64,000 nucleotides of DNA, from contig JABSSW010000054.1 of NCBI GenBank assembly GCA_018902385.1, positions 124,001 through 188,000 of the forward strand, in the 5' to 3' direction. The DNA is from Physcia stellaris. Taxonomy: Eukaryota > Ascomycota > Lecanoromycetes > Caliciales > Physciaceae. Below are positions 1 through 64,000 of the stretch, one piece after another. The notes below the pieces were generated by a model. That model had not been told where the DNA came from and did not search any database. It was given only the letters and a program-made list of their open reading frames with translations. A program made the translations under genes and the position numbers. How positions within the stretch are numbered: the first letter of the stretch is position 1; each line of letters opens with the position of its first letter.

Positions 1-1607
1 GATAACAGGGGGAGCAACAACAATAGCCATTGCAGTGTTGAAGGAGGTTTAAAGGAGACAGGGCTTGGAGATGATGCCAACGATGACCCAGTGTCGAGTT
101 TCTAAGGAGACGGTGATATGAAAGAGAGTGTATGAACACCAGGGTGTTCTAACCATGCCGATGTGACTGCAAGAACGGGGCTTCTGGCTCGAAGTGTCAT
201 TGCGCTTGTTGCACTGACCGAGCGAAAAGCCTCCATTGCGGATGCATCACCAGCTTCCCGACATTTCCGACATCCAAACCTGTAAGAGGAAGGTTCAACT
301 CACCACATGCGACTGTGTCTTGCCATGGTGCTTTCTTTCAAAGGCTCCGTTTCCCTCGCCGTTGCTCACAGCACCCTTAAGGTGCGAGGGCAGGGCTTTC
401 GAAGCCAATGATGCCATTTTATTGGAAGGACCGAGTGACCGAAAACCTTGAAGTAGGAGTTTCTAGTGACAAGGAGGGTTAGCAATTGCCTCATATGAAT
501 CAATGGGAAACAATTGCCAAATTGCTGGACAAGAGGGCAACTCACTTAGGATCTCACGAGTTGGCCAAAGAGGCGATTTCTCCGAGTGGGTGTCAGGTAG
601 ACAGTCGGTTAAAAAACGAGGGAGTTTAGAACAGACTTCAACGTCCCAGAAGCAAATATGTACAAGCGAGGGAGATGGGGGCTTTTAAGGAGGTTTATAT
701 TTCACGAGGTCTATCGCGATGTTGAGCGCTCTCGGCCAGCTAAGTCGAATCAGGAAAGGCTACCGCAACGGGAAGTCTAGCACGCAGGGAAAGGCAGGAA
801 AAAATCATTTCTCGGGATGAATCTGCAGGACAATCACACTCCAATTGGAGACGAAGGAACCAAACAGCAGCCCACGTTGCTTCTTCTGATGGCAACCATT
901 CTCAGCTAGAATAGTGCTTTATTGTCTGGGTGTCACCGATCATCAATGTCATATCTTGCTCTTCCTCTCGTGTACGGGTTTCCCAATTCAGACACGTAGA
1001 TCCACTCTCATTTCCCTTTCGATCAGTCTATCGTATGTTTAGCCCTGGTACTTACGATGACAGCCTACTTCCAGCAACCCCTAACCCGATTGATAGGCAA
1101 GCCTAAGATAAGGTACCTTATCGAGTCCTCTTCTGCAGTTCGGGTTGAATATCAGACCTTGCTGGTGGCGGACCCAATGGCCGAAAATCACCCACGGCGG
1201 CTTCCCGCAGACTGCCTATGCCAAGCTTCCAACCTCAGCAGGTTGGAAAGTGTGTTAGGCATGTGCTCGATGATATCGTAGAGCTTATTAAGACGTAATT
1301 CGCACTAGGACCTCTTCGGCTGCCGTACCAAGAACCTCCATGTGGTGTTTAGGCGTTGCCGACGGTGAATTCCATGTCAAACCGAATGCACTCAACCACA
1401 CGTTGCCAGAGGCTCACACACGCAGAATAAATATGTCTATCCTACCAAACCGGCAGAACTCCTAGTACGCCGGACCCTGCTTGTAAAGTGATGAAATTGC
1501 TACGTAGAGTTGCCACCACCAAGTTTGGCAACTGGTTCGACCACCTGGCCCGCAACAAGCCATTCACTTCATACATGCATGAGCTTGTGTAGTCCTGTAA
1601 GTGTGCC
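1..1607. other. intergenic, no supported gene
   Basis: No open frame here looks like coding sequence on either strand. The reading frames are short, have no recognisable domain, and are not extended by plausible splice sites. A plus-strand frame open from the window edge to about position 105 could be the tail of a gene lying outside, but nothing supports that. The part next to 1608 will contain the 3' UTR of the DSK2-type gene. Confidence 0.5.
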
Positions 1608-3116
1608 TTAATGGGTCAAAAGATACTCAACCGCCCCTTGTACGCTGCCTCCGGATCGTCTCAGCGCCTCCACGTTCCTCTCGAATTCGTAAAATCCCAT
1701 GTCGTTGAGCTGCCTTAATTGATCGGCGTACCTTTCTTCGGGCGGTCTGGTATCTGGTGGTGTGGCGGGTGGAGCTCCGAAACCACCAAAGCCTCCTGCT
1801 CCGAAGCCACCCATGCCGCCAGGCCCAAACATTGCTGCAAACGGGTTTTGCTGTGAAGGATTAGAAGAATCCGAGTTGGTGCTCCCTGGTTGCTGAGGGT
1901 TCTGTGAGCCCATCATCGACTGCATCATTTGTTGCATCAGCTGTGGATTCTGCATCAAGGATTGCATCATCGGGTTTTGCATGGCGGCAAAAGGGTTGGC
2001 AGGCTGTTGCTGTGGTTGCTGGCTCGTATTGGCATTTCCTGTTGCGCCTTCTTGTCCGGCTGCCGGTGAAGTGCCATTGTTCGCCGTATTGGTAGAATTG
2101 CTCCCAGGCGCAGGAGGCGGTTGAAACAGTGCTGCAAAGGGATTTCCAGCTGCTGCGCCAGCTCCGTCTCCTTGTCCTGCACCCATGTTTCCCATCATAG
2201 CGAAGGGATTGAAAGGGTTTATCTGTGGGACTCCATGTCCGCCGGTGTTTCCAGCTCCAGCAGCTGTTCGTTCCCCAGCTTGTCCGGGTGTCGTGTCTGT
2301 AGCGCCTGGCATGGGGAAGGCTCCTTCACCAGCGCCTCCGCCGCCAAACATCCCACCACCCATTTGCCTTTGCATTTGCGTAGCTTGTCTCATCACTTCT
2401 GGATCCGTCATCATGCGTCTTATGGTCGGGTTTTGCATGGCCTGGCGAACTTGAGGCCCCATTCCTCGAAGCATTGGGTTGTTCGCGATCATTTGGTCGA
2501 TAAGGGCAGGATTCTGAAGGGCTTCGTCCAACGTTGAGGCGAAGTTGGGGTCTTGAAGCATGTTAATCATGTGTTCGGGATCAGGCGGTGGACCCATCTA
2601 CAACCAAGGTCAGGAAGCAACTCTAGCAAAGGATTGCACAAGTAGACAACGTACGCCTCCATCTGGCCCAAACATCCCTGCGCCTGGTAGTTGGGCAAAC
2701 CCGGCATATCGAGCACCGGTCAATCCAGCTAATGGGTTATTCCCAGTCCCAGCAGCGATGTTGGTAGGTACACCTGTCGAGGCTGTTGTCGAGCTGTTGC
2801 CGCCGGGTGTGGTATTTGATCCCGATGTGGCGGGGTTCTGACGCTGATTGCTTGCTGCACCTTTGACAAGATGAACTGTGTTGCCCTCTTTGATTTTGTA
2901 GGAAGCAAGCGTGTCTGGATCTTTGAGCACCCGCCCCGAGTATATCAGACGTTGTCGTTCTGGGGCTATATCAGCGTATTCGGAGGACGAGAGTTTTTGC
3001 TTGAGATCGAGCACGGTAATAGTCAAAGGTACAGTGAGGACGTATTTTGCATCGCTAGATGATTTGACATGGAAAGTGATCGGGGTCTCGTCCACCGTGG
3101 CGGCATCATCGGCCAT
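1608..3116 (-). CDS. DSK2: ubiquilin / DSK2-type ubiquitin receptor
   Basis: Two exons (3116-2655 and 2597-1608), 483 residues; the intron has a GTACGT donor and a TAG acceptor and both exons are phase 0. Residues about 13-84 form a ubiquitin-like domain ending in NTVHLVKG. The middle is rich in Asn, Gln, Pro, Gly and Met, with STI1-type segments (PNPMLRGMGPQVRQAMQNP-like). The last 45 residues are a UBA domain (RYADQLRQLNDMGFYE). UBL plus STI1 plus C-terminal UBA is the ubiquilin/Dsk2 architecture. By family knowledge it binds ubiquitin chains through UBA and the proteasome through UBL, shuttling substrates in cytosol and nucleus. Length is close to other fungal members, somewhat longer than yeast Dsk2 because of the low-complexity linker. 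Confidence 0.95.
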
Positions 3117-3691
3117 AGTAGATGTGGAGGAGAAGGTTATTTATGCTATTTGCCGCAGACAGCTGATACGACGCTCTCGATCGAGACACTTGAATTACAG
3201 CTCTCCAGATTGGCTTGTGCAGCAATTCACGTTGGGTTTCACAACCACTGTCAGGTCAGAATGACGTCTGGAGCAACTGCCGAAGCGGCTCGGTCCTTCC
3301 CAGATCAAGCTCAGGGAGGTTGATGATGACGACTGATGATTTTACTGTATCATACACGAGCAGATAGATGCGTACAGAAGCGGAATCTCTAGCATTTGCT
3401 AAAAGACAGACACCGAAAATCATCATGGGTCTCTTGTTCATTATTGCCTTACGAGATGCATCTTTTGGCTTCTATGTGATTCTAGGTCTAATCCTACAGC
3501 CACGAGAATGCTTCCGGCATATGTTGTCCTTTAGCACTCTTCACTTTCCACACGTAGAGCCTCCTCGCACCGGACATTTAACTCACTATCCACCCAATCT
3601 GCCGTCCATTTGAGTAGGCCATATCCCTTTGGTTTAGTTGAGCCCATTGAGCGCTCTCCAGGAGCCTTACCGTTAGCAGCATCTACCCACA
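3117..3691. other. intergenic between two minus-strand genes
   Basis: This spans the promoter of the DSK2-type gene and the 3' flank of the next gene. No coding frame or repeat is recognisable. Confidence 0.5.
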
Positions 3692-5695
3692 TCACGAAGT
3701 ATTGCCCACATCAGCTAGGGGAACTCGTGACACAACGCCGTCCGATGTAAGGTCGTCAAGATCATGGTCCCTGACGTTGCTGATTCGAGAAACCTTCCTG
3801 GACGGCGAGGAGTCCGCGTGACCTTCGCTTAGCATCCTGCTGATTGTCGAAAGTGAAGTCATTGACCTTTTTCTCTTCCCATCGGCCGGCCCTATCGACT
3901 GATCCTCACTTTCTACAATATTCTCTTTATTGTGATGCTCGGCGGGATTCGGTGACAGCTTCTTCTGCCCCAAATGCCCAAAGCCAAGTTCACCGACTTT
4001 CCCTTCTTTCCTACCTTTGACATCCTTAGCAGGCTTCTTCTTGATTCTAGCTTCTGCGATTTCGACTGGCTCAGGCACATGATCTGCAGAGCGGGAATGT
4101 ATGCTCGAATCGGAGTGCTCGCGAATGTTAGATTTGACTGGATCTCGCGTTGTCACGGATACTGAACGAATGTTGTTGTTGGAATGGGAACTGGCTCTGG
4201 CTTCTGCGGCTGTTGAAGGCTTGCTATTTTTTGCCGGGGGGGTATTTGTCGCACTGCTAACTCTCGTATTTGCCGGTGCCACTGTACCGTTACTCGCTGG
4301 TCTATTAGGACTGTAGTAGCACGAATCAAGTATAGTACCAACATTAGTGAGTACTTCAGCTGTAGGATCTTGATGCTCTTGATGATCTTGATTGTTCGAG
4401 ATGTTGCGGCTGCTGCTAGAAGGCGTCAATGAGTGCGGGTAGTCCGGCATGGACTGGTCGCCAGAACTCGATGTTGCAGGCCGCCTTCCGTAGACCTGAT
4501 ATCGACCATTTCCGAGAACGTGATCATAGGCTTGAGGAATTTGTTGCCAATAAGGATGAGCAAATTGCATGTGGCTTGATGAAGCTAGACCAGAGACGGT
4601 GGGATCCTGATAGACCAGAGGAGGCACTACGGCCATCCTTGCCTGAACGCTGTCGAGCATGTTAACTCTGCGGCGAGGAGAGTGGCCATGTGCATCTGGA
4701 TCAGGTTCTTGGACTTTCCGAGGAGAGGTAAAACCGTAAATCTGGTTCTGCAGTTGATAAAGCATACCAGGGTTCGGGAAGGCTATACCTGAATCCTCCA
4801 AGACTCCTATGCTGGATTAGACTGTATGTAGCAGTACCATATTTCCGGACAAACTTACGAAGCGGAGCATGCTGGAATGAAAAGCAGACAATGCTCCTAG
4901 TCTTTTCAAAAGCTGAACCCTGACCGCGTATCAAGCCCTCTGCAATGACTATCTTGATACGCCCAAAGTTCTCACCCGCATTCCAGTAATTCTGCGTGAG
5001 CATCTCCGAATGGAAGGCTGGGAAGGTGAGCTGCGTGGCATTGCCCTCCTTGTCGGGGTCTGTTGTGGATTTAGCGCTTGCCAATCTAGATGAGGTGCAA
5101 CCCACAAGAGCAGGTATCTGTTCGCCAGCCTTGTCGTCAGCACGATCGCTTTTGTAGCCTGGTCTCTGAACTGACCAATGACTTGGGGCCAGCCGGCTTG
5201 CTGATTGAACAACACTCCTCTGACTTTCATCAGCCATTGTGCTCTGCCATGTAATAACCACTCTGGAAACCAACGCAACGCAGATGCCGTCGAGCAACAC
5301 GCGGGCCTCGAACCATATCCAATCTGGTTGCTGAGCCAATGTCGCGGTATCTGGACTGGCTACTGGAGTCTCCCAACTGTGTATGGAGATCTTGAGGGGA
5401 GAGCCAAGAGGTATGTTTGGCACAAACGAAGCTACGGTTGGTAGATAGCGAGGCATCCCCAAGCTGTAGCTACCCGGATGACCATTCAAACCAGTATTTT
5501 GATTCGAAGCAGGATCTAGAAAGATAGTAAGCTTCACACGGGTGCTGAGGAAGTTGATGTGGGTGCCAGAGCTTGTTGGCTCGCCGGGAACTGCTAACCT
5601 GGATCTTGAGTAATATAGCATCCTGTCTTAAATTCCTGTAGAGGAACCTTGGAGCTATTGGGAAAGAGAAGAGCATCCCAATTCATGTAACGCAT
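3692..5695 (-). CDS. conserved fungal protein of unknown function
   Basis: Five exons. The start at 5695 gives the N-terminus MRYMNWDALLFPNSSKV, which I recognise as a conserved beginning in filamentous-ascomycete hypothetical proteins. Splicing is inferred from frame continuity. Intron 1 is 5598-5516 (GTTAGC...CTAG); later junctions restore DGICVAGVLFNQ, QVIDPDKEGN and HAPLRVLEDSGIAFPNP. The conserved part is roughly the first 250 residues (SWETP, FEARVLLDGI, GRIKIVIAEG, FSFQHAPL). The C-terminal 360 residues are low complexity, rich in Ser, Asn and Pro with basic patches (KKKPAKDVKGRKEGK), and probably disordered. No catalytic motif or membrane segment is visible, so no function is assigned. 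The 3' end at 3692 is a clear stop. Confidence 0.8.
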
Positions 5696-6275
5696 GGTTG
5701 CGTTTTCACTGGCAAACCCGTGCAACACTTATGAGTGCCGGAGAGCAAGAGGAAGAGTTCGCAGATGCGTCGCGATCAATTACACAAACCAAATGCCACG
5801 AAGTAACGCAGCCGGATGAAAGAGCGAGAATGAAGTGCGCAATCGGGGTGGGATTTTGTAGTCCTTGGCGGAGATGGTCAGACCTGCCTGACACTGAGCC
5901 TCCACTAAGATCTCAATTGCAACCAGAAGCGACTGAAACGAGAAACACAAATCCCTGTAGAAAGGCCAAGATACAATGTTCGGTCTTGAAGTCTTCTTCT
6001 TGGGTCGTATTGAGGGAAGGAGCTACTGACATGTTTCTGAGGAGGCAGCTAAGCGAAGGTGTGATGATTAGAGGAATCTAGATACTACACAACGAGGTAC
6101 TTCCTTTAATTTTACCCATCCACACAGAGTTGATTTCACACCATACGGAGGTTGTGCCCACACGTTGTCTATCTGGACAAGACGACAGCGCAGCCCGATC
6201 AGTACATGATCATATTTATTTTCATCACACCAACAGCCACAAAACCCCGGTAAACTCGGCCAGGAGGACTAATAG
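5696..6275. other. intergenic / promoter
   Basis: This lies upstream of the conserved protein starting at 5695 and downstream of the last exon of the RRM gene. No coding frame is supported. Confidence 0.5.
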
Positions 6276-8711
6276 CTATTGGGAGAATACACTGTCATAT
6301 CCCCGTGATTCAGCTTCAAGCCTGGCAATACCCAAAGTTAGCGTAACCGCTGCCGTGATACACAGGACTCTCCAGATGCTTTTGTCCCCAGCCAATGGCG
6401 GCAGCAATGGGAGGGTTTGGATGGTGGCAGAGAGGAAAAAATGTGGGACAGACTTACCGGTTACTGACGTCCTGGTGCCTCTGCAGGTACATGTCGTTCA
6501 ACTGATTGACAGGAATCGGCTTCGTAGGGCCTGGATTGTCAGGAGACAACGCGCCAGGGGGTCCTTGAGGAGGTCCTTGGCCGGAGGGCTGAGGTGGATG
6601 CATGTGCACAGCGTTGGGGCTGTCAATTGTAATTAGCAAATGTCAAATCAAAAGTTGTAATGCTGAGAATGAAAATGATGAGTTTTGGGACTCTTGGAGC
6701 ACCACGTAAGAGCTAATGTGATACACAGGGACGTCGTCTATAGTAAGATCGACTTATGGTCCTCTATCAGAGCTCGATAGATATATTGTGAAAGAACCGC
6801 CGATGCAGAGTTGACCGCTATGATTGCTAGGTCACACCTCCCAGATCAAAGAGGAATTGTAAGCTCAGGGTATGACCCAAAAAACCCCCAAGGCTTATAA
6901 AACGTGCACATAGGTATTGTAGTAGTAGGTACATGAACATCCGAGACATCATGGCGCTCGTCATTAGGAGGACACACTGCTGTTAAACCAGTCTAGAGCT
7001 AGCAGGGTGACCTCTAGGAAGTTAACTTTTGCAAAGCCCCACCATGTGTATAATCTAATGAATAACGCTAACCAGAGAATGAGTCTTCAGACCAAGACTA
7101 TTTCAGAAGCGAAGGGCCAGAGATGTGAGGAGACCATTACTGGCTGACGTGCAACGTCCGGGTATGTAGCTTGGGGAGCATGAAAGGGAGATTCTTACTG
7201 CGAAACTATTAGTGTGAACTAGCGGTGGAGAGAGGACATTACGAACCTTCATTGGGGCGAAATTGCCGAACTGGTGTGAGGGAGGCATACCCATCGACGG
7301 GTAGACCGGGGGTGGCGGCGCTGGTCGATACGGTGTTCCTGCGGGACCTGAGTTGTTCTGCGAGCGGCCCCAACTCAAGCGAACTCTGGAATTGCCAATC
7401 GGATAGCCCTGCATCTGGTTGATAGCCATCTCTGCAGCATGGCGTTGTACAAATTGTACAAACCCGCAGCCCTTTCCAGGAGGGATTTTAACATAAGTAA
7501 TCTCACCAAATCCGTGGAAGAAAGAGCGCAATTCGTCCTCTGTAACATAACCAGAGAGGCCGCCAACGAACACGGTAGTGTTATTAGGATCAGTGAATTG
7601 GTTCATAGGTTGTGGTGCGCCGTAGTAGCCTACGGGTGGGGTTCCCATATACATCCCCACGGGCGCTCCTGGACCTCCGCCGGGAGGCATGCCCATGCCC
7701 CCTGGGCCGCCGGCACCACTCTTGTTTTTTGGCGTTGCGGTTGATATACGCATAGGCCGATTACCACAGTAAACCCCCTGCATCTCCGATAGGGCGCGTT
7801 GCTGATCGCCTTCGTCTGAGAATCGAACGAAACCGTAGCCGCGCGACATACCGCTCAGGGGATCTGTCATGATCTTGGCAGACTTGCATGAAGGAAAGCG
7901 GTTTTGGAAAAGCGACACCAGGACGAATTCATTAACTTCAGGTCCGAGATCGCCGACGAAAATGGAATGTTCCGGGCCACGGTCGTCCCGGCTGCAGATC
8001 GTTAGCGAAGCCAAGCGCATCAGGTGCTGACACTCACCCTCGCTCGGCCAGGCCACCACCAGAAGCCCAATTGAGCTTGAAAGGCCGGTTTGAATTTGGT
8101 ATCACTGTGCCGTTAAGCGTTAGGGCCTTTGCAGCTGCGGCCGGACTTGTAAAATCAACGAAGCAGTATCCAGCGTTGCTGCTGATATCAGCACGGGTTG
8201 GTGCAAGCCCCTTGGACTTGGGATCTCGAATCGCTTACCCAGAAAACTTATCACGAATCATTTTTACGTTGACTTGCTCGCCCATGTTATACCAAACAGA
8301 TCGAACAAAGTTCTCGTCTATCCACGGCTCGAGTTCGCCCATCCTAAATCGAGTACACGTCAGTATGGTGCATGGCAAATCGGGTTGGTGCACAGGGCTT
8401 GATCGAGGGCTAGTCTAATGAGAAGAACACCACCCATGACTGTGCTGTACGCAGTGTGTAATCCCACGGGACTACGACAGTGGTAGACTAATCGGCATAA
8501 CGTACCATAGCGTCGTCTTTGCGTCGCCACCCTGTGGACCCCCAGCAGAGCCAGGATCGCCTCCATTACCACCTTGGAATTGCTGACCAGCGTTCTCGGG
8601 CATCTGACCACCCATCGCAGTGTCTTGGGGTTGTTGGCCCCCCGGGCCAGCGCTGCCAGCTTCTTGCTGGCCTGACTGGTTTTGAAATGAGTCGTAATTT
8701 TGAAAGCTCAT
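6276..8711 (-). CDS. three-RRM RNA-binding protein, NAM8/Csx1/TIA-1 type
   Basis: The start at 8711 opens with a Gln/Gly-rich leader (MSFQNYDSF). RRM1 begins after an intron (donor GTACGT near 8514) with TTLWMGELEPWIDENFVRSV and ends around 8090. RRM2 (SIFVGDLGPEVNEFVL, RNP1 RGYGFVRF) and RRM3 (TTVFVGGLSGYVTEDELRSF, RNP1 GCGFVQF) follow. The order, the WMGEL motif and the Pro/Gly linker match fungal Nam8/Csx1, which bind U-rich RNA (5' splice site selection or mRNA stability). The 3' end is complex. Two strong terminal exons exist at 6619-6458 (PIPVNQLNDMYLQRH) and 6321-6276 (ending GYDSVFSQ), each with a textbook branch point and GTAAGT/CAG sites. How they join to the exon ending FAPMK near 7248 is not resolved. 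The core is certain; the 3' structure is moderate. Confidence 0.85.
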
Positions 8712-10872
8712 CTTGATATCAATCGTTGTCGGAACGTTAGATGTCCTGCGTAGGTGTATGAAGATATTATGTATCTAGGGATAGATGGTACAGGCTCCAA
8801 ATGTTTCCGAGGGTTCCGAGCTGTGAATAATAGTTAGTCTCACGCATGGGTTTCTGACATAGCGCAATGGGTTATACCCCGAGAATATTGCAAGGCCCCA
8901 CTGTGAATCAAAGCCGCGATAACCAGAGTCCAAGCCTTCAGAGGCCTGCGGGGGGGCAACGTTCGATTGCGGTAAGATCTAGGGAAAAGACGAACACAAG
9001 TGTAGAAATTGCCTAGGACTGGAACCGGACAGGCTCAAGGAACACCGGGTTTCGCTAGATCTGAACTCCAACGCAAAAATCTACAGGAAACAACAACTTT
9101 TCCGATTCCCTCAAGATGTTGTGCGGAGGTGACAGATATCAAGAAGAGTAGATGACGAAATTCGTAGATGGTGAAGGACTGATTTAATGGTAGATAGGAT
9201 TCACATTCGCTGATCTGGGTCATATCGAGGTGTCAGCAGTTGTTCATGGAGAAATGAATCATACCCCGCAAATCTGAGCTTCGCAAAGTAAGCGGATGAA
9301 GCCTGCCTAGTCACAGACTGGCAGTGTCGCAGCTACCCCGGTGCTGATGAAGCGGCACCTATCAGGAATGGCCATTCAGAGGCTTCACTAGGTTGGCGGA
9401 TGTGCCGGTGTCGTCGTCTCCAAGACTACCGATATGACTTGAGGAGTGTAGGAAAGCATTGGGAGGTGCGGAAAGGTGGAAAGCTGTGGTTGAGTGCAAG
9501 GAAAGAGTGATGCAATGACTTACCAGACACGACGACGCAGGGCGCAAAAACGCAGAAAAGCCGATGCTGCAAGTCGATAGCTGAAATCAAACAAACACCC
9601 GCAAGATGAAAGAACACAAAGACAAACGGGGTGGAAATATGCCGTATAGAGGGACGCGGTGCGGGAGGAGATGAAAAGTTTGGGCAGGAAGTGGGAAGTG
9701 GAGCGAGAGAATCTCGTCAGGGTTAGGCGCAAAAAACGATTGAGTCAGTCAACTCAACACCACCAATGAATTATTAATCTTGCCTTCCGACACCATCGAC
9801 ACTTGCTGTGACCGTCTATCGATCAGCATGTATCACTGGCCGGTTCGAGTGCAATCAGATCTCATCATTGCACGCGGCACTCGTCAACCTCGGAGCAAAT
9901 ACACCTAGTCTCATTGTTGTTTTCCACAGCCTACAAGTGAACATTGTCACTGCTACTATCCGAAAGGCAAGAGAAGCTTGCTGGCGGAATGGACGGAGCT
10001 GACAAACAGCTGTCTTTTTTCGCTCTCTTCCCTTGCCTCACATGGCCGCGAACAGGATCCCTTGCACCACAAAACGCCCCTTTACCCGGCCCCTCAGTGC
10101 TCGGGATACATCCAGCACCACGAGAACAAAAGTAGATCCTAAAAGCACCTTGAAACTAGGGACTGGGCAAGCACGCACTCTCCGGATGACTTGCAGCGTA
10201 CTCTAGGCCCGCAAGGGCCGCTTGTTGCCCATCTCGCGGAGCGCTGCTTGGAGCGGCCCAATTGGCTAAGGACCATTCGACCAACGATCAAGGCTGAATG
10301 CATACTCTCGTCAATCGCAGGGCTGAGCAATAGCACGGGCAACAGTCGTCAATCACTTTCGTCCAAGTGGGGGTTCTACGCGGAATGATTGCCGAGGGGT
10401 CATCTGCAAAGAGCGATTGCAACGAGTGTGACGTAAGGTAAACCTCAAAGTGGGTCAATAGAGTTCACCAAGAGGTATGGACCCTAATATCGTGTGTTCG
10501 ACAGTTGGCGATTGTATGTAACAATCAGTCTCTATGGGAATAAATGGTAAGGTAAACTTTTGGTAATAGCACAGATAATACCCGGTCTTGATGCACCGGG
10601 TCGAAGGGATGGGTTGCAGTCGTCTCTAGGTACTCTACATTTGTTAACTTCGACGAAGGCCTCTTGCCTAGCAATGGCATCTGACTTATCACCATCGCAT
10701 GCATATAAATTTTATAAGTCTATCAAGATCATATACTTCAGAAGACAATTTGAGCACGTCCCCATGGTATCTTCCTGGTTCCACCCAACTCCGATCCGCT
10801 CAATATTGATCATACACAATGGCCGTTGCCTCATGACATTCAGCGTAGGAGAGCCCCCCCGTACTAACTTGA
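8712..10872. other. long intergenic region
   Basis: About 2.1 kb upstream of the RRM gene and downstream of the BOI-type gene. Open frames are short and lack domains. From about 9440 to 9730 the minus strand is pyrimidine-rich, as fungal promoters and 5' leaders often are, so a long spliced 5' UTR of the RRM gene may lie here. No tRNA or repeat was recognised. Confidence 0.4.
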
Positions 10873-13800
10873 TCAAGCTGCTCCGTTCGAGTTCGACTCG
10901 ACACCCAGACTTCCCGTCCTGTTGCGCTCAAGGTCCACCCCTTGGATATTGAGTCCTGTTTCGTCGCTTTTTGGTCCATCGTCACCGCCAGCCTTCTTTC
11001 CGTTCAGGCCCATCAGCGCTGGGGGTCGATGCCGCAGCGCCTTGGCCTTGACGAGACTAATCGTCTTTTGTTGATATGTTGTCGTCACCGGTTTGGTCTC
11101 ATCGCGATCGATCGTAGCCTTCATCAGTGCAGCCATCCAGAGCCGACCCTGGGCCACGTTCTCAACCGCGAAGTAATGGATTGTCGGTTTCGTGAAATTG
11201 ACAGCACGTGAAAGTCCACTGCGAGGGGGACCAGCTTGAAAATGAACATACTATCCCCTGTAGATTTTTGCAGGTTGGATTCAGGTAATGCTGCCGCTTC
11301 AGCCGCCGCTAGCGTGACGGTTTGCGTATTCGAGGGGGAGACTGGAGAGGATTTGGCACCAGTGACAGTCGCGTGGATTCCCGTGATGAAGTCATTGTCT
11401 GCTGGAAGGACTCGGTGAAAGGAAATGTCAATTAGTCCCTTTTCTTGCGTGTCATTTTCCGAATAATAGTAAGACAGTCGGCGCCCTCGGAGAACGAAAA
11501 GTCGAGGCTTCCAGGTTTTCATCAAGTTAGAAGATTTCTTTTTCATCCAGCCGCTATAGTCGCACCCAACCATCTGTTCTTGGGGCGTCTTTGGCTCAAG
11601 ACCGCGGACATACGCACTTGTTTCCTTCTTAGCCTTCCGACGTACTGTTCCATTCGTTGGTGCAAGACCCGGAGGCGCACTGCTTGTTCCCTTGGAGGAG
11701 GCATCCGTGCTCTCGAGATCCAGACTATGCGATGTTCCAGACGGCGTTGTAGACCCTGTACGTGCAGGCGACTTTAGAGATGATTCTCTAATAGGAGAAG
11801 GTATCGACGAAGGCGACGCAACGACGGCTTTCTCGCTACCGGTGACTGCATCAGAAATAGCGCGTAAGCCTACACGGGGCTTTCCAGCTACACTGGGAGA
11901 TTTAGCCATGTTTGTTAAAGACGACGGTGAGCCATTTGAAGATCTGTCGCTACTGAATTTAGGTGAAGAAGTCCTCGTCACAAGACTTATACGGGGTTTT
12001 TCATCATACTCAAGCTTGGTAACGGTGGGCGAAGTTATTTCGTTGCTGGGAGAGCCCGCCGGATTTTGATCAACCTCGTTTCCACTCGAGTTCCGAGATC
12101 GTATCTTCACGCTATTTCCGTGGTAAATTTTCGTAGCAGGGCCTGTCATAGCTGCCACGGTATCCCGAATTGAATCAACGCTACTAAACCTGGAATGACG
12201 CCTCGAATTGGGAAGACTACGACGTGGATCCTCGTGGTTAGCGGCCTGCCTAGAGTGACTCGCACTGGCTCCATCGCGTTTCTTCAGCACGTTGCGTACC
12301 CTTTTAGGCTCAACATCACCCCCAGACGTATAGCCAAGATCATGCTCTTTGTTTTGGGTCTTGCCACTCTCGTTACCTACTTGGTTTGCGTCATGAACAT
12401 CAGCATCAGTTCTGTTGGAGAAGACAGGATTCATTGCGGACTTTGGCCGGGGAGTTGACGGCAGAAGAGAGTTTGTCAGGGTCCAGTTCCGGTCTAACGA
12501 TGGTGCTTTCTTGTGCGCTGAATTAGTATCCCGAGAGGGTGTTGAGACGGGATCGAATAGAGACTGTGCTTTCATGGAAGGAGAGAAGTCAATGGCTGAA
12601 TGGCGCCGCGCGTGGTTAATTTCTCGGACCGAAGCAGCAGATGGCCGTCGTGGGCTATTTGGTCTGGAAGTCAAGGAATTGAATGAAGCGGGAGTAGAGC
12701 TGGCTTCGACGCGCTGTGGTGAGAGATACTGAGGTGATGGTGACGGCGAAGGTGATATCTGGTTTGCAGGCCTTTCCAACGATGCGCAATGCTGCTCAGA
12801 TCCAGCTCCTTCAACGGAGTACGGTGAATGAGTTGACATCAAATCTTTGGGCGAGGCATGGTTCACCTGAGGTGGCCCATTACTACGCGTGGCATTGTCG
12901 CCAAAAAGCTCCACAGGCTTCTTCCGGAGCTTGTCATTCGCACGAACCTCGTCTTGAAAGGCTTTGATCTTGTGCCAGGTCCGCAATCTTGGTCCAAGTA
13001 TAGGCCCAAGATCGAACTCTGCCATAAATACTGATGCCTGATCCATGGCAAGTAAAACATCTCCGGAAATCTCTTGCTCTCTGAAGATCTCACAATGCCG
13101 GCTTTCCACCCCCAAATCTCTCAAGCAATCGGCCACTTGCCCAGGGTTCCACTTTGTTATTTCCTCGCGAGTATGCAACTCTCGTTCCTCTTCATCCGTT
13201 TCGTGACCAGCTATGTAAGACAAGCGATGATCGATATGACTGCCATAATCGCTACCAGAGTCGTTGGTACCTCTTCGTTCTCCTGATAGGAGGCTCGAGC
13301 GCGGGGTGTTCATGTCAGTAATGTGTTCGTCGATCACACTCAGGGTTTCGTTCATGACCGGACTTTCCTCCCCCTGTCCTCGCTGAATACCGAATGCCAT
13401 GCTAATACTGCGTTGAGCCGGTGAGATTCCATTGGACGTCTGTTGGGGGAAGTAGATATTCGATGCTTGAGGTACTTTTTGTGACGGGGGAGTAGTGTTT
13501 AGAGGTGGAGGGCCCGCGACAACCGCGGATGGCTGATCAATGTTCAGAGCCACACGAGCCGCCTGCGCTGCGGGCTGTATTTCATCTCCAGGAGATCCTG
13601 GGCTTGCCCCATTGCTGAAGCTGGTTGTAGGACTATGCAAAGGGCCATTGCTGGATGGAGATATCGGTCTTGATAGATTGGAATTAAACACATGGTTCGC
13701 CCTTGGCGTCGTTGTAGTATAGACTGCACCATATTAGACAAAGGGGCTCACGCTTCCATCCAGGCACATTGCAACTTACCTTCAGGAAAGAGCCCACTTT

Positions 13801-14070
13801 CACCAGTTTGTGTATGCTTGCCGAGGTACCATCCATCACCAAAATCATCGTCGCGCTCGATGAGCTCAATCCGTTCCCCTTTGGTGAGGCTGAGTTCATC
13901 TGAGCTGCGTGCTTCGAAATCGTCTAATCGTCGGGCGCGCGTCAGCCTTGCGCTTCTGAGGAATGCACTTCCTTATCGCAAGCGAACCGCAAGAACCACT
14001 TACGAACTACCAGCAAGATCTCACCAGGCAAAGCCTGCTTTGGAGATGGCCCGAGGTACCTGAATGCCAT
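10873..14070 (-). CDS. BOI1/BOI2-type scaffold: SH3, SAM and PH domains
   Basis: The first ATG at 14070 gives MAFRYLGPSP. An intron (GTAAGT) joins LVV to HDFEARSSDELSLTKGERIE, the SH3 domain, which ends GLFPE. A second intron joins FPE to VYTTTTPRANHVFNSN. A SAM domain follows (WNPGQVADCLRDLGVE... LGPRLRTWHKIKAF, about residues 240-305). Then comes a long Ser/Pro-rich disordered stretch, and a PH domain near the C-terminus (SGWMKKKSSNLMKTWKPRLF... GRLWMAALMKATIDRD). In yeast, Boi proteins act at sites of polarised growth with Cdc42, the exocyst and Bem1. Inside the PH domain the frame breaks: a run of five C (11225-11229 as G on the plus strand) would need six to continue from FKLVP into RSGLSRAV. 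See findings. The stop at 10873 belongs to the downstream frame. Confidence 0.9.
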
Positions 14071-14975
14071 TGTAGGGCTACAAATGCTACTCTCGTTGAT
14101 GCAGTAGAGTTAGGTCGACCACCGACATTGAGATGACCGTACTCCGGCTTTTTGATAATTCGAACTTGGCGCCAATTTCAAATATGCTATTGCCCACTTC
14201 AGAGCCTATATTGACGATTGAGCGATAATAGTCTTTGGCCCAAGGTTCGGTGGCTTGTTGCGAGGAAGGTGTCGTGGGCGGAGTGGAGGTAAGAGACAAA
14301 TTGTGGGGCGCTTGACCGAAATTGCACTGCGAGAAGTCGTTCGACCTCTGTATCTCATCAGCTGCAGTGCTTCAAAGCTTTTCGCAGAGTTGTTGCGGAC
14401 CTCGACAACGCGCCTCTTGAATTAGTCATGCGCTTGGAATGAGCTTGATGGTGATACGGTCACCTCTGTGAATTGGCGCTAAATCTCTTGAGATACCTAG
14501 GTACATAGGTACAACCTACCTATGACAACTGACGCTAGAAGAGCCGGGGTTAAGGCACGTACCGCCACTACGAAAATTGTACACAGAGGTCGCGATTTAC
14601 CTCACAATAGTACCTCTCCCCCGTATGCTCAGTTCTACATGGCTGTGCTCAAATCCAGAGCGTAGGAAATCCCGCTTGGCAACGTTTGTGGCAAGAGCAG
14701 GAAAATCCGGCTAGCAAATTGAAGTCACCCCCAGTGAGAGTTCGCTCTGCATTATACAGAGCGCGCAAGCCTGACGCCCAGCCCCCGTTATGATTGTGAG
14801 AAAGCCAAATGGAAAAAGCGACTGAGAGAAGGTGAGTTCGCTTCCCATACTTGATAGATCTGCCAGATTCCTTTCTAAGAAACATCAGCAAAGCCGAACA
14901 GTCTCCTCCCTGACCTTTTCTCCTCACAGAGTTTGATCAATCGATGCGATTCTCGGAGATGCAACGTCGTCCACA
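14071..14975. promoter_or_regulatory. divergent promoter, BOI-type / SP-RING genes
   Basis: 905 bp between two start codons on opposite strands, so it carries both 5' flanks. A minus-strand frame at 14299-14087 (starting MSLTSTPPTTPSSQQ) has coding-like composition. It does not splice in phase into the SH3 exon by any site I could find, so it may be an upstream ORF or a missed small gene. Confidence 0.5.
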
Positions 14976-17900
14976 ATGAGGCGCCCATCAGATAGCAACG
15001 GCGCTGCACGTGATTTCGAATCGTCAAATGCGATGTGTGCGCGCGCTCTTGGGACCTCACGAAAAGCTTGGATGAGTGGAAACATCCAGTCCTCCCACTC
15101 TGGGCGTAGCAATAATGCTCAACCAAACAAACCCACACAGCCATTCGGACCAGGGCATGGAAAGGTCAATCCATCGTCCAATGCCCCAGCTGCAAGATCT
15201 ATCCCTGAGCAAACCCGCCCAACTTACTCAGCTGCGGCGGAAAAGGACTCACCCGGCTCGTTTGTGCCCTCTTCACTCGACATACGAGACTCTGGCTTGC
15301 CTCCGAAGTCCCCGGATGTTCATAATGTTCTTCCCTCACCAGCTCCAAGCGAAGAGCATCGGCAAGAGAATATTTGTGTTGTTGATCTGGAGTCGGACCT
15401 TCATGGACCTGTCTTAATTACACGGCCTGGGTCTGCAACAGAAAGAACACCAAGACAGAGCTCGTCTCGCGAAAGTAGGGCCGAGCCATCTATACCTCAC
15501 GCGCAGCAGGATCAGGACACTGCAACGTTGGGAAATAACCACCAATCCTCCGAGCTTATCTCGAGGGATGCACTTAGAAGTTCGAGTGAGAATCACGGCG
15601 ATTCAGAGGACATCAGAAAACGTTCTCAGTATTCGAGTACCGAGAGAGCCATCGATCTTAGTGCCAACGTTCATCTACCATCCACAACAGCACAGTCTTC
15701 TACAGCGCTGAGAAATCAGGGATGTTCTTCGGCGGTTGATGATGTAGCGAACCAAAGACAATCGTCAACGATCGTTCCGCCAACGGTTTCAAATAGGCCA
15801 GCTAATTCATCACCACCAGCGGTCACCGACAGCTCAATGTTAGAGCTTGTTGTGGCCGGTCTCGATACTACGCCAAATCAATTTAGCCAAGTCATAATAC
15901 AGCGCCTAAAACTTATTCAGGGCCACCCAGGACGACTAGAGGTAGAAGTACCACGGTTGACTCTTCTTCGAGAGGCTGTCGAGAAGAAAGACATTTTCTA
16001 CATCTTGCTGCATCAGATCTATTGCAGGAACTTCTTTTCGCCGATAGTAGAGTCGGCAGCACAATTCGGTTTCGAAGCTGATGACTCTCACGGGCTGACA
16101 ATTCTAAATCAGCTGCTACTTGATAACGATCGATTGCACATGGACGCAATAGAGTGGTTTACAAGGGTACCTGTACAGATCGAGCAAATGCTGCAAGCTT
16201 CACGGTTTACCTTTCTCCGAGTTTTGACATTCCTGAGGAAGATATCGCTGCATTGGACCGATTTAAAGCTTCGAAGTAGGCTTCAAAATGCTCCGCCATC
16301 TGCAAATGAAATGGCTGTCACATTAGGCTTACATTCGGTTGTGTTACAAGGCGTTCTCTTTAGAGCCGTTTTGCGAGAGATTTGGCCTGGAGTTCAGGAT
16401 CGCTGTTTTCAGATCTGTGAAAGTACATTTCATCGATACCAGGCAATGAGGCCGTCCCATGAGCTTTCCCCTCAAAACCAAGCGTTCAAGAATGATATTA
16501 AGCATATCTGGGCTCAACATCAGAAACATGTACCTGATAGCGCCCAGCAACAGTCTCATATCCCCTACGCGCAAATGCCGCCGCCTCATACTCAGACTCA
16601 ACATAATCGCGTTCCTGAGGCTCCACCTGGCCGTCAAAATTCATATCAGCTAAACTCTTCCCAAGCAAACAGACGCCATTTGCGTCCTCGAATTAGCACT
16701 TTCGCTGCACAGCAGGCTTCCTCGATCCCGCCTGGAAATTACACACCGACAGTCCCATCATCACCATCTCATGCCTCTCCGATGACCTCAACAAATTCCT
16801 CAAGAATACAGCGAGAGCAATTGCCCAGTGTTCAGCGCCTTCGGACTGTTGCACCTTCAATGACCACTTTCACACCAACGTATTCTCCAACCACAGCCAT
16901 TCCTAACGAGCTCCTCAATAGTGCGACCACAGCTGCTATCTCTCCCAGCTGGCCTGCTCGCCAGCAAGAAAATGCTGGCGGACCGGCATCACCAAGACTT
17001 CATATCCAGAATGCACACCGGAGGGACAGTAGCGGCTATCCGCTGGTTGCTCAAAACCGGTTCGTGGTGCCCTCACAGGTCGTAATGCCTTCACAGAACA
17101 CCAATCGGGCGTCTAGCAATCGCCTTACACCTCGGGTGAACGCTCAGGTGAACTCCACCCAGGCTCACCCCATTTCATCCAATTTTCGTTCTTTCTCAAC
17201 TCCACAGATACAGTATCCAAACCCACTCGCCCCTTCTGGTTTAGCCGACATAGGCACACCGTTTCTTCATCCCTTTCCTACGATTCCACAAGCCACGCGA
17301 GCTACGACAAGTATCTCTGCGTTTCACCAGTCCCATGTCTCAAGCCCTACTTTAAATGTTATCAACACGAAGTCTCCAATTCAGGATCGAAAGTACTTTA
17401 CGTACATAGAAAAGATACAATTAAGCCCCGAACGACTGCACGCCAACAAACGTCATCTCAAGTGGACACTGGTTTTGTGCAGAAACGATGTCGACTCACT
17501 AGCAACCTCAGATCAAACCTTTACTGACCATTCTTCGCAGCTGAATGTCGAGGTTGGCTCTCGACTTTGTCGCATTCGCTGCATTAAAGTCAATGATCTG
17601 GCTACAGATTTCACAGAAAGCGACTGGGTAGCGACAGAAAATACTTGGCCGAGCGGCATTGCCATACTCCTCAATGGTCGAGCCCTTGAAATCAGAAAGA
17701 AGTTGCACCATAATAAAGACCTTCCGATCAACATCACTTCAGCGCTTATTGATGGAGAAAACAGTATTTCGATAGCAGTGTCTAAGATTGATGACGGCTC
17801 GATTTACATGTTTGCGGTAGAGACCTCGACAATTACTGACATGGAGACAATAAAGGGACAAGTCACGAAGCTGGACTCATTGGAAGCGAAAGACCGTATG

Positions 17901-18377
17901 TTGGAGCACATCGTCCATCAAGACCCTGACGTACAAGTCCTTGAAAGGTTAACCTTAGATCTGACCGATCCGTTTACTTCTTACGTGTGTAATTTTCCTG
18001 TACGGGGCAAGGCTTGCCACCATAAACAATGTTTCGATCTTGACATCTTCCTTACGACGCGGAGCGGCAAAGCAGGCGAGCCGTGCGGGCCTGATCAGTT
18101 CCGATGTCCCATCTGTAACGCAGATGCCCGTCCTCAAATTCTTTTTCTAGATGGGTTTCTTTTGGACGTGAAAGAGGAGCTAGAGCAAAGAGGGCGCCTA
18201 GATGTCAAGGCTATCGTGCTTGACGATGAAGGTAACTGGCAGATAAAAGAAGAAGAGCGGACTGGAGAGTCTGGAGACGGTACAGGCAGGCGAAAGTCGG
18301 AGTCGGCTGGCACCAGTGCTAAGGCACACCCTATACGAAAAGAGAGCGAGATCATTGATCTTCACAGTGACGACTAG
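14976..18377 (+). CDS. SP-RING (MIZ) zinc finger protein, probable SUMO E3 ligase
   Basis: A single 1133-residue exon starting MRRPSDSNGAARDF. The first 290 residues are Ser/Pro/Gln-rich and likely disordered. An ordered, Leu-rich helical block follows at about 290-490 (LVVAGLDTTPNQFSQVIIQR), then another disordered stretch. About 800-1000 is a beta-rich region in the place where PIAS proteins carry PINIT. The SP-RING lies at about 1000-1055: CNFPVRGKACHHKQCFDLD then GPDQFRCPICNADARP, with the Cys/His pattern of Siz/PIAS proteins. A Glu/Asp tail ends in IIDLHSDD, which resembles a SUMO-interacting motif (hydrophobic core plus acidic residues). By family it would promote SUMO transfer from Ubc9 to nuclear targets. 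Which Siz/PIAS/ZMIZ branch it belongs to is not clear. Confidence 0.85.
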   Translation: MRRPSDSNGAARDFESSNAMCARALGTSRKAWMSGNIQSSHSGRSNNAQPNKPTQPFGPGHGKVNPSSNAPAARSIPEQTRPTYSAAAEKDSPGSFVPSSLDIRDSGLPPKSPDVHNVLPSPAPSEEHRQENICVVDLESDLHGPVLITRPGSATERTPRQSSSRESRAEPSIPHAQQDQDTATLGNNHQSSELISRDALRSSSENHGDSEDIRKRSQYSSTERAIDLSANVHLPSTTAQSSTALRNQGCSSAVDDVANQRQSSTIVPPTVSNRPANSSPPAVTDSSMLELVVAGLDTTPNQFSQVIIQRLKLIQGHPGRLEVEVPRLTLLREAVEKKDIFYILLHQIYCRNFFSPIVESAAQFGFEADDSHGLTILNQLLLDNDRLHMDAIEWFTRVPVQIEQMLQASRFTFLRVLTFLRKISLHWTDLKLRSRLQNAPPSANEMAVTLGLHSVVLQGVLFRAVLREIWPGVQDRCFQICESTFHRYQAMRPSHELSPQNQAFKNDIKHIWAQHQKHVPDSAQQQSHIPYAQMPPPHTQTQHNRVPEAPPGRQNSYQLNSSQANRRHLRPRISTFAAQQASSIPPGNYTPTVPSSPSHASPMTSTNSSRIQREQLPSVQRLRTVAPSMTTFTPTYSPTTAIPNELLNSATTAAISPSWPARQQENAGGPASPRLHIQNAHRRDSSGYPLVAQNRFVVPSQVVMPSQNTNRASSNRLTPRVNAQVNSTQAHPISSNFRSFSTPQIQYPNPLAPSGLADIGTPFLHPFPTIPQATRATTSISAFHQSHVSSPTLNVINTKSPIQDRKYFTYIEKIQLSPERLHANKRHLKWTLVLCRNDVDSLATSDQTFTDHSSQLNVEVGSRLCRIRCIKVNDLATDFTESDWVATENTWPSGIAILLNGRALEIRKKLHHNKDLPINITSALIDGENSISIAVSKIDDGSIYMFAVETSTITDMETIKGQVTKLDSLEAKDRMLEHIVHQDPDVQVLERLTLDLTDPFTSYVCNFPVRGKACHHKQCFDLDIFLTTRSGKAGEPCGPDQFRCPICNADARPQILFLDGFLLDVKEELEQRGRLDVKAIVLDDEGNWQIKEEERTGESGDGTGRRKSESAGTSAKAHPIRKESEIIDLHSDD

Positions 18378-19149
18378 TGCATCAGCGGGGCGTTCTGGAT
18401 TTGCTGTGCATTGCGATACCCTGCTGCAAGCGTGTGAGCTTTTTCTTTGCTATCATCTTCCTGTTTAAATTGGCGAGAATATGTTGGTATGGAATGCTTG
18501 ACCGCTACTTTGGCATCATCCGCTTGAGTATTTCAGCTCGGCTCAGCATACATTAATGTTTATGATTTAAGGCAAATAGGTGTCTCGGCTCATATTTCGG
18601 TACGAATGACATGCTATTAGTGGCAGGAAAACCGGTCAACGCTCGTTTCGACAGTAGATTGTGAGGGTGTGCATGATCGAGTGCTTTGCCTTGACGCAGC
18701 TTCTGCTGAACATGCTGCTTCCCGGTGGCATTGGGCATCAAGCGGGTTGTGTATCACAAGCTTGGTAGCCACTGATAACGGTCGAAGTTTGAGAATGATT
18801 CCCTGTGGGCTAATTGCTGCAGTTAGGCTCGTATGATTCTTTTCCGAATGTGTGCTCGGTACAGAACCATCTGCTCTTCGCTTGATCCACAGCACCAACC
18901 TGTGACGTGGCTAGACCATTGTACACGTTCGGGTGAGACCTAATACCTTTGGGCAGCGCCGCGATTGCGGCTCAGGGGCGCTTGCTCCACGGGTCAACAG
19001 GCACGATTACACGGAGAGAACAAGGCTGTCAAGGCAGCACAAGATGGTGAGAGGGCATATATAGCTGTCCGATAGTTACGGCAAGACAGAGTCAGTTGAC
19101 AAGATGGGCAATCCGGGCAGCTAGACCGTCTTTGGAAGCTGATTAGATC
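18378..19149. other. intergenic
   Basis: 3' flank of the SP-RING gene and 5' flank of the small gene at 19150. No coding frame or repeat is recognised. Confidence 0.5.
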
Positions 19150-19623
19150 ATGACCACCTCCAATTCGGGACGTTCCAATACGTCTCGTACTCGAAGCAAG
19201 AAGAGTCCAGCGTGCAGTCAAGCCTCGGTACGTTCGAATAGAAAGCCTGAAAAAGGGAACATATCTCAGAGTTTTAGGTCACGAACACGCCATTAGATGC
19301 ACGGAGCATACGATCTGCTACTACAGCCGCGCAGAGGAATCAGGATGTAACCGCCTCAACCAATTCTTGAGATGATCGAATGCTCACAGATGGAATAGTT
19401 GCCAGCACAGTACAAGAAGGGCGACGCAGTTCAGTACCACCCCCCTGATGATGATCCTTGGGGGCATAGGACACGATATTGGATATGTTGCCGCGAGCTG
19501 AAGCGCAACGGCAAGTGGCAGTATAAGTTGAAGGACAGGCCTAAAGAACAGGGTGGAAGGACGGTCGTTATAAATGGGATCGTGTGGTTTGCAGAGGAAG
19601 ATCTGGAGGAGTTTCCTATTTGA
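19150..19623 (+). CDS. small protein of unknown function, possible SH3/Tudor-like fold
   Basis: Inferred as two exons. Exon 1 (19150-19227) encodes a Ser/Thr/Arg-rich leader (MTTSNSGRSNTSRTRSKK) and ends at a GTACGT donor. Exon 2 (19399-19623) starts after a TAG acceptor and stays in phase, giving about 100 residues. The second exon reads KKGDAVQYHPPDDD, then TRYWICCRELKRNG, WQYKLKDRP and IVWFAEEDLEEFPI. This resembles short barrel domains (Tudor/chromo/SH3-like) in which an aromatic-rich strand follows a G-D-x-V-x-Y motif. That likeness is only pattern-level. The 171-nt intron is longer than usual here, and exon 1 is less certain than exon 2. A decayed MITE copy begins 42 bp after the stop. 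Confidence 0.55.
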
Positions 19624-19664
19624 CTTGACCGGTCCGAGTCTGGCAAACCCATCACTGTGTTTAA

Positions 19665-19937
19665 TATCTCAGGGTCTGATGTGGTGCAATTTGGTCTCTC
19701 ATGCGTCGCCACTAATATTTTCATGTAAAATCTACCCACCAAGAAATAGCTTTTTGGGGATATTCTGGCGGCTGGATAGAACAGTACGATAGTACGATGT
19801 TAGTGGAGTACTATGCCTCGGCCTGGTACTGAGTAATGCAATCTTTTAGGATACACCAACAGACCTGCGGTTAACCGACTTGGGACGGAATCTGAAGATG
19901 ATGCCTTTTTCAAGTCATATTCATATGCTTCGTGTTG
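19665..19937 (+). mobile_element. decayed MITE copy (copy C), interrupted
   Basis: The left end (TA then TCTCAGGGTCTGATGTGGTG) matches the left terminus of the two good MITE copies with a few changes. After about 30 bp the match stops, and it resumes at about 19845 with TTTTAGGATACACCAACAGA and GACTTGGGACGGAA, running to about 19937. Roughly 150 bp of unrelated sequence lies between, flanked by similar words (TGCAATTT and TGCAATCTTT), so a nested insertion is possible. The right terminal repeat is not recognisable. Confidence 0.6.
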
Positions 19938-20339
19938 AGGATGGGTAGGCGTCTTGCTACGAAGAGTAGAGAACAACGAAATCGTCGACATAGACTCAAG
20001 CAAGTCCGAAGGGTTTCCTTGCTGATCGTGCATGTCGTCGTTACACGAGCTGTAAGCCACGATGCGGTAGGTCAATCATTAGTCGCATGGCGGCCTAAAA
20101 GGTTCGTAGTACGGAGTTTGCGACGAGGCTACGTGTATCAACCACGGCCTACTGTACAACTTAAGCGTTCACAGTGGAAAGGGGGTGTGGTGGATACCCG
20201 TCGAGCCGGTTTCTGTGTTCACGGGGCCTGTGTAACATGAAAACGAAACAGTACTATTGCGGGCACATCAGCATGATAGACTGGCAGCATGGGAAATAGC
20301 AACTTGTATTCCGGCTGCGCATGACCTTTTGTTGCCATC
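19938..20339. other. intergenic / promoter of DUF6594 gene
   Basis: No gene is seen. It includes the word GTAGTACGGAGT, a variant of the TACTCCGTA motif that recurs between genes in this window. Confidence 0.4.
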
Positions 20340-22065
20340 ATGGGCCCGAAGAACGAACAGCAGCAGGATGAAGGTTACGCTACCAAGACTCACAGGGATA
20401 GTACCCGAAGTGAAGGAGAGGATGAAGAGCAGGCTGTTGCGGGAGCGACAGATCCATCCCACGAACCCGCGACCCATGGAGCTGGAGCTCTCTCGCCACG
20501 AGCCAGCAGTGCTGCATCTTCTGACGAAGTATTCGATTCCAGATCTGGAAGCAGCGGCAGTGCAAGTACATAAGCTTAATCTAGCGTGAGACCGGACTGA
20601 GCTCTAATTATGACTTGCAGACCCACGGAAGACGCCCTTCCATAGGCGCATAGCCAAAGTTTTCAATCGTCCAAATGGCAGATCCAAGGCGCCGCTGATC
20701 AAGAAGAGATTCGGGCCCCATGTACCGCAGACCATCCGTTCATGTAAGCTGTGCAACAGACACCCAACAGCAATCCTCCAGCTGATGCACATGCAGTGGA
20801 TGGATACCCTCAAGGCTATGGCAAGCTTGCCGCCATCGAAGCTTGCGATCCCAACCTCTTGATATATCGCAAATTCGCATGGCTTCACAACAGGCTTCTT
20901 TTGCACTACCAAGATGAACTGGCGCAGTTGGAAAAGAAGCTGGAACAATACGATCGCTTCCATTTCCGGGAAGCCCCGGAAAGGCTGATTTCTCGACGAC
21001 GAGACGATGCTCTCCCAGATGCCAAACGGAAGGAATTCCTGAAGACCATCGATGAGAAGCTCGCGCAATATCGTACGTGACCTCTACAGCATCCCGTAGG
21101 CCTGCTGTCTGATGAGAACCAGATGCTTTACTTTTACGCATGCAGAAGATCCACGCAATTAAGAGACCCACAAGCCGCAATCAAAGTAGCCTTTGGCACA
21201 TGATCACCAACACTCAAAGCCAGTCGTCCCAAGAGACGGAATGGATCCATCTTGGTCCAGACTTGGCAGCACTGGCTCATGATCAGGAGTACGGGAAGTT
21301 CAATACAACCCGTAAGTATTACTGTCTATCCGTACTATCTCCAAGTATGCCATATCACTACTAATCGATCCAATTATTTAGTGGAAAATGCTCTGACCTG
21401 GATTTCCCAGTCTCTCACCAGAGTAAGTATCAGCGTTCAAGAACGCCAATCTACATACTTGGTTTTCACAGGGAGCGAGATTGACCTACGCAGCTACTCA
21501 GCCTTGCTCAAACTGGCTCCCCAACTACAAACATTGCTATAGCTGACCGCTCTCGCAGGTAATCTTTCGCTCCCCCGAGCAAAAGATAATCACCGGCTCT
21601 GAGGAGATTGATCTCCTCTCACCTACCCGAATAGACGTCTTCCTCCGCGTCGTCTTCACAGTAATTGCTACCGCTTTGCTCCTAGTCCCTGTCCTCATCC
21701 TGTTCAAAATCCAACCCACTAGTGCATCAGAAATCCCGGAAAAGGGCAAGGCGCAGATCCTGACGGTCCTTGCATTCACCCTCTTATTCTCGGCGTCTTG
21801 CTCGATCTTTACCAAGGCCAAGAGACAAGAGGTGTTCGCCGCCACGGTACGTATATTGCAGAGCTTTTTCTTCCATTTTCATGATGTCGCTTGGGTTTTG
21901 AGCCATGTTCTTGAAGCAAATGACACATTTGGCTTCAGAAACATGTTGCACCCCCCGCAAACGGAGCTTAGATTGGCAATGCTGACTCCGACATCTCCAT
22001 AGGCCGCATACTGTGCGGTGCTGGTGGTCTTCTTGGGCAACACATCGAATGTCACTGCTGGTTAG
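20340..22065 (+). CDS. DUF6594-type membrane protein
   Basis: Six introns inferred from frame and splice sites. Exon 1 encodes an acidic, Gln/Ser-rich leader (MGPKNEQQQDEGYATK). The DUF6594 core begins DGYPQGYGKLAAIEACDPN and continues IYRKFAWLHNRLLLHYQDEL, a coiled-coil-like segment. Further junctions give QYHALLLRMQKIHAIKRP, ending TSRNQSSLWHMI; then LENALTWISQSLTR; then VIFRSPEQKIITGSEEIDLL. The C-terminus carries three hydrophobic segments (VVFTVIATALLLVPVLILF; ILTVLAFTLLFSASCSIF; AAYCAVLVVFLGN), the usual end of this family (EVFAAT-AAYCAVLVVFLGN). The stop is at 22063-22065. The family is common in filamentous ascomycetes, has no established function, and sits in membranes. The 5' exon choice is less sure than the core. 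Confidence 0.85.
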
Positions 22066-23942
22066 GGAAAAGACTGAGATTGTCGCTCGTTATACGTATA
22101 CGCCAGCCTACTGGCTTTTCATTCTCTATTTCGGTTTTATACCCAGGTGTGTGATCTACTGCATCAGAGAAACCGGAGTATTGCTATACGGATGCATGGT
22201 CTTGGGGATAGGTGCTTAGGTCAAAACACTATGGGATATACTTGCGCCTGTGTACAAAACGGGTCACATTCTTTTAGGCGGGGATATCGAGTATGTGGTA
22301 CTTTTTGGGTGTGGAAATGGAATTTGGGGAGAACACATTTAGGAAAAGGTGAAGCTATTTAATGGTCTGTCGTTGCGTATACTTTCATTTAATGAGACGT
22401 TAAGTCTTGTACCCCACCTCTAGACACCAGTGATGTACGTTATCGCTGCTCATCAGCAGCACATCGAGACGTGCTGCCGAAGGGTGACGGCAACACCGCT
22501 TAGCGATTTCAGATTGAGGAATGTCTGTAGCCATTCTGCGATCTGGACGATGCCGACATGGTCTTCTTTCAGAGCAGTTGTTCCCCTCTCTCCAGTATCG
22601 AGAAACGGCTGCCCGACCTTGGGCATTTCATGAACGGAGGAACCCATTTCATACGCCGACAGTCCCAAGTCAAGTAAGCCGTTTATCACAGAAAACTACA
22701 CAGATGAAAAACGATCTGCAGAGGAAAAGAGCATAAGCACTACTTCAACCCATACCAGACGTTAGTTCAATGTCCCCGCGGATTCGCTGTCCCAAATCAT
22801 CACGCTATTATCATCAGTCTGCACCATGAGTATCCTATTGATGTTATAAACGTAATCCGGCGGATTTGAGAACAGTAGCAGCTTATGATGAAGCCCTCTT
22901 TTCCGTAAATCAGGATGCGAGTGCTTTGCTCGCAAGATCAGCCGTCGTCTTCGTCAACTCTGTAGAATATGACTAGATTTGGTCAGTTGCAGTTGCAGTT
23001 CATCATAGGGACTAGTACTCCGTACGGAGAGGAAATCATCTCAATCTTGAGCGCAAGCGAGAGGGCCGCCACGCGCCTTGCCTAATTGAGGGTTTTCTTC
23101 ACATTCGCGTTGGGTTTTGAGATTCGGACGAAAACCGGGTTGTTCATTCAAACAAATTGAACATACTTCAAGCCAATTGAAATAGTGCCCTTCTGGGGAA
23201 AAGGAAGATAAGTCGAGGAAAGGAATAATTAAATGCAGAAGGCAGTACTCAATAGTGTCATACAACAAGACAAGGGCCGTCTCAACAATCGTTTTTCAAA
23301 GATGACATGGTCCGGTGACCTCAAGGATACTTGAGCCAAGGTTCTTGCCTCGGAGACGTCTCTGCACTTCCAATCAGACAGGGAAACCTCCGTTCCTCCA
23401 GAGCGTAGTAAAGCCTGTTGGCCGTCGGGGGCGCTGTTCTTATTACACCGGTGCTATTGTGTTACTTCGACACTAGGGGACGGAATTGTTGCCTTAGCCT
23501 AGCCAAGTGGGAGGGAGGTGAGGTCTCGGTGAATTTGGAGCTTCGATTTATTCCATGGCTTCCATAGATCATGCTTTCTTACGAACACGAAGATTATCAC
23601 AGCTAAATTCCTAGAGAATTTAGAAGATTGTCGAACCAGCTTTGCGTCAGTGCCATACACAATTCGAGTGCAGAAGATCTTGATGAACAGGCCTCGACTA
23701 TTAGTTTCAACACACTTCGTCTAGAAGATTTGTATTCAGCTGATGTTCAACAATGATCAAGTACACAATGCTACGCTAATATCATGCTTCGAAACACAAT
23801 AATGTGCCGCCCAACCCTACTAATGCCACCGTGAAAAGCCGAGAATGCCCAAACCCTGAACCCATGCTCTGGAGTTAGATGAGCTTTGTTACAGCCAACG
23901 TCCAAATCCTTGGTATATACAATGTTGTCTCAAACCGTCCTT
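22066..23942. other. intergenic with one possible gene remnant
   Basis: 3' flanks of the DUF6594 gene and of SWR1. Apart from the WD40-like frame listed separately, no coding signal is seen. The palindrome TACTCCGTACGGAG occurs near 23016. Confidence 0.4.
22762..22970 (-). pseudogene. WD40-like fragment
   Basis: A minus-strand frame of about 68 codons, open from an upstream stop and closed at 22762. It contains INRILMVQTDDNSVMIWDSE, which looks like the last strands of one WD40 blade (D-N-S-V-x-I-W-D). It has no start codon and no neighbouring blades. It could be a remnant of a WD-repeat gene, for example a NACHT-WD type, or chance. No frame on either side extends it. Confidence 0.25.
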
Positions 23943-26900
23943 TTACCGTACTCGTTTCCTCACTTTATGCTCTTCCCCTTTTTTCTTCTTTTTCTTGATC
24001 ATGTCTGGGTCGGGTGGAAGTGGCACATCCTTCAACTCCCATTCGATCAAGCGAAGCATATAGTCGTCGATATGACCAGCCTTTTCGGCGACTTTGGTTA
24101 CTCTGACAGCAACATCGACTGCTGGTGTTGCTGCTGTAGGGATTGGGTCAGTGGCATCTGGGACCACGACTGCGGGATCTGCAGGTTGCTCTACAGCATC
24201 TGCTCCAGTATCTGCACCAGCAGAAGGTGGTCGCGGCGTCTGCGGCGCTGGGGTCTTCGGTGTCATGGCACCAGCACTGCTAGGGATTGCCTTCTCCTCA
24301 AAGTCCGCAACATCGGTCTGCAGCATCTCCTTCTCGGCTATCTTGGCAGCAGCCACATCCTCCTTGTCCTCAACCTGCGCAAAGACTTTGTCCATACTGC
24401 GGCCGCCCAGGACCCGATCTAGAGCTGCATTGGTCTCCTCGTCGCCGTCGTCCGGAGCGCTACTTGCAAGGTCGATTGCAGTGACATCTTGGAAGCGGTC
24501 TGTGGTAAATTGCCCCTCTTGGATGACGACTTCGTCCAGCCTCGTCTTCTGCCGGGCTCTTCGCATGATGTTGACTTCAACTGTAGACTCGCTGACCAGG
24601 CGGTAAATATGCACGTCTCTGGTCTGTCCGATACGATGACTTCGGTCCTGGCATTGCTTGTCCATAGCCGGGTTCCAGTCAGAGTCGTAGAATATAACTG
24701 AATCAGCGCCTGTCAGATTTATACCCAAGCCGCCTGACCGTGTTGACAGTATGAAAACTGGTATTTTCTCGTCATTATTGAATCGCTCTGTCAAGATTTG
24801 TCTCTGCTCGATCTTCGTCCCTCCATCGAGTCGCAGATAGCGCCAGCCGTGAATGTTGAGGAATTGTTCAAGGACGTCCAGAACTTTGGTCATCTGGGTG
24901 AAGACGAGGGCACGATGGCCTCCAGCTTGGAGCTTGCGGAGAAGACTGTCAAGGCTCTGGAGCTTACCGCAATCGAACTGCAGGAGGCGCTTATCCGGAA
25001 AAGCAATCGAGAGTCGCATACGTGGTTCATGAAAAGCGTCTCTGGGAGAAGACTGTGGGCTAGGTCGCAGCACATCCAGCGCTTGTCGCGGAGTGGCCAA
25101 GTCTCTTATGTCAGTAGCCACTACCTTTGGTGTAATACAGGCGTATTTTTGAATTGTGGTTTCCATGGCTTGTGAGCGCCTTGGCAGAGTCACGATCATG
25201 TCGGCTAAAGATGTGGGCATATTAAGTGAATGCTCCGCAAGCTGAGCGTTACGCAGGGGTTGCGGCGGCAAAGGATAAGTTCCGAGGCCTAGGTCTAATC
25301 GCGACAATAGACCATGACTGTATAAAGGCCTCCGTTGACTGCGAAGCATGGTATGATAAGAAGCGTGACGCAGCGATTCGAATCTTGCGCGTTTGGCAAC
25401 ATTCTCCATGTGGGCTAACGTGCCCTTGACGGACGAGCCATCAAAGTGCATATTTTGTTTGAATCGACTCCATTGTTGAGCATAAAGTTGCCGAAGGGTA
25501 CCAAGGGCGCCCAATCTCTGCTTCTGAATGGTATCAAGTGCTGAAAGCGGCTCATTGGCACCCGGGAGCAGATTGACGAAGCCGAGATCAACGGTTTTCC
25601 CTAAATCTTCCTGAAGCAGACGACGTCTGATAAGTAGATCCTTAATCTCAAAATCTGCAACAACAGATCTCGACATGGCGAAAGAAGTGACAATTTGGCG
25701 TGTTTCGAAGAGGTCAGGATGGCAGCAAACCTTGCGAAGTTGCATAATACAATTCATCATGGATAGGTGGTTCCCCGATGCATAGATTGCCTTTGTATCT
25801 GCTCGATTTAGAAAACCTTGGTAAAGTTCACGCTGACGCTTAGATAGCCTGCAATACACGATGTGCTCGTACTTGCCAGGCATCTGCTTTTCGACGTCCG
25901 CCTTAAGACGACGAAGCAAATGAGGCCGCAACGTGTGATGAAGCTTGTTCACAATGCCTTGTGTGTTTTCATCCATTGTCTCTTTGCCATGCTCCAGGAT
26001 CTGTTTAACAGGTTCTTGGAACCAGTCCGAGAACTCCTGAAGACTAGCGAAGCCATTGGCACCTTGTCCGGCACCACCCGCAGATATTGTGAAGAAGAGA
26101 AGTGACCAGAGTTCGGTCAGGTTGTTCTGAAGAGGCGTCCCTGTCAACAGGAGACGAGCACGGGTCTTGAAGTTCAGGAGCGTTTGCCAGCGTTGAGATC
26201 GAAAATTCTTGATGTTGTGAGCTTCGTCCAAAATCATATAATGCCAGTCACGACGGCGGAAGATTTGATTATCCTGGACTACCAGGGCATAACTTGTAAT
26301 CCAGACATTCCATTTGTCATCGTTCATCCAGCCTTCGCGTTTACGCTTTCTCTCCTCAATAGTACCGTAATAAGTCAAGACTTTGAAACCGGGCAGGAAC
26401 TTTTTGAATTCCATTTCCCAGTTTAGCATGACGCTTGTTGGAACGACAATCAAATGTGGACCCCAGGCTTCATGGTTAATTGCCAAGTGTGCTAGTAGTG
26501 CGATGGTCTGAATGGTTTTGCCAAGCCCCATCTCGTCTGCCAAAATGCCGTTCTGGCGATTCGAGTAGAGTTTAGCGAGCCAGTCAAGACCAACGTGCTG
26601 ATATTCTCGCAGCGTTCCTCGCAATAATGATGGCACGGGGGTACTGATCGCAGTCGTCGATACTGGAGGAGTTGGTAGGGATAAATGCTGATAAGGCTGC
26701 TTGTTGACACCTTCAAGTTCTATCGATGGAATGCGTGCTGTGAGGGGTTGATCACTCAGCGCTTGCTGAGAAACGTCTGCCTCTGTTATCTCGCTTCCTT
26801 TCGTCCATTTGTCGTTGGAAGCTTTCGTATGCCCTAGCACTGGCTCTTCGCCGTTGCTCGCCGACGGTGTTTGCACCTGAGTTGCATCGGGTAGGGGACG

Positions 26901-29045
26901 TGCCTCTTCGGTTCGAACCGACATTTCGGTATGATCTTCTTCTACCATAAGCTGATCTGCCTGCTCAGCCCCCTCAGCATCGGAGTGCCTGACATCATTC
27001 TTCCATGCGCCCTTCGGGAAGAACCCAAGCAGACCCGCCTCTTGATCAGATACCTCGCTTTCTCCACCACGATCTGTATCTTGATCGAGATCATCGCTGC
27101 CTTCGTCGATGGAGCCCCTGTCGCTATCACCCATGTCATCATCCATATTCGTACTGGCATCGCTGTCGTCCATCAGAACCTCATCGAAGTGGTCTGCGAC
27201 ACTGATACTCGCCGAGATTCCAGCTTCTGTCTTATCAGGCGAGGCGGGACCACTGGTTTCCAAGCTGACGGGAATGTCTCCTGTATGCTGCTCAGCAGGA
27301 CCCCCAGGATCCACGTCAACAGACTCCCTTCTTGAGTTCTCGTCATAGGCGTCGTCTCCTGACTGGGAGATGTCCATGCTACTGCCTCTCAGGCTGGGTA
27401 ACTGCGCGTACTTTTGGTGCAACTCTTCGACTGTAAGCATTTCGTCGTCCACGCTCTCTGTACGAGCTGAAGGGCTTCCAACGTCTGAATTGCCGGCTGA
27501 CTCTTCTTCACTCCCACTTCCAGACGCGACCCCAGATCTCTTGTGCAGCATCCGTGTAGACCTCTCTAAAACCCTGTTTAGATTTTCCCTGCCGAGACGT
27601 TGCTGTTCTTCCCGCCATCGCTCGCGGCGTCTGCTCTCGATTTCGGCGGCTACCCTCTCAAACATCCGCTTCAACGATCCAATCACACTCTGCCTATAGT
27701 ATGTCTCACATGCATCGGTGACCTCCGTCTCAATCTCCTCAGCTGACTTTACAACCTGCAATCGTACGGGCACCTCCCGGCCACGTCGGGTTTCCCTTCG
27801 TTCCCATGCGACAAGGCACTGCTCGGCAATTTGTTTAGCTCTTTTCTTATGTTTGATACGTTCTTGAGTAAGTCTCTTCTGGAAATCTATTACTGCGGCT
27901 ACCATGTAGTCCTGGTGTGCATACTGCTGTGGTGGTTCATCCTGGTGATCTGGCAGATATCTTGAACACCTCTCTTCGCTAAGTAAACCTCCGGATTGAC
28001 CAGCATCAAGTACCTTGCTTATTAAATTTGCCTCGCGCCTAGCCTCTTCATCCGTCACACGTGGGATGCCCTCTCCAATCATAGATTCTTCATGATGAAA
28101 CCAATCTTGAAACGATGGGTGACGCCGCCGAGCAGGTACATGTTCTGGATGAGAGATGGTGATTGTAGGCATGCGAACTTTGAGGTTTAGTCTTTGTGTC
28201 TTGAATGGCGATCCTATAGCTGCAACTGCTTGATGTTCATCTTCGGCTGAATCCTGTTCACTATTGTCCTCGTCTTCACTTTGATACCACCCATTTGTTG
28301 CCATGTATTCAGTTTTACTCCTGGGGTCGCTCACGTCGGAAGCGCGATATACCCTGCGATTTGGGTGAGGGATTGTAATTGACGATGCTGAGGCCGGAGC
28401 CGCTGGAACCTTTTTTTTGTGCGATCTCTTTACAGGCGTCGCAGGAATGGCTTGCTCTTTGTGGGAGTTGCCATTTGTTTGGGTAGCTTTGGATGGTGAC
28501 TTGTTGGTTCCGGAAGACGTTGGGCGCTTGCTATGTGATGTGTGTTGACTTGCGGATGGAATCAAGGGCGATGATTTGAAGGTAGCTAAAACAGCAGGCT
28601 TCACCTTCCTGATTTGCGTGTGTTGAACGTTTGCCCGCGTTTGACGCTTGTTGGCTTGAGGTTGCAACTCCAATGGAACAAAATTGGTCCTTGAAGACTT
28701 CCTTCGACCACCCTCGATAAACGATGTGGGGCCCTCCACGGCGATTTTTTTCCAGGGCGGAGAGATGGGTCTTGGGGTAGAGGAATGCCGCGTTGCAGGA
28801 TCTGCGAGCTTCCGCCTTTTGGACGGAGGGCCATTGTTATCTTGAGCCTCGTTGTGTCTCTCGGAGTCCTCTTGTTCTTGAGGTAGGCCATGGCTCTTAG
28901 ACTGGTCGGGGGTCTGTGAACGATGCCCATTCACTGTTGGTGTTGATGAGTGACACGCGTCCGGATTTCCGCCGTTGACAATCGGTTCAGTGAGCCCATT
29001 CTCGAGCGGGCCGTTTTGCATTTCAGGTCCAAAAATGACAATCAA
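23943..29045 (-). CDS. SWR1: SWR1 chromatin-remodelling ATPase
   Basis: One uninterrupted frame of 1700 residues, about the length of other filamentous-fungal Swr1. Initiation could be at 29045 or at the next Met (MQNGPLENG) eight codons in. An HSA region lies at about 300-440 (PSFQDWFHHEESM, FQKRLTQERIKHKKRAKQ), followed by a long acidic stretch. The SNF2 ATPase has Walker A DEMGLGKT near residue 837 and DEAH near 938. The long insertion typical of Ino80/Swr1 ATPases separates it from the helicase C lobe at about 1380-1495 (STRSGGLGINLTGADSVIF, DRSHRIGQTRDV). The C-terminus is Ala/Pro-rich with a Lys run. By family it exchanges H2A for H2A.Z (Htz1) in nucleosomes as the catalytic subunit of the SWR1 complex. 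It is divergent from the complex I gene at 29421. Confidence 0.97.
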   Translation of the reverse strand: MIVIFGPEMQNGPLENGLTEPIVNGGNPDACHSSTPTVNGHRSQTPDQSKSHGLPQEQEDSERHNEAQDNNGPPSKRRKLADPATRHSSTPRPISPPWKKIAVEGPTSFIEGGRRKSSRTNFVPLELQPQANKRQTRANVQHTQIRKVKPAVLATFKSSPLIPSASQHTSHSKRPTSSGTNKSPSKATQTNGNSHKEQAIPATPVKRSHKKKVPAAPASASSITIPHPNRRVYRASDVSDPRSKTEYMATNGWYQSEDEDNSEQDSAEDEHQAVAAIGSPFKTQRLNLKVRMPTITISHPEHVPARRRHPSFQDWFHHEESMIGEGIPRVTDEEARREANLISKVLDAGQSGGLLSEERCSRYLPDHQDEPPQQYAHQDYMVAAVIDFQKRLTQERIKHKKRAKQIAEQCLVAWERRETRRGREVPVRLQVVKSAEEIETEVTDACETYYRQSVIGSLKRMFERVAAEIESRRRERWREEQQRLGRENLNRVLERSTRMLHKRSGVASGSGSEEESAGNSDVGSPSARTESVDDEMLTVEELHQKYAQLPSLRGSSMDISQSGDDAYDENSRRESVDVDPGGPAEQHTGDIPVSLETSGPASPDKTEAGISASISVADHFDEVLMDDSDASTNMDDDMGDSDRGSIDEGSDDLDQDTDRGGESEVSDQEAGLLGFFPKGAWKNDVRHSDAEGAEQADQLMVEEDHTEMSVRTEEARPLPDATQVQTPSASNGEEPVLGHTKASNDKWTKGSEITEADVSQQALSDQPLTARIPSIELEGVNKQPYQHLSLPTPPVSTTAISTPVPSLLRGTLREYQHVGLDWLAKLYSNRQNGILADEMGLGKTIQTIALLAHLAINHEAWGPHLIVVPTSVMLNWEMEFKKFLPGFKVLTYYGTIEERKRKREGWMNDDKWNVWITSYALVVQDNQIFRRRDWHYMILDEAHNIKNFRSQRWQTLLNFKTRARLLLTGTPLQNNLTELWSLLFFTISAGGAGQGANGFASLQEFSDWFQEPVKQILEHGKETMDENTQGIVNKLHHTLRPHLLRRLKADVEKQMPGKYEHIVYCRLSKRQRELYQGFLNRADTKAIYASGNHLSMMNCIMQLRKVCCHPDLFETRQIVTSFAMSRSVVADFEIKDLLIRRRLLQEDLGKTVDLGFVNLLPGANEPLSALDTIQKQRLGALGTLRQLYAQQWSRFKQNMHFDGSSVKGTLAHMENVAKRARFESLRHASYHTMLRSQRRPLYSHGLLSRLDLGLGTYPLPPQPLRNAQLAEHSLNMPTSLADMIVTLPRRSQAMETTIQKYACITPKVVATDIRDLATPRQALDVLRPSPQSSPRDAFHEPRMRLSIAFPDKRLLQFDCGKLQSLDSLLRKLQAGGHRALVFTQMTKVLDVLEQFLNIHGWRYLRLDGGTKIEQRQILTERFNNDEKIPVFILSTRSGGLGINLTGADSVIFYDSDWNPAMDKQCQDRSHRIGQTRDVHIYRLVSESTVEVNIMRRARQKTRLDEVVIQEGQFTTDRFQDVTAIDLASSAPDDGDEETNAALDRVLGGRSMDKVFAQVEDKEDVAAAKIAEKEMLQTDVADFEEKAIPSSAGAMTPKTPAPQTPRPPSAGADTGADAVEQPADPAVVVPDATDPIPTAATPAVDVAVRVTKVAEKAGHIDDYMLRLIEWELKDVPLPPDPDMIKKKKKKGEEHKVRKRVR

Positions 29046-29420
29046 TCAACCAAACCGCGCTCAAATCGCTTAATTGTAGCATCTGTGGAAAGCTGGCTTT
29101 ACAAGTAATCTAATGGCGAGTTCTAGAGTAATCATCAATCCAGGGTCGATAATTAGGTGTGTAATAGATTTCGGATCTGGTTTGCCTTTTGGTGATGATC
29201 CCCAGGGCCGGGAAAATTACACTTGGAGCCTCGAAAAGCGAGTTAACGGCATTCGGGACGATCAGCCGCGCATGCGACACATCGCGCAATATTAATGCAG
29301 CGTCAAAACGTCAAAGCTTAGAAACAGACACTTACGCATCACGAAACCTGAAGATCGGAAGACAATGTCCAAGGTTGCAATGCTGCACTGTAGACAATAG
29401 TCATTGCTGATTCTGCACAG
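29046..29420. promoter_or_regulatory. divergent promoter, SWR1 / NDUFB8-type genes
   Basis: 375 bp between opposite start codons, serving both a chromatin gene and a nuclear-encoded mitochondrial gene. No specific site was identified. Confidence 0.55.
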
Positions 29421-29994
29421 ATGATATCTCGAAGAATCGCAGCAGCAGCTCGGCCATCATCCCACCTCCTCCGCACCTCACGCCCTTTCCCTTCCCATTC
29501 ACAAATAAGGCGCATCTCACAAGAAGAGACTGACGATCCAGAGATGGCAAGCGCAGCTGTAGATGCTTGACGGCCCTCAGAAGCTAATGAGGCAAACACA
29601 GAATGGAGGCTACATAAATCCACCACGAGAGAAGCGACAGTTCCGCGACCCCTACGGTGACTGGTGGGATAAACAAGAACGACGCAACTACGGAGAACCA
29701 GTTCACGAAGACAATGATATCCTTGGAATGTTCAGCCCTGAGGAATACACCCACTTTACCCCTGGTAAAGGTATACTACTGATAGGATGTTGGGTAGCGA
29801 GTGTTCTGGGCCTATGCGGTGTTGTAAGCTTATACTATCCGGACAAGCCAAGCGCTCCCAGAACCTTTCCGGGTGGTTTGGATAGAGAGCTGGGAGGAGA
29901 GGGTGCCGTAATAGTGAGCCCATTCCTAACTTTTCGTTGGCTTTGCGGATACGTGCTAATTCATTTACAGGCACTGAAGGAAGAAGGATCATGA
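29421..29994 (+). CDS. NADH:ubiquinone oxidoreductase subunit, NDUFB8 (ASHI) type
   Basis: Three exons. Exon 1 (29421-29546) encodes an Arg/Ala/Ser-rich mitochondrial targeting leader (MISRRIAAAARPSSHLLRTS) ending DDPEM. The first intron (29547-29601, 55 nt) starts with GC, not GT, and ends with branch point GCTAAT and CACAG. Joining gives DDPEMNGGYINPP, the exact block expected in the family. Exon 2 carries KRQFRDPYGDWWDKQERRN and GEPVHEDNDILGMFSPEEY, then one transmembrane segment (ILLIGCWVASVLGLCGVV) and YYPDKPSAPRTFPGGLD. The last intron (29908-29970) has donor GTAATA, branch GCTAAT and TTACAG; the protein ends ALKEEGS. It would be an accessory subunit of the complex I membrane arm in the inner mitochondrial membrane. 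Confidence 0.92.
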
Positions 29995-30598
29995 TAACAT
30001 TGCACTCAAGTTTACTCGGACACTGCGCCATCCACTAAATCCCTGTATATAGCTGAGAAAGGTTTCAAGGTGTCGGGCGTTGAGCTAGCCATAGTAGCTC
30101 GATCCCGAGGGAGCAGCAAAATGAGGATGTTTGCTAGCATTCAATGAATCTGCCGTGTGTGCTTGACCTATGGTCAATTCAACATACCCTATGGCCTGGC
30201 GTGGAGTACAAATACGGCGGTACACTAGACCTTGTACGCCTCCGATTGCCTGACGAAGGGCAATGCTTCAGATCTTCGGTCCTATCCATTTAAACGACTT
30301 TGATGACAGCTCTAAGTTTTCTGATATCAGGGTAACAAGAGCTCCCTCCGCGCACGTCGAATAGCGGCGTCAATTATCAGATTCCAATAGCCATGCGTCT
30401 ATGGATAGTTATTTATGAGGCGCTCATTTAGCGTACCTGATATTGGGCGCTAGGCTGCGATCCTTGGCAGATGTTGCTGTGGAAAAACTTGCGTAGGGAC
30501 CCTGGTGTGAATTGTTAAGCTCTTAGGCTGGATGAACGAGATCGTTCAGAGAGTAATAATCTATCATTTCGTGATTTCGTCCGTGCAGCGTCATCACA
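29995..30598. other. convergent intergenic region
   Basis: 3' flanks of the complex I gene and the UNC13-like gene. No coding frame or repeat is recognised. Confidence 0.5.
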
Positions 30599-33500
30599 TT
30601 ATCTTCGAGGCAGACTGCTCATCATTCTACCTCCACCAGAAGCCAGGCTCTGCCGGACTATGGTTTCTGCTGCTGCTGCGGCAGCTAATCGCTCCTTCTG
30701 TCTGCTCCGATCTTTCAAATATCTCTCCGCCTCTGGCCTCATTCGTAATATTCGTAATATCATGTCATCATTTGGGTCTGCCTGTGCTTCCTTCCATTTC
30801 TCCTCTTTCGCCTTCCTAATCGTCCCAAGGTTTCGTGAAAGCATAATGCTTTTAGATCGCTTAGTCGATGTTAGTCCTACTAAGCCAGCTGCGCCGCCGA
30901 AAGAAGGAGCTGCTAAAGAGGCTGGAGCCGATAGTCGGTTGCGTTCTTTTTGCTGCCGGGCAGCGGTAGCAGACGCCATACGCTCGGATGTCCGTATGAG
31001 GTTCTCAGTGGCCTCAAAGTAAAAGAAGTTCAGTGTAGTAATGTCGAAATATTTAGGCGACCTTAGCACGTCGAGGGGGACGCCGTTGGCTTCCCCTGTT
31101 TCTTCGTCGACAGCGTGAAAAAAATCGAATAGATATTGGAGCCACTTGTAGATGATATCCACCTCTTGTTGCATAAGCGGCCGCTGCGCAGATAGCTTGT
31201 CCGATAGTGGGGGTACCAGCAGTGCTTCAACGGTTGCCAGCACTTCTTTCCAGAGCCTTGTCATGACCATTACCATTGCGCCACTAGTCAATGTCTGGTT
31301 CATGATAGCGAAGTTGTCGTCGAAATATGCGAATAGTGGTTTCAAGGCATTCATGACTTCAGCCTCTGTAGGCGCCTGCGGAGGAGGCTGAGGCTTGTTG
31401 CGGTTGAAGTAGCTCGAAACTGAAGACATCGTGATACCTTTAGAAAGCAGACTTTTCAAGGCTCGGCGTGAAAGACAGTGATTGATGTATGCAGAGAGCT
31501 TTACCGATGATTAGCCAAATCACGATGCGTCTTGATTGAGAAATGTATACCTTATCCGTGATCTTCCTTGTCATATCTCTTTCTGTTCTCTTGAGCGTTC
31601 GGAAAGCTTTACCAAAGTAGAACTGAATGTCATCCCGTTCCCCCTCCATACTGACTCTGAGCAATATTCTGCCCTGAGTATCTAAGTCCAACCAGTATTC
31701 TCTAGGCAAGAAATCGCCAAAGTGGGAAGGGTCCAGTTTGAGCGACGCTCTTCCAACACAGTCATGGTCTCCTAGGGTGTCCCAATCCCATACTGTAGCA
31801 ATGATATTGAGCGGGCCTTGAGTCGTAATATCAACAGTTTCGTCCCAGCGCGGATTTAGATTGCGGTATATTATTCTCGTCTTAGCTAGGCGCTTCTGGT
31901 ACTCATCGCCGAGTACAACGTAAGGATCGCTAAGCCCATTCATATCACAGGCTTTGAGATTCTCGGCCTCGACAATTTTGATGGTGAAGACGTAATTGTT
32001 TATCTTTCTCTGCCGCTGAGTGATAGGCGGCGCATGGCTTTGGATAACAGCTGCACATGCATCCACGTTGACTTCCCGTTCTAATTTGTCAAGCTGGAGG
32101 CTTGCAAAGTCGATGTTGTTCAGTTTGACAAAGGACTTGCAACATTTAGCGTGTGTAGAAATGTTTCGATTGGAGACTCACCTCTGGGAAGAATTGAAAA
32201 GGTTCTATCTTCTCCTTGTTACTCCACGCATCTTTCGCAACCCTCAACCATTTCTCCTGAGTCGTTTGGTTAGCAGCAAGCTGTTGTTCTGGTGTAAGTC
32301 GGTCCATTTCCTTGCCGAACTTCTGGTCCAGCAGCTCGCAATATCGAGCGATGCCCGAGCCTACGACCTTCGCGAGTGCTGTCATGAACTTGGCATATTG
32401 AAGATCGTCATCCCAGTTTAATTGAACGATACGGTCAATGGTCTGATTGAAAGAGCTAAAAATATCAATTACAGAAACGCTATGTCTCTGTTCTTCGGTA
32501 GGTATTTGGCTCTTGTTTTCTGTACGCACACTGAAAGTATCTTGCTTGACGGCTTGATCTACCCAGTCCGTGATAGTAGATTCTGTAGTACGGATCCACC
32601 GCCATACGAAGTCAGCCAGAAGACCTTCGATGTGAAAAGCGAAAACGGTTCCAGGTAGGACCTCGCCATGAATTCGCCGAATCTCAATTAATTCCCCATA
32701 TAATTGAAATCCATCCTCTATCGGTACTTCTTCCCCTTTTTCCTGTGCCAATTGAAGGATTCTTGCCACGATATCTCTGGCATCTTCTGCATACAGCGGA
32801 AGAATTGTCTCAACAAGAGCGGTCAAAGGATTAACACCAAGAACTTCAGGGTTCTTTCTGTACCTTTTCTGAATACGCTGGGCTAGCGATACGACGGCCT
32901 TTCCCATTTGTATGACATGATAGAATTCCCATGTATACTGATCTTGAGGAACTTCCTTTTCCAGAAAGGAACGATAGATCTCGTGCGCCTTTTGCTGCAA
33001 GGCTTCATACAATTGAGCTCTAAACGTTTGTAACTCCTTTGTTGTTTTGGCAAAGCTAGGATCATTATTGATATGCTCCTCTAGAACATAGATGATAGGA
33101 CCAGCACTCGGAGGCTTCTGCTCGTAGCAATGCTGCAGAACTTCATACAGATCGCGTAAGAGAGCATCATGGAGCGCAGAGAGTATGCGCTGATTGAGTG
33201 CAACGTCCGCGACCGTCCACTTTGTCCGGTCGGACAGCAATGATGATATGAAACTAGAAGCTTTACGATGATCAGAAAACGGCTCCTTAGCAAAGTTGAA
33301 AGCAGCATCTAGCGTGTCTAGGGTTATTTCCTGATCGACAAACTTATCACGAATTATATCTAGGAATAGGATGGCCCTGGAGACCTGCGGTACCCGCCAT
33401 CTTAAGCAGATCTCATTCAACAGCTCTGTAGATGCCTTAGACAGGATATTGACTGAAGGGTCGGTGTCGGCGTTCTGTGATTGTTGTACCGATGGATCAT

Positions 33501-34812
33501 TGAGATCGTAAGTAAGTGCTCGAGCCAGAATAAATCTGAAGTACGCTCGAGCGTCTGGTGGAACGAAAGTAAATATATCGTCATCCTCGTTCGTTACGAT
33601 AGGACTCTGGTCGCCGGAATTGTACGCGGTCATATCAACGGGCTGATCAATGACATATGACGAATTTTCGGGACCACTGGAAGTTCTCCTTAGCGCCTCA
33701 GGATATGCCGCGTCAGACGTGTCTGGGCTGTTGACTTGGCGGTTGAAATGTGGAAGGGAAGCCGCTGATGTATCTTTTGCCAACTCAGGATTTGCTTGGA
33801 TGATAGCTAACATCATCTGCGAAAGATCATGCGTTTCACCCTTTTTCCAGGTCTCATAAGCATCATCGGAGTCGAAGTCCTCTTTCCGTAATGTCTTGCG
33901 GGAATTCAAGTTCAGATACATTTGATACGTCTTGAGATCATGCAGCGCCGCTCGCTCGGTCCACGCAGCTTTATTCTTATTGATGTCTGACTGAACCAGA
34001 GTGCTCGTCACTCCAAAGATGCGAGCAACTACCTGCACCAGGGGCATGTCCTTTATTTCGTAACTCAAGGGTACGATCACTTCGATAGTCGACCCTCCCG
34101 AACCCCCATTTCGTGATGTTGACGCAGCAAGGTCTTGGTCGTGCGCCAGAAGCTTGCTCTCAAGTGTTGCAAGTCGACTTGTAAGCTCGGGCCGATCTCT
34201 GACCCAGTCATGGTCCTTTAGGACTAAGCTGATAAGGCGAATGAATAGAGCCAGATGCCGATCCACCATCAACTTCCAAGCATCATCTCCCGGGGTTTTG
34301 CCTTTCTGAAGCTCCTTTGTCGCATTGGAGAAAAATATCAACACGAGATCCTCCACTCTTCGATCTTTTTCCATTCGTTTCTTGAAGCTCTGCTCAGTGA
34401 AAGCATTGAAAAAAGCGGCAAATGTTCGCTTGATTGTTGCATCATTGTACTCGGGTTTCCTCTCTTTGCCCATCAACACCCCTGTAAGCCGCCTTTCGAG
34501 TTCTGACATAAAGCCATGAGGGAATCTTGTACTTTTTGAGTCTCTCAACAGGCTGAAGTCCTTCATCAAATCATTTATCGAGGTCGACGAGCGCTGTACC
34601 TGCACAGGAGGGGCTGGTACATGCTGGGTCCGCCGCGCTCGCGGTTGGAGAAGGTAGGCAAGGTAGGCCACTCGCAGGGCGAAAAGGTAGGCCTCATCGT
34701 GGGTGACAGGACGCTTGCGCGGCCACGATCCTTCCCTTGATCCTGCGCCATTGCTCTGGAGGCTGTCAACACGCCTATTTATTCTTCTAGATTGTGTAGA
34801 AGATGTAGACAT
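30599..34812 (-). CDS. UNC13-like C2/MUN domain protein (fungal Ync13/Git1 type)
   Basis: Three exons. The start is placed at 34812 (MSTSSTQSRRINRRVD); an upstream in-frame Met at 34899 exists, but the bases just before 34812 look like a leader. The long first exon has a DUF810/MUN-type helical region (DEAYLFALRVAYLAYLLQP, FMSELERRLTGVLMGKE, IDRIVQLNWDDDLQYAKF). The first intron (donor GTGAGT after FQFFPE) leads to a C2 domain: YVFTIKIVEAENLKACDMNG, SDPYVVLGDE, WDWDTLGDHDCVGRA, with the Asp residues expected for calcium binding. The second intron joins KITDK to LSAYINHCLSRR. The C-terminal MUN half ends RMMSSLPRR. By family it works in vesicle exocytosis/endocytosis at the plasma membrane; S. 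pombe Ync13 supports wall integrity at division and Git1 acts in glucose/cAMP signalling. Confidence 0.92.
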
Positions 34813-36267
34813 TAGCTTAGGAGGCGCTTCGCCTTTGCAGTACAAGCAGCCTTCCGCTGGAAATGAAGCTCGGGCGGGTCCAACATCGGTTCTGAGCAAG
34901 AGGCAATTCAGTGGATTCGATCAGGGAGCTACAAGGTTGACAGTAACATGAATCTTCCTTGACATCTTGGGTGCGCCTAGTTAATGAATGGCAAAATTGA
35001 GGCTCTTCCACCGTTTCACAGATGAAGGCTTGACATGGCGTGCCAAGACTGACCCTAAGCGCCGCCTCAGTCCTGAACCCTAAAAGTATTTTCGGCTTCC
35101 TTGGGCGCGGCTAGCCGAACTTAAACTGGCCCCGCGAAACGCGTTCCGCACACATTGAACCGCGTTTTCGTCAACCACAATACGATTATTCGATCAACAA
35201 TGCAATGAGAGCACATCGAGTAGAGTGGCTTTCATTCCCTTTGATGGAAGTCAATAGAACAAGTGGTTGGTGAATAATGATTTTGTAAAATGAAGATTCT
35301 GTGGGGACTGGGCACTTAGCGGGGCCACTTACTCGAGTAAGGCTCAGGACAGCTTTACTCGTATGTACCGCAAGCAAGAAGGAAACACGCCCTTTAACTC
35401 TTCGTATGCAATCTAGATGACTTACTATCATTCGCCAGTCTCCGGTGCTAGACATGCTTCATTTTGTTGTTACGACTGCGTCTTGCAAGACAAATACGAT
35501 AGTAGGTATGACGCTCGGTTCTGGAGTGAAGCTCTAGACCTCGTCCTATTCCCAATCAAGACACATCAAACTCCAAAACAAACCCCTTTGCTTTGACTGT
35601 AACATTTCCGTAACATGGGGCCATGTCAATAACATCATTTGAAAAGGCGGTGCCAGGGTTCTATCATGCAACCATGCTCGCCATGATGAGAAATGGTTCG
35701 TTGGCGACTATTCAGTCGACCGTCACACCATACACGGGTACCTGACATTTCTCTTCTGCTGTGCGGTTCCACCTTCGTTCGCGTAGTGTTAATGCCTTCT
35801 TTCTCGCTATCGCGACTTTACCTCTGTGTGCATGCTTCTGCTGCTTCGTCCTCTTTCAATTCCATTGGTCGTCATTGAACTGCTCTCTTCTAGCTATGCA
35901 TTGTTCCCAATCTTCAGGTCACTGATGTTTGGCGGAGACTACTTGATGACCATTGCCTCGTGGTCTGCTAATCCAATCGCTGTTTCAGCCCTGAAAATGG
36001 CATAGAGTATCGTGAACCTGGCCACCATACTGTTTGTCGGGTCTGACCCGATCGAGTGGACGAACGCCTCGCTGGTTGCGGTCGGCTTAACATTCAGCAC
36101 GTCAACACGACGCGTCAATGTAGCTGGTCTACATCCCTAATACTAATCGCACTCGATGAGCAAACACTATCATCTATTCACACTTTAATTTTGTTCATCT
36201 ACCTTTAAGCTTACTTGAGGAGCACCATAGAAGCCAACGGTCCTAGCTAGAAAAGAGCGTATCCACG
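34813..36267. other. divergent intergenic region
   Basis: About 1.45 kb between the UNC13-like gene and the membrane-protein gene. On the minus strand at 35453 an ATG followed by ten codons (MSSTGDWRMI) ends exactly at a strong GTAAGT donor, so a small spliced gene could lie at 35180-35455. I could not place its next exon. An ACGCGT word lies near 35139. Nothing else is recognised. Confidence 0.4.
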
Positions 36268-37605
36268 ATGTTGATTCCATCCTCCTCTCGAGGCCGTCCA
36301 AGGCGTGACCCAGTGGCCCAAGGGCGCTTAAGACTCTCTGCTTGGTTCCATGGCCACTCCGTGATTGGCGACAACAGATCACGATCTTCACGTCGTGCTC
36401 CGAAAACCTGGCGTACTAGAGGCCACTCTATGTCCCCGTGTGAGCCAGCTGATTTCGTAAATAACTCTGGCATCCGGTCTCCTTCATCGACGCGGTCTAT
36501 CATAGATCCGGCCTCCTCCCCTAATGTCGGATCTGGCCTAGCAAGCACGAGTGTTCTGGGTCACATGAATGGAGAAGAATCGACATCAATCGGCGGTACA
36601 CGGTATGATGGGGAAAGAATCATAGATTGTCAGGGCGGCACTCGGACAAGGACGCGTTTGGCTTTGAGTAGGCCAAAGAGAAAGCCAAGACCAAATACAC
36701 AACGGCGACATTGCTTTCCGGGTTTCAAGAATCGCAAAGTAAAGAGGAAAGCCATCGGGTGCCTCGTGTCTGGAGGACTACTGGCAATAATTCTTACGAC
36801 CTGTAAGTTCTCAACCAGGTCCATTCACATTGATGCTCAGGTTTAATAATGTGATAGATCTCGCACTGGCTATTTCCAGTTCCGGACATGGGGAGACATT
36901 TCATGCAATCCTCATTATGCTCACACTCATTATTACGATTATTTTCTGCCACTACTTGATCCGACTCTGTATGCTTGTTGTGCGACCTAAGGGGCTCAAT
37001 TCTACTGCTGAGCTAGTGGAACAAAGCCAAGCAGGTTTCGTCGCCAGACCGCGAGAGCCTATCAGAATCATACTTGCTAGAGACGAAGAGTTGGGCCTTT
37101 ACGAAAACAACATGGTGGAAGAGGATAAGGACATTGCTGTACCGCCCCCTCCACCAGCTTATGGTCTATGGAGATGCAGCGTGGTAAGCGTCAAAACCCT
37201 GTAGTACTTACGGCAGCTTTTGGTGAGTGACCATAACCAAAGCACGATGTCCGCGCGGAGACACGTCCCTGGGTTATGGTCACTCGTTGAAAACGCTGAG
37301 TAGCACTAGAGTTTATTACTGACTTGGGATAGCGGGCTGATCCGAATTTGATCCATTGGCAACGAGTCGAGCAACCTGCAATACCAGAAGAAGCACCATC
37401 GTTGCTCTCCGATCGCAGCTCGCTCACTCGACCTCCCAGCTACAGATCAGAACATCAACACAGCGAGCCTGTACCGCCAGCGCGGCCTCCGCCGGTTGTG
37501 ACAAGAGATTCTTGGAGCGAGTACTCGGCCAGTATGGGAGCCGATTCTCACAGTCCAGCTAACAATGGGGTGGTTGGTGAGGTGCATGTATCAAGATCAT
37601 ATTGA
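36268..37605 (+). CDS. fungal integral membrane protein, Pro-rich tail
   Basis: Three exons. Exon 1 encodes a basic, Ser/Arg-rich region from MLIPSSSRGRPRRD, ending in the motif FPGFKNRKVKRKAIGCLVSG and the first hydrophobic helix (GGLLAIILTTC). The GTAAGT donor joins to YLALAISSSG. A second helix follows (AILIMLTLIITIIFCHYLI), then a polar region and PPPPPAYGLWRCSV. The next intron (37189-37332) joins to RADPNLIHWQRVEQPA, and a Ser/Pro-rich tail ends at 37605. The pattern of basic stretch, two helices, PPPPPAYG and WRCSVRADP recurs in uncharacterised proteins of filamentous ascomycetes; no function is known to me. The second intron contains a strong hairpin. Confidence 0.8.
37225..37285 (+). 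repeat. perfect inverted repeat inside an intron
   Basis: GAGTGACCATAACC at 37225-37238 is the exact reverse complement of GGTTATGGTCACTC at 37272-37285, with a 33-nt GC-rich loop. It lies wholly in the second intron of the membrane-protein gene. In RNA this would form a 14-bp stem. Confidence 0.9.
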
Positions 37606-38141
37606 GAATTATTTGCCCGCATCTCCTGATACAAACTCCTCTGGTCCGTTAGTAGAACCATGTTCGTCATGAAAGGCCTTACGGCGATGGCACGTATCTT
37701 GAGGTAATGCCATTCACGAGGAAAATGTCATATAACAGCATGGAAGAATTATATGATTAATTGAATACGACGAGCGCCTATAATGTGCGTCACCAGCTCA
37801 TGGTCACACACCCATCAACAGTGAGATAAGAATCTTGAGAGGCTACTACCTACGACGAATAAATTCTGCGGTGATGACTTTCTGGAAAACGATACATTGC
37901 GCTCATATACTCAATTGGCAAGACAGAAATACCGAATCACGCACATAATTCGACGGTTCAATACTTGTACTCGTACCTGTACGATGTACAAGTACTCTCA
38001 TCCGCTTGCTACGACATATCGCTCTGCTCACCCCCCAGAAGATACCACATTTGCTTTCCCACTATGTCCAACGAAAAACCAATCCCCCAAACTTTCCAAT
38101 CTAAAAGCATAAAAAGCACGAAGGAACCCACCCTCACCAGC
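37606..38141. other. convergent intergenic region
   Basis: 3' flanks of the membrane-protein gene and of the hypothetical gene at 38142. No supported gene. Confidence 0.45.
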
Positions 38142-39011
38142 TCAAAAATGGCCAAGTACACGAACCACTCCGAACTCCTCCCCCTCCACCATCTTCGCCC
38201 GCAAATCCCCCACCCCCTCCCTCCTCCGAACCGCAACCCCAAAATGCACTTCCTGCATCTCCCCTCGATCCCATTCTCCTCCCCTCGGCGTCCTGGCTAA
38301 ATGTTTCCTCCGCGACGCCTCCACCCTGGCCCTCAACGCCTCGACGGTAGGGCTCAATTGGTGTCGTGGCCTGCGCGACGCCTCCACTCTCGCTTTCAAC
38401 ATCTCCAGGCTCGAGTTCAGTGGAGGTCGCGGCCCTCGCACCGGTTCGCTGCGCGGTCGGCGGATGGTGACGCGCTCGCTGGTGGTGGGATCGATGGCTG
38501 TAGTCGCGCCGGGGGAAACGGACGGCGGGGAGTATCGGACGGGGAGATTGGTGTGCGCCGGGGAGTATCGGACAGGAGGATTAATGTCAGCGGTGGAAGG
38601 TGAGTCTGAGGTGTTTGTGCCAAAGCTGAAGTTGTTCATTGTCCCTGGGAGGTCGTTGAAGTCACACGGTCTCCTTCTGACGAATGTCCAGTTCGGATGT
38701 CGCTCTTGTCGACGGGATAGCGTTGTAGGAGAGGGGGCTTCGCCTATTTCTCGATGTGTCTCGAGCTGGTAGTCTGCGAGGCCTTGCAGAAGTTCTCTGA
38801 ATGCTTGAGGAGTTGGCCGCGGCGGCAGCGGCGGCGGTGGTGGTAGTTGTGGTGGTTGTGACTCGTAGACTCTGGAGTCAAGTTCTTGAGGTGGGTTTGT
38901 TGGAATCTCGTGCTCGGACTCTGTTTGCGTCTTAGCCTTTCGGTTCTTAAGGCAGATTATGAAATTAGAGACTGAGACCGAGACGGTGGATATCCAGCTT
39001 CGGATGGCCAT
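38142..39011 (-). CDS. hypothetical proline-rich protein with internal repeats
   Basis: A single frame of 289 residues from MAIRSWISTVSVSV. The first 25 residues are mildly hydrophobic and could be a membrane or targeting segment. Then come a polyproline stretch (PPQLPPPPPLPPRP) and a polar region. Two local duplications are visible in the protein and DNA: NPPVRYSPAHTNLPVRYSPP, and EMLKARVEASRRPRHQLSP beside EALRARVEASRRKHLARTP, which would form two short basic helices. No known domain. The 3' part is unusually GC-rich for the window. I do not recognise the family; coding status rests on length, composition and repeat periodicity in frame. Confidence 0.55.
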   Translation of the reverse strand: MAIRSWISTVSVSVSNFIICLKNRKAKTQTESEHEIPTNPPQELDSRVYESQPPQLPPPPPLPPRPTPQAFRELLQGLADYQLETHREIGEAPSPTTLSRRQERHPNWTFVRRRPCDFNDLPGTMNNFSFGTNTSDSPSTADINPPVRYSPAHTNLPVRYSPPSVSPGATTAIDPTTSERVTIRRPRSEPVRGPRPPLNSSLEMLKARVEASRRPRHQLSPTVEALRARVEASRRKHLARTPRGGEWDRGEMQEVHFGVAVRRREGVGDLRAKMVEGEEFGVVRVLGHF

Positions 39012-40294
39012 GTAGGACGATCAAGAGGAGGTGTCGCTTTGAGATCTATATAGACTAATCGTCGTTGTGTTTGCTAGGACTTTTGATGGTTTGGACTCTT
39101 CTTGGACTATAGTGGTTTTTCCGGTGGATTGGGAGGATGAGGTATAATGGATAGATCGGAAGTAAGAGTACTAGAGAAGATACATATGTGCGATACATAG
39201 GGAGTGAAGTGTGATGAATGGTCATTGTGCACGGTGTTGGAAAGAGAGAAAGAGACCTATGCTTGAACAATGCCATTGTCTGAGTTCAAAGCCTGCTCGA
39301 GCTACTGCTGCAAAAGTGTATCCCATACAATCTATAGGAACGTCTGATGAGACAATCGTAGCTCTCTGGTGATTTACTCACCTCCGGACCTTCCTATTCC
39401 TTGCTTCCGCTCTGGGCAATTTCGAAAGCATCTTAATATGAGAACAGCGTAGACGATGCAAATCAGAGATTATGAAGAGAAAGACAGGAACAAAGACTGT
39501 TACAGAAGCACAATGGAAGTACCGAACCATGGAGACAGTAGGGCGGTTGTCTTGACTGCGAAATACGTGTCGAGAGATATAACAAAATACTTGTAGTAAG
39601 CTCCCAGGTGCATAGTGGTATGTGGACTTGGTGATGATTGAGAGACGAATGCAGAGCGTATCCAACAAAGACGACGACTTGCAGTAGCGAGTGTAAAGCT
39701 TGGCATTGTGTATACCACAATAGAGATGAACAAAGAGAAGGTCCAGTGCATTGTGGCCACACGAAAGACCCTTGGGCCTACACTGCGGTCTGCTTTGTTC
39801 AAGTCGCTGATCCATTCATTGCGATGGCAGTTGATCCTATGATATTCTCTGTGTAATTTAGGCATCTGCAACAGGCATCTAGTGCGTTCTAGGCATCATC
39901 CGAGTTACGTTAATCTGTCGACACTACGATATTAGAGCTGTCATGGGGCTTGGACCTGATCCATGTTCATTGACGTAGACAATTTCAGTGACTGACGAAC
40001 AATCTGGCACCCTCCTGGGAAATCGATTGACAGCTGAGCACCTTCCAAGCCCTATGCAGCGTATCCAAACCTCGACTTTAATGGTGTAATAGAGTATGCA
40101 CTATCGATGTGACGCGGTGCGATGAGAGGCCCCTCGGAGATCACGTATTGAATGTCTTTGAGAACAATGCAAAAATCCCAAGTAGTATTGAATCTAGTGC
40201 ACCAAGTACGTCAGTCATCATTTTCTTCAGGCCTCATTTGCACACATATCTCATCAAATGGCGATAGTCATATGAATATCACAGGTTAGCGTTT
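39012..40294. other. intergenic, no supported gene
   Basis: About 1.3 kb. Several overlapping minus-strand frames at 39370-39870 exist, but none has a domain, signal peptide or splice structure that convinces. Confidence 0.4.
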
Positions 40295-41565
40295 TCAAGT
40301 TTCCATTGTAACATCTCCTTCAGCTCCAATAACCTCGTCGAGATTCACGCCTCGCTTCTTAGCTAGATCTATCAAGATCTCCAACACGCTTCGTGCGCAT
40401 TCTTCCTTTGCATTCTTCCTACCATAAACGTTCCTGACTTCTCCCAGTGGTTTCGTAAAAAGTGGGGTATTAGTGAAATGCGCTGCACCGCTAAAGATGG
40501 CGGTGGCCCCATGCTTGGGCACAAATTGATAGGTAGGGGCTCCGAGCCCTAGCACGTTCGATAGAACTATCACAATGGCATTTAGTCTAGACGCCTTGCT
40601 CGATCAAATGCATGCATTGCTGATCAAACCCACCGCTAACTTTTTGAGAGAAGGTAGCACTCTTCTGAACTCCGGAGCCGTTGCTTTCCATCTTCACAGC
40701 TGTACCTAGCTTCGCCTTCTTCTTGTTTTTTAAGCTTCCATCGGGCTCTGTGAGACCCTGCGAGATGAGGTGTTGCATCGCCTCTCGCGCAGCGTTCGCA
40801 CGGGCAGCCTTCTTACTTGGGAAGGGGATCTCGCTGCCGCCGAAAAGTGTGGGATGGTTTGGGATTTGGCAAGTACAAGCAAAAAGAGTACCCGGTAGAG
40901 CATACTCTGTGTATATGGGACCCTTGGTGGGAGAGGAAGCGTTGTGGTATTCTAATTCGTGACTCAAGAGTCAGCTGAGCAAACCATCTACAGGTACTTG
41001 GAGAATGTGGACAAGCTGTCTCACCTAGCAATTTCCCAATCCAGTTCTCTTGTGGTCCGGCGGCTACCTTTTCATGACGCTCCATCGCTTTCACAAATGG
41101 TAAGGCTTTACCAGCAAGGTTTTCTTTAGCCTCCTTCTTCGTTGCGAACAGCTGATCGCTGCTGAACGTCTTTCCACTAATTGTAACAGAGCTACTGAAA
41201 CCATCTTGGTCTCCTTCAAACTCGAACTCCGGTTCAATGCCACGCGATTGACATTCGATATAGAGAAGTGATACATTATGACTTGTCTTGGGAGAACCTA
41301 ATTGGATCGGCTCAGCTGAAGAGCTGCCGCTACCGGCCGCTGTCTTTCGTTTCTTGGAAGATGCCGAAGTTGCAAGGAGAGCTATGGTGGAGGGCTCATT
41401 AAGAAATGTCTCCACATCATGTAGCTGGAGAGCAGCATCATCGGGAGCTTCGGAATGAGGAATAATGGCATCCGCAGATGAGTGATGGTTTGAGGAGGTA
41501 GAATGAAAGGAATCGTGCGAGCTTTTAGACGTAAGGATGCTTGCAAGATTGTTAGCAGTAGCCAT
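40295..41565 (-). CDS. double-stranded RNA-binding domain protein
   Basis: Three exons. The start is taken at 41565 (MATANNLASILTSKSS); an in-frame Met six codons upstream is also possible. The Ser-rich leader is followed by a dsRBD-like block: HNVSLLYIECQSRGIEPEF, VTISGKTFSSDQLFATKKEA, KENLAGKALPFVK. An intron at about 41030-40970 leads to a second block (GPIYTEYALPGTLFACTCQI, FPSKKAARANAAREAMQHL), which has the A-K-K-A-A-x-x-A-A helix typical of dsRBDs. A second intron leads to a third segment (APTYQFVPKHGATAIFSGAA, YGRKNAKEECARSVLEILI) that resembles another dsRBD. It would bind structured RNA. Filamentous fungi have several such uncharacterised proteins; there is no RNase III or deaminase motif. 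Confidence 0.78.
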
Positions 41566-42102
41566 ATTGGTGAGCAAAATCAAAGCGTGCAGTGCAATTG
41601 TGGGCGAGAACGTTCTACACCGTGTGAGCGATTACATGTACAAAAGATGAAGTCTTGAGCTGTTGTTTCAGGCGAGGCGCAGATCTCTCATGCTCCCAGC
41701 CGAATCTGGTTTTCCGGCCTCCAATTGCTGAGGGGTTCGTGCCTTGCGATTCCACTCACAGCTCAATAAATAATGGTGGTGAAGTCAAGGCTCTGTAAAA
41801 CCCCAGTAGATTTGAAATTCACCAGGTCAAGCGAATGTCAGATTTATTCCTTCCTCGGTATGTACCTGTCGATTGGCTTACGTCGTGGAAAGCCTGTAGG
41901 GTCGCTCTTCCACACACACGGTTGATGTTGACGTCTTATTTGGCTTTACAACGGCCTGTTTTTATTCCTTGAAATCCTTGGCGCTAGTCGTGTAAAATTT
42001 ACTTTCCTTACAAAAGCTATATCTACCTGATTTAAGTACTCCGTAGTCAGGTCTCGAAAGGTTGAGAGTTTAATAGTCAATGCACCGTGATCGTAAATAG
42101 GC
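41566..42102. promoter_or_regulatory. divergent promoter, dsRBD / RRP7 genes
   Basis: 537 bp between opposite start codons. Contains TACTCCGTAG near 42036. No specific factor site is assigned. Confidence 0.5.
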
Positions 42103-43138
42103 ATGCCCTCAGAACAGGATAGGCATTCGTCTATTGGAGGGTACACCATATTGACTCTATCACTTCCTTTGCTCCCCTCATTTCCGACACCAGCATTTCA
42201 CCACCTATATCTAGCTCCGCACGAACCGAAGATTCCTGTGCCCACCGCAGCGCGCACATTGTTCCTCGTCAATGTTCCTTTTGATGCAACGGAAGCTCAC
42301 ATTAAGCACTTGTTTTCAACACAGCTCGGCCTAAGCCATGGAAGAATTGAAGATGTCCACTTCGAGGCCGATAAAAAGCCCGCAATTGGCGACGACAGCG
42401 CGATGCTGAACCCTGCCACATCCGCCAAGAAAAGCAAGAAACGAAAGCGCATCACAACCCATGGCCCAATTGAAGAAGAGGAAGGTGCTAGTCTACCAAC
42501 TAGTTGGGATCGAAAGCTACAGCGTATTGGAGGAACTGCTACAGTTCTTTTTGTAGATCGAGCCAGCATGGAAGCGGTTATTAAAGAGGCGAAGAGGACG
42601 CAAAAGGAACGAAGAGAAATCATATGGGGCAGTGGAGTTGAAGAGAAGCTCCCCAAGCTTGGTTCCTCACGTCGGTACATTATTCTGGCAACTTTGTTCG
42701 TTTGCTAATGATCACAGGATATCTCAACCACGAGAAGCTTCGTTATCCCGACAAGACTGCCTTGATTGAATCGGTAAATGCGTACATGACTGCATTTGGA
42801 GAACGAGAGGCGTCAGAAGCGAGAGCTCAAGTCCGAAAGAGACAACAACCCGACGCAGACGGATTTATAACGGTCACAAAGGGCGGAAGAACAGGGCCGG
42901 CCAAACAAGAAGCAGCCCAAGAGTTGGCGAAGAGGCAAAAAGAGAAGCAGAAGGGCCTTAATGATTTCTATCGATTCCAGATGCGCGAGAATCAGAAGGC
43001 GAGAGCTGGAGAACTTATGCGCAAGTTCGAAGAAGACAAAGAGAAAGTCAGAAAGATGCGCGAACGACGTGGAGCATTCAAGGTGAGCTTTGAACCATGA
43101 TTTAAATATGAAACTGATTGCTCTTCCAGCCCGAATAG
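42103..43138 (+). CDS. RRP7: ribosomal RNA processing protein 7
   Basis: Three exons. Exon 1 starts MPSEQDRHSSIGGYTILTLS and carries FHHLYLAPHEPKIPVP and RTLFLVNVPFDATEAHIKHL, an RNA-recognition-like fold with an acidic/basic insertion (SAKKSKKRKR). A donor GTCGGT at about 42671 and acceptor CACAG join S-R to YLNHEKLRYPDKTALIESVN, the conserved Rrp7 block. The C-terminal domain (DADGFITVTKGGRTGPAKQE, GLNDFYRFQMRENQKA, ERRGAFK) is the Rrp7 signature. A last 3'-terminal intron (GTGAGC...TTCCAG) leaves only Pro-Glu-stop in the final exon. By family it acts in the nucleolus with the UTP-C/CURI group in early 40S assembly. The last tiny exon is inferred; without it the frame ends five codons further on. 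Confidence 0.92.
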
Positions 43139-45063
43139 CGGTGTATTCCCACAAAGTCGCACCCTCCTGAGTGCAATGCATTCTCACAGCAAATATACAT
43201 CTAGAGAATGTCTAATGGTCCATTCGACGGGTTTGGCGACCGACGCTCAACGAAGTAGACTCAACAATATGGCAATGCAGAGCAAGAGAATACCATGCTT
43301 GGTTTGACTCAGTAAACGGCCTGTGATTATCATGATAAAACATTGAGGAGACTAGACACCATGAAGTCACTCGACAAAAGCCTTGTATTTCTTGATATAT
43401 CAATCTGCAATGTAGATCGTCGAAACTCGATGCTATCGAGAAACCAGTCTTGCGATATCAGCAAAGTGAGGGACGATATTCTTAAATGGTGGCACTATAA
43501 CGAAGGTACGATCCATACATTCAGCGGATGCCTGGAGAACGGTAACGCTGATGGTGAATCTAGGTGTACCCACGCTATCCCATGGTCTGGAATTCAGTGG
43601 TGCTAATTTTTCGTTGAAGACACCAACAGATTCACAATTACCCGACTTGGGACGGAAGCAGAAGATGATATTTCTTTCATGTCATCTTCATACAGTCTTC
43701 ATGTCGTCTTCATATGCTTTGTGCCTAACACCCGTAAGCGTACTATCATATTGGGTGTATCGATAGCGATGCATGGGAGGCAGGATAGCACCACATCAGA
43801 CCATGGGATACGGCTGTGCTTATTTCACCTTTTCGGTAATTTTAAGCTTGGAGATGTATTGGTCCTTAGTATCACTGAGCATTCGATTACTGTAAGCTGT
43901 CGACGACACACGGTGGCTGTCAGTCGATTTGCTGGGTTGGTGGGGGCATTGACAGAGGGACTCTCATTATTGAGTGCTAGCACTGTGAGTGTCTCGGCGC
44001 GTTTTCTACTCCATAATGTTTTTATGGTCATTCCTTGATGAGTCTGCTGGGGCCATAGTAGTAAGTAGCCACTCTCAATGGCGACTTGCCGTGCCTATAG
44101 AAACCAGCATTATACAATATCTTCTCAACCTCTGATATCTCCGACCCTACTGTCCAAGATATAAGATTGCAAACAGGTCCAAAGCTCTTGGCTAACGGTT
44201 GAAGTAGCATAAATTAGGGATATGACTTGAAAAGTTACAACCCAACACGTCATTTCAGGCCAACTTCGAGTAGCGAACGATAAAAACATGTTGTTGTCTG
44301 TGTGGGGTTCAACTAGCTGCACCGTCAGCTCTCAAGATACGATGATGCAATTCACCTTACAAGTTGGCAGACAAACAAGGTTGAGACCATTCAACCTGTT
44401 GTACTTGACCCTGTAACCATCGAGCGAGGTAGGGGTTGGGCTGGCATGAAGACTGTAATCAATATGACCTTTGACGAAGCCCGTCACGCGTTGAACCACT
44501 GGGTTACTTCGCCCCAGCAGTATAAACATCTAGCCGGATGTCCAACACTTGAAACTTCCGAATGCTTTAGCGTCAGGTACAATAACAACAACAGATTAGG
44601 TAAGTCTCGCATAAATGATCGCGGCGTTGATCAAGGCTGCGTTATGGGTTATGTCCCCTGGCTATCGACCAACCGATCACCGTCGTTCCGCTCGTTATGC
44701 AACTCTACCGTTAGCATGGAAAGATAGCAGTTGGTACAATGAGATGCGGAGGTTTTTGGAACCTTCTGATCTTTCCTCGGGTTACTATCACGTCGCCAGC
44801 CTTGCATTCAGGTATTCCTGGCCGAGTTGGTTGGAACCAACCGTTCGTTTAACGGAACTTCAAGCCACTCTGAAGAGCTTTCTGGAATCGTGTGCTAAGC
44901 ACACAGGACTATATATTCGTCTTGTTGCTGCTGTACTCATCTCATTCCTCACCTTCGTCCATCTGCACGATCACTCTCGTTTATTCCATCCAGAGGTAAC
45001 TCAGAGCACGTCTTCTGCTCAGACTTTCTTTTTCCAAAATCTGCAAATACTTGTAACTCCACA
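43139..45063. other. gene-poor region carrying a MITE
   Basis: About 1.9 kb with MITE copy A at 43576-43810. A 163-codon plus-strand frame (44615-45106) has a hydrophobic stretch (LYIRLVAAVLISFLTFV) but overlaps the next gene in another frame and has no recognisable family, so I do not call it. Confidence 0.4.
43576..43810 (+). mobile_element. MITE with TA-flanked terminal inverted repeats (copy A)
   Basis: TA then TCCCATGGTCTG at the left end (43576-43589) and CAGACCATGGGA then TA at the right end (43797-43810) are perfect inverted repeats. The body between the TA pair is 231 bp and has no meaningful reading frame. Inside, TTCATGTCATCTTCATA and TTCATGTCGTCTTCATA form a near-tandem pair. TA flanks suggest target duplication of the Tc1/mariner kind, moved by a transposase encoded elsewhere. 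It shares a collinear alignment with copy B at 53743-53974. Confidence 0.85.
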
Positions 45064-45654
45064 ATGCACTCCTTTCAAGTATTCGCTTTTGCATCCGCAC
45101 TTATGACCTTGACATCAGCGTGAGTTGCTCAAAGTCTTCTTAATCCGAGAGATCTAACATAGCGACTAATCGTACGTTCAGTCTTCCTCGCTTCCCATTC
45201 GCAGCTCTCTTCGAGAGAAATCCTCAGTATGAGGCCATTTCGAGCTTTCCAACTTTGACCCTGGCCAGCGCTACCGGCATAGTCCCCTCGGGTACTCTCA
45301 CTGGCAGCGGGACTTTCGGAGCGTTCCCTACCGGCACAGGTACTGGCTTGCCATTTTTCCCCAATATAACATTCACTGGTGTTGCCAGCGAGTCGGTTTC
45401 CAGCTTTAGCATTGCAACGTCGATTTCCGTAGAACCTGTCAAGGTTCCCCGCTACCTCGCTCCCTGTATCCCCAATCCATCAATCAACTCTAAGCGGTGG
45501 AGCCTCATGCCCGGTGGCAACTCCAGAGACCGTAACTGAGACAATCACGGAAACGGTCACTCAAAGTGGAGCACCCTTTCCGAGCGGTACTGGAGGAACT
45601 GCAGGGATTGTGGGTAGTGCGATACTTCCTACAGTTACTCCATTCGCCCTCTGA
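45064..45654 (+). CDS. small secreted Ser/Thr/Gly-rich protein
   Basis: Exon 1 encodes a signal peptide (MHSFQVFAFASALMTLTSA) and ends at a GTGAGT donor at about 45119. The acceptor near 45180 gives LPRFPFAALFERNPQYEAIS, then a repetitive stretch (ATGIVPSGTLTGSGTFGAF, PTGTGTGLPFFPNITFTG). To reach the clearly coding tail (CPVATPETVTETITETVTQS, then GAPFPSGTGGTAG) the frame must change. An intron at 45381-45432 (GTTGCC...CCGTAG) would do it in phase, but the donor is weak and a single-base sequence error is an alternative. The hydrophobic end (AGIVGSAILPTVTPFAL) is short for a GPI signal. Likely extracellular or wall-associated; no family assigned. Confidence 0.65.
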
Positions 45655-46094
45655 ATAGTGGCTTCATTTCCATTACGATCTGAGACAGCAACTTTCAATC
45701 AGTGCATTCATGGGTTAAGTCAATGATATAGACGGCGCTACGACGATTTCTCTGGCGCAGGAAAGGAGTGATGGCTTATTCGTCAATATAGATTCATCGT
45801 GTACATAGCTACTTCATGCAATGTGTTCACACGTTCAGTGCCTTTTCCATGCATACAATACGAGATAAAATCGAGGAGCATCGGGTGTTGACTTTGGCTT
45901 GGCAGCGTCGAGGATCTCTTTGAACCTCGGGCTCCAAAGAATTGAACCCCTATCCTCCACCTTTGACATGGTACAGAGTGAGCATAAACACCATGAGCTC
46001 CAACTCCGAAATAGTCGATGAAGAGTCTCATACGAGCTGTCCTCGTGCTGCAACATTTGGTGGGGCGCTCAATGCATACGCCTTCGATCCAGGC
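45655..46094. other. intergenic
   Basis: 3' flank of the secreted-protein gene and 5' flank of the DNA glycosylase gene. If the glycosylase has an upstream first exon it would lie here; none was identified. Confidence 0.4.
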
Positions 46095-46933
46095 ATGTCC
46101 ACCCCCTGAAACGCATAACGCGTTCTTCAAATGCTGCTTCCCCAACCCCATCAACTCAATCTGCTTCACGCGCCAAATCCAGCGGCAACTCACCTACCAA
46201 GCAAGACCGCGTTCTGAACGGGTCACCGATCAAGAAAGCGAAGCAGCCCCCAAGGCCCACACCCAAAAAGCTCAAACGCACGTCGTCTGGCTACGCGCCT
46301 CCAAGCAAATACGCCCACCTGGTCAACAACCTCGTAGATTCCCTTGGCTCAAACCTACTCTGTCTCTTCATCGGGCTCAACCCAGGTCTTCGTACCGCTA
46401 GCACGGGTCATGCGTACAACCATCCCTCCAACCTCTTCTGGAAGCTGCTGCACAGCTCCGGCTGCACGCCGCGACGATGTCAACCCGAAGAAGATCGGGA
46501 CATGCCTCGATTGTACGAGCTGGGTCTCACGAACATCGTCGAGAGGCCCACAAAAGACGGCAGTGAGCTAAGCAAAGACGAGATGGACGCCGGCGTTGCG
46601 GTGCTGGAGATGAAGATCGCGCGCGATAGACCGGAAGTGGTGGCGATTGTGGGGAAGAGTATCTGGGAAAGCATTTGGCGGGTCAGGCATGGGAAGAAGA
46701 TTACCAAAGAGCAATTCCGCTACGGGTGGCAGGATGACTCGGAGAGAATGGGCGTTGTGGCTGCGGGAGATGAGCCGTGGGAGGGCGCGAGGGTGTTTGT
46801 TGCTACGACTACTAGTGGGCTGGCTGCTGGGATGCGACCTCATGAGAAGGAGGAGGTCTGGAGACGCTTGGGTGAATGGGTCGAGAGGAGGCGGGCGGAA
46901 AGGCTGAATGTGGCCCCCAAGATTGAGGCCTAG
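46095..46933 (+). CDS. mismatch-type uracil/thymine DNA glycosylase (MUG/TDG family)
   Basis: After a basic Ser-rich leader (RITRSSNAASPTPSTQSASR, KKAKQPPRPTPKKLKR), the domain begins GYAPPSKYAHLVNNLVDSLG. The catalytic motif is LFIGLNPGLRTASTGHAY, with the Asn of the G-x-N-P-G motif found in Mug/TDG. It is followed by HPSNLFWKLLHSSG and GLTNIVERPT. The second site is VFVATTTSGLAAGMRP, the Mug/TDG V-x-x-x-S-x-S/T-G block, and the protein ends WVERRRAERLNVAPKIEA. By family it removes U or T mispaired with G in base-excision repair in the nucleus. The coding frame has no ATG of its own. The ATG at 46095 (MSTP) is one base out of frame, and one more C in the run at 46102-46106 would fuse it cleanly; an unseen upstream exon is the alternative. 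Confidence 0.88.
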
Positions 46934-48989
46934 AAGCAGTAGGAGCAGTAGAGTGCTCAAGGTGTCTCGATGATACGGATAAAAATAAGTTGTATCTCAA
47001 TCTTGCCAATCTTGCACACTTTTTCAGCAAACCTTGCAACCTTTTAAACCCGCTCTCTCTGCAACAACGCTGCTCCTTTCTGCTGCTGCAATTGTTACTA
47101 CTTATTTTCGAGTAACTAGTTCCCTTTTCTTCATGGGTTGTACAACTCCTGCTTTCTTTACACAAGACGCTTCTGTGGTTTCTGATTTTAAGGGGATCTT
47201 AGTGTCTAGCTTGAAGCTTCAAGATGGCCTCCTTTTTCCTTAGATGAGGCCCAAACTGAATTCGATGGCCAAGTTATTACCTACTCTATCCCTTCCATCA
47301 ATTCAATCTGTGGCAATGATACACAGCCCATGAAAGTGGAGTTTTCTGTGGGTGTATAGATGAAGGAGTAATATCCTGAAACTTTGGAGAAGCCCTGAGA
47401 TCTCTAAAGACCCTCTCTGGAGTGAAGAGGTGGCGTTTGAATGAAAAGATGACTGTCTGCCATTCCTCGTCCATAGACATGGTGGCTCACCAAGAGGGAC
47501 AAGAGGAACGGTCTGCGACGGCCGTGAATCACAGCCAGCGATACCGAGCATAATTCACTGACATAATTAAAATTCAGGACGGTAACATGTTTGCCTAAGG
47601 GTAAATTCTGGCTGTGGAATGACTTTCTATAGAGCACGTTCCAGGTAATTATCACCGAATCCCCAAGGCTATAAATCCTCTACTACCCGACCAAGCGGGC
47701 GCTGGGGAATACAGAGATCTGGTCTGTTCCCCCATCTCCTCATCGCCAACCCGAAGGCTGGACAGCTGCTCCGTTCAAGCTATGATCTTCCTGGTCCATA
47801 ACTTGTGCTTTGGTTATCAAGTGTGTCGAGATAGATGCACGCAGATTCACTCCCTCCGGACAAATTCGAGTGCGGATCAAAGATCTAAATCACGTGTCAA
47901 ATCAAGGTTACCCGTCTTCAAAATTTAGAACATGAACTGCTACGAATGCAGTTTTGGACTTGACTTATTTCCAAGTCGGGCTGTCACTTGTTCATCCGGT
48001 TTTCGATGGAGATTTGTGGTTATGTAGGAGGGGAGATCCGCACTCAATGTTGCCAGAGGCACGTGAGTTGTTGGAGGAAGTAGAAGGCTTCGAGTGCTTG
48101 TATGTATTGACTATTCCAGGTCCAGGAAAGGGTTGGAAAACTTATCCTCGAGCAACCAGCATAGCATTGATATGTTTTCACTGGATGGCTAGGCAGGCAA
48201 GCCTCGTTCATCAAAGCAGGAAATACTAAAACTAGGCAAATGGAGCTCCAGTCCCACGTAAGAAAGAAAAATTCCTGGTCAACTCAAGATGTCTCACAAT
48301 CCTGCTTCTACATGCCCTTTTCGCTTCTAGCCTTTTCTCTTGGCAAACCTATCCAGATATCCAGGTCAGCGCCTTTCAGAATGTAAATAAGTCCCAGGTC
48401 CAGAAGTGATATACATACTATGTAGGAGTCAGAGAATCAATTAGTCAGCTTAGCGAGTGAGGCTCATGTCAGCTTTTCTACCCGTATCTGGAAACCGAAT
48501 ATAGATACTAAAGCCATGATATTTAGTAAGTGGATTGGAAAACGCACCTGAAGCATTTCGAGCTCTGTCACTGATGAGATGGATGAACTCTGTCGAGATC
48601 GGAATCACAGAAACTAGAGATTATGAATAATACAAAAAAACCGTTTGATCTCCAAATGTTATACCCTATTCCAGGATATCATCAGACCTGTTCTTCAATA
48701 TGAAGTGTTTACAGTTCCTCAGACACGAAATGCCATGATGAAGCAATAAACACATCAAGCTGTTTACTCCCTTTAAATTCAGCGACGTTTACATTCTCCG
48801 AGCCAAGACCATAAAGGGATAGACAATGTTGAGTCTTGTCTCAATGTATATTCTTCAACATGTGCATCCTGTGAATGAAATGTGCCGAGACGTATCACAA
48901 ATCACCTTATCACGGTATAAATCACTTTCTCTAACACTGACATATACCGGATCGGTTATGATTGAGAGATATTGAAATTCCATACCTGA
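46934..48989. other. gene-poor region
   Basis: About 2 kb. Short frames on both strands (for example 47954-48229 plus) show no domain, signal peptide or splice support. No repeat is recognised. Confidence 0.4.
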
Positions 48990-49810
48990 ATGGTCATGAA
49001 TGCTATCAAGCCATCATTCCAAACCCCGATCACAGAAGTGCCATTCATTTGCACAAGGATGACCAAGCCACCAGCTAAAGCATCTTTGATGGGCCTACCT
49101 GTCGAGCTCCGACACGAGATCTTTGGACATTTATTTCCGAAAAGAAACTTTGGAGCATTCATGGAATGGGCCGATCTTGATCTTTATCCCAGGAGACAAG
49201 ACGGTCCCGCAGAGCAGGGGACTGCAGGCATCGCGAGAAAAGGGTACGCACAATGCAGATTCACGATCAAAGAAGTCAGTCACCAGTTGAACGATGAGGT
49301 GCACGACTTCATGTACACAAAGAAATTCAGTGTCCGCTTCCAGGAGCGGATGTTCTTCGGAGACCGTGCCTCCGATATGCTGAGGAGGGAGCAGAGTACA
49401 GATTCAAGGTCGACTGGGACGATTTTGCCTACACGAAGGCGAAGCAGATCAAGATATCTGTGGAACCCTCGACTTTTCCGGGATTCTGGGATTGCGTATG
49501 GTCAGCTCTGACAACGCTTTGTAAGGATCATTTGGTTCATTTCCATTGCATTCGGATTATCACCATCAACCTGTGGGATATGGGACGCGGTAGTTGGTGT
49601 GGCATGTATGAAGATTACAACGGGGACGGGGAAGTGTACGAGTACGAGCCTATCGAGGCTCGTCTGGCGGATTACTCTAAAACATTGAATATCTTCGAGG
49701 AAGTGATCTCCAAGGTTGACACATGCATCATACGACTTCCGTATTGGATTGAGAACCATAACGATTTCGGTCCTGTCGTTGAGAAATGGAAGGAAATTTA
49801 TGGCGCGTAG
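48990..49810 (+). CDS. F-box-like fungal protein, frame interrupted
   Basis: The first frame, from MVMNAIKPSF or the inner MTKPPAKAS, contains SLMGLPVELRHEIFGHLFPK, the L-P-x-E-x-x-x-x-I-F motif of F-box-like proteins. It then reads RFTIKEVSHQLNDEVHDFMY, as in many Pezizomycotina proteins of this type. From about 49390 the coding signal passes to another frame (EYRFKVDWDDFAYTKAKQIK, PSTFPGFWDCVWSALTTL) and ends WIENHNDFGPVVEKWKEIYG. No GT-AG intron is available at the switch. One extra G in the GGG at 49387-49389 would join them. Either a sequence error or a recent pseudogene. F-box proteins recruit substrates to SCF ubiquitin ligases, but for this fungal group that role is unproven. Confidence 0.6.
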
Positions 49811-50120
49811 ATCGCCTTCATACCTTGGTGTGCGTATATCCCACGGGGCCTTCGGATACCGGAAGGTGAAGGTGTCCCGGAGCGATATGGTTTCGGGGAA
49901 ATCTCAGATGAATAAGTGTTCCGCTTGAGAGAACTGCAAGTCGGGTATTGTCTGCAACGATCAGATGAGATGCGAATTCAAGGATCAAAAGGGGTCACAT
50001 ACTTAGGAGGCAGCCACGGATAACTTTATATAAAAATTGAGCGGTGGAGACCTTTTGAGACGGTTGTCTGTTCAAGGCTCAGAACGTGCTTCTACCGCCG
50101 AAGGACCCTCTGATCACCAA
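49811..50120. other. convergent intergenic region
   Basis: 3' flanks of two convergent genes; nothing else is seen. Confidence 0.45.
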
Positions 50121-50606
50121 TCATACGCCCTCAACGAATACGATCCAGTCCGGATCCCATTCAATATACTGCCAGCCACCCTGCCCATACTCTTGACAGA
50201 GCTCCAAAGTGCTGATCACGCTCATGATGACTTGCCGCGGCGATATCCGTAGTTTGCTGTGTCCATCATAGCGTCTATCCATTCCAATCACGCACGGTGG
50301 CCACGTTAATCTTATCGGCTTCGAGACGACTCGCGAGTAAGTGCGTTCTATGTCAATGTCACTTCGGGAAAAAAGATATCTAAGTGCGCGACCGCAATAT
50401 TGACTACTGACGGGCACCCGGGGACCTATAGATTCTATGATGCAGTGCGTTCGGGAAGCTAGATTTACAAGCTTTCTATTGTCAATAGCTGGCGTCCCGT
50501 TTGTGTGGGTTAACGGAGGAGTGATAACAGCAGCAGAAGAGTGTTGGGACATGACGAGGCCGAAGAGAAGGATAGAGCAAAGGAATCGAATGCAACGAGA
50601 GATCAT
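50121..50606 (-). CDS. small secreted cysteine-containing protein
   Basis: The start at 50606 gives a signal peptide (MISRCIRFLCSILLFGLVMS, cleavage likely after SSA). The frame continues 24 codons upstream, but the inner Met fits secretion. The mature part of about 135 residues has four Cys (THCIIE, SQYCGRA, PPCVIGMDRR, LELCQEYGQ) that could form two disulfides. The blocks PIRLTWPPCVIGMDRR and ELCQEYGQGGWQYIEWDPDW resemble a group of small secreted hypothetical proteins in plant- and rock-associated ascomycetes, which is recognition by pattern only. Single exon. Function unknown; effector-like features (small, secreted, Cys pairs) do not prove such a role. Confidence 0.65.
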   Translation of the reverse strand: MISRCIRFLCSILLFGLVMSQHSSAAVITPPLTHTNGTPAIDNRKLVNLASRTHCIIESIGPRVPVSSQYCGRALRYLFSRSDIDIERTYSRVVSKPIRLTWPPCVIGMDRRYDGHSKLRISPRQVIMSVISTLELCQEYGQGGWQYIEWDPDWIVFVEGV

Positions 50607-50924
50607 TGCAAAATCACTGCTTTCCAACAGGACAGAGGGTCTCGTTGAGAGAATGTTATTGCCAGAATGCAGCAGCATTAGATGGCTGTCTCTTACCTTA
50701 TGTGCGCGGCAAAGATATCATAACTGCGATAGCCAGTCATAGAAGCGCCGCACACAATAGCAAACGTAGCGATACGATAAGACTCCCAATTATCCTATGC
50801 TCCTTCGTATTCCGATTCGCGTATTCCTCTGCTCATTGAGCGGCTACTACTCGGACGAAGCAGCCTCAGACGTCCAATATGGGGGATCCACTAAACTATA
50901 AGTAACTTGAATGATATAAGGGCA
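50607..50924. other. intergenic
   Basis: 318 bp between two minus-strand genes: promoter of the secreted-protein gene and 3' flank of NPR2. Confidence 0.45.
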
Positions 50925-52248
50925 TCATCTATGCATGACCTGGACATCATTCCAGTCTTTCAGCTTCCTGGTTAGTTCTTTTTCACTGATCATGAGCTCG
51001 GTGCATATTTGGTCAAAGCAGTGTGTGCCGTCGAGATACTGTGCGAGACCCAGTCCTCCAGCAGCGGGCGTTGAACTGTCTTTGGATTTGTCTTTGCCCT
51101 TTGCCTGCCAGCCTTGCTTCTTTTTTGCAGCTTTGGATGACTTGAGCGCGGACGGCGAGAGGGCATATTTGTGCACGCGATAAAGAAACCCTTTGATAAC
51201 ACCAAAAGTAATAAATCGTCGAACGTCAATACCTGACAGTTCTGACTCATGCGCCATATACCAATCCTTCACAGTGAGGCCTTGACGAAGGGCAAGGTAA
51301 AGTTCTGTTACTCGAGTCTCGCTGATGCCCTTGGTCAAGGTCGTGTCACCTGTTTCGTACTCCGTTGGGATCGCAACGTACCTAACGCACTCCGCCTGAA
51401 CTTCAGGGTCATCAACGAAGTGCGAGATCTCTGCCGTAGGTGCGTATATAGCCTTAAATTGGAAGATATCCAAAAGTTGGAGACAACCATAGTAGAGTAG
51501 ATGCTGCACAGCTTTTCTTGTGAGCTTATAGTCTGCGTCTGCTCGAAGGGATATCTGCTTAACGCTATTGATCCCATCGATGTATGGCAATATTCGTAGC
51601 ATTGTCAAATCCCAATTATCATCTACCAAGTCGGCTAGTTTTACTGTACTTAGGGGTACATGGTGGGGCAAGACTGGTGGAGGTGGAGGATAGGTGGGAA
51701 AGAGCTTGATGTTAAGTGTGTTGAACTCATCGATCGGTATTTGAGTCTCGCTGTAGTTGTTCAGGTCTTCCATCAGAACTTCACAAAGTGAATAGATCTT
51801 GCCACTGTTCGGTGGACTTGTGTCATTGGACAAGAACCTTGACTGCTCTTCCAAAGTTCTCAACAAGCTAGCCAGCTTAAGGGTGACTGTGGTATAGGAA
51901 GCAAAGGGCGTCTCCTCGTCCAAAACAAAAGCGAAATTGAATAGGTAGGCATTGCGGGGGTATGTGGAGGACGAGAGGCAGATTGGGTACGACAAGATGC
52001 GATATCCGTTGTGGGTGAAGATGATGAGATTCGAGCAGAAATTAGGTCGTGGGATAAGGAAGCCGGAGACACTCGGAAAGTGTATCAGAGGCTGAGTCGT
52101 TGACGATGGAGCAGTCGTGATAGACTCGGTTGGCACTTGGTGTAACACTTTAGGTCCTATCAACGAATGAGCACAGTCTTCCAAGATGGGGAACTATTAG
52201 ATGACCTTCATGGTTGTCAAAGATAGCGAAGAATATCGCTTTTATCAT
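50925..52248 (-). CDS. NPR2: nitrogen permease regulator 2 (GATOR1/SEACIT subunit)
   Basis: Two exons. Exon 1, from 52248, encodes MIKAIFFAIFDNHEG. The donor GTCATC and acceptor GATAG join it to PKVLHQVPTESI, rebuilding the conserved E-G-P-K-V-x-H-Q-V-P start of Npr2/NPRL2. The longin-type N-terminal domain continues with FPSVSGFLIPRPNFCSNLI and GYRILSYPICL. The C-terminal winged-helix part has LTMLRILPYIDGINSVKQIS, VQHLLYYGCLQLLDIF and GVIKGFLYRVHKY, and ends DGTHCFDQICTELMISEKEL. By family it forms a complex with Npr3 and Iml1 at the vacuole and inhibits TORC1 on amino-acid or nitrogen limitation through the Rag GTPases. About 430 residues, similar to other ascomycetes. Divergent from the RidA gene. 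Confidence 0.95.
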
Positions 52249-52661
52249 CACGATGGACGGGCTTTAGACGTTTCCTCCATCCGCTGGAAGCAATTTTGGG
52301 TGGATCTCACATCCTCGAAGATGGCAATGCAGCGATCAGCGCAACGATCACCCATTGAGGGGTTCTCGCATGTTCTCGGAATAAGACGCGGAATAATAGG
52401 TTCCTGGTATGAGGTTCACCTCATAATCTTCGACTAAGAGGCATATGATGGATGTTCCGAAGCAGATGAGTTAAGTGGTGGTCCGTGCTCAAGCTCTCCT
52501 TTGGTCGAACTGCAGATCTTCGAATGACGATGGCTTCAAGCCTCTCGGAGATGTCAAGTCAAACGATACATTGTTGAGTTTAGACTAAACTACAAGATAA
52601 AGCAGTCTGCAACCTTAGACCGATTCAGATCTCGCTTTCATCTTGTAATTATTATATTCCA
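52249..52661. promoter_or_regulatory. divergent promoter, NPR2 / RidA-family genes
   Basis: 413 bp between opposite start codons. No specific site is assigned. Confidence 0.5.
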
Positions 52662-53182
52662 ATGCCTACACGAACCCCCGTCAGCACAGATAAAGCCCCT
52701 CCTCCCCTTCCTTTCTACTCCCAAGCAATCATCTGCAATGGCATGGTCTACTGTTCTGGCAGCATAGGCATGAGCCCAGACACCAAAGCCTTAGTCGAAG
52801 GAGGGATTGCAGATCGCACAGTCAGTGCGCCCTGAGGAGCTACGGCCACCCGTCATCTCATCACTAATATCCTCACGTTTGTCATTACACTAGACCCAAT
52901 GCCTGAAGAACCTCTCCGCAGTTCTCGAAGAAGCTGGTAGCTCGCTACAAAATTGCGTCAAGGTCAACGTTTTCTTGACCAGCATGACGAATTTCGCGGC
53001 GATGAATAAGGTGTATGATAGTTTCTTCAATGAGCCGAAGCCGGTAAGTAGATCTCTATTTCGCTCTACTGCTCAGAAGAAATACTTTCGGCTGATCTGA
53101 ATGGCAGTGTCGGACATGTGTCGCTGTGCACGAATTACCAATGCGAACAGACGTCGAAATAGAGTGCATAGCTCATCTGTAG
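52662..53182 (+). CDS. RidA/YER057c/UK114-family protein
   Basis: Three phase-0 exons (52662-52820, 52894-53043, 53108-53182) encode 127 residues. The N-terminal strand block reads PPPLPFYSQAIICNGMVYCS, then GSIGMSPDTKALVEGGIADR. The middle has TQCLKNLSAVLEEAGSSLQN and CVKVNVFLTSMTNFAAMNKV. The end has PKPCRTCVAVHELPMRTDVE followed by IECIAHL. The Arg in the R-T-C-V-A-V block matches the conserved Arg that contacts the substrate carboxylate in RidA enamine/imine deaminases. By family it hydrolyses reactive 2-aminoacrylate-type intermediates from PLP enzymes, in cytosol or mitochondria. No clear targeting leader is seen. Length is normal for the family. Confidence 0.93.
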
Positions 53183-53742
53183 GTAAGCTCTCGAACGTTC
53201 ACATGTATTATACCTCACGTAGTGACCTTGATATCCTATCCCCCTAGGTCGGAAGCCGACGAGAACGAACAGGTTTCGCCTCCGGCGCAGACACGCATCC
53301 CTTTTACTGGCGATTTCTGATTACAGGTTAGAATCCCCAATGGCGACATCGTTCCAAGATCTGAGAGCTACCTTTGGACGGGCATACTCTTGGTGTCCGG
53401 GGTCCTTGTCTTTATTGTCGTATTTCGGTTGTTTCCCGGATTGCAGCAGACCCTAATTTCTCTTCTCTGGCTCGACTTGGAGACTTAGGCGAAACATATA
53501 TTAAGCCATTCTTGATGTAGACAGGAATGGATTTAGGCAAACGGAGAGATTTCGGTTGTACTCATGACTGCATCACTTGTTGTCGCAACACAACCTTCCT
53601 AAACTCGGGCCACTAGCTTGTGCTTCATCCTAGAATCAAGCTTGATGTGAATTCATGACATAGTAAGCTTATAAAAGGCTGCGTCAGCATGAGTATAAAC
53701 GTGAATATAAAGAGAAGATGACAAACACGGGTGCAAAGAAAG
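53183..53742. other. intergenic with a possible short exon
   Basis: 3' flank of the RidA gene and left flank of MITE copy B. It holds a possible tail-anchor exon, listed separately. GTAAGC directly follows the RidA stop, so a 3'-UTR intron ending at CCCTAG near 53247 is possible. Confidence 0.4.
53327..53488 (+). other. possible exon encoding a tail-anchor helix
   Basis: After a good acceptor (GATTACAG) a 53-codon frame reads RIPNGDIVPRSESYLW, then a strongly hydrophobic helix (TGILLVSGVLVFIVVFRLF), and ends LDLET-stop. Composition suggests a tail-anchored or single-pass protein. I cannot place the upstream exon. It lies just after the RidA gene on the same strand, so it might be an alternative 3' exon of that gene or part of a separate small gene. 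Confidence 0.3.
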
Positions 53743-53974
53743 TATCTCATGGTTTGGTGTGATGCTACCTTGCCTCCCATGCATCGCCATCGATACACCC
53801 AATATGATAACACGCTTACCCGTGTTTGGCACAAAGCGTATGAAGATGACATGAAGACAGTATGACAATGACATGAAAACAACATCATCTTCTGATTCTA
53901 CCCCAAATCGGGTAATCGTGGATCTGTCGGTGTATCCTAAAAATTAGCACCACTTATTACCAGACCATGGGATA
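53743..53974 (-). mobile_element. MITE copy B, same family as 43576-43810
   Basis: Read on the minus strand, it starts TA then TCCCATGGTCTGG (53974 downward) and ends at a slightly changed right repeat (AAACCATGAGA then TA, 53743-53744). The body between the TA pair is 228 bp and aligns end to end with copy A. Shared blocks include GTGGTGCTAATTTTT, CATATTGGGTGTATCGAT and GCGATGCATGGGAGGCA. Most differences are transitions, which fits decay with some C-to-T bias. No reading frame of meaning. Confidence 0.85.
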
Positions 53975-54557
53975 GCACAGTAGTCATCGACATCGATCCT
54001 ATGAAACGTCCAAAAATCCAATTGTAGAGACTATTGATTCTGATTTAAGATCAGGGGCTGAGCAAACTTGCTTCGATGAAGCAAGCTACCCGTTTTCCCA
54101 TCGCCAATTCGCCATCCCTTGACGGTCCCTTGATTCTTCCAAGGTGAGAAATATGAGGAGCTTCTTCGAAAAAGCATGCCAATCGTTCAGTCGTTAAGTT
54201 GTTGTCTATCTCATAAATATGGAAAGTCGCCCTCCCATTCATAGTTGATGTCACGCAGGCATATCAGTGCTCTTGCTCGCCGCTGGTAATGAGCAGCTGA
54301 AATTAATAGGTGTTTTGAGACCAGTAGTCGCATGTAGAGAGTGAACTAGGCCGTGTATGCATGGAGTACAGCTTTGATCCGCAAAGGGATAGAACGAGGA
54401 ACCGGATCGCTTTCAATGGGTCTCGCTTTGAAGCAGATGTTCCAATGTGACCGTGGTGATAACAAAATCACCACTCGAATTCCCCAGTTGCTTTATGGAA
54501 GACGTATCTAGAAGGATTAGTCCCTGAGTGTCTCAATGTCATTATCACCATTCCTGC
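53975..54557. other. intergenic
   Basis: Right flank of MITE copy B and 3' flank of TOA1. No gene is supported. Confidence 0.4.
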
Positions 54558-56234
54558 TTACTCTCTGCCTCCGGTGTTCAATATCCCGTCTTTGAGAGTA
54601 CACTTCCACTTATTCTTCACGCGTGCCACCTTGTCATATGTGCAGGCCATAATCTCAGTTTCGTCCTCGTCGTCCCGCTCTTCGCCGACAGCGTCATCCT
54701 CTGGGTCGTCGAGGTCTGAGTTGATAGCATCTTCGTCATCGTCGACATCTGACTCCGGCTTGATGCCCCCTTTAGTATCGTCGTCCGAGTCAACACCGTC
54801 GAGTTGAGGAATCTTGGATCCCCGCCCTGAACCTAACGGAGGAGGAGCCGTCAAAGATGAGATTGATGAGTCAGGAGCAACTGTATAGTCAAGCTTGCGC
54901 TTTCTCATCTGAGACTGCTTTGGTTGCTCGGAAAGCGGCATCATCAGGCCACCGCCCTCCATGGCACGATTCGCCTGCTTTGAAATTTCACGGAGGGTCC
55001 TGTCAGCTTCGTAGGTTGCATTTGGGTTTGTCAAGGCATCTGCACGATGTTGTGCAACCAAAGTCGCCCAGTCGCTAGCGCCATCCGTTTGACCGTTTGC
55101 TACAGTCGGTCGCTGTTGGGCCTGCTGCGATTGTCGCATATGAAGCATCTGCTGCTGACGCTGACGCTCAGCATAGTCACGCCGCTGCTGTTCTGACAGG
55201 TGAGGAGGTAGTTGAATATTTCCTGGATGGGCCACTGGACGCTGGAGTTGATGTGGGTCAGCGGATTGTCGCTGCAGCTGCTGGATCTGGTGGTCGGCTT
55301 CTGCACCAAACTTCTGGCCTATTGCAGCAGCGGCACGCTGTCGGGCTTCGTTGTTACTGTAATTAGGCTCAAGGCCGCTGTATTGAGGGATCTGGTAAGT
55401 CTCTGTGCCGGGTTCAGCCTTGATGCGTGGGCCAGAGGCGACTGCATTTGGCACGGAATGTTGAGGATTCATAGCAGTCGGAACAGGCTGAGGGGTTGGC
55501 ACATTGGACGGTACCGGGGTAGGATTGAGCATTGGCTGGGGAGCGGGTGGCACAGGTGGAGGGTCCCATGGGAACGTTGCAGTCCGTTTGGCACTGCATT
55601 TCTCTTGCCAGAGCTATAGCCTCTGTCAGTCCTCAGTTCCAGATTCCAGGGTCATAGAGTGTGCAAAGGAAAAACGAGGCCAATATTGAATACACGTGAA
55701 GGTCAGAAACGAGCAAGTAGGGGTATGGCTCGCTTAGGCCTTTGCGCCTTCCACACTGGTACAAGCGCAAAGCAGGAGTTGGTTTAAAATGAGTCAAAGG
55801 ATGAGCCACCCCCAGAAATCCAAGAAAACCCCCGTCCCCCCGCTTGGTGCCCCAAATATCGATGATTGCGGCGCAAAGAGCCACAACACACCGGAAAATG
55901 CAGACAATCAACAAAGAGACACTGCGAAGATGGAAGAGACTGATGAAAACGCGAGATGGATCTGAGAGTAGCGCTTGTGTCTTTCCGAGGTCAAGGAAGA
56001 TGTTCAGTCAGTCGCAAACAGAAGAAGAGAGGCGTACCTCTCTCAACTCCTTCACCGTATCCTGGCTTATTCCATCCTCTTCGAACATGACCTGCGCGGC
56101 GTCGATGATATCGTCCATCGCTTTCTTGAACACGCCGCCCTGCAGTGGATGTCATCCTTCAGCGACACCCTTCATCAAGGGTAGGGAGTCAATGAGTCTG
56201 GCAAGAGCAGACTGACCACAAGCTGGTTCGACAT
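54558..56234 (-). CDS. TOA1: TFIIA large subunit (TOA1)
   Basis: Three exons. The tiny first exon at 56234 encodes MSNQLV. The donor GTCAGT and acceptor CTGCAG join it to GGVFKKAMDDIIDAAQVMFE, then EDGISQDTVKELRE, the N-terminal four-helix-bundle part. A 424-nt intron (56037-55614, GTACGC...CTATAG) leads to LWQEKCSAKRTATFPWDPPP. A long Gln/Pro-rich linker follows (LSEQQRRDYAERQRQQQML). After an acidic run (DVDDDEDAINSDLDDPEDD) comes the C-terminal beta-barrel half (EIMACTYDKVARVKNKWKCT, then LKDGILNTGGRE). By family it pairs with Toa2 and stabilises TBP on promoters for RNA polymerase II. Both conserved ends are present. The second intron is unusually long for this window. Confidence 0.95.
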
Positions 56235-56873
56235 CCTGCCTCAGATGTACTGTGACACCACTCGTGGCTCTCAATCCTGAAGATGATGGCACAGCTTGCT
56301 TGAGGACAACGCTCAGATAGAACGGTGCAGAGGCTTGTCTTTGTCGCTCAAAGGTTCACCTTTGAGATGGGGAGAGCTTGCGACCGGCGATTGCGTTATT
56401 CCCTCGTGCCGTTCTCTGCCGATAACCCCAGCTCAGATTCAACCGGTCATGTAGAGATCAAGAAAGCGTTTGGAGGTGAGTGGGATCTCTTGCTTTCAGT
56501 ATTGGCGTGTTGTAATGCTGAAGAGCATTTGTTGGGTGGATATTGTAAAGGGCACAGAGCAGTTGCGCTTAGAGATTTGGGAGATAGCGACCTCGCTTAA
56601 TTTTAAGCCTCCTCGGCCTCTTTCTTCATTCACTTTCTGTCACTCCCGCTTTCACCAACCCAATTTTCGGATGAAGGACAGACCACAATTGAAGTCAAAT
56701 CAACTCAAGTGGTTAGTCAAACGAATGTATTGATTTGGTCACTGTGTGTACAAAAGTGCACTCTATCGGTAAACACCTTGAGAGCCATCATGCTGCATGC
56801 AGAACCCCGTGGACTCCACGCTAAACGAGCAAAGAAAGGCCACGCGAAGATGAAAAAGAATTGTCTGATGCTT
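56235..56873. other. intergenic / TOA1 promoter
   Basis: 639 bp between the CDC20 stop and the TOA1 start, both on the minus strand. No other gene is seen. Confidence 0.5.
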
Positions 56874-58779
56874 TCATCGTATCGTCATTTGTTTGACCAT
56901 GTCACCTCCTTTGCCCGTTACACCTCCTTCCCGTGCTCCCGCCGAAGCAGTCCCCGGCTTCTTCTCGAAGATTTTCCAGAACTTCAGACTCTCGTCCGCC
57001 GCTATGGAGCAAGTTAGCCTGTGAACAACGCAACTGAAAGGAATATTCCTCACCTGCAGTGGCAAGCATCTGCCCATCGGGACTCAGGCAGCTGTGGAGT
57101 ACTCGGGTCTCGTGAGCAGGAATTTCGACGTTGCGAACCAAGGTCGGGTAGCTCCAGATGCTCAATGAATTATCTGGGAATCCACTGGAGCTCACAATTT
57201 CCCTGTAGTGGTTGCTCCATCGTAAGCTTGTGACCTGTGAGCCGGTGTCAATGCTATTGGTACGTGCTCCGGTCGTGGTATTCCAGAAATGGATGTGTCG
57301 GTCGTAGGAACCTCCGCCAGTCGCCAAAAGATTGGGCTGCCACGGGCACCAGCTCAATGCCTTGACCGCAGCGCGGTGGTTAGTCTTCTGGAACTTAGGA
57401 GCCCCCAGGGAGCGTGCATCCCAAATAGATACAAGGTTGTCATTACCACCTGTTGCAAGCTGGGAACCATCAGATCTCCATTCGAGGCCGCAGACTTCGG
57501 CGGTATGAGAGACCAGCTCTGCTACCTTGTGCTGCGCAATCCGAACATCATGGTTGTACACGAGGCCGCTTCGTGCGCCTGTTGAGAGGATGTGCTTGTT
57601 CCATCCCATGACCCCTACACGAGTGTCATGGCCGTACATGCTTCGAAGCTTTGTACCCTCCTCAACGTCCCATATCTGAGTTTCGCCAGACCCAAGCCCA
57701 ACGCCGACATATGCCCCGTCACCACTCCATTTGACACTACTGACGTAGGTATCTGGTGAGGTCTCGAGTAAACAATTGACGGTACCAGCTTCAGCCGACC
57801 AGACATAGACATTGCGCTCTAGGCCAATAGCGACTTGATTGCCCGAGCTCCAATCTAACAGATTGAGGTAGTAATCATCCATGAGACCAGGAGCGTCTAA
57901 GACTCGCTCTGGAGCTGTCAACACCCGTCGTCGAAATTGCGCACTCGACGCGTTTGCTGCTTTCAAGGGTCTATTGTATTGTGATCTCAGGTCAATAGGT
58001 TTGGATGACTCCGGTGGAGCAGGCTTGAACGCAAGTATGCGTGTATTCAGCGATACACCACAAGCCGAGGCGAGAGATGATTCGTAGGCTATCGCGTCAG
58101 GTGCAGGCTTGACATACGCAGCGGTATCTTCATCATCGTTCAAGTTTAGACCTTCTAATGCAGCAGTTGCGTCATCTTCAACAGAATGTCCACCAAGATG
58201 GAAGGCATTAGCAGCATTCGCGAGCACAGTAGACCCTTCACCGTTGCTCGTCTTGGGCCGGATATTTTCGGCATCAGGCTTTGCTGAACCAGCGATAGCT
58301 AGACCGTCGCTCGCAGCTCGATTCGGAATGAAGCGGTCACCGGCATCGAGTCGAATAGTAGTCTTTCCCGATCGTGTTCGAAGGGGGCCCTTCTTACGGC
58401 TGCAGCTCTTTGAGGGTGTTTGGCCGACAGTGGTACCTGTACCGGTAAGAGTCCAGTCTGATACACCAAGTTCTAGATGTCGAGGTGATCGTTTGCCCTT
58501 TGCAATATTTGATTTAGGTGAGTCTCGGTATGTCGATTTCGCTGCTGACTTCGCGAAGTATGAAGAAAGGTTGCCATATGTTGACTGGGTTGCTACACGA
58601 GTTGTATCGGCAGTCTGCCTAGGAGGCGTGAATGGAGAAGAGTGGTTGGAGTGTGATGTGGCTAGGCTTGTAGTTCTTGTGCGTGGAGACGGTGTGAGAG
58701 GCATACGACCGCCAGCGGTCTTTGCAGAGAACATGCCATGGTGGCTTTTCAAGGGCGTTGATATTGAGGCAGTTGCCAT
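56874..58779 (-). CDS. CDC20: CDC20-type activator of the anaphase-promoting complex
   Basis: The start is placed at 58779 (MATASISTPLKSHH); an in-frame Met 16 codons upstream is weaker. The N-terminal third is basic and Ser/Thr-rich, with a C-box DRFIPNR near residue 146, the APC/C-binding motif. Seven WD40 blades follow (DDYYLNLLDWSSGNQVAIGL, NVYVWSAEAG, TQIWDVEEG, LVSIWDARS, IHFWNTTTG, NSLSIWSYP, LKFWKIFEK). A 3' intron (GTGAGG...CCATAG, about 57054-57001) joins GQMLATA to AADESLKFW; the protein ends VKQMTIR, the C-terminal Ile-Arg tail that docks on APC/C TPR subunits. C-box plus propeller plus IR tail defines a Cdc20/Cdh1 activator. The sequence SIWSYP and the overall form favour Cdc20. 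It drives securin and cyclin destruction at anaphase. Confidence 0.93.
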
Positions 58780-59496
58780 TGTTTGAAAACGAAGATGGTC
58801 GAATGGACAAATTAATGTATCGACCAAAGTCCCTGTGATTGAAGACGGACGGCCTTCAGGTTAGTGATTATTCGATTGACCAACGATGTCTGTCAAAGGC
58901 TGTCGTTGTTGTTCCGGTGATAGAGCTCCCAAGAGTCTCAACTGAATGGATCCTGGATAGTTATTGGTTAGTAATTGATGCTGTTTCGAACCGGATAAAA
59001 GCTGGTAATCGAGGTTCTCTAGCAGAGAAGCTCAAACAATCGGTGGGTCGATCAATGCAGACACAATGTCAGACGATCTAATGGATTGAAGATACTTTCT
59101 CGTGCGTAGAGTAAGAATGCAATTAAATGCAGAGGTAATGTAGAGTTTGAGGTATGGGGGAAGGTAGAGTAGGAAGAGAAGATGGTTGAGATTGGTCGTA
59201 TTTATTGATTCTGCGGGCGAGGGGCCAGACAAATCACCGGGGCAACTGGCGTTCAGCCACTCAGCCTTACAGCTTCAATTCACCGTTGCCTTTTCGGCAC
59301 ACGACACTTGCCAGGTCCAGCCTCGACAGCTTAAGGTAGCATTATTGCCTTAGCATTGAAGCTCGGCTCCTAAGTTGACTCATTGTGTCCATGGAGGAAC
59401 CTCGGGATATCATTCCAGTGCTCAGGACATTTCAGGAAGTCTTGTAATACTACAACACATGAGAATGCTCAGTCCTGGACTCTCCTTTAAGAAGTG
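58780..59496. promoter_or_regulatory. divergent promoter, CDC20 / Kelch-BTB genes
   Basis: 717 bp between opposite start codons. No specific site is assigned. Confidence 0.5.
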
Positions 59497-61837
59497 ATGG
59501 CTCATTACAACACACCTCCTCTTGGTGCTCACAATTCATTTGCCCGGACCGGAAATGCTTCCAACGGCTACCTCAACTCCACAACCACGCCCGTGTCAAC
59601 ATCTTCGTCCAACAATACCTACCTGATGCCAATAAGTCCTGTGAAAGGGCTTAAAACAATGACGGATACCTACAAGCCCAAGATAGCGAGGACTTGCGGT
59701 CAAAGACCTGCATGCCTGGTGAATGCGTCTGTGACATACTGTGGGAACAACTCGATTTATGCCTTCGGTGGCTTCGATCAGTATACTGACGAAGGTAATA
59801 GCCCATCTTGACCGTCTGGACTGCACAGTGCTAATTCGGCGACCACGAACCTAGTATACAACCACGTCCTCAAACTAGACCTCACTTCTCTTCAGTGGAG
59901 TCTCGTGGACAATTATGGAGATATTCCCGGGGTACGCATGGGTACGTCTAATACCAATATTCCCTTCTCCATGATGTCTTTGCTCAGTCATTCCAGGGCA
60001 TACCGCTTGTCTCTGGCAAGGTTCAAAGCTTTTGATTTACGGTGGAGAGAATGAACACCGAGAATACCTCTCTGATGTCATCATCTTTGACCTAAAGACC
60101 GCCAATTGGACTCAACCAGAGGTTCGTGGACCGGTGCCCAAGGGACGAGCTCGTCATGCGGCAGTGGTTTATGACGAGAAACTCTACGTCGTTGGAGGGT
60201 TGGCAGGGAGCGAAACCTACACTCTTGACGAGATTTGCTACTTAGACCTCCGGACCTGGACATGGTCACGATCGTGGAGCTTTGTTGGCAGATTCGATCA
60301 TTCCACATGGGTTTGGGGTGGCCGGCTATGGGTCTACGGTGGTCTTGGCCCGGACATGGAGCGAACAGGAGAATTGTGGTGGTTGGATTTGAAGAGCAGC
60401 CCAGCTTTCAGGACTGTACCTGCACAAGGTATCACAGATTCGCCGTCGGCAAGCGAGAGATCTCCAACAAATACAAGAGCACACTTGGGACAGTATAACC
60501 AACCTCTCAACACCAGCACGGGATCGAGTGGCTATACTGCAAATTCTAGCAGCGTGCAGGTCCGAGCCTCGTCGTTTGTGCCCAAGCCGATCGCTCCTGG
60601 TGCTATCTCTTCGATGAGATTTGTATCTGGCCCGAACGTCCCTTCGCAGTCGCTCGGTACCCATTTCCATGTCTACTCGTCTGGCAGTCTACTAGATTTC
60701 GTCACGCCGGCAGGCACGATGCGACCGTCCGAGTGCAACCTCTCTGCACTTGAGCTCGATACTTTGCAATGGCAGAAACTGGCAGAAGGCTCCGAGATAT
60801 TCGATCCAGGCTATCGCTGGCAATACTGTGCTATCAATGAAGACGGGACCAAAGCCTGGTTGATAGGCTCGGTCAACGAGGCCCCGGATAACAATACAGG
60901 CATTGTGGAGGAGTATCTAAGCGATGTGTTACCTCTTGACCTTCGAAGATTTGGACTATTGGGCAATGAACTAACTTCGGAGCCAAATATTGAAATGAGC
61001 AGACTGCCAGCCTCGGACACTCACCCCACGTCCACTCTCACCAGCCTTGGCGCGGACCTGGCCTGCATGTTTGATCGGGGAAATGAGGCTGGAAGCGACT
61101 TCACAATCACCGGTGAAAGAGATGAACCGATCGACGACGATGTCGAGTATCTACCCACCGCCCCCGCTTCGAACACAAGCGATGCATCCAACTACTCTCC
61201 TCCAATTCACGTCCACAAAATCATCCTCCAAGCCCGCTGGCCCCACTTCAACCGCGTCTACAATTCGCAAATGGCAGAGTTCCAAACAAAGAAGATGCAC
61301 ATCCCAGAACCATATACCGTCGTTCGTGCCTTCCTCTACTATCTATATACCGACAGCATCGCCAAACACCCTCGCTACTGCGCCTCCCTGAACGATGTCG
61401 CAGGCCTCCTTGTCATGGCTAATGTCTACGACATGCCCCGCCTCCGCCTCTTATGCCTTTACCGCTTAAGCCGCGAGCTGGATGTCGATCACGCAGCTAT
61501 TGTCTGGGAACGAGCTGGTGTCGCGAACGAGGAGTGGCTGCGGAGACGAGCGTCCAGCTACTGCTTAACGCACTGGGGACGTGTCGTGCGCAGCGAGGGC
61601 TTCAGGCGGCTGAGTCGACAGAGTATGATGGAGCTGTGCGAGGTCATTGATATCGAAGGCCGGGTTGTTGGCGGGGAGGAGCTCGAGATTGTTGGTGGGC
61701 TCGGCGGCGGGAAGTTTGGTGTTGGGGGCTTGGGGAGAGAGGTGCCGAGGAGGAGGGCATCGAGTCATGGTGCTACTCCTGCGGATGATAGGGAAGAGGG
61801 CGATGAGAGTGATGAGGAGGGGATGGATGTCAACTGA
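59497..61837 (+). CDS. Kelch-repeat and BTB protein, Ral2/LZTR1-like
   Basis: The start at 59497 (MAHYNTPPLGAHNSF) is followed by a Ser/Thr-rich leader. Kelch repeats then follow: NSIYAFGGFDQYTDE, HVLKLDLTSLQWSLV, KLLIYGGENEHREYL, KLYVVGGLAGSETY and RLWVYGGLGPDMERTGELWW. Two short introns lie at about 59795-59855 and 59940-60000. The C-terminal half has a BTB-like region (IHVHKIILQARWPHFNRVYN, VVRAFLYYLYTDSI, DVAGLLVMANVYDMPRLRLL) and an acidic end. Kelch plus BTB in this order resembles S. pombe Ral2 and animal LZTR1, which act in Ras signalling, LZTR1 as a Cullin-3 adaptor for Ras-family proteins. That assignment is by architecture. A Gly-rich stretch (GGLGGGKFGVGGLG) lies near the end. Confidence 0.85.
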
Positions 61838-62519
61838 GCATACGGAATGGGCTTGAAGAGAATGCATGGTTATGGGATCTGGTGCTTGAGATTTAGCAGC
61901 AAGGCGCTTGTGGCTTGGTAGGGTTATCATTTGCATGGCTATGGTGCTGTGTATTTGTAGGCTGTGTCATATGTAGATTCTCATCGAATTAGTCTGTTAG
62001 ACACATTTGCGTTTGGGTTTCTGATGGATGGTGATTTCAGGAGCCCTGATATGTTGATTCCTTATTCGAAGGGAACCTCTATATTCAATTCGGCGTATTA
62101 GAGATTGTCGAGGAAAGCAAACTCATTCCATCGATGGAGAAGTCGACTGCGAAATCTTCACCGGCAAAGTAATTTGCACAGGCCTTCTTATGTTCAGGAC
62201 ATGCAAAGATCAAGCTCGAGTGGTGAACATGCTCGAATAAGTGGTTTCATTGATACGAAATACGGGTAGTTGATGCTCTTTTACGTGTTGCCCCAACCCG
62301 TGGAGCAGCAGGTCCAAAGAAACAGGGTGGATTTTTGGGTCGCCAGTTTAATTGGAAGCTGGCTTTAGACCTGCCTGGTAGCATGTTCTCTTTCAATTGG
62401 GCTATCGAACTATGGCAGCTTTATGGCAGCTTACCTGAATGTGGTTGCGAGCGAAGCTTTTTCCTGTTGTGAAGGTCACCCCAAGCAAGCCCACATGAAA
62501 GCTTGTGCAGTCTTCAGCA
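61838..62519. other. convergent intergenic region
   Basis: 3' flanks of the Kelch-BTB and WDR89-type genes. No gene is seen. A 10-bp word (ATGGCAGCTT) is repeated in tandem near 62411. Confidence 0.45.
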
Positions 62520-63916
62520 TCAGTACGGTTTGAAACGACGTTTCTCGCTTCCTAGATCGTCCTGCTTCTTACGCTTTTTCGAATCCTTCGATTCTTCAGA
62601 CATTGCCACATCTGCCACAACGTCGTCTGAAGGCAGCTGCCAGGCCTTAACTTGCCCGTCTTCACCTCCGGTAAGTAGTGTTTGCTCCTAGATCGTGTTC
62701 AGGAAGACGAGGCTGTGACCAGATACATGGGGTCACTGACCGTGGTACCAAAGCACATGGATCGGACTATCTCCTCGCCGTGGGCAGTCGGAAGGCGAAT
62801 CCCGTGCTGCAGGTCAAGTGACCACTCGGAGGTGTGACGAAGCGGAACCAAATCGAGATGTTGCTTGCTGCATGCATAGATCTCAGTCATACACGTTGCT
62901 GGGACACATGCTGGAGATTAGATTCCCAGGGGAAGCATGCTTACCTGTGGGAGCCCGCCCCGAGGACGGCGTTTCCGTCCCCGAGGTTGGAGATGTTGAC
63001 AACGTAGTCGCAATCCAGCCGTGCTCTAAGATCTCCGAATTTTGTAGGAGGTACGTCGTTGTTCCCACCTTTGATGGTATCTAAGGAGTAGATGGAGAGG
63101 GTCTCGTCGTGGCTCAGTGCGTAAAACTCTGTGGATGAAAGAAATCTAGCGTGATGTATCGAGGACCCGTGATTGGTAATTTGAAGCAGAGCCTCGTCCT
63201 CGTCCGTTATCGTAGTATCGAAGAGATTGACGAGGCCATCGGTGCTACCGGAAAGTAGCCATGAGCTATTCGACGGGTGAAAGCATAGCTGAAGTTAGGA
63301 TTAACGGAGCCCTTGCAAGTGTTCTGTTAATCTTATGCTGGGAGTCAAACCTGGGTGATATCGTCATTGTGGCTCTCTACGTATTGCACGAAGGGTTCCT
63401 TGGGTGATCTAGTGTCCCTACCACTTATCAGCTCCCCGACGCGCTAGCTCGTTCAGACATATGGACCACAAAGCAATGCTAGCCTTGGAATTACTTAGCT
63501 CGCTTCCAACAGCCAGCTTGTTCTCGACACTAGCAAGAGCAAGGTACGGAGCGTTAGTACCTAATGGCGGTTCAGCGCCTCAACCTTCCGAGCTCCGCTC
63601 GACTGCTCTCACGGTTGGGAAGCTGCAGACTCTGCGCTCCGGTTCTCGGGTCCCAAGCCTTCACGACTGCGTCTCTGCCCGCGGTTACAAGGCAGCCGGC
63701 GCTGGCCTCGAAATTCTCGAGACAGGTCACTCCGTCATGGACCCTATCAAACGCGCTGCTGGGGAGTAGCTGCAGCGACTCGTCAATTACACGAAGTGCG
63801 TCATTTGAGGATATCGAGGCGAAAAGGTTACTGCCGGTTATGCGAATGACATGGTAGATGTATGTATCTGCAGGCAAGGATAGATCCGAGCTGGATAGCT
63901 GGTGTGAGGTTCTCAT
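62520..63916 (-). CDS. WD40 protein, WDR89 type
   Basis: Several exons. Exon 1, from 63916, starts MRTSHQLSSSDLSLPADTYI and includes GCLVTAGRDAVVKAWDPRTG. After an intron in which the frame resumes at NAPYLALASVENKLAVGSE, the next blades read EPFVQYVESHNDDITQ, then LCFHPSNSSWLLSGSTDGLV and NLFDTTITDEDEALLQITNH. Further exons give HARFLSSTEFYALSHDETLS and LDCDYVVNISNLGDGNAVLG. The last gives GEDGQVKAWQLPSDDVV, and the protein ends SKKRKKQDDLGSEKRRFKPY. The stop is at 62520-62522. The N-D-D-I-T and S-G-S-T-D-G-L-V-N blocks and the basic tail ending F-K-P-Y are typical of fungal WDR89-like proteins. Function is not well known; a beta-propeller scaffold is expected. Exon borders in the middle are approximate. 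Confidence 0.85.
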
Positions 63917-64000
63917 GCTTTTCCTGCCGTGAGATCAGAGAGAGGTTCTGTACGACAGAGTGCCAAGACTTGAAGTGGTTGTCGGGATACCGAGTATCTC
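63917..64000. other. window end
   Basis: 84 bp upstream of the WDR89-type start; 5' flank only. Confidence 0.4.

What the first reader, a model, noticed from the sequence alone, without database searches (positions are those of the whole stretch)
43576..43810. A short TA-flanked inverted-repeat element family with three copies in one window
Copies at 43576-43810 and 53743-53974 (opposite orientation) align end to end. They share TCCCATGGTCTG-type termini flanked by TA, and a third decayed copy lies at 19665-19937. Bodies are 231 and 228 bp with no coding capacity. Three copies in 64 kb suggest a family of hundreds or more per genome. TA flanks point to a Tc1/mariner-type transposase acting in trans (inference). 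I do not recognise the terminal sequence as a named fungal MITE.
Basis: partly seen in the sequence, partly recalled or inferred. Interest (0 to 1): 0.7.

Follow-up and report, generated by a model that had tools for sequence, protein, structure and literature searches.

The report
Several-hundred-copy fungal MITE family
This is an ordinary but real family of short, gene-less jumping-DNA copies scattered through what looks like a fungal genome, apparently moved by an enzyme made elsewhere; it matters mainly as one more family that seems too short to be hit hard by the mutation process that has wrecked the long transposons of this genome.

Summary
Confirmed as a MITE-like family. The stretches at 43576-43810 (235 bp with a TA at each end) and 53743-53974 (232 bp, opposite strand) are two members. 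The "third copy" at 19665-19937 is two family fragments in opposite orientations. Genome-wide, the consensus gives 439 first-look candidates, 40 scored, 40 matching; the 14-bp end occurs 513 times against 9 for a control. In 47 extracted copies the flanks beyond TA are unrelated. The ends form a 25-bp inverted repeat with 5 extra bases on one side; the left 14-mer is the least-diverged window. No coding capacity. Copies sit in GC-normal DNA and are largely spared the C-to-T decay of long transposons. TA-targeting, Tc1/mariner-type mobilisation in trans is the best mechanism. No transposon with these ends was found around 33 DDE_1/DDE_3 matches, and the single-TA empty site was not resolved. 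No recent burst in the sample. New member of a known kind (compare mimp, Epichloe MITEs). In passing: the RIP-like decay of long repeats here hits CpC/CpT and largely spares CpA and CpG, which deserves its own study.

The parts
43576..43810 (+). MITE copy 1 (235 bp including one TA at each end); 88.5% identical to the family consensus
43578..43589 (+). left terminal inverted repeat core TCCCATGGTCTG, preceded by TA
43797..43808 (-). right terminal inverted repeat core (CAGACCATGGGA on +), followed by TA
53743..53974 (-). MITE copy 2 (232 bp including one TA at each end); 94.0% identical to the family consensus
53743..53756 (+). end of copy 2 with 2 mismatches to the terminal 14-mer (TATCTCATGGTTTG)
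53961..53974 (-). perfect terminal 14-mer of copy 2 (CAGACCATGGGATA on +)
19665..19711 (-). MITE fragment: consensus 232-186, 81% identity; carries one end with 2 mismatches
19820..19925 (+). MITE fragment: consensus 9-114, 82% identity; no intact end; opposite orientation to 19665-19711

Best explanation
A non-autonomous DNA transposon (MITE) family. Shown: about 232-bp copies with a 25-bp terminal inverted repeat (5 extra bases on the left side), flanked by TA, no coding capacity, hundreds of dispersed copies in unrelated flanks, and ends more conserved than the interior. Inferred: copies were cut and pasted at TA targets by a Tc1/mariner-type DDE transposase supplied in trans by an element whose ends resemble TATCCCATGGTCTGGT...GTGGTGCTA. 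Several source lineages drifted in the interior while the ends stayed fixed. The family persisted because it is too short to be recognised well by the repeat-directed C-to-T mutation that has degraded the long transposons. The sample shows no very recent burst.
For: Copy number: 439 first-look candidates with the consensus, 40 scored, 40 matching at 89-97%; 513 terminal 14-mers against 9 control. The first 30 listed exact 14-mers belong to 26 distinct elements; 24 of 26 carry at least part of the family interior and 20 of 26 have a partner end within 600 bp. TA on the left in 44, on the right in 45 and on both sides in 42 of 47 copies; flanks outside it unrelated. The base outside TA avoids A on the left and T on the right: 9 of 94 against a 27.6% background, P = 1.6e-5, a target context rather than a longer duplication. 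TIR alignment: 25 identical bases and one 5-bp gap. In 30 copies chosen by whole-length similarity (the 2 window copies and 28 of the 39 other rows), variants shared by at least two copies make up 1.4% and 1.7% of letters in the two terminal 14-mers against 6.3% in the interior; the left 14-mer is the least diverged of 219 windows. Flank GC is 0.425-0.534 in 47 of 47, while transposase loci are mostly AT-rich with stop codons. The longest ATG frame in the consensus is 48 codons.
Against: No matching autonomous element: none of the loci of 10 DDE_1 and 23 DDE_3 matches (about 1.5 kb either side) has these ends as its own, even when C-to-T decay is tolerated; Transposase_1 gave 0 matches but its controls were silent too. 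TA as a duplicated target is inferred from flanks. At the one site with relatives lacking the insert, the single-TA join aligned over 55 query bases to 57 target bases, and against held family copies the two-TA join scored slightly higher (35) than the one-TA and zero-TA joins (33 each); this leans, weakly, against a TA duplication. No pair among 47 copies is closer than 94.8%, so activity now is doubtful. The 47 copies were picked by their ends (up to 3 mismatches), which favours conserved ends; in the 30-copy subset no fetched copy was lost to that filter, but a whole-length match also favours intact ends.
Confidence: 0.87

Rival explanations
1. Segmental or tandem duplications that spread one non-coding sequence.
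For: One local pair in L067 (copies at 38-241 and 501-734) has outside flanks that look alike by eye, though not at E <= 0.01.
Against: Among 94 flanks of 47 copies only one non-self pair reaches E <= 0.01, over 23 bp; 15 of 16 joined flanks match only their own site genome-wide.
Confidence: 0.02
2. A dispersed structured RNA or hairpin gene family rather than a transposon.
For: The consensus folds into a long hairpin, -88.7 kcal/mol, z = -6.3, 0 of 200 shuffles as good.
Against: On 38 of the 47 copies the consensus structure keeps the terminal repeat plus some weak helices; the covariation term is -0.54 and 4 of 35 predicted pairs have a both-sides change in any copy. No Rfam match at E <= 1 for 43500-43900 and none at gathering score in the window and 12 loci.
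Confidence: 0.04
3. A MITE moved by a different superfamily, with TA inside the terminal repeat and no duplication, or a 3-bp duplication of the PIF/Harbinger type.
For: No Tc1/mariner element with these ends was found; the only site with relatives lacking the insert has an unexplained 2-base difference from the single-TA join, and the two-TA join aligned marginally better to held copies.
Against: The base outside TA is A (left) in only 3 of 47 and T (right) in only 6 of 47, so ATA or TAT duplications are excluded; no longer match between the two flanks was seen (by eye). The zero-duplication version is not excluded.
Confidence: 0.12

Closest known systems
mimp (miniature impala) elements of Fusarium oxysporum
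   Same: 200-220 bp, no coding capacity, about 27-bp terminal repeats, TA target, copies near genes, no intact impala transposase in the reference strain Fol4287 (passages of PMC3599309).
   Different: Terminal sequence differs: CAGTGGG, the reverse complement of the end of the published mimp IR TT[TA]TTGCNNCCCACTG, is absent from the consensus on both strands. No impala-type partner with matching ends found here.
MITEs of Epichloe festucae
   Same: Short elements in gene-rich DNA, only weakly affected by RIP presumably because of size, while long elements are RIP-mutated; mobilising element unknown (passages of PMC6218096).
   Different: Sequences not compared here; that study reports recent MITE movement, while my sample of 47 shows no pair above 94.8%.
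MITEs of Zymoseptoria tritici
   Same: Small non-autonomous elements near genes, less affected by RIP, separate bursts (passages of PMC9970103).
   Different: Sequences not compared; that study covers 19 genomes, here one genome only.
Stowaway MITEs of plants (recalled)
   Same: TA target, short, foldback-prone, mobilised by mariner-like transposases (recalled, no call).
   Different: Recalled Stowaway ends (CTCCCTCC) are not these ends; not tested by any search.

Membership tests
MITE (class, non-autonomous TIR DNA transposon) | short (under about 600 bp), fairly uniform size, no coding capacity | tested here: met
   195-265 bp in the 47 copies; longest ATG frame of the consensus 48 codons
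MITE (class, non-autonomous TIR DNA transposon) | terminal inverted repeats | tested here: met
   25 identical bases and one 5-bp gap
MITE (class, non-autonomous TIR DNA transposon) | high copy number, dispersed, unrelated flanks | tested here: met
MITE (class, non-autonomous TIR DNA transposon) | target-site duplication proven by an empty site | tested here: inconclusive
   TA on both sides of 42 of 47 copies; one site has 5 relatives without the insert, but 55 vs 57 bp aligned and letters not available; cannot separate 0, 1 and 2 TA
MITE (class, non-autonomous TIR DNA transposon) | autonomous partner with matching ends in the genome | tested here: inconclusive
   none around 33 DDE_1/DDE_3 matches; other superfamilies and longer spans not searched
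Tc1/mariner superfamily | TA target site | tested here: inconclusive
   flanks consistent; empty site unresolved
Tc1/mariner superfamily | mobilised by a DDE/D transposase of this superfamily | not testable with these tools
   needs an autonomous copy or a transposition assay
mimp | mimp terminal repeat TT[TA]TTGCNNCCCACTG | tested here: not met
   CAGTGGG (reverse complement of its last 7 bases) absent from the consensus on both strands; single copies not scanned
PIF/Harbinger (Tourist-like) | 3-bp duplication including the outer base | tested here: not met
   outer base A in 3 of 47 (left) and T in 6 of 47 (right); its transposase family was not searched

The most novel reading that the evidence does not exclude
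The family is an escapee of a repeat-directed C-to-T mutation process with an unusual target: long repeats of this genome lose cytosine almost completely at CpC and strongly at CpT while CpA and CpG are largely kept. This would be a RIP-like defence of different dinucleotide specificity, and the 232-bp elements, below its length threshold, still carry normal CpC.
Probability: 0.5. Interest if true: 0.6.

Novelty: new member of a known kind. Interest (0 to 1): 0.3.

Why it matters
As a MITE family it adds one more case of short non-autonomous elements spread in the GC-normal part of a fungal genome whose long transposons are mutated to death. It supplies a consensus and end sequence with which a partner transposase can be sought, and many insertion sites useful as strain markers. 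The wider point is the contrast with the long repeats: if their CpC/CpT-directed decay is a RIP variant, comparing it with the largely spared 232-bp copies gives a natural test of its length threshold.

Tried and rejected
Long elements bounded by the ends: exact ends 2.5-3.7 kb apart on C2, C5, C7, C17, C18 and C4 looked like possible autonomous elements. Reading them showed separate MITEs either side of other sequence. Eight frames from L039-L042 between or beside them were scanned against Pfam: rhodopsin-like, SLATT and MFS families, three frames with no family, no transposase. The long frames of L043 (778 aa) and L044 (523 aa) look by eye like a peptidase and a hexosaminidase (recalled, not scanned).

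Single-ended copies (6 of 30 loci: L012, L013, L014, L020, L028, L034) were read as possible ends of long elements. Four continue with the MITE interior. L014 and L028 share only the first 16-19 bp; neighbouring frames match enoyl-CoA hydratase and an FAD-binding domain.

Transposase search: ends of the DDE_1/DDE_3 elements were sought. Several have clear ends of their own that differ: L079/L085, L080/L081/L084, L090/L093 and L109. Transposase_1: 0 matches, controls silent, so uninformative.

Insertions inside reading frames: of 47 joins the 12 with the longest frames were printed, and none looked like an interrupted gene to me; the L063 frame holds a flotillin-like stretch beside the site, recalled. 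Hairpin as a conserved RNA: not supported. Public collections of viral and of bacterial/archaeal DNA: the 21-base end pattern has 0 matches in each. The end sequence in print: 3 papers hold TCCCATGGTCTG, on unrelated subjects (listing only). Species: one 5.8S match among 39 scored of 2644 candidates; 179 bp beside it were too AT-rich for me to name the fungus.

Full report
The window lies in one contig (C54) of a 44-Mb, 147-contig genome without a name. Its genes, its RIP-like decay and its repeat types fit a filamentous fungus (inference); the species was not identified.

Observation. The two window copies are real and align end to end in opposite orientation: 84.7% over 235 columns, E 7.6e-66. 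Copy 1 has TATCCCATGGTCTG at 43576 and its reverse at 43797-43810; copy 2 has TATCTCATGGTTTG at 53743 and a perfect end at 53961-53974. The third copy is not one element. It is a minus-oriented piece of the right part (19665-19711) and a plus-oriented piece of the left half (19820-19925).

Family size. With the window copy as query there are 327 first-look candidates; 40 were scored and 40 match (itself included), 34 of them over the full 235 bases. With the consensus there are 439 candidates and 40 of 40 scored match at 89-97%. The terminal 14-mer occurs 254 + 259 times at up to one mismatch, against 4 + 5 for the reversed pattern. A few hundred copies is therefore a fair statement; the exact number is not known. 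To see whether the 14-mer marks anything else, I looked at the 30 loci of exact matches listed first. They hold 26 distinct elements; 24 carry at least part of the family interior and 20 have a partner end within 600 bp. A pattern with C or T after TATCCCATGGTCTGGT, which the two MITE ends normally lack, has 7 sites; two of these lie in loci I had fetched (L014, a solo end, and L073, a MITE) and five were not looked at.

Anatomy. I extracted 48 elements, one of them twice, leaving 47. Lengths run from 195 to 265 bp and the consensus is 232 bp. The two ends share 25 bases, interrupted on the left by 5 extra bases. Length differences come in part from a region of repeated TCTTCAT-type units, of which L050_1163 has extra ones. 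There are subfamilies: one of 210 bp that lacks about 22 bp in that region (L045-L048), and one whose left end reads TATGTCATGG (L039_3488, L040_3921, L043_501). The longest ATG frame in the consensus is 48 codons.

Insertion. TA stands on the left in 44, on the right in 45 and on both sides in 42 of the 47 copies. Beyond it the flanks are unrelated: among 94 flanks of up to 60 bp one non-self pair reaches E <= 0.01 (23 bp, E 0.008); two neighbouring copies in L067 have flanks that look alike by eye. The base just outside is rarely A on the left (3 of 47) or T on the right (6 of 47): 9 of 94 against 27.6% expected, P = 1.6e-5. That excludes a 3-bp ATA or TAT duplication and suggests a target preference around TA. 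I joined 16 of the 47 pairs of flanks with one TA and searched the genome. It returned 32 own halves plus 5 other places, all for one junction, that of L048 (C18:488624-488833), and all spanning the junction at 82-84%. The place on C12 lies close to a listed family end (C12:419314), so this copy probably sits inside a diverged related MITE (inference). The five places are 57 bp long against 55 in the join. Against held family copies the two-TA join scored 35, the one-TA and zero-TA joins 33 each. The empty site is therefore unresolved.

Evidence for selection on the ends. In 30 copies chosen by whole-length similarity (2 window copies and 28 of the 39 other rows; 11 rows were not fetched for this), singletons run at 1.0% and 1.7% of letters in the two terminal 14-mers and 2.1% in the interior. 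Variants shared by two or more copies run at 1.4% and 1.7% in the ends and 6.3% in the interior. The left 14-mer is the least diverged of 219 windows; 9 windows are lower than the right one. Shared interior variants mean several source lineages; their scarcity in the ends is what trans recognition by a transposase predicts. Some ascertainment bias remains. Median divergence from the consensus is 7.8%, range 3.4-27.9%, over 47 copies; the closest pair is 94.8% identical. This is not a fresh burst, at least in this sample.

Partner. DDE_1 gave 10 matches and DDE_3 gave 23 in this genome; their 33 loci (two overlap on one element) were scanned with about 1.5 kb on either side. The only hits to the 14-mer at up to 2 mismatches are the two ends of a complete MITE of the family about 1 kb from a DDE_1 fragment in L086. 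Allowing any number of C-to-T or G-to-A changes and one other mismatch to a 15-mer adds none; ten shuffled patterns average 7.7 chance hits. Several elements have clear terminal repeats of their own with other sequences. So the partner is absent, lost, decayed beyond recognition, or outside the families and spans I searched. Since I inspected only a part of the 513 end matches, a single intact partner could have been missed.

Hairpin. The consensus folds unusually well (z = -6.3), but across 38 of the 47 copies the covariation term is -0.54 and 4 of 35 pairs show any double change. I read the fold as a by-product of inverted repeats.

Setting. All 47 copies have flanks of GC 0.425-0.534. Transposase loci are different: of 196 tiles of 500 bp from 32 loci, 124 have under 36% GC and 51 have at least 44%. 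In the AT-rich tiles, observed/expected ratios are CpC 0.06, CpT 0.30, CpG 3.15, CpA 1.24, TpA 0.41; in GC-normal tiles they are 0.93, 1.03, 0.96, 1.08, 0.73. Between aligned copies of AT-rich elements, C/T differences against kept C are 37 to 10 at CpC, 412 to 92 at CpT, 220 to 1574 at CpA and 58 to 1740 at CpG (8 pairs of loci, three of them among the same three copies). Stops inside the transposase matches are 91 TGA, 9 TAA and 2 TAG (my tally; two rows overlap one element), as expected if TGG becomes TGA through CpC on the other strand. MITE copies have CpC at 1.15 but CpT at 0.69, and their C-to-T changes from the consensus are 10.0% at CpC, 7.6% at CpT, 6.7% at CpG and 4.6% at CpA: the same order as in the long repeats but weak, so they are largely, perhaps not wholly, spared.

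Is that decay known? RIP acts mainly at CpA in most fungi, with a CpT signature beside CpA in Magnaporthe, Botrytis and Sclerotinia (passages of PMC4352252). CpT is also reported as strong in Neurospora Tad1 and some Stagonospora repeats, where CpC was depleted together with CpA and CpG (passages of PMC2621366), in Neurospora rDNA (passages of PMC5555474), and as the dominant form in RIP-capable control fungi by an alignment method (passages of PMC7882544). What looks different here is near-loss of CpC with CpA and CpG kept. I saw no report of that in the listings or in those passages; that is not a proof of absence from print.

Known relatives. Short non-coding elements in gene-rich DNA that evade RIP by size are described in Epichloe (passages of PMC6218096) and Zymoseptoria (passages of PMC9970103). 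Mimp of Fusarium is a well-studied TA-targeting fungal example (passages of PMC3599309); its end motif is absent from the consensus here. This family is a new member of that kind, with ends for which I found no name.

Verdict. Interest as a MITE family is modest.

Noticed in passing
L079-L111 (transposase loci); L115: RIP-like C-to-T decay of long repeats targets CpC and CpT (ratios 0.06 and 0.30 in AT-rich tiles) and largely spares CpA (1.24) and CpG (3.15), unlike the usual CpA preference; internal stops are 91 TGA, 9 TAA, 2 TAG.
   Followed up: partly
L013 near 1293 (minus strand), L020 near 1654 (plus strand): Two of the six single-ended MITE copies break off within about 10-30 bases of a tRNA B-box / T-arm-like sequence (GGWTCGANTCC); ARAGORN finds no complete tRNA gene there.
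   Followed up: partly
G000 C6:791557-792528, C3:340323-341498, C5:498855-499792: Three places match the C5 DNA methyltransferase family (four rows); the C6 match has two in-frame TGA. They are candidates for the RIP/methylation machinery.
   Followed up: no
L115 (G000 C41:45720-45898): The 179 bp next to the one 5.8S rRNA match found (39 of 2644 candidates scored) are AT-rich with no CpC and high CpG, as if this rDNA copy had been mutated like the long repeats.
   Followed up: partly
L079 (C12:388045-388545), L109 (C22:254757-255110): DDE_1 and DDE_3 transposase matches without internal stops, in elements with their own clear terminal repeats that differ from the MITE ends; the DDE_3 match is below the family's curated cut-off.
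   Followed up: partly
L039-L044, L050, L067, L073: Several MITE copies lie within about 0.3-3.2 kb of another copy. L039-L044 and L050 were chosen for such pairs, so clustering was not tested.
   Followed up: no
L040:2847-3659: A 270-aa frame between two MITE copies matches the fungal SLATT two-transmembrane family, E 1.8e-36.
   Followed up: no
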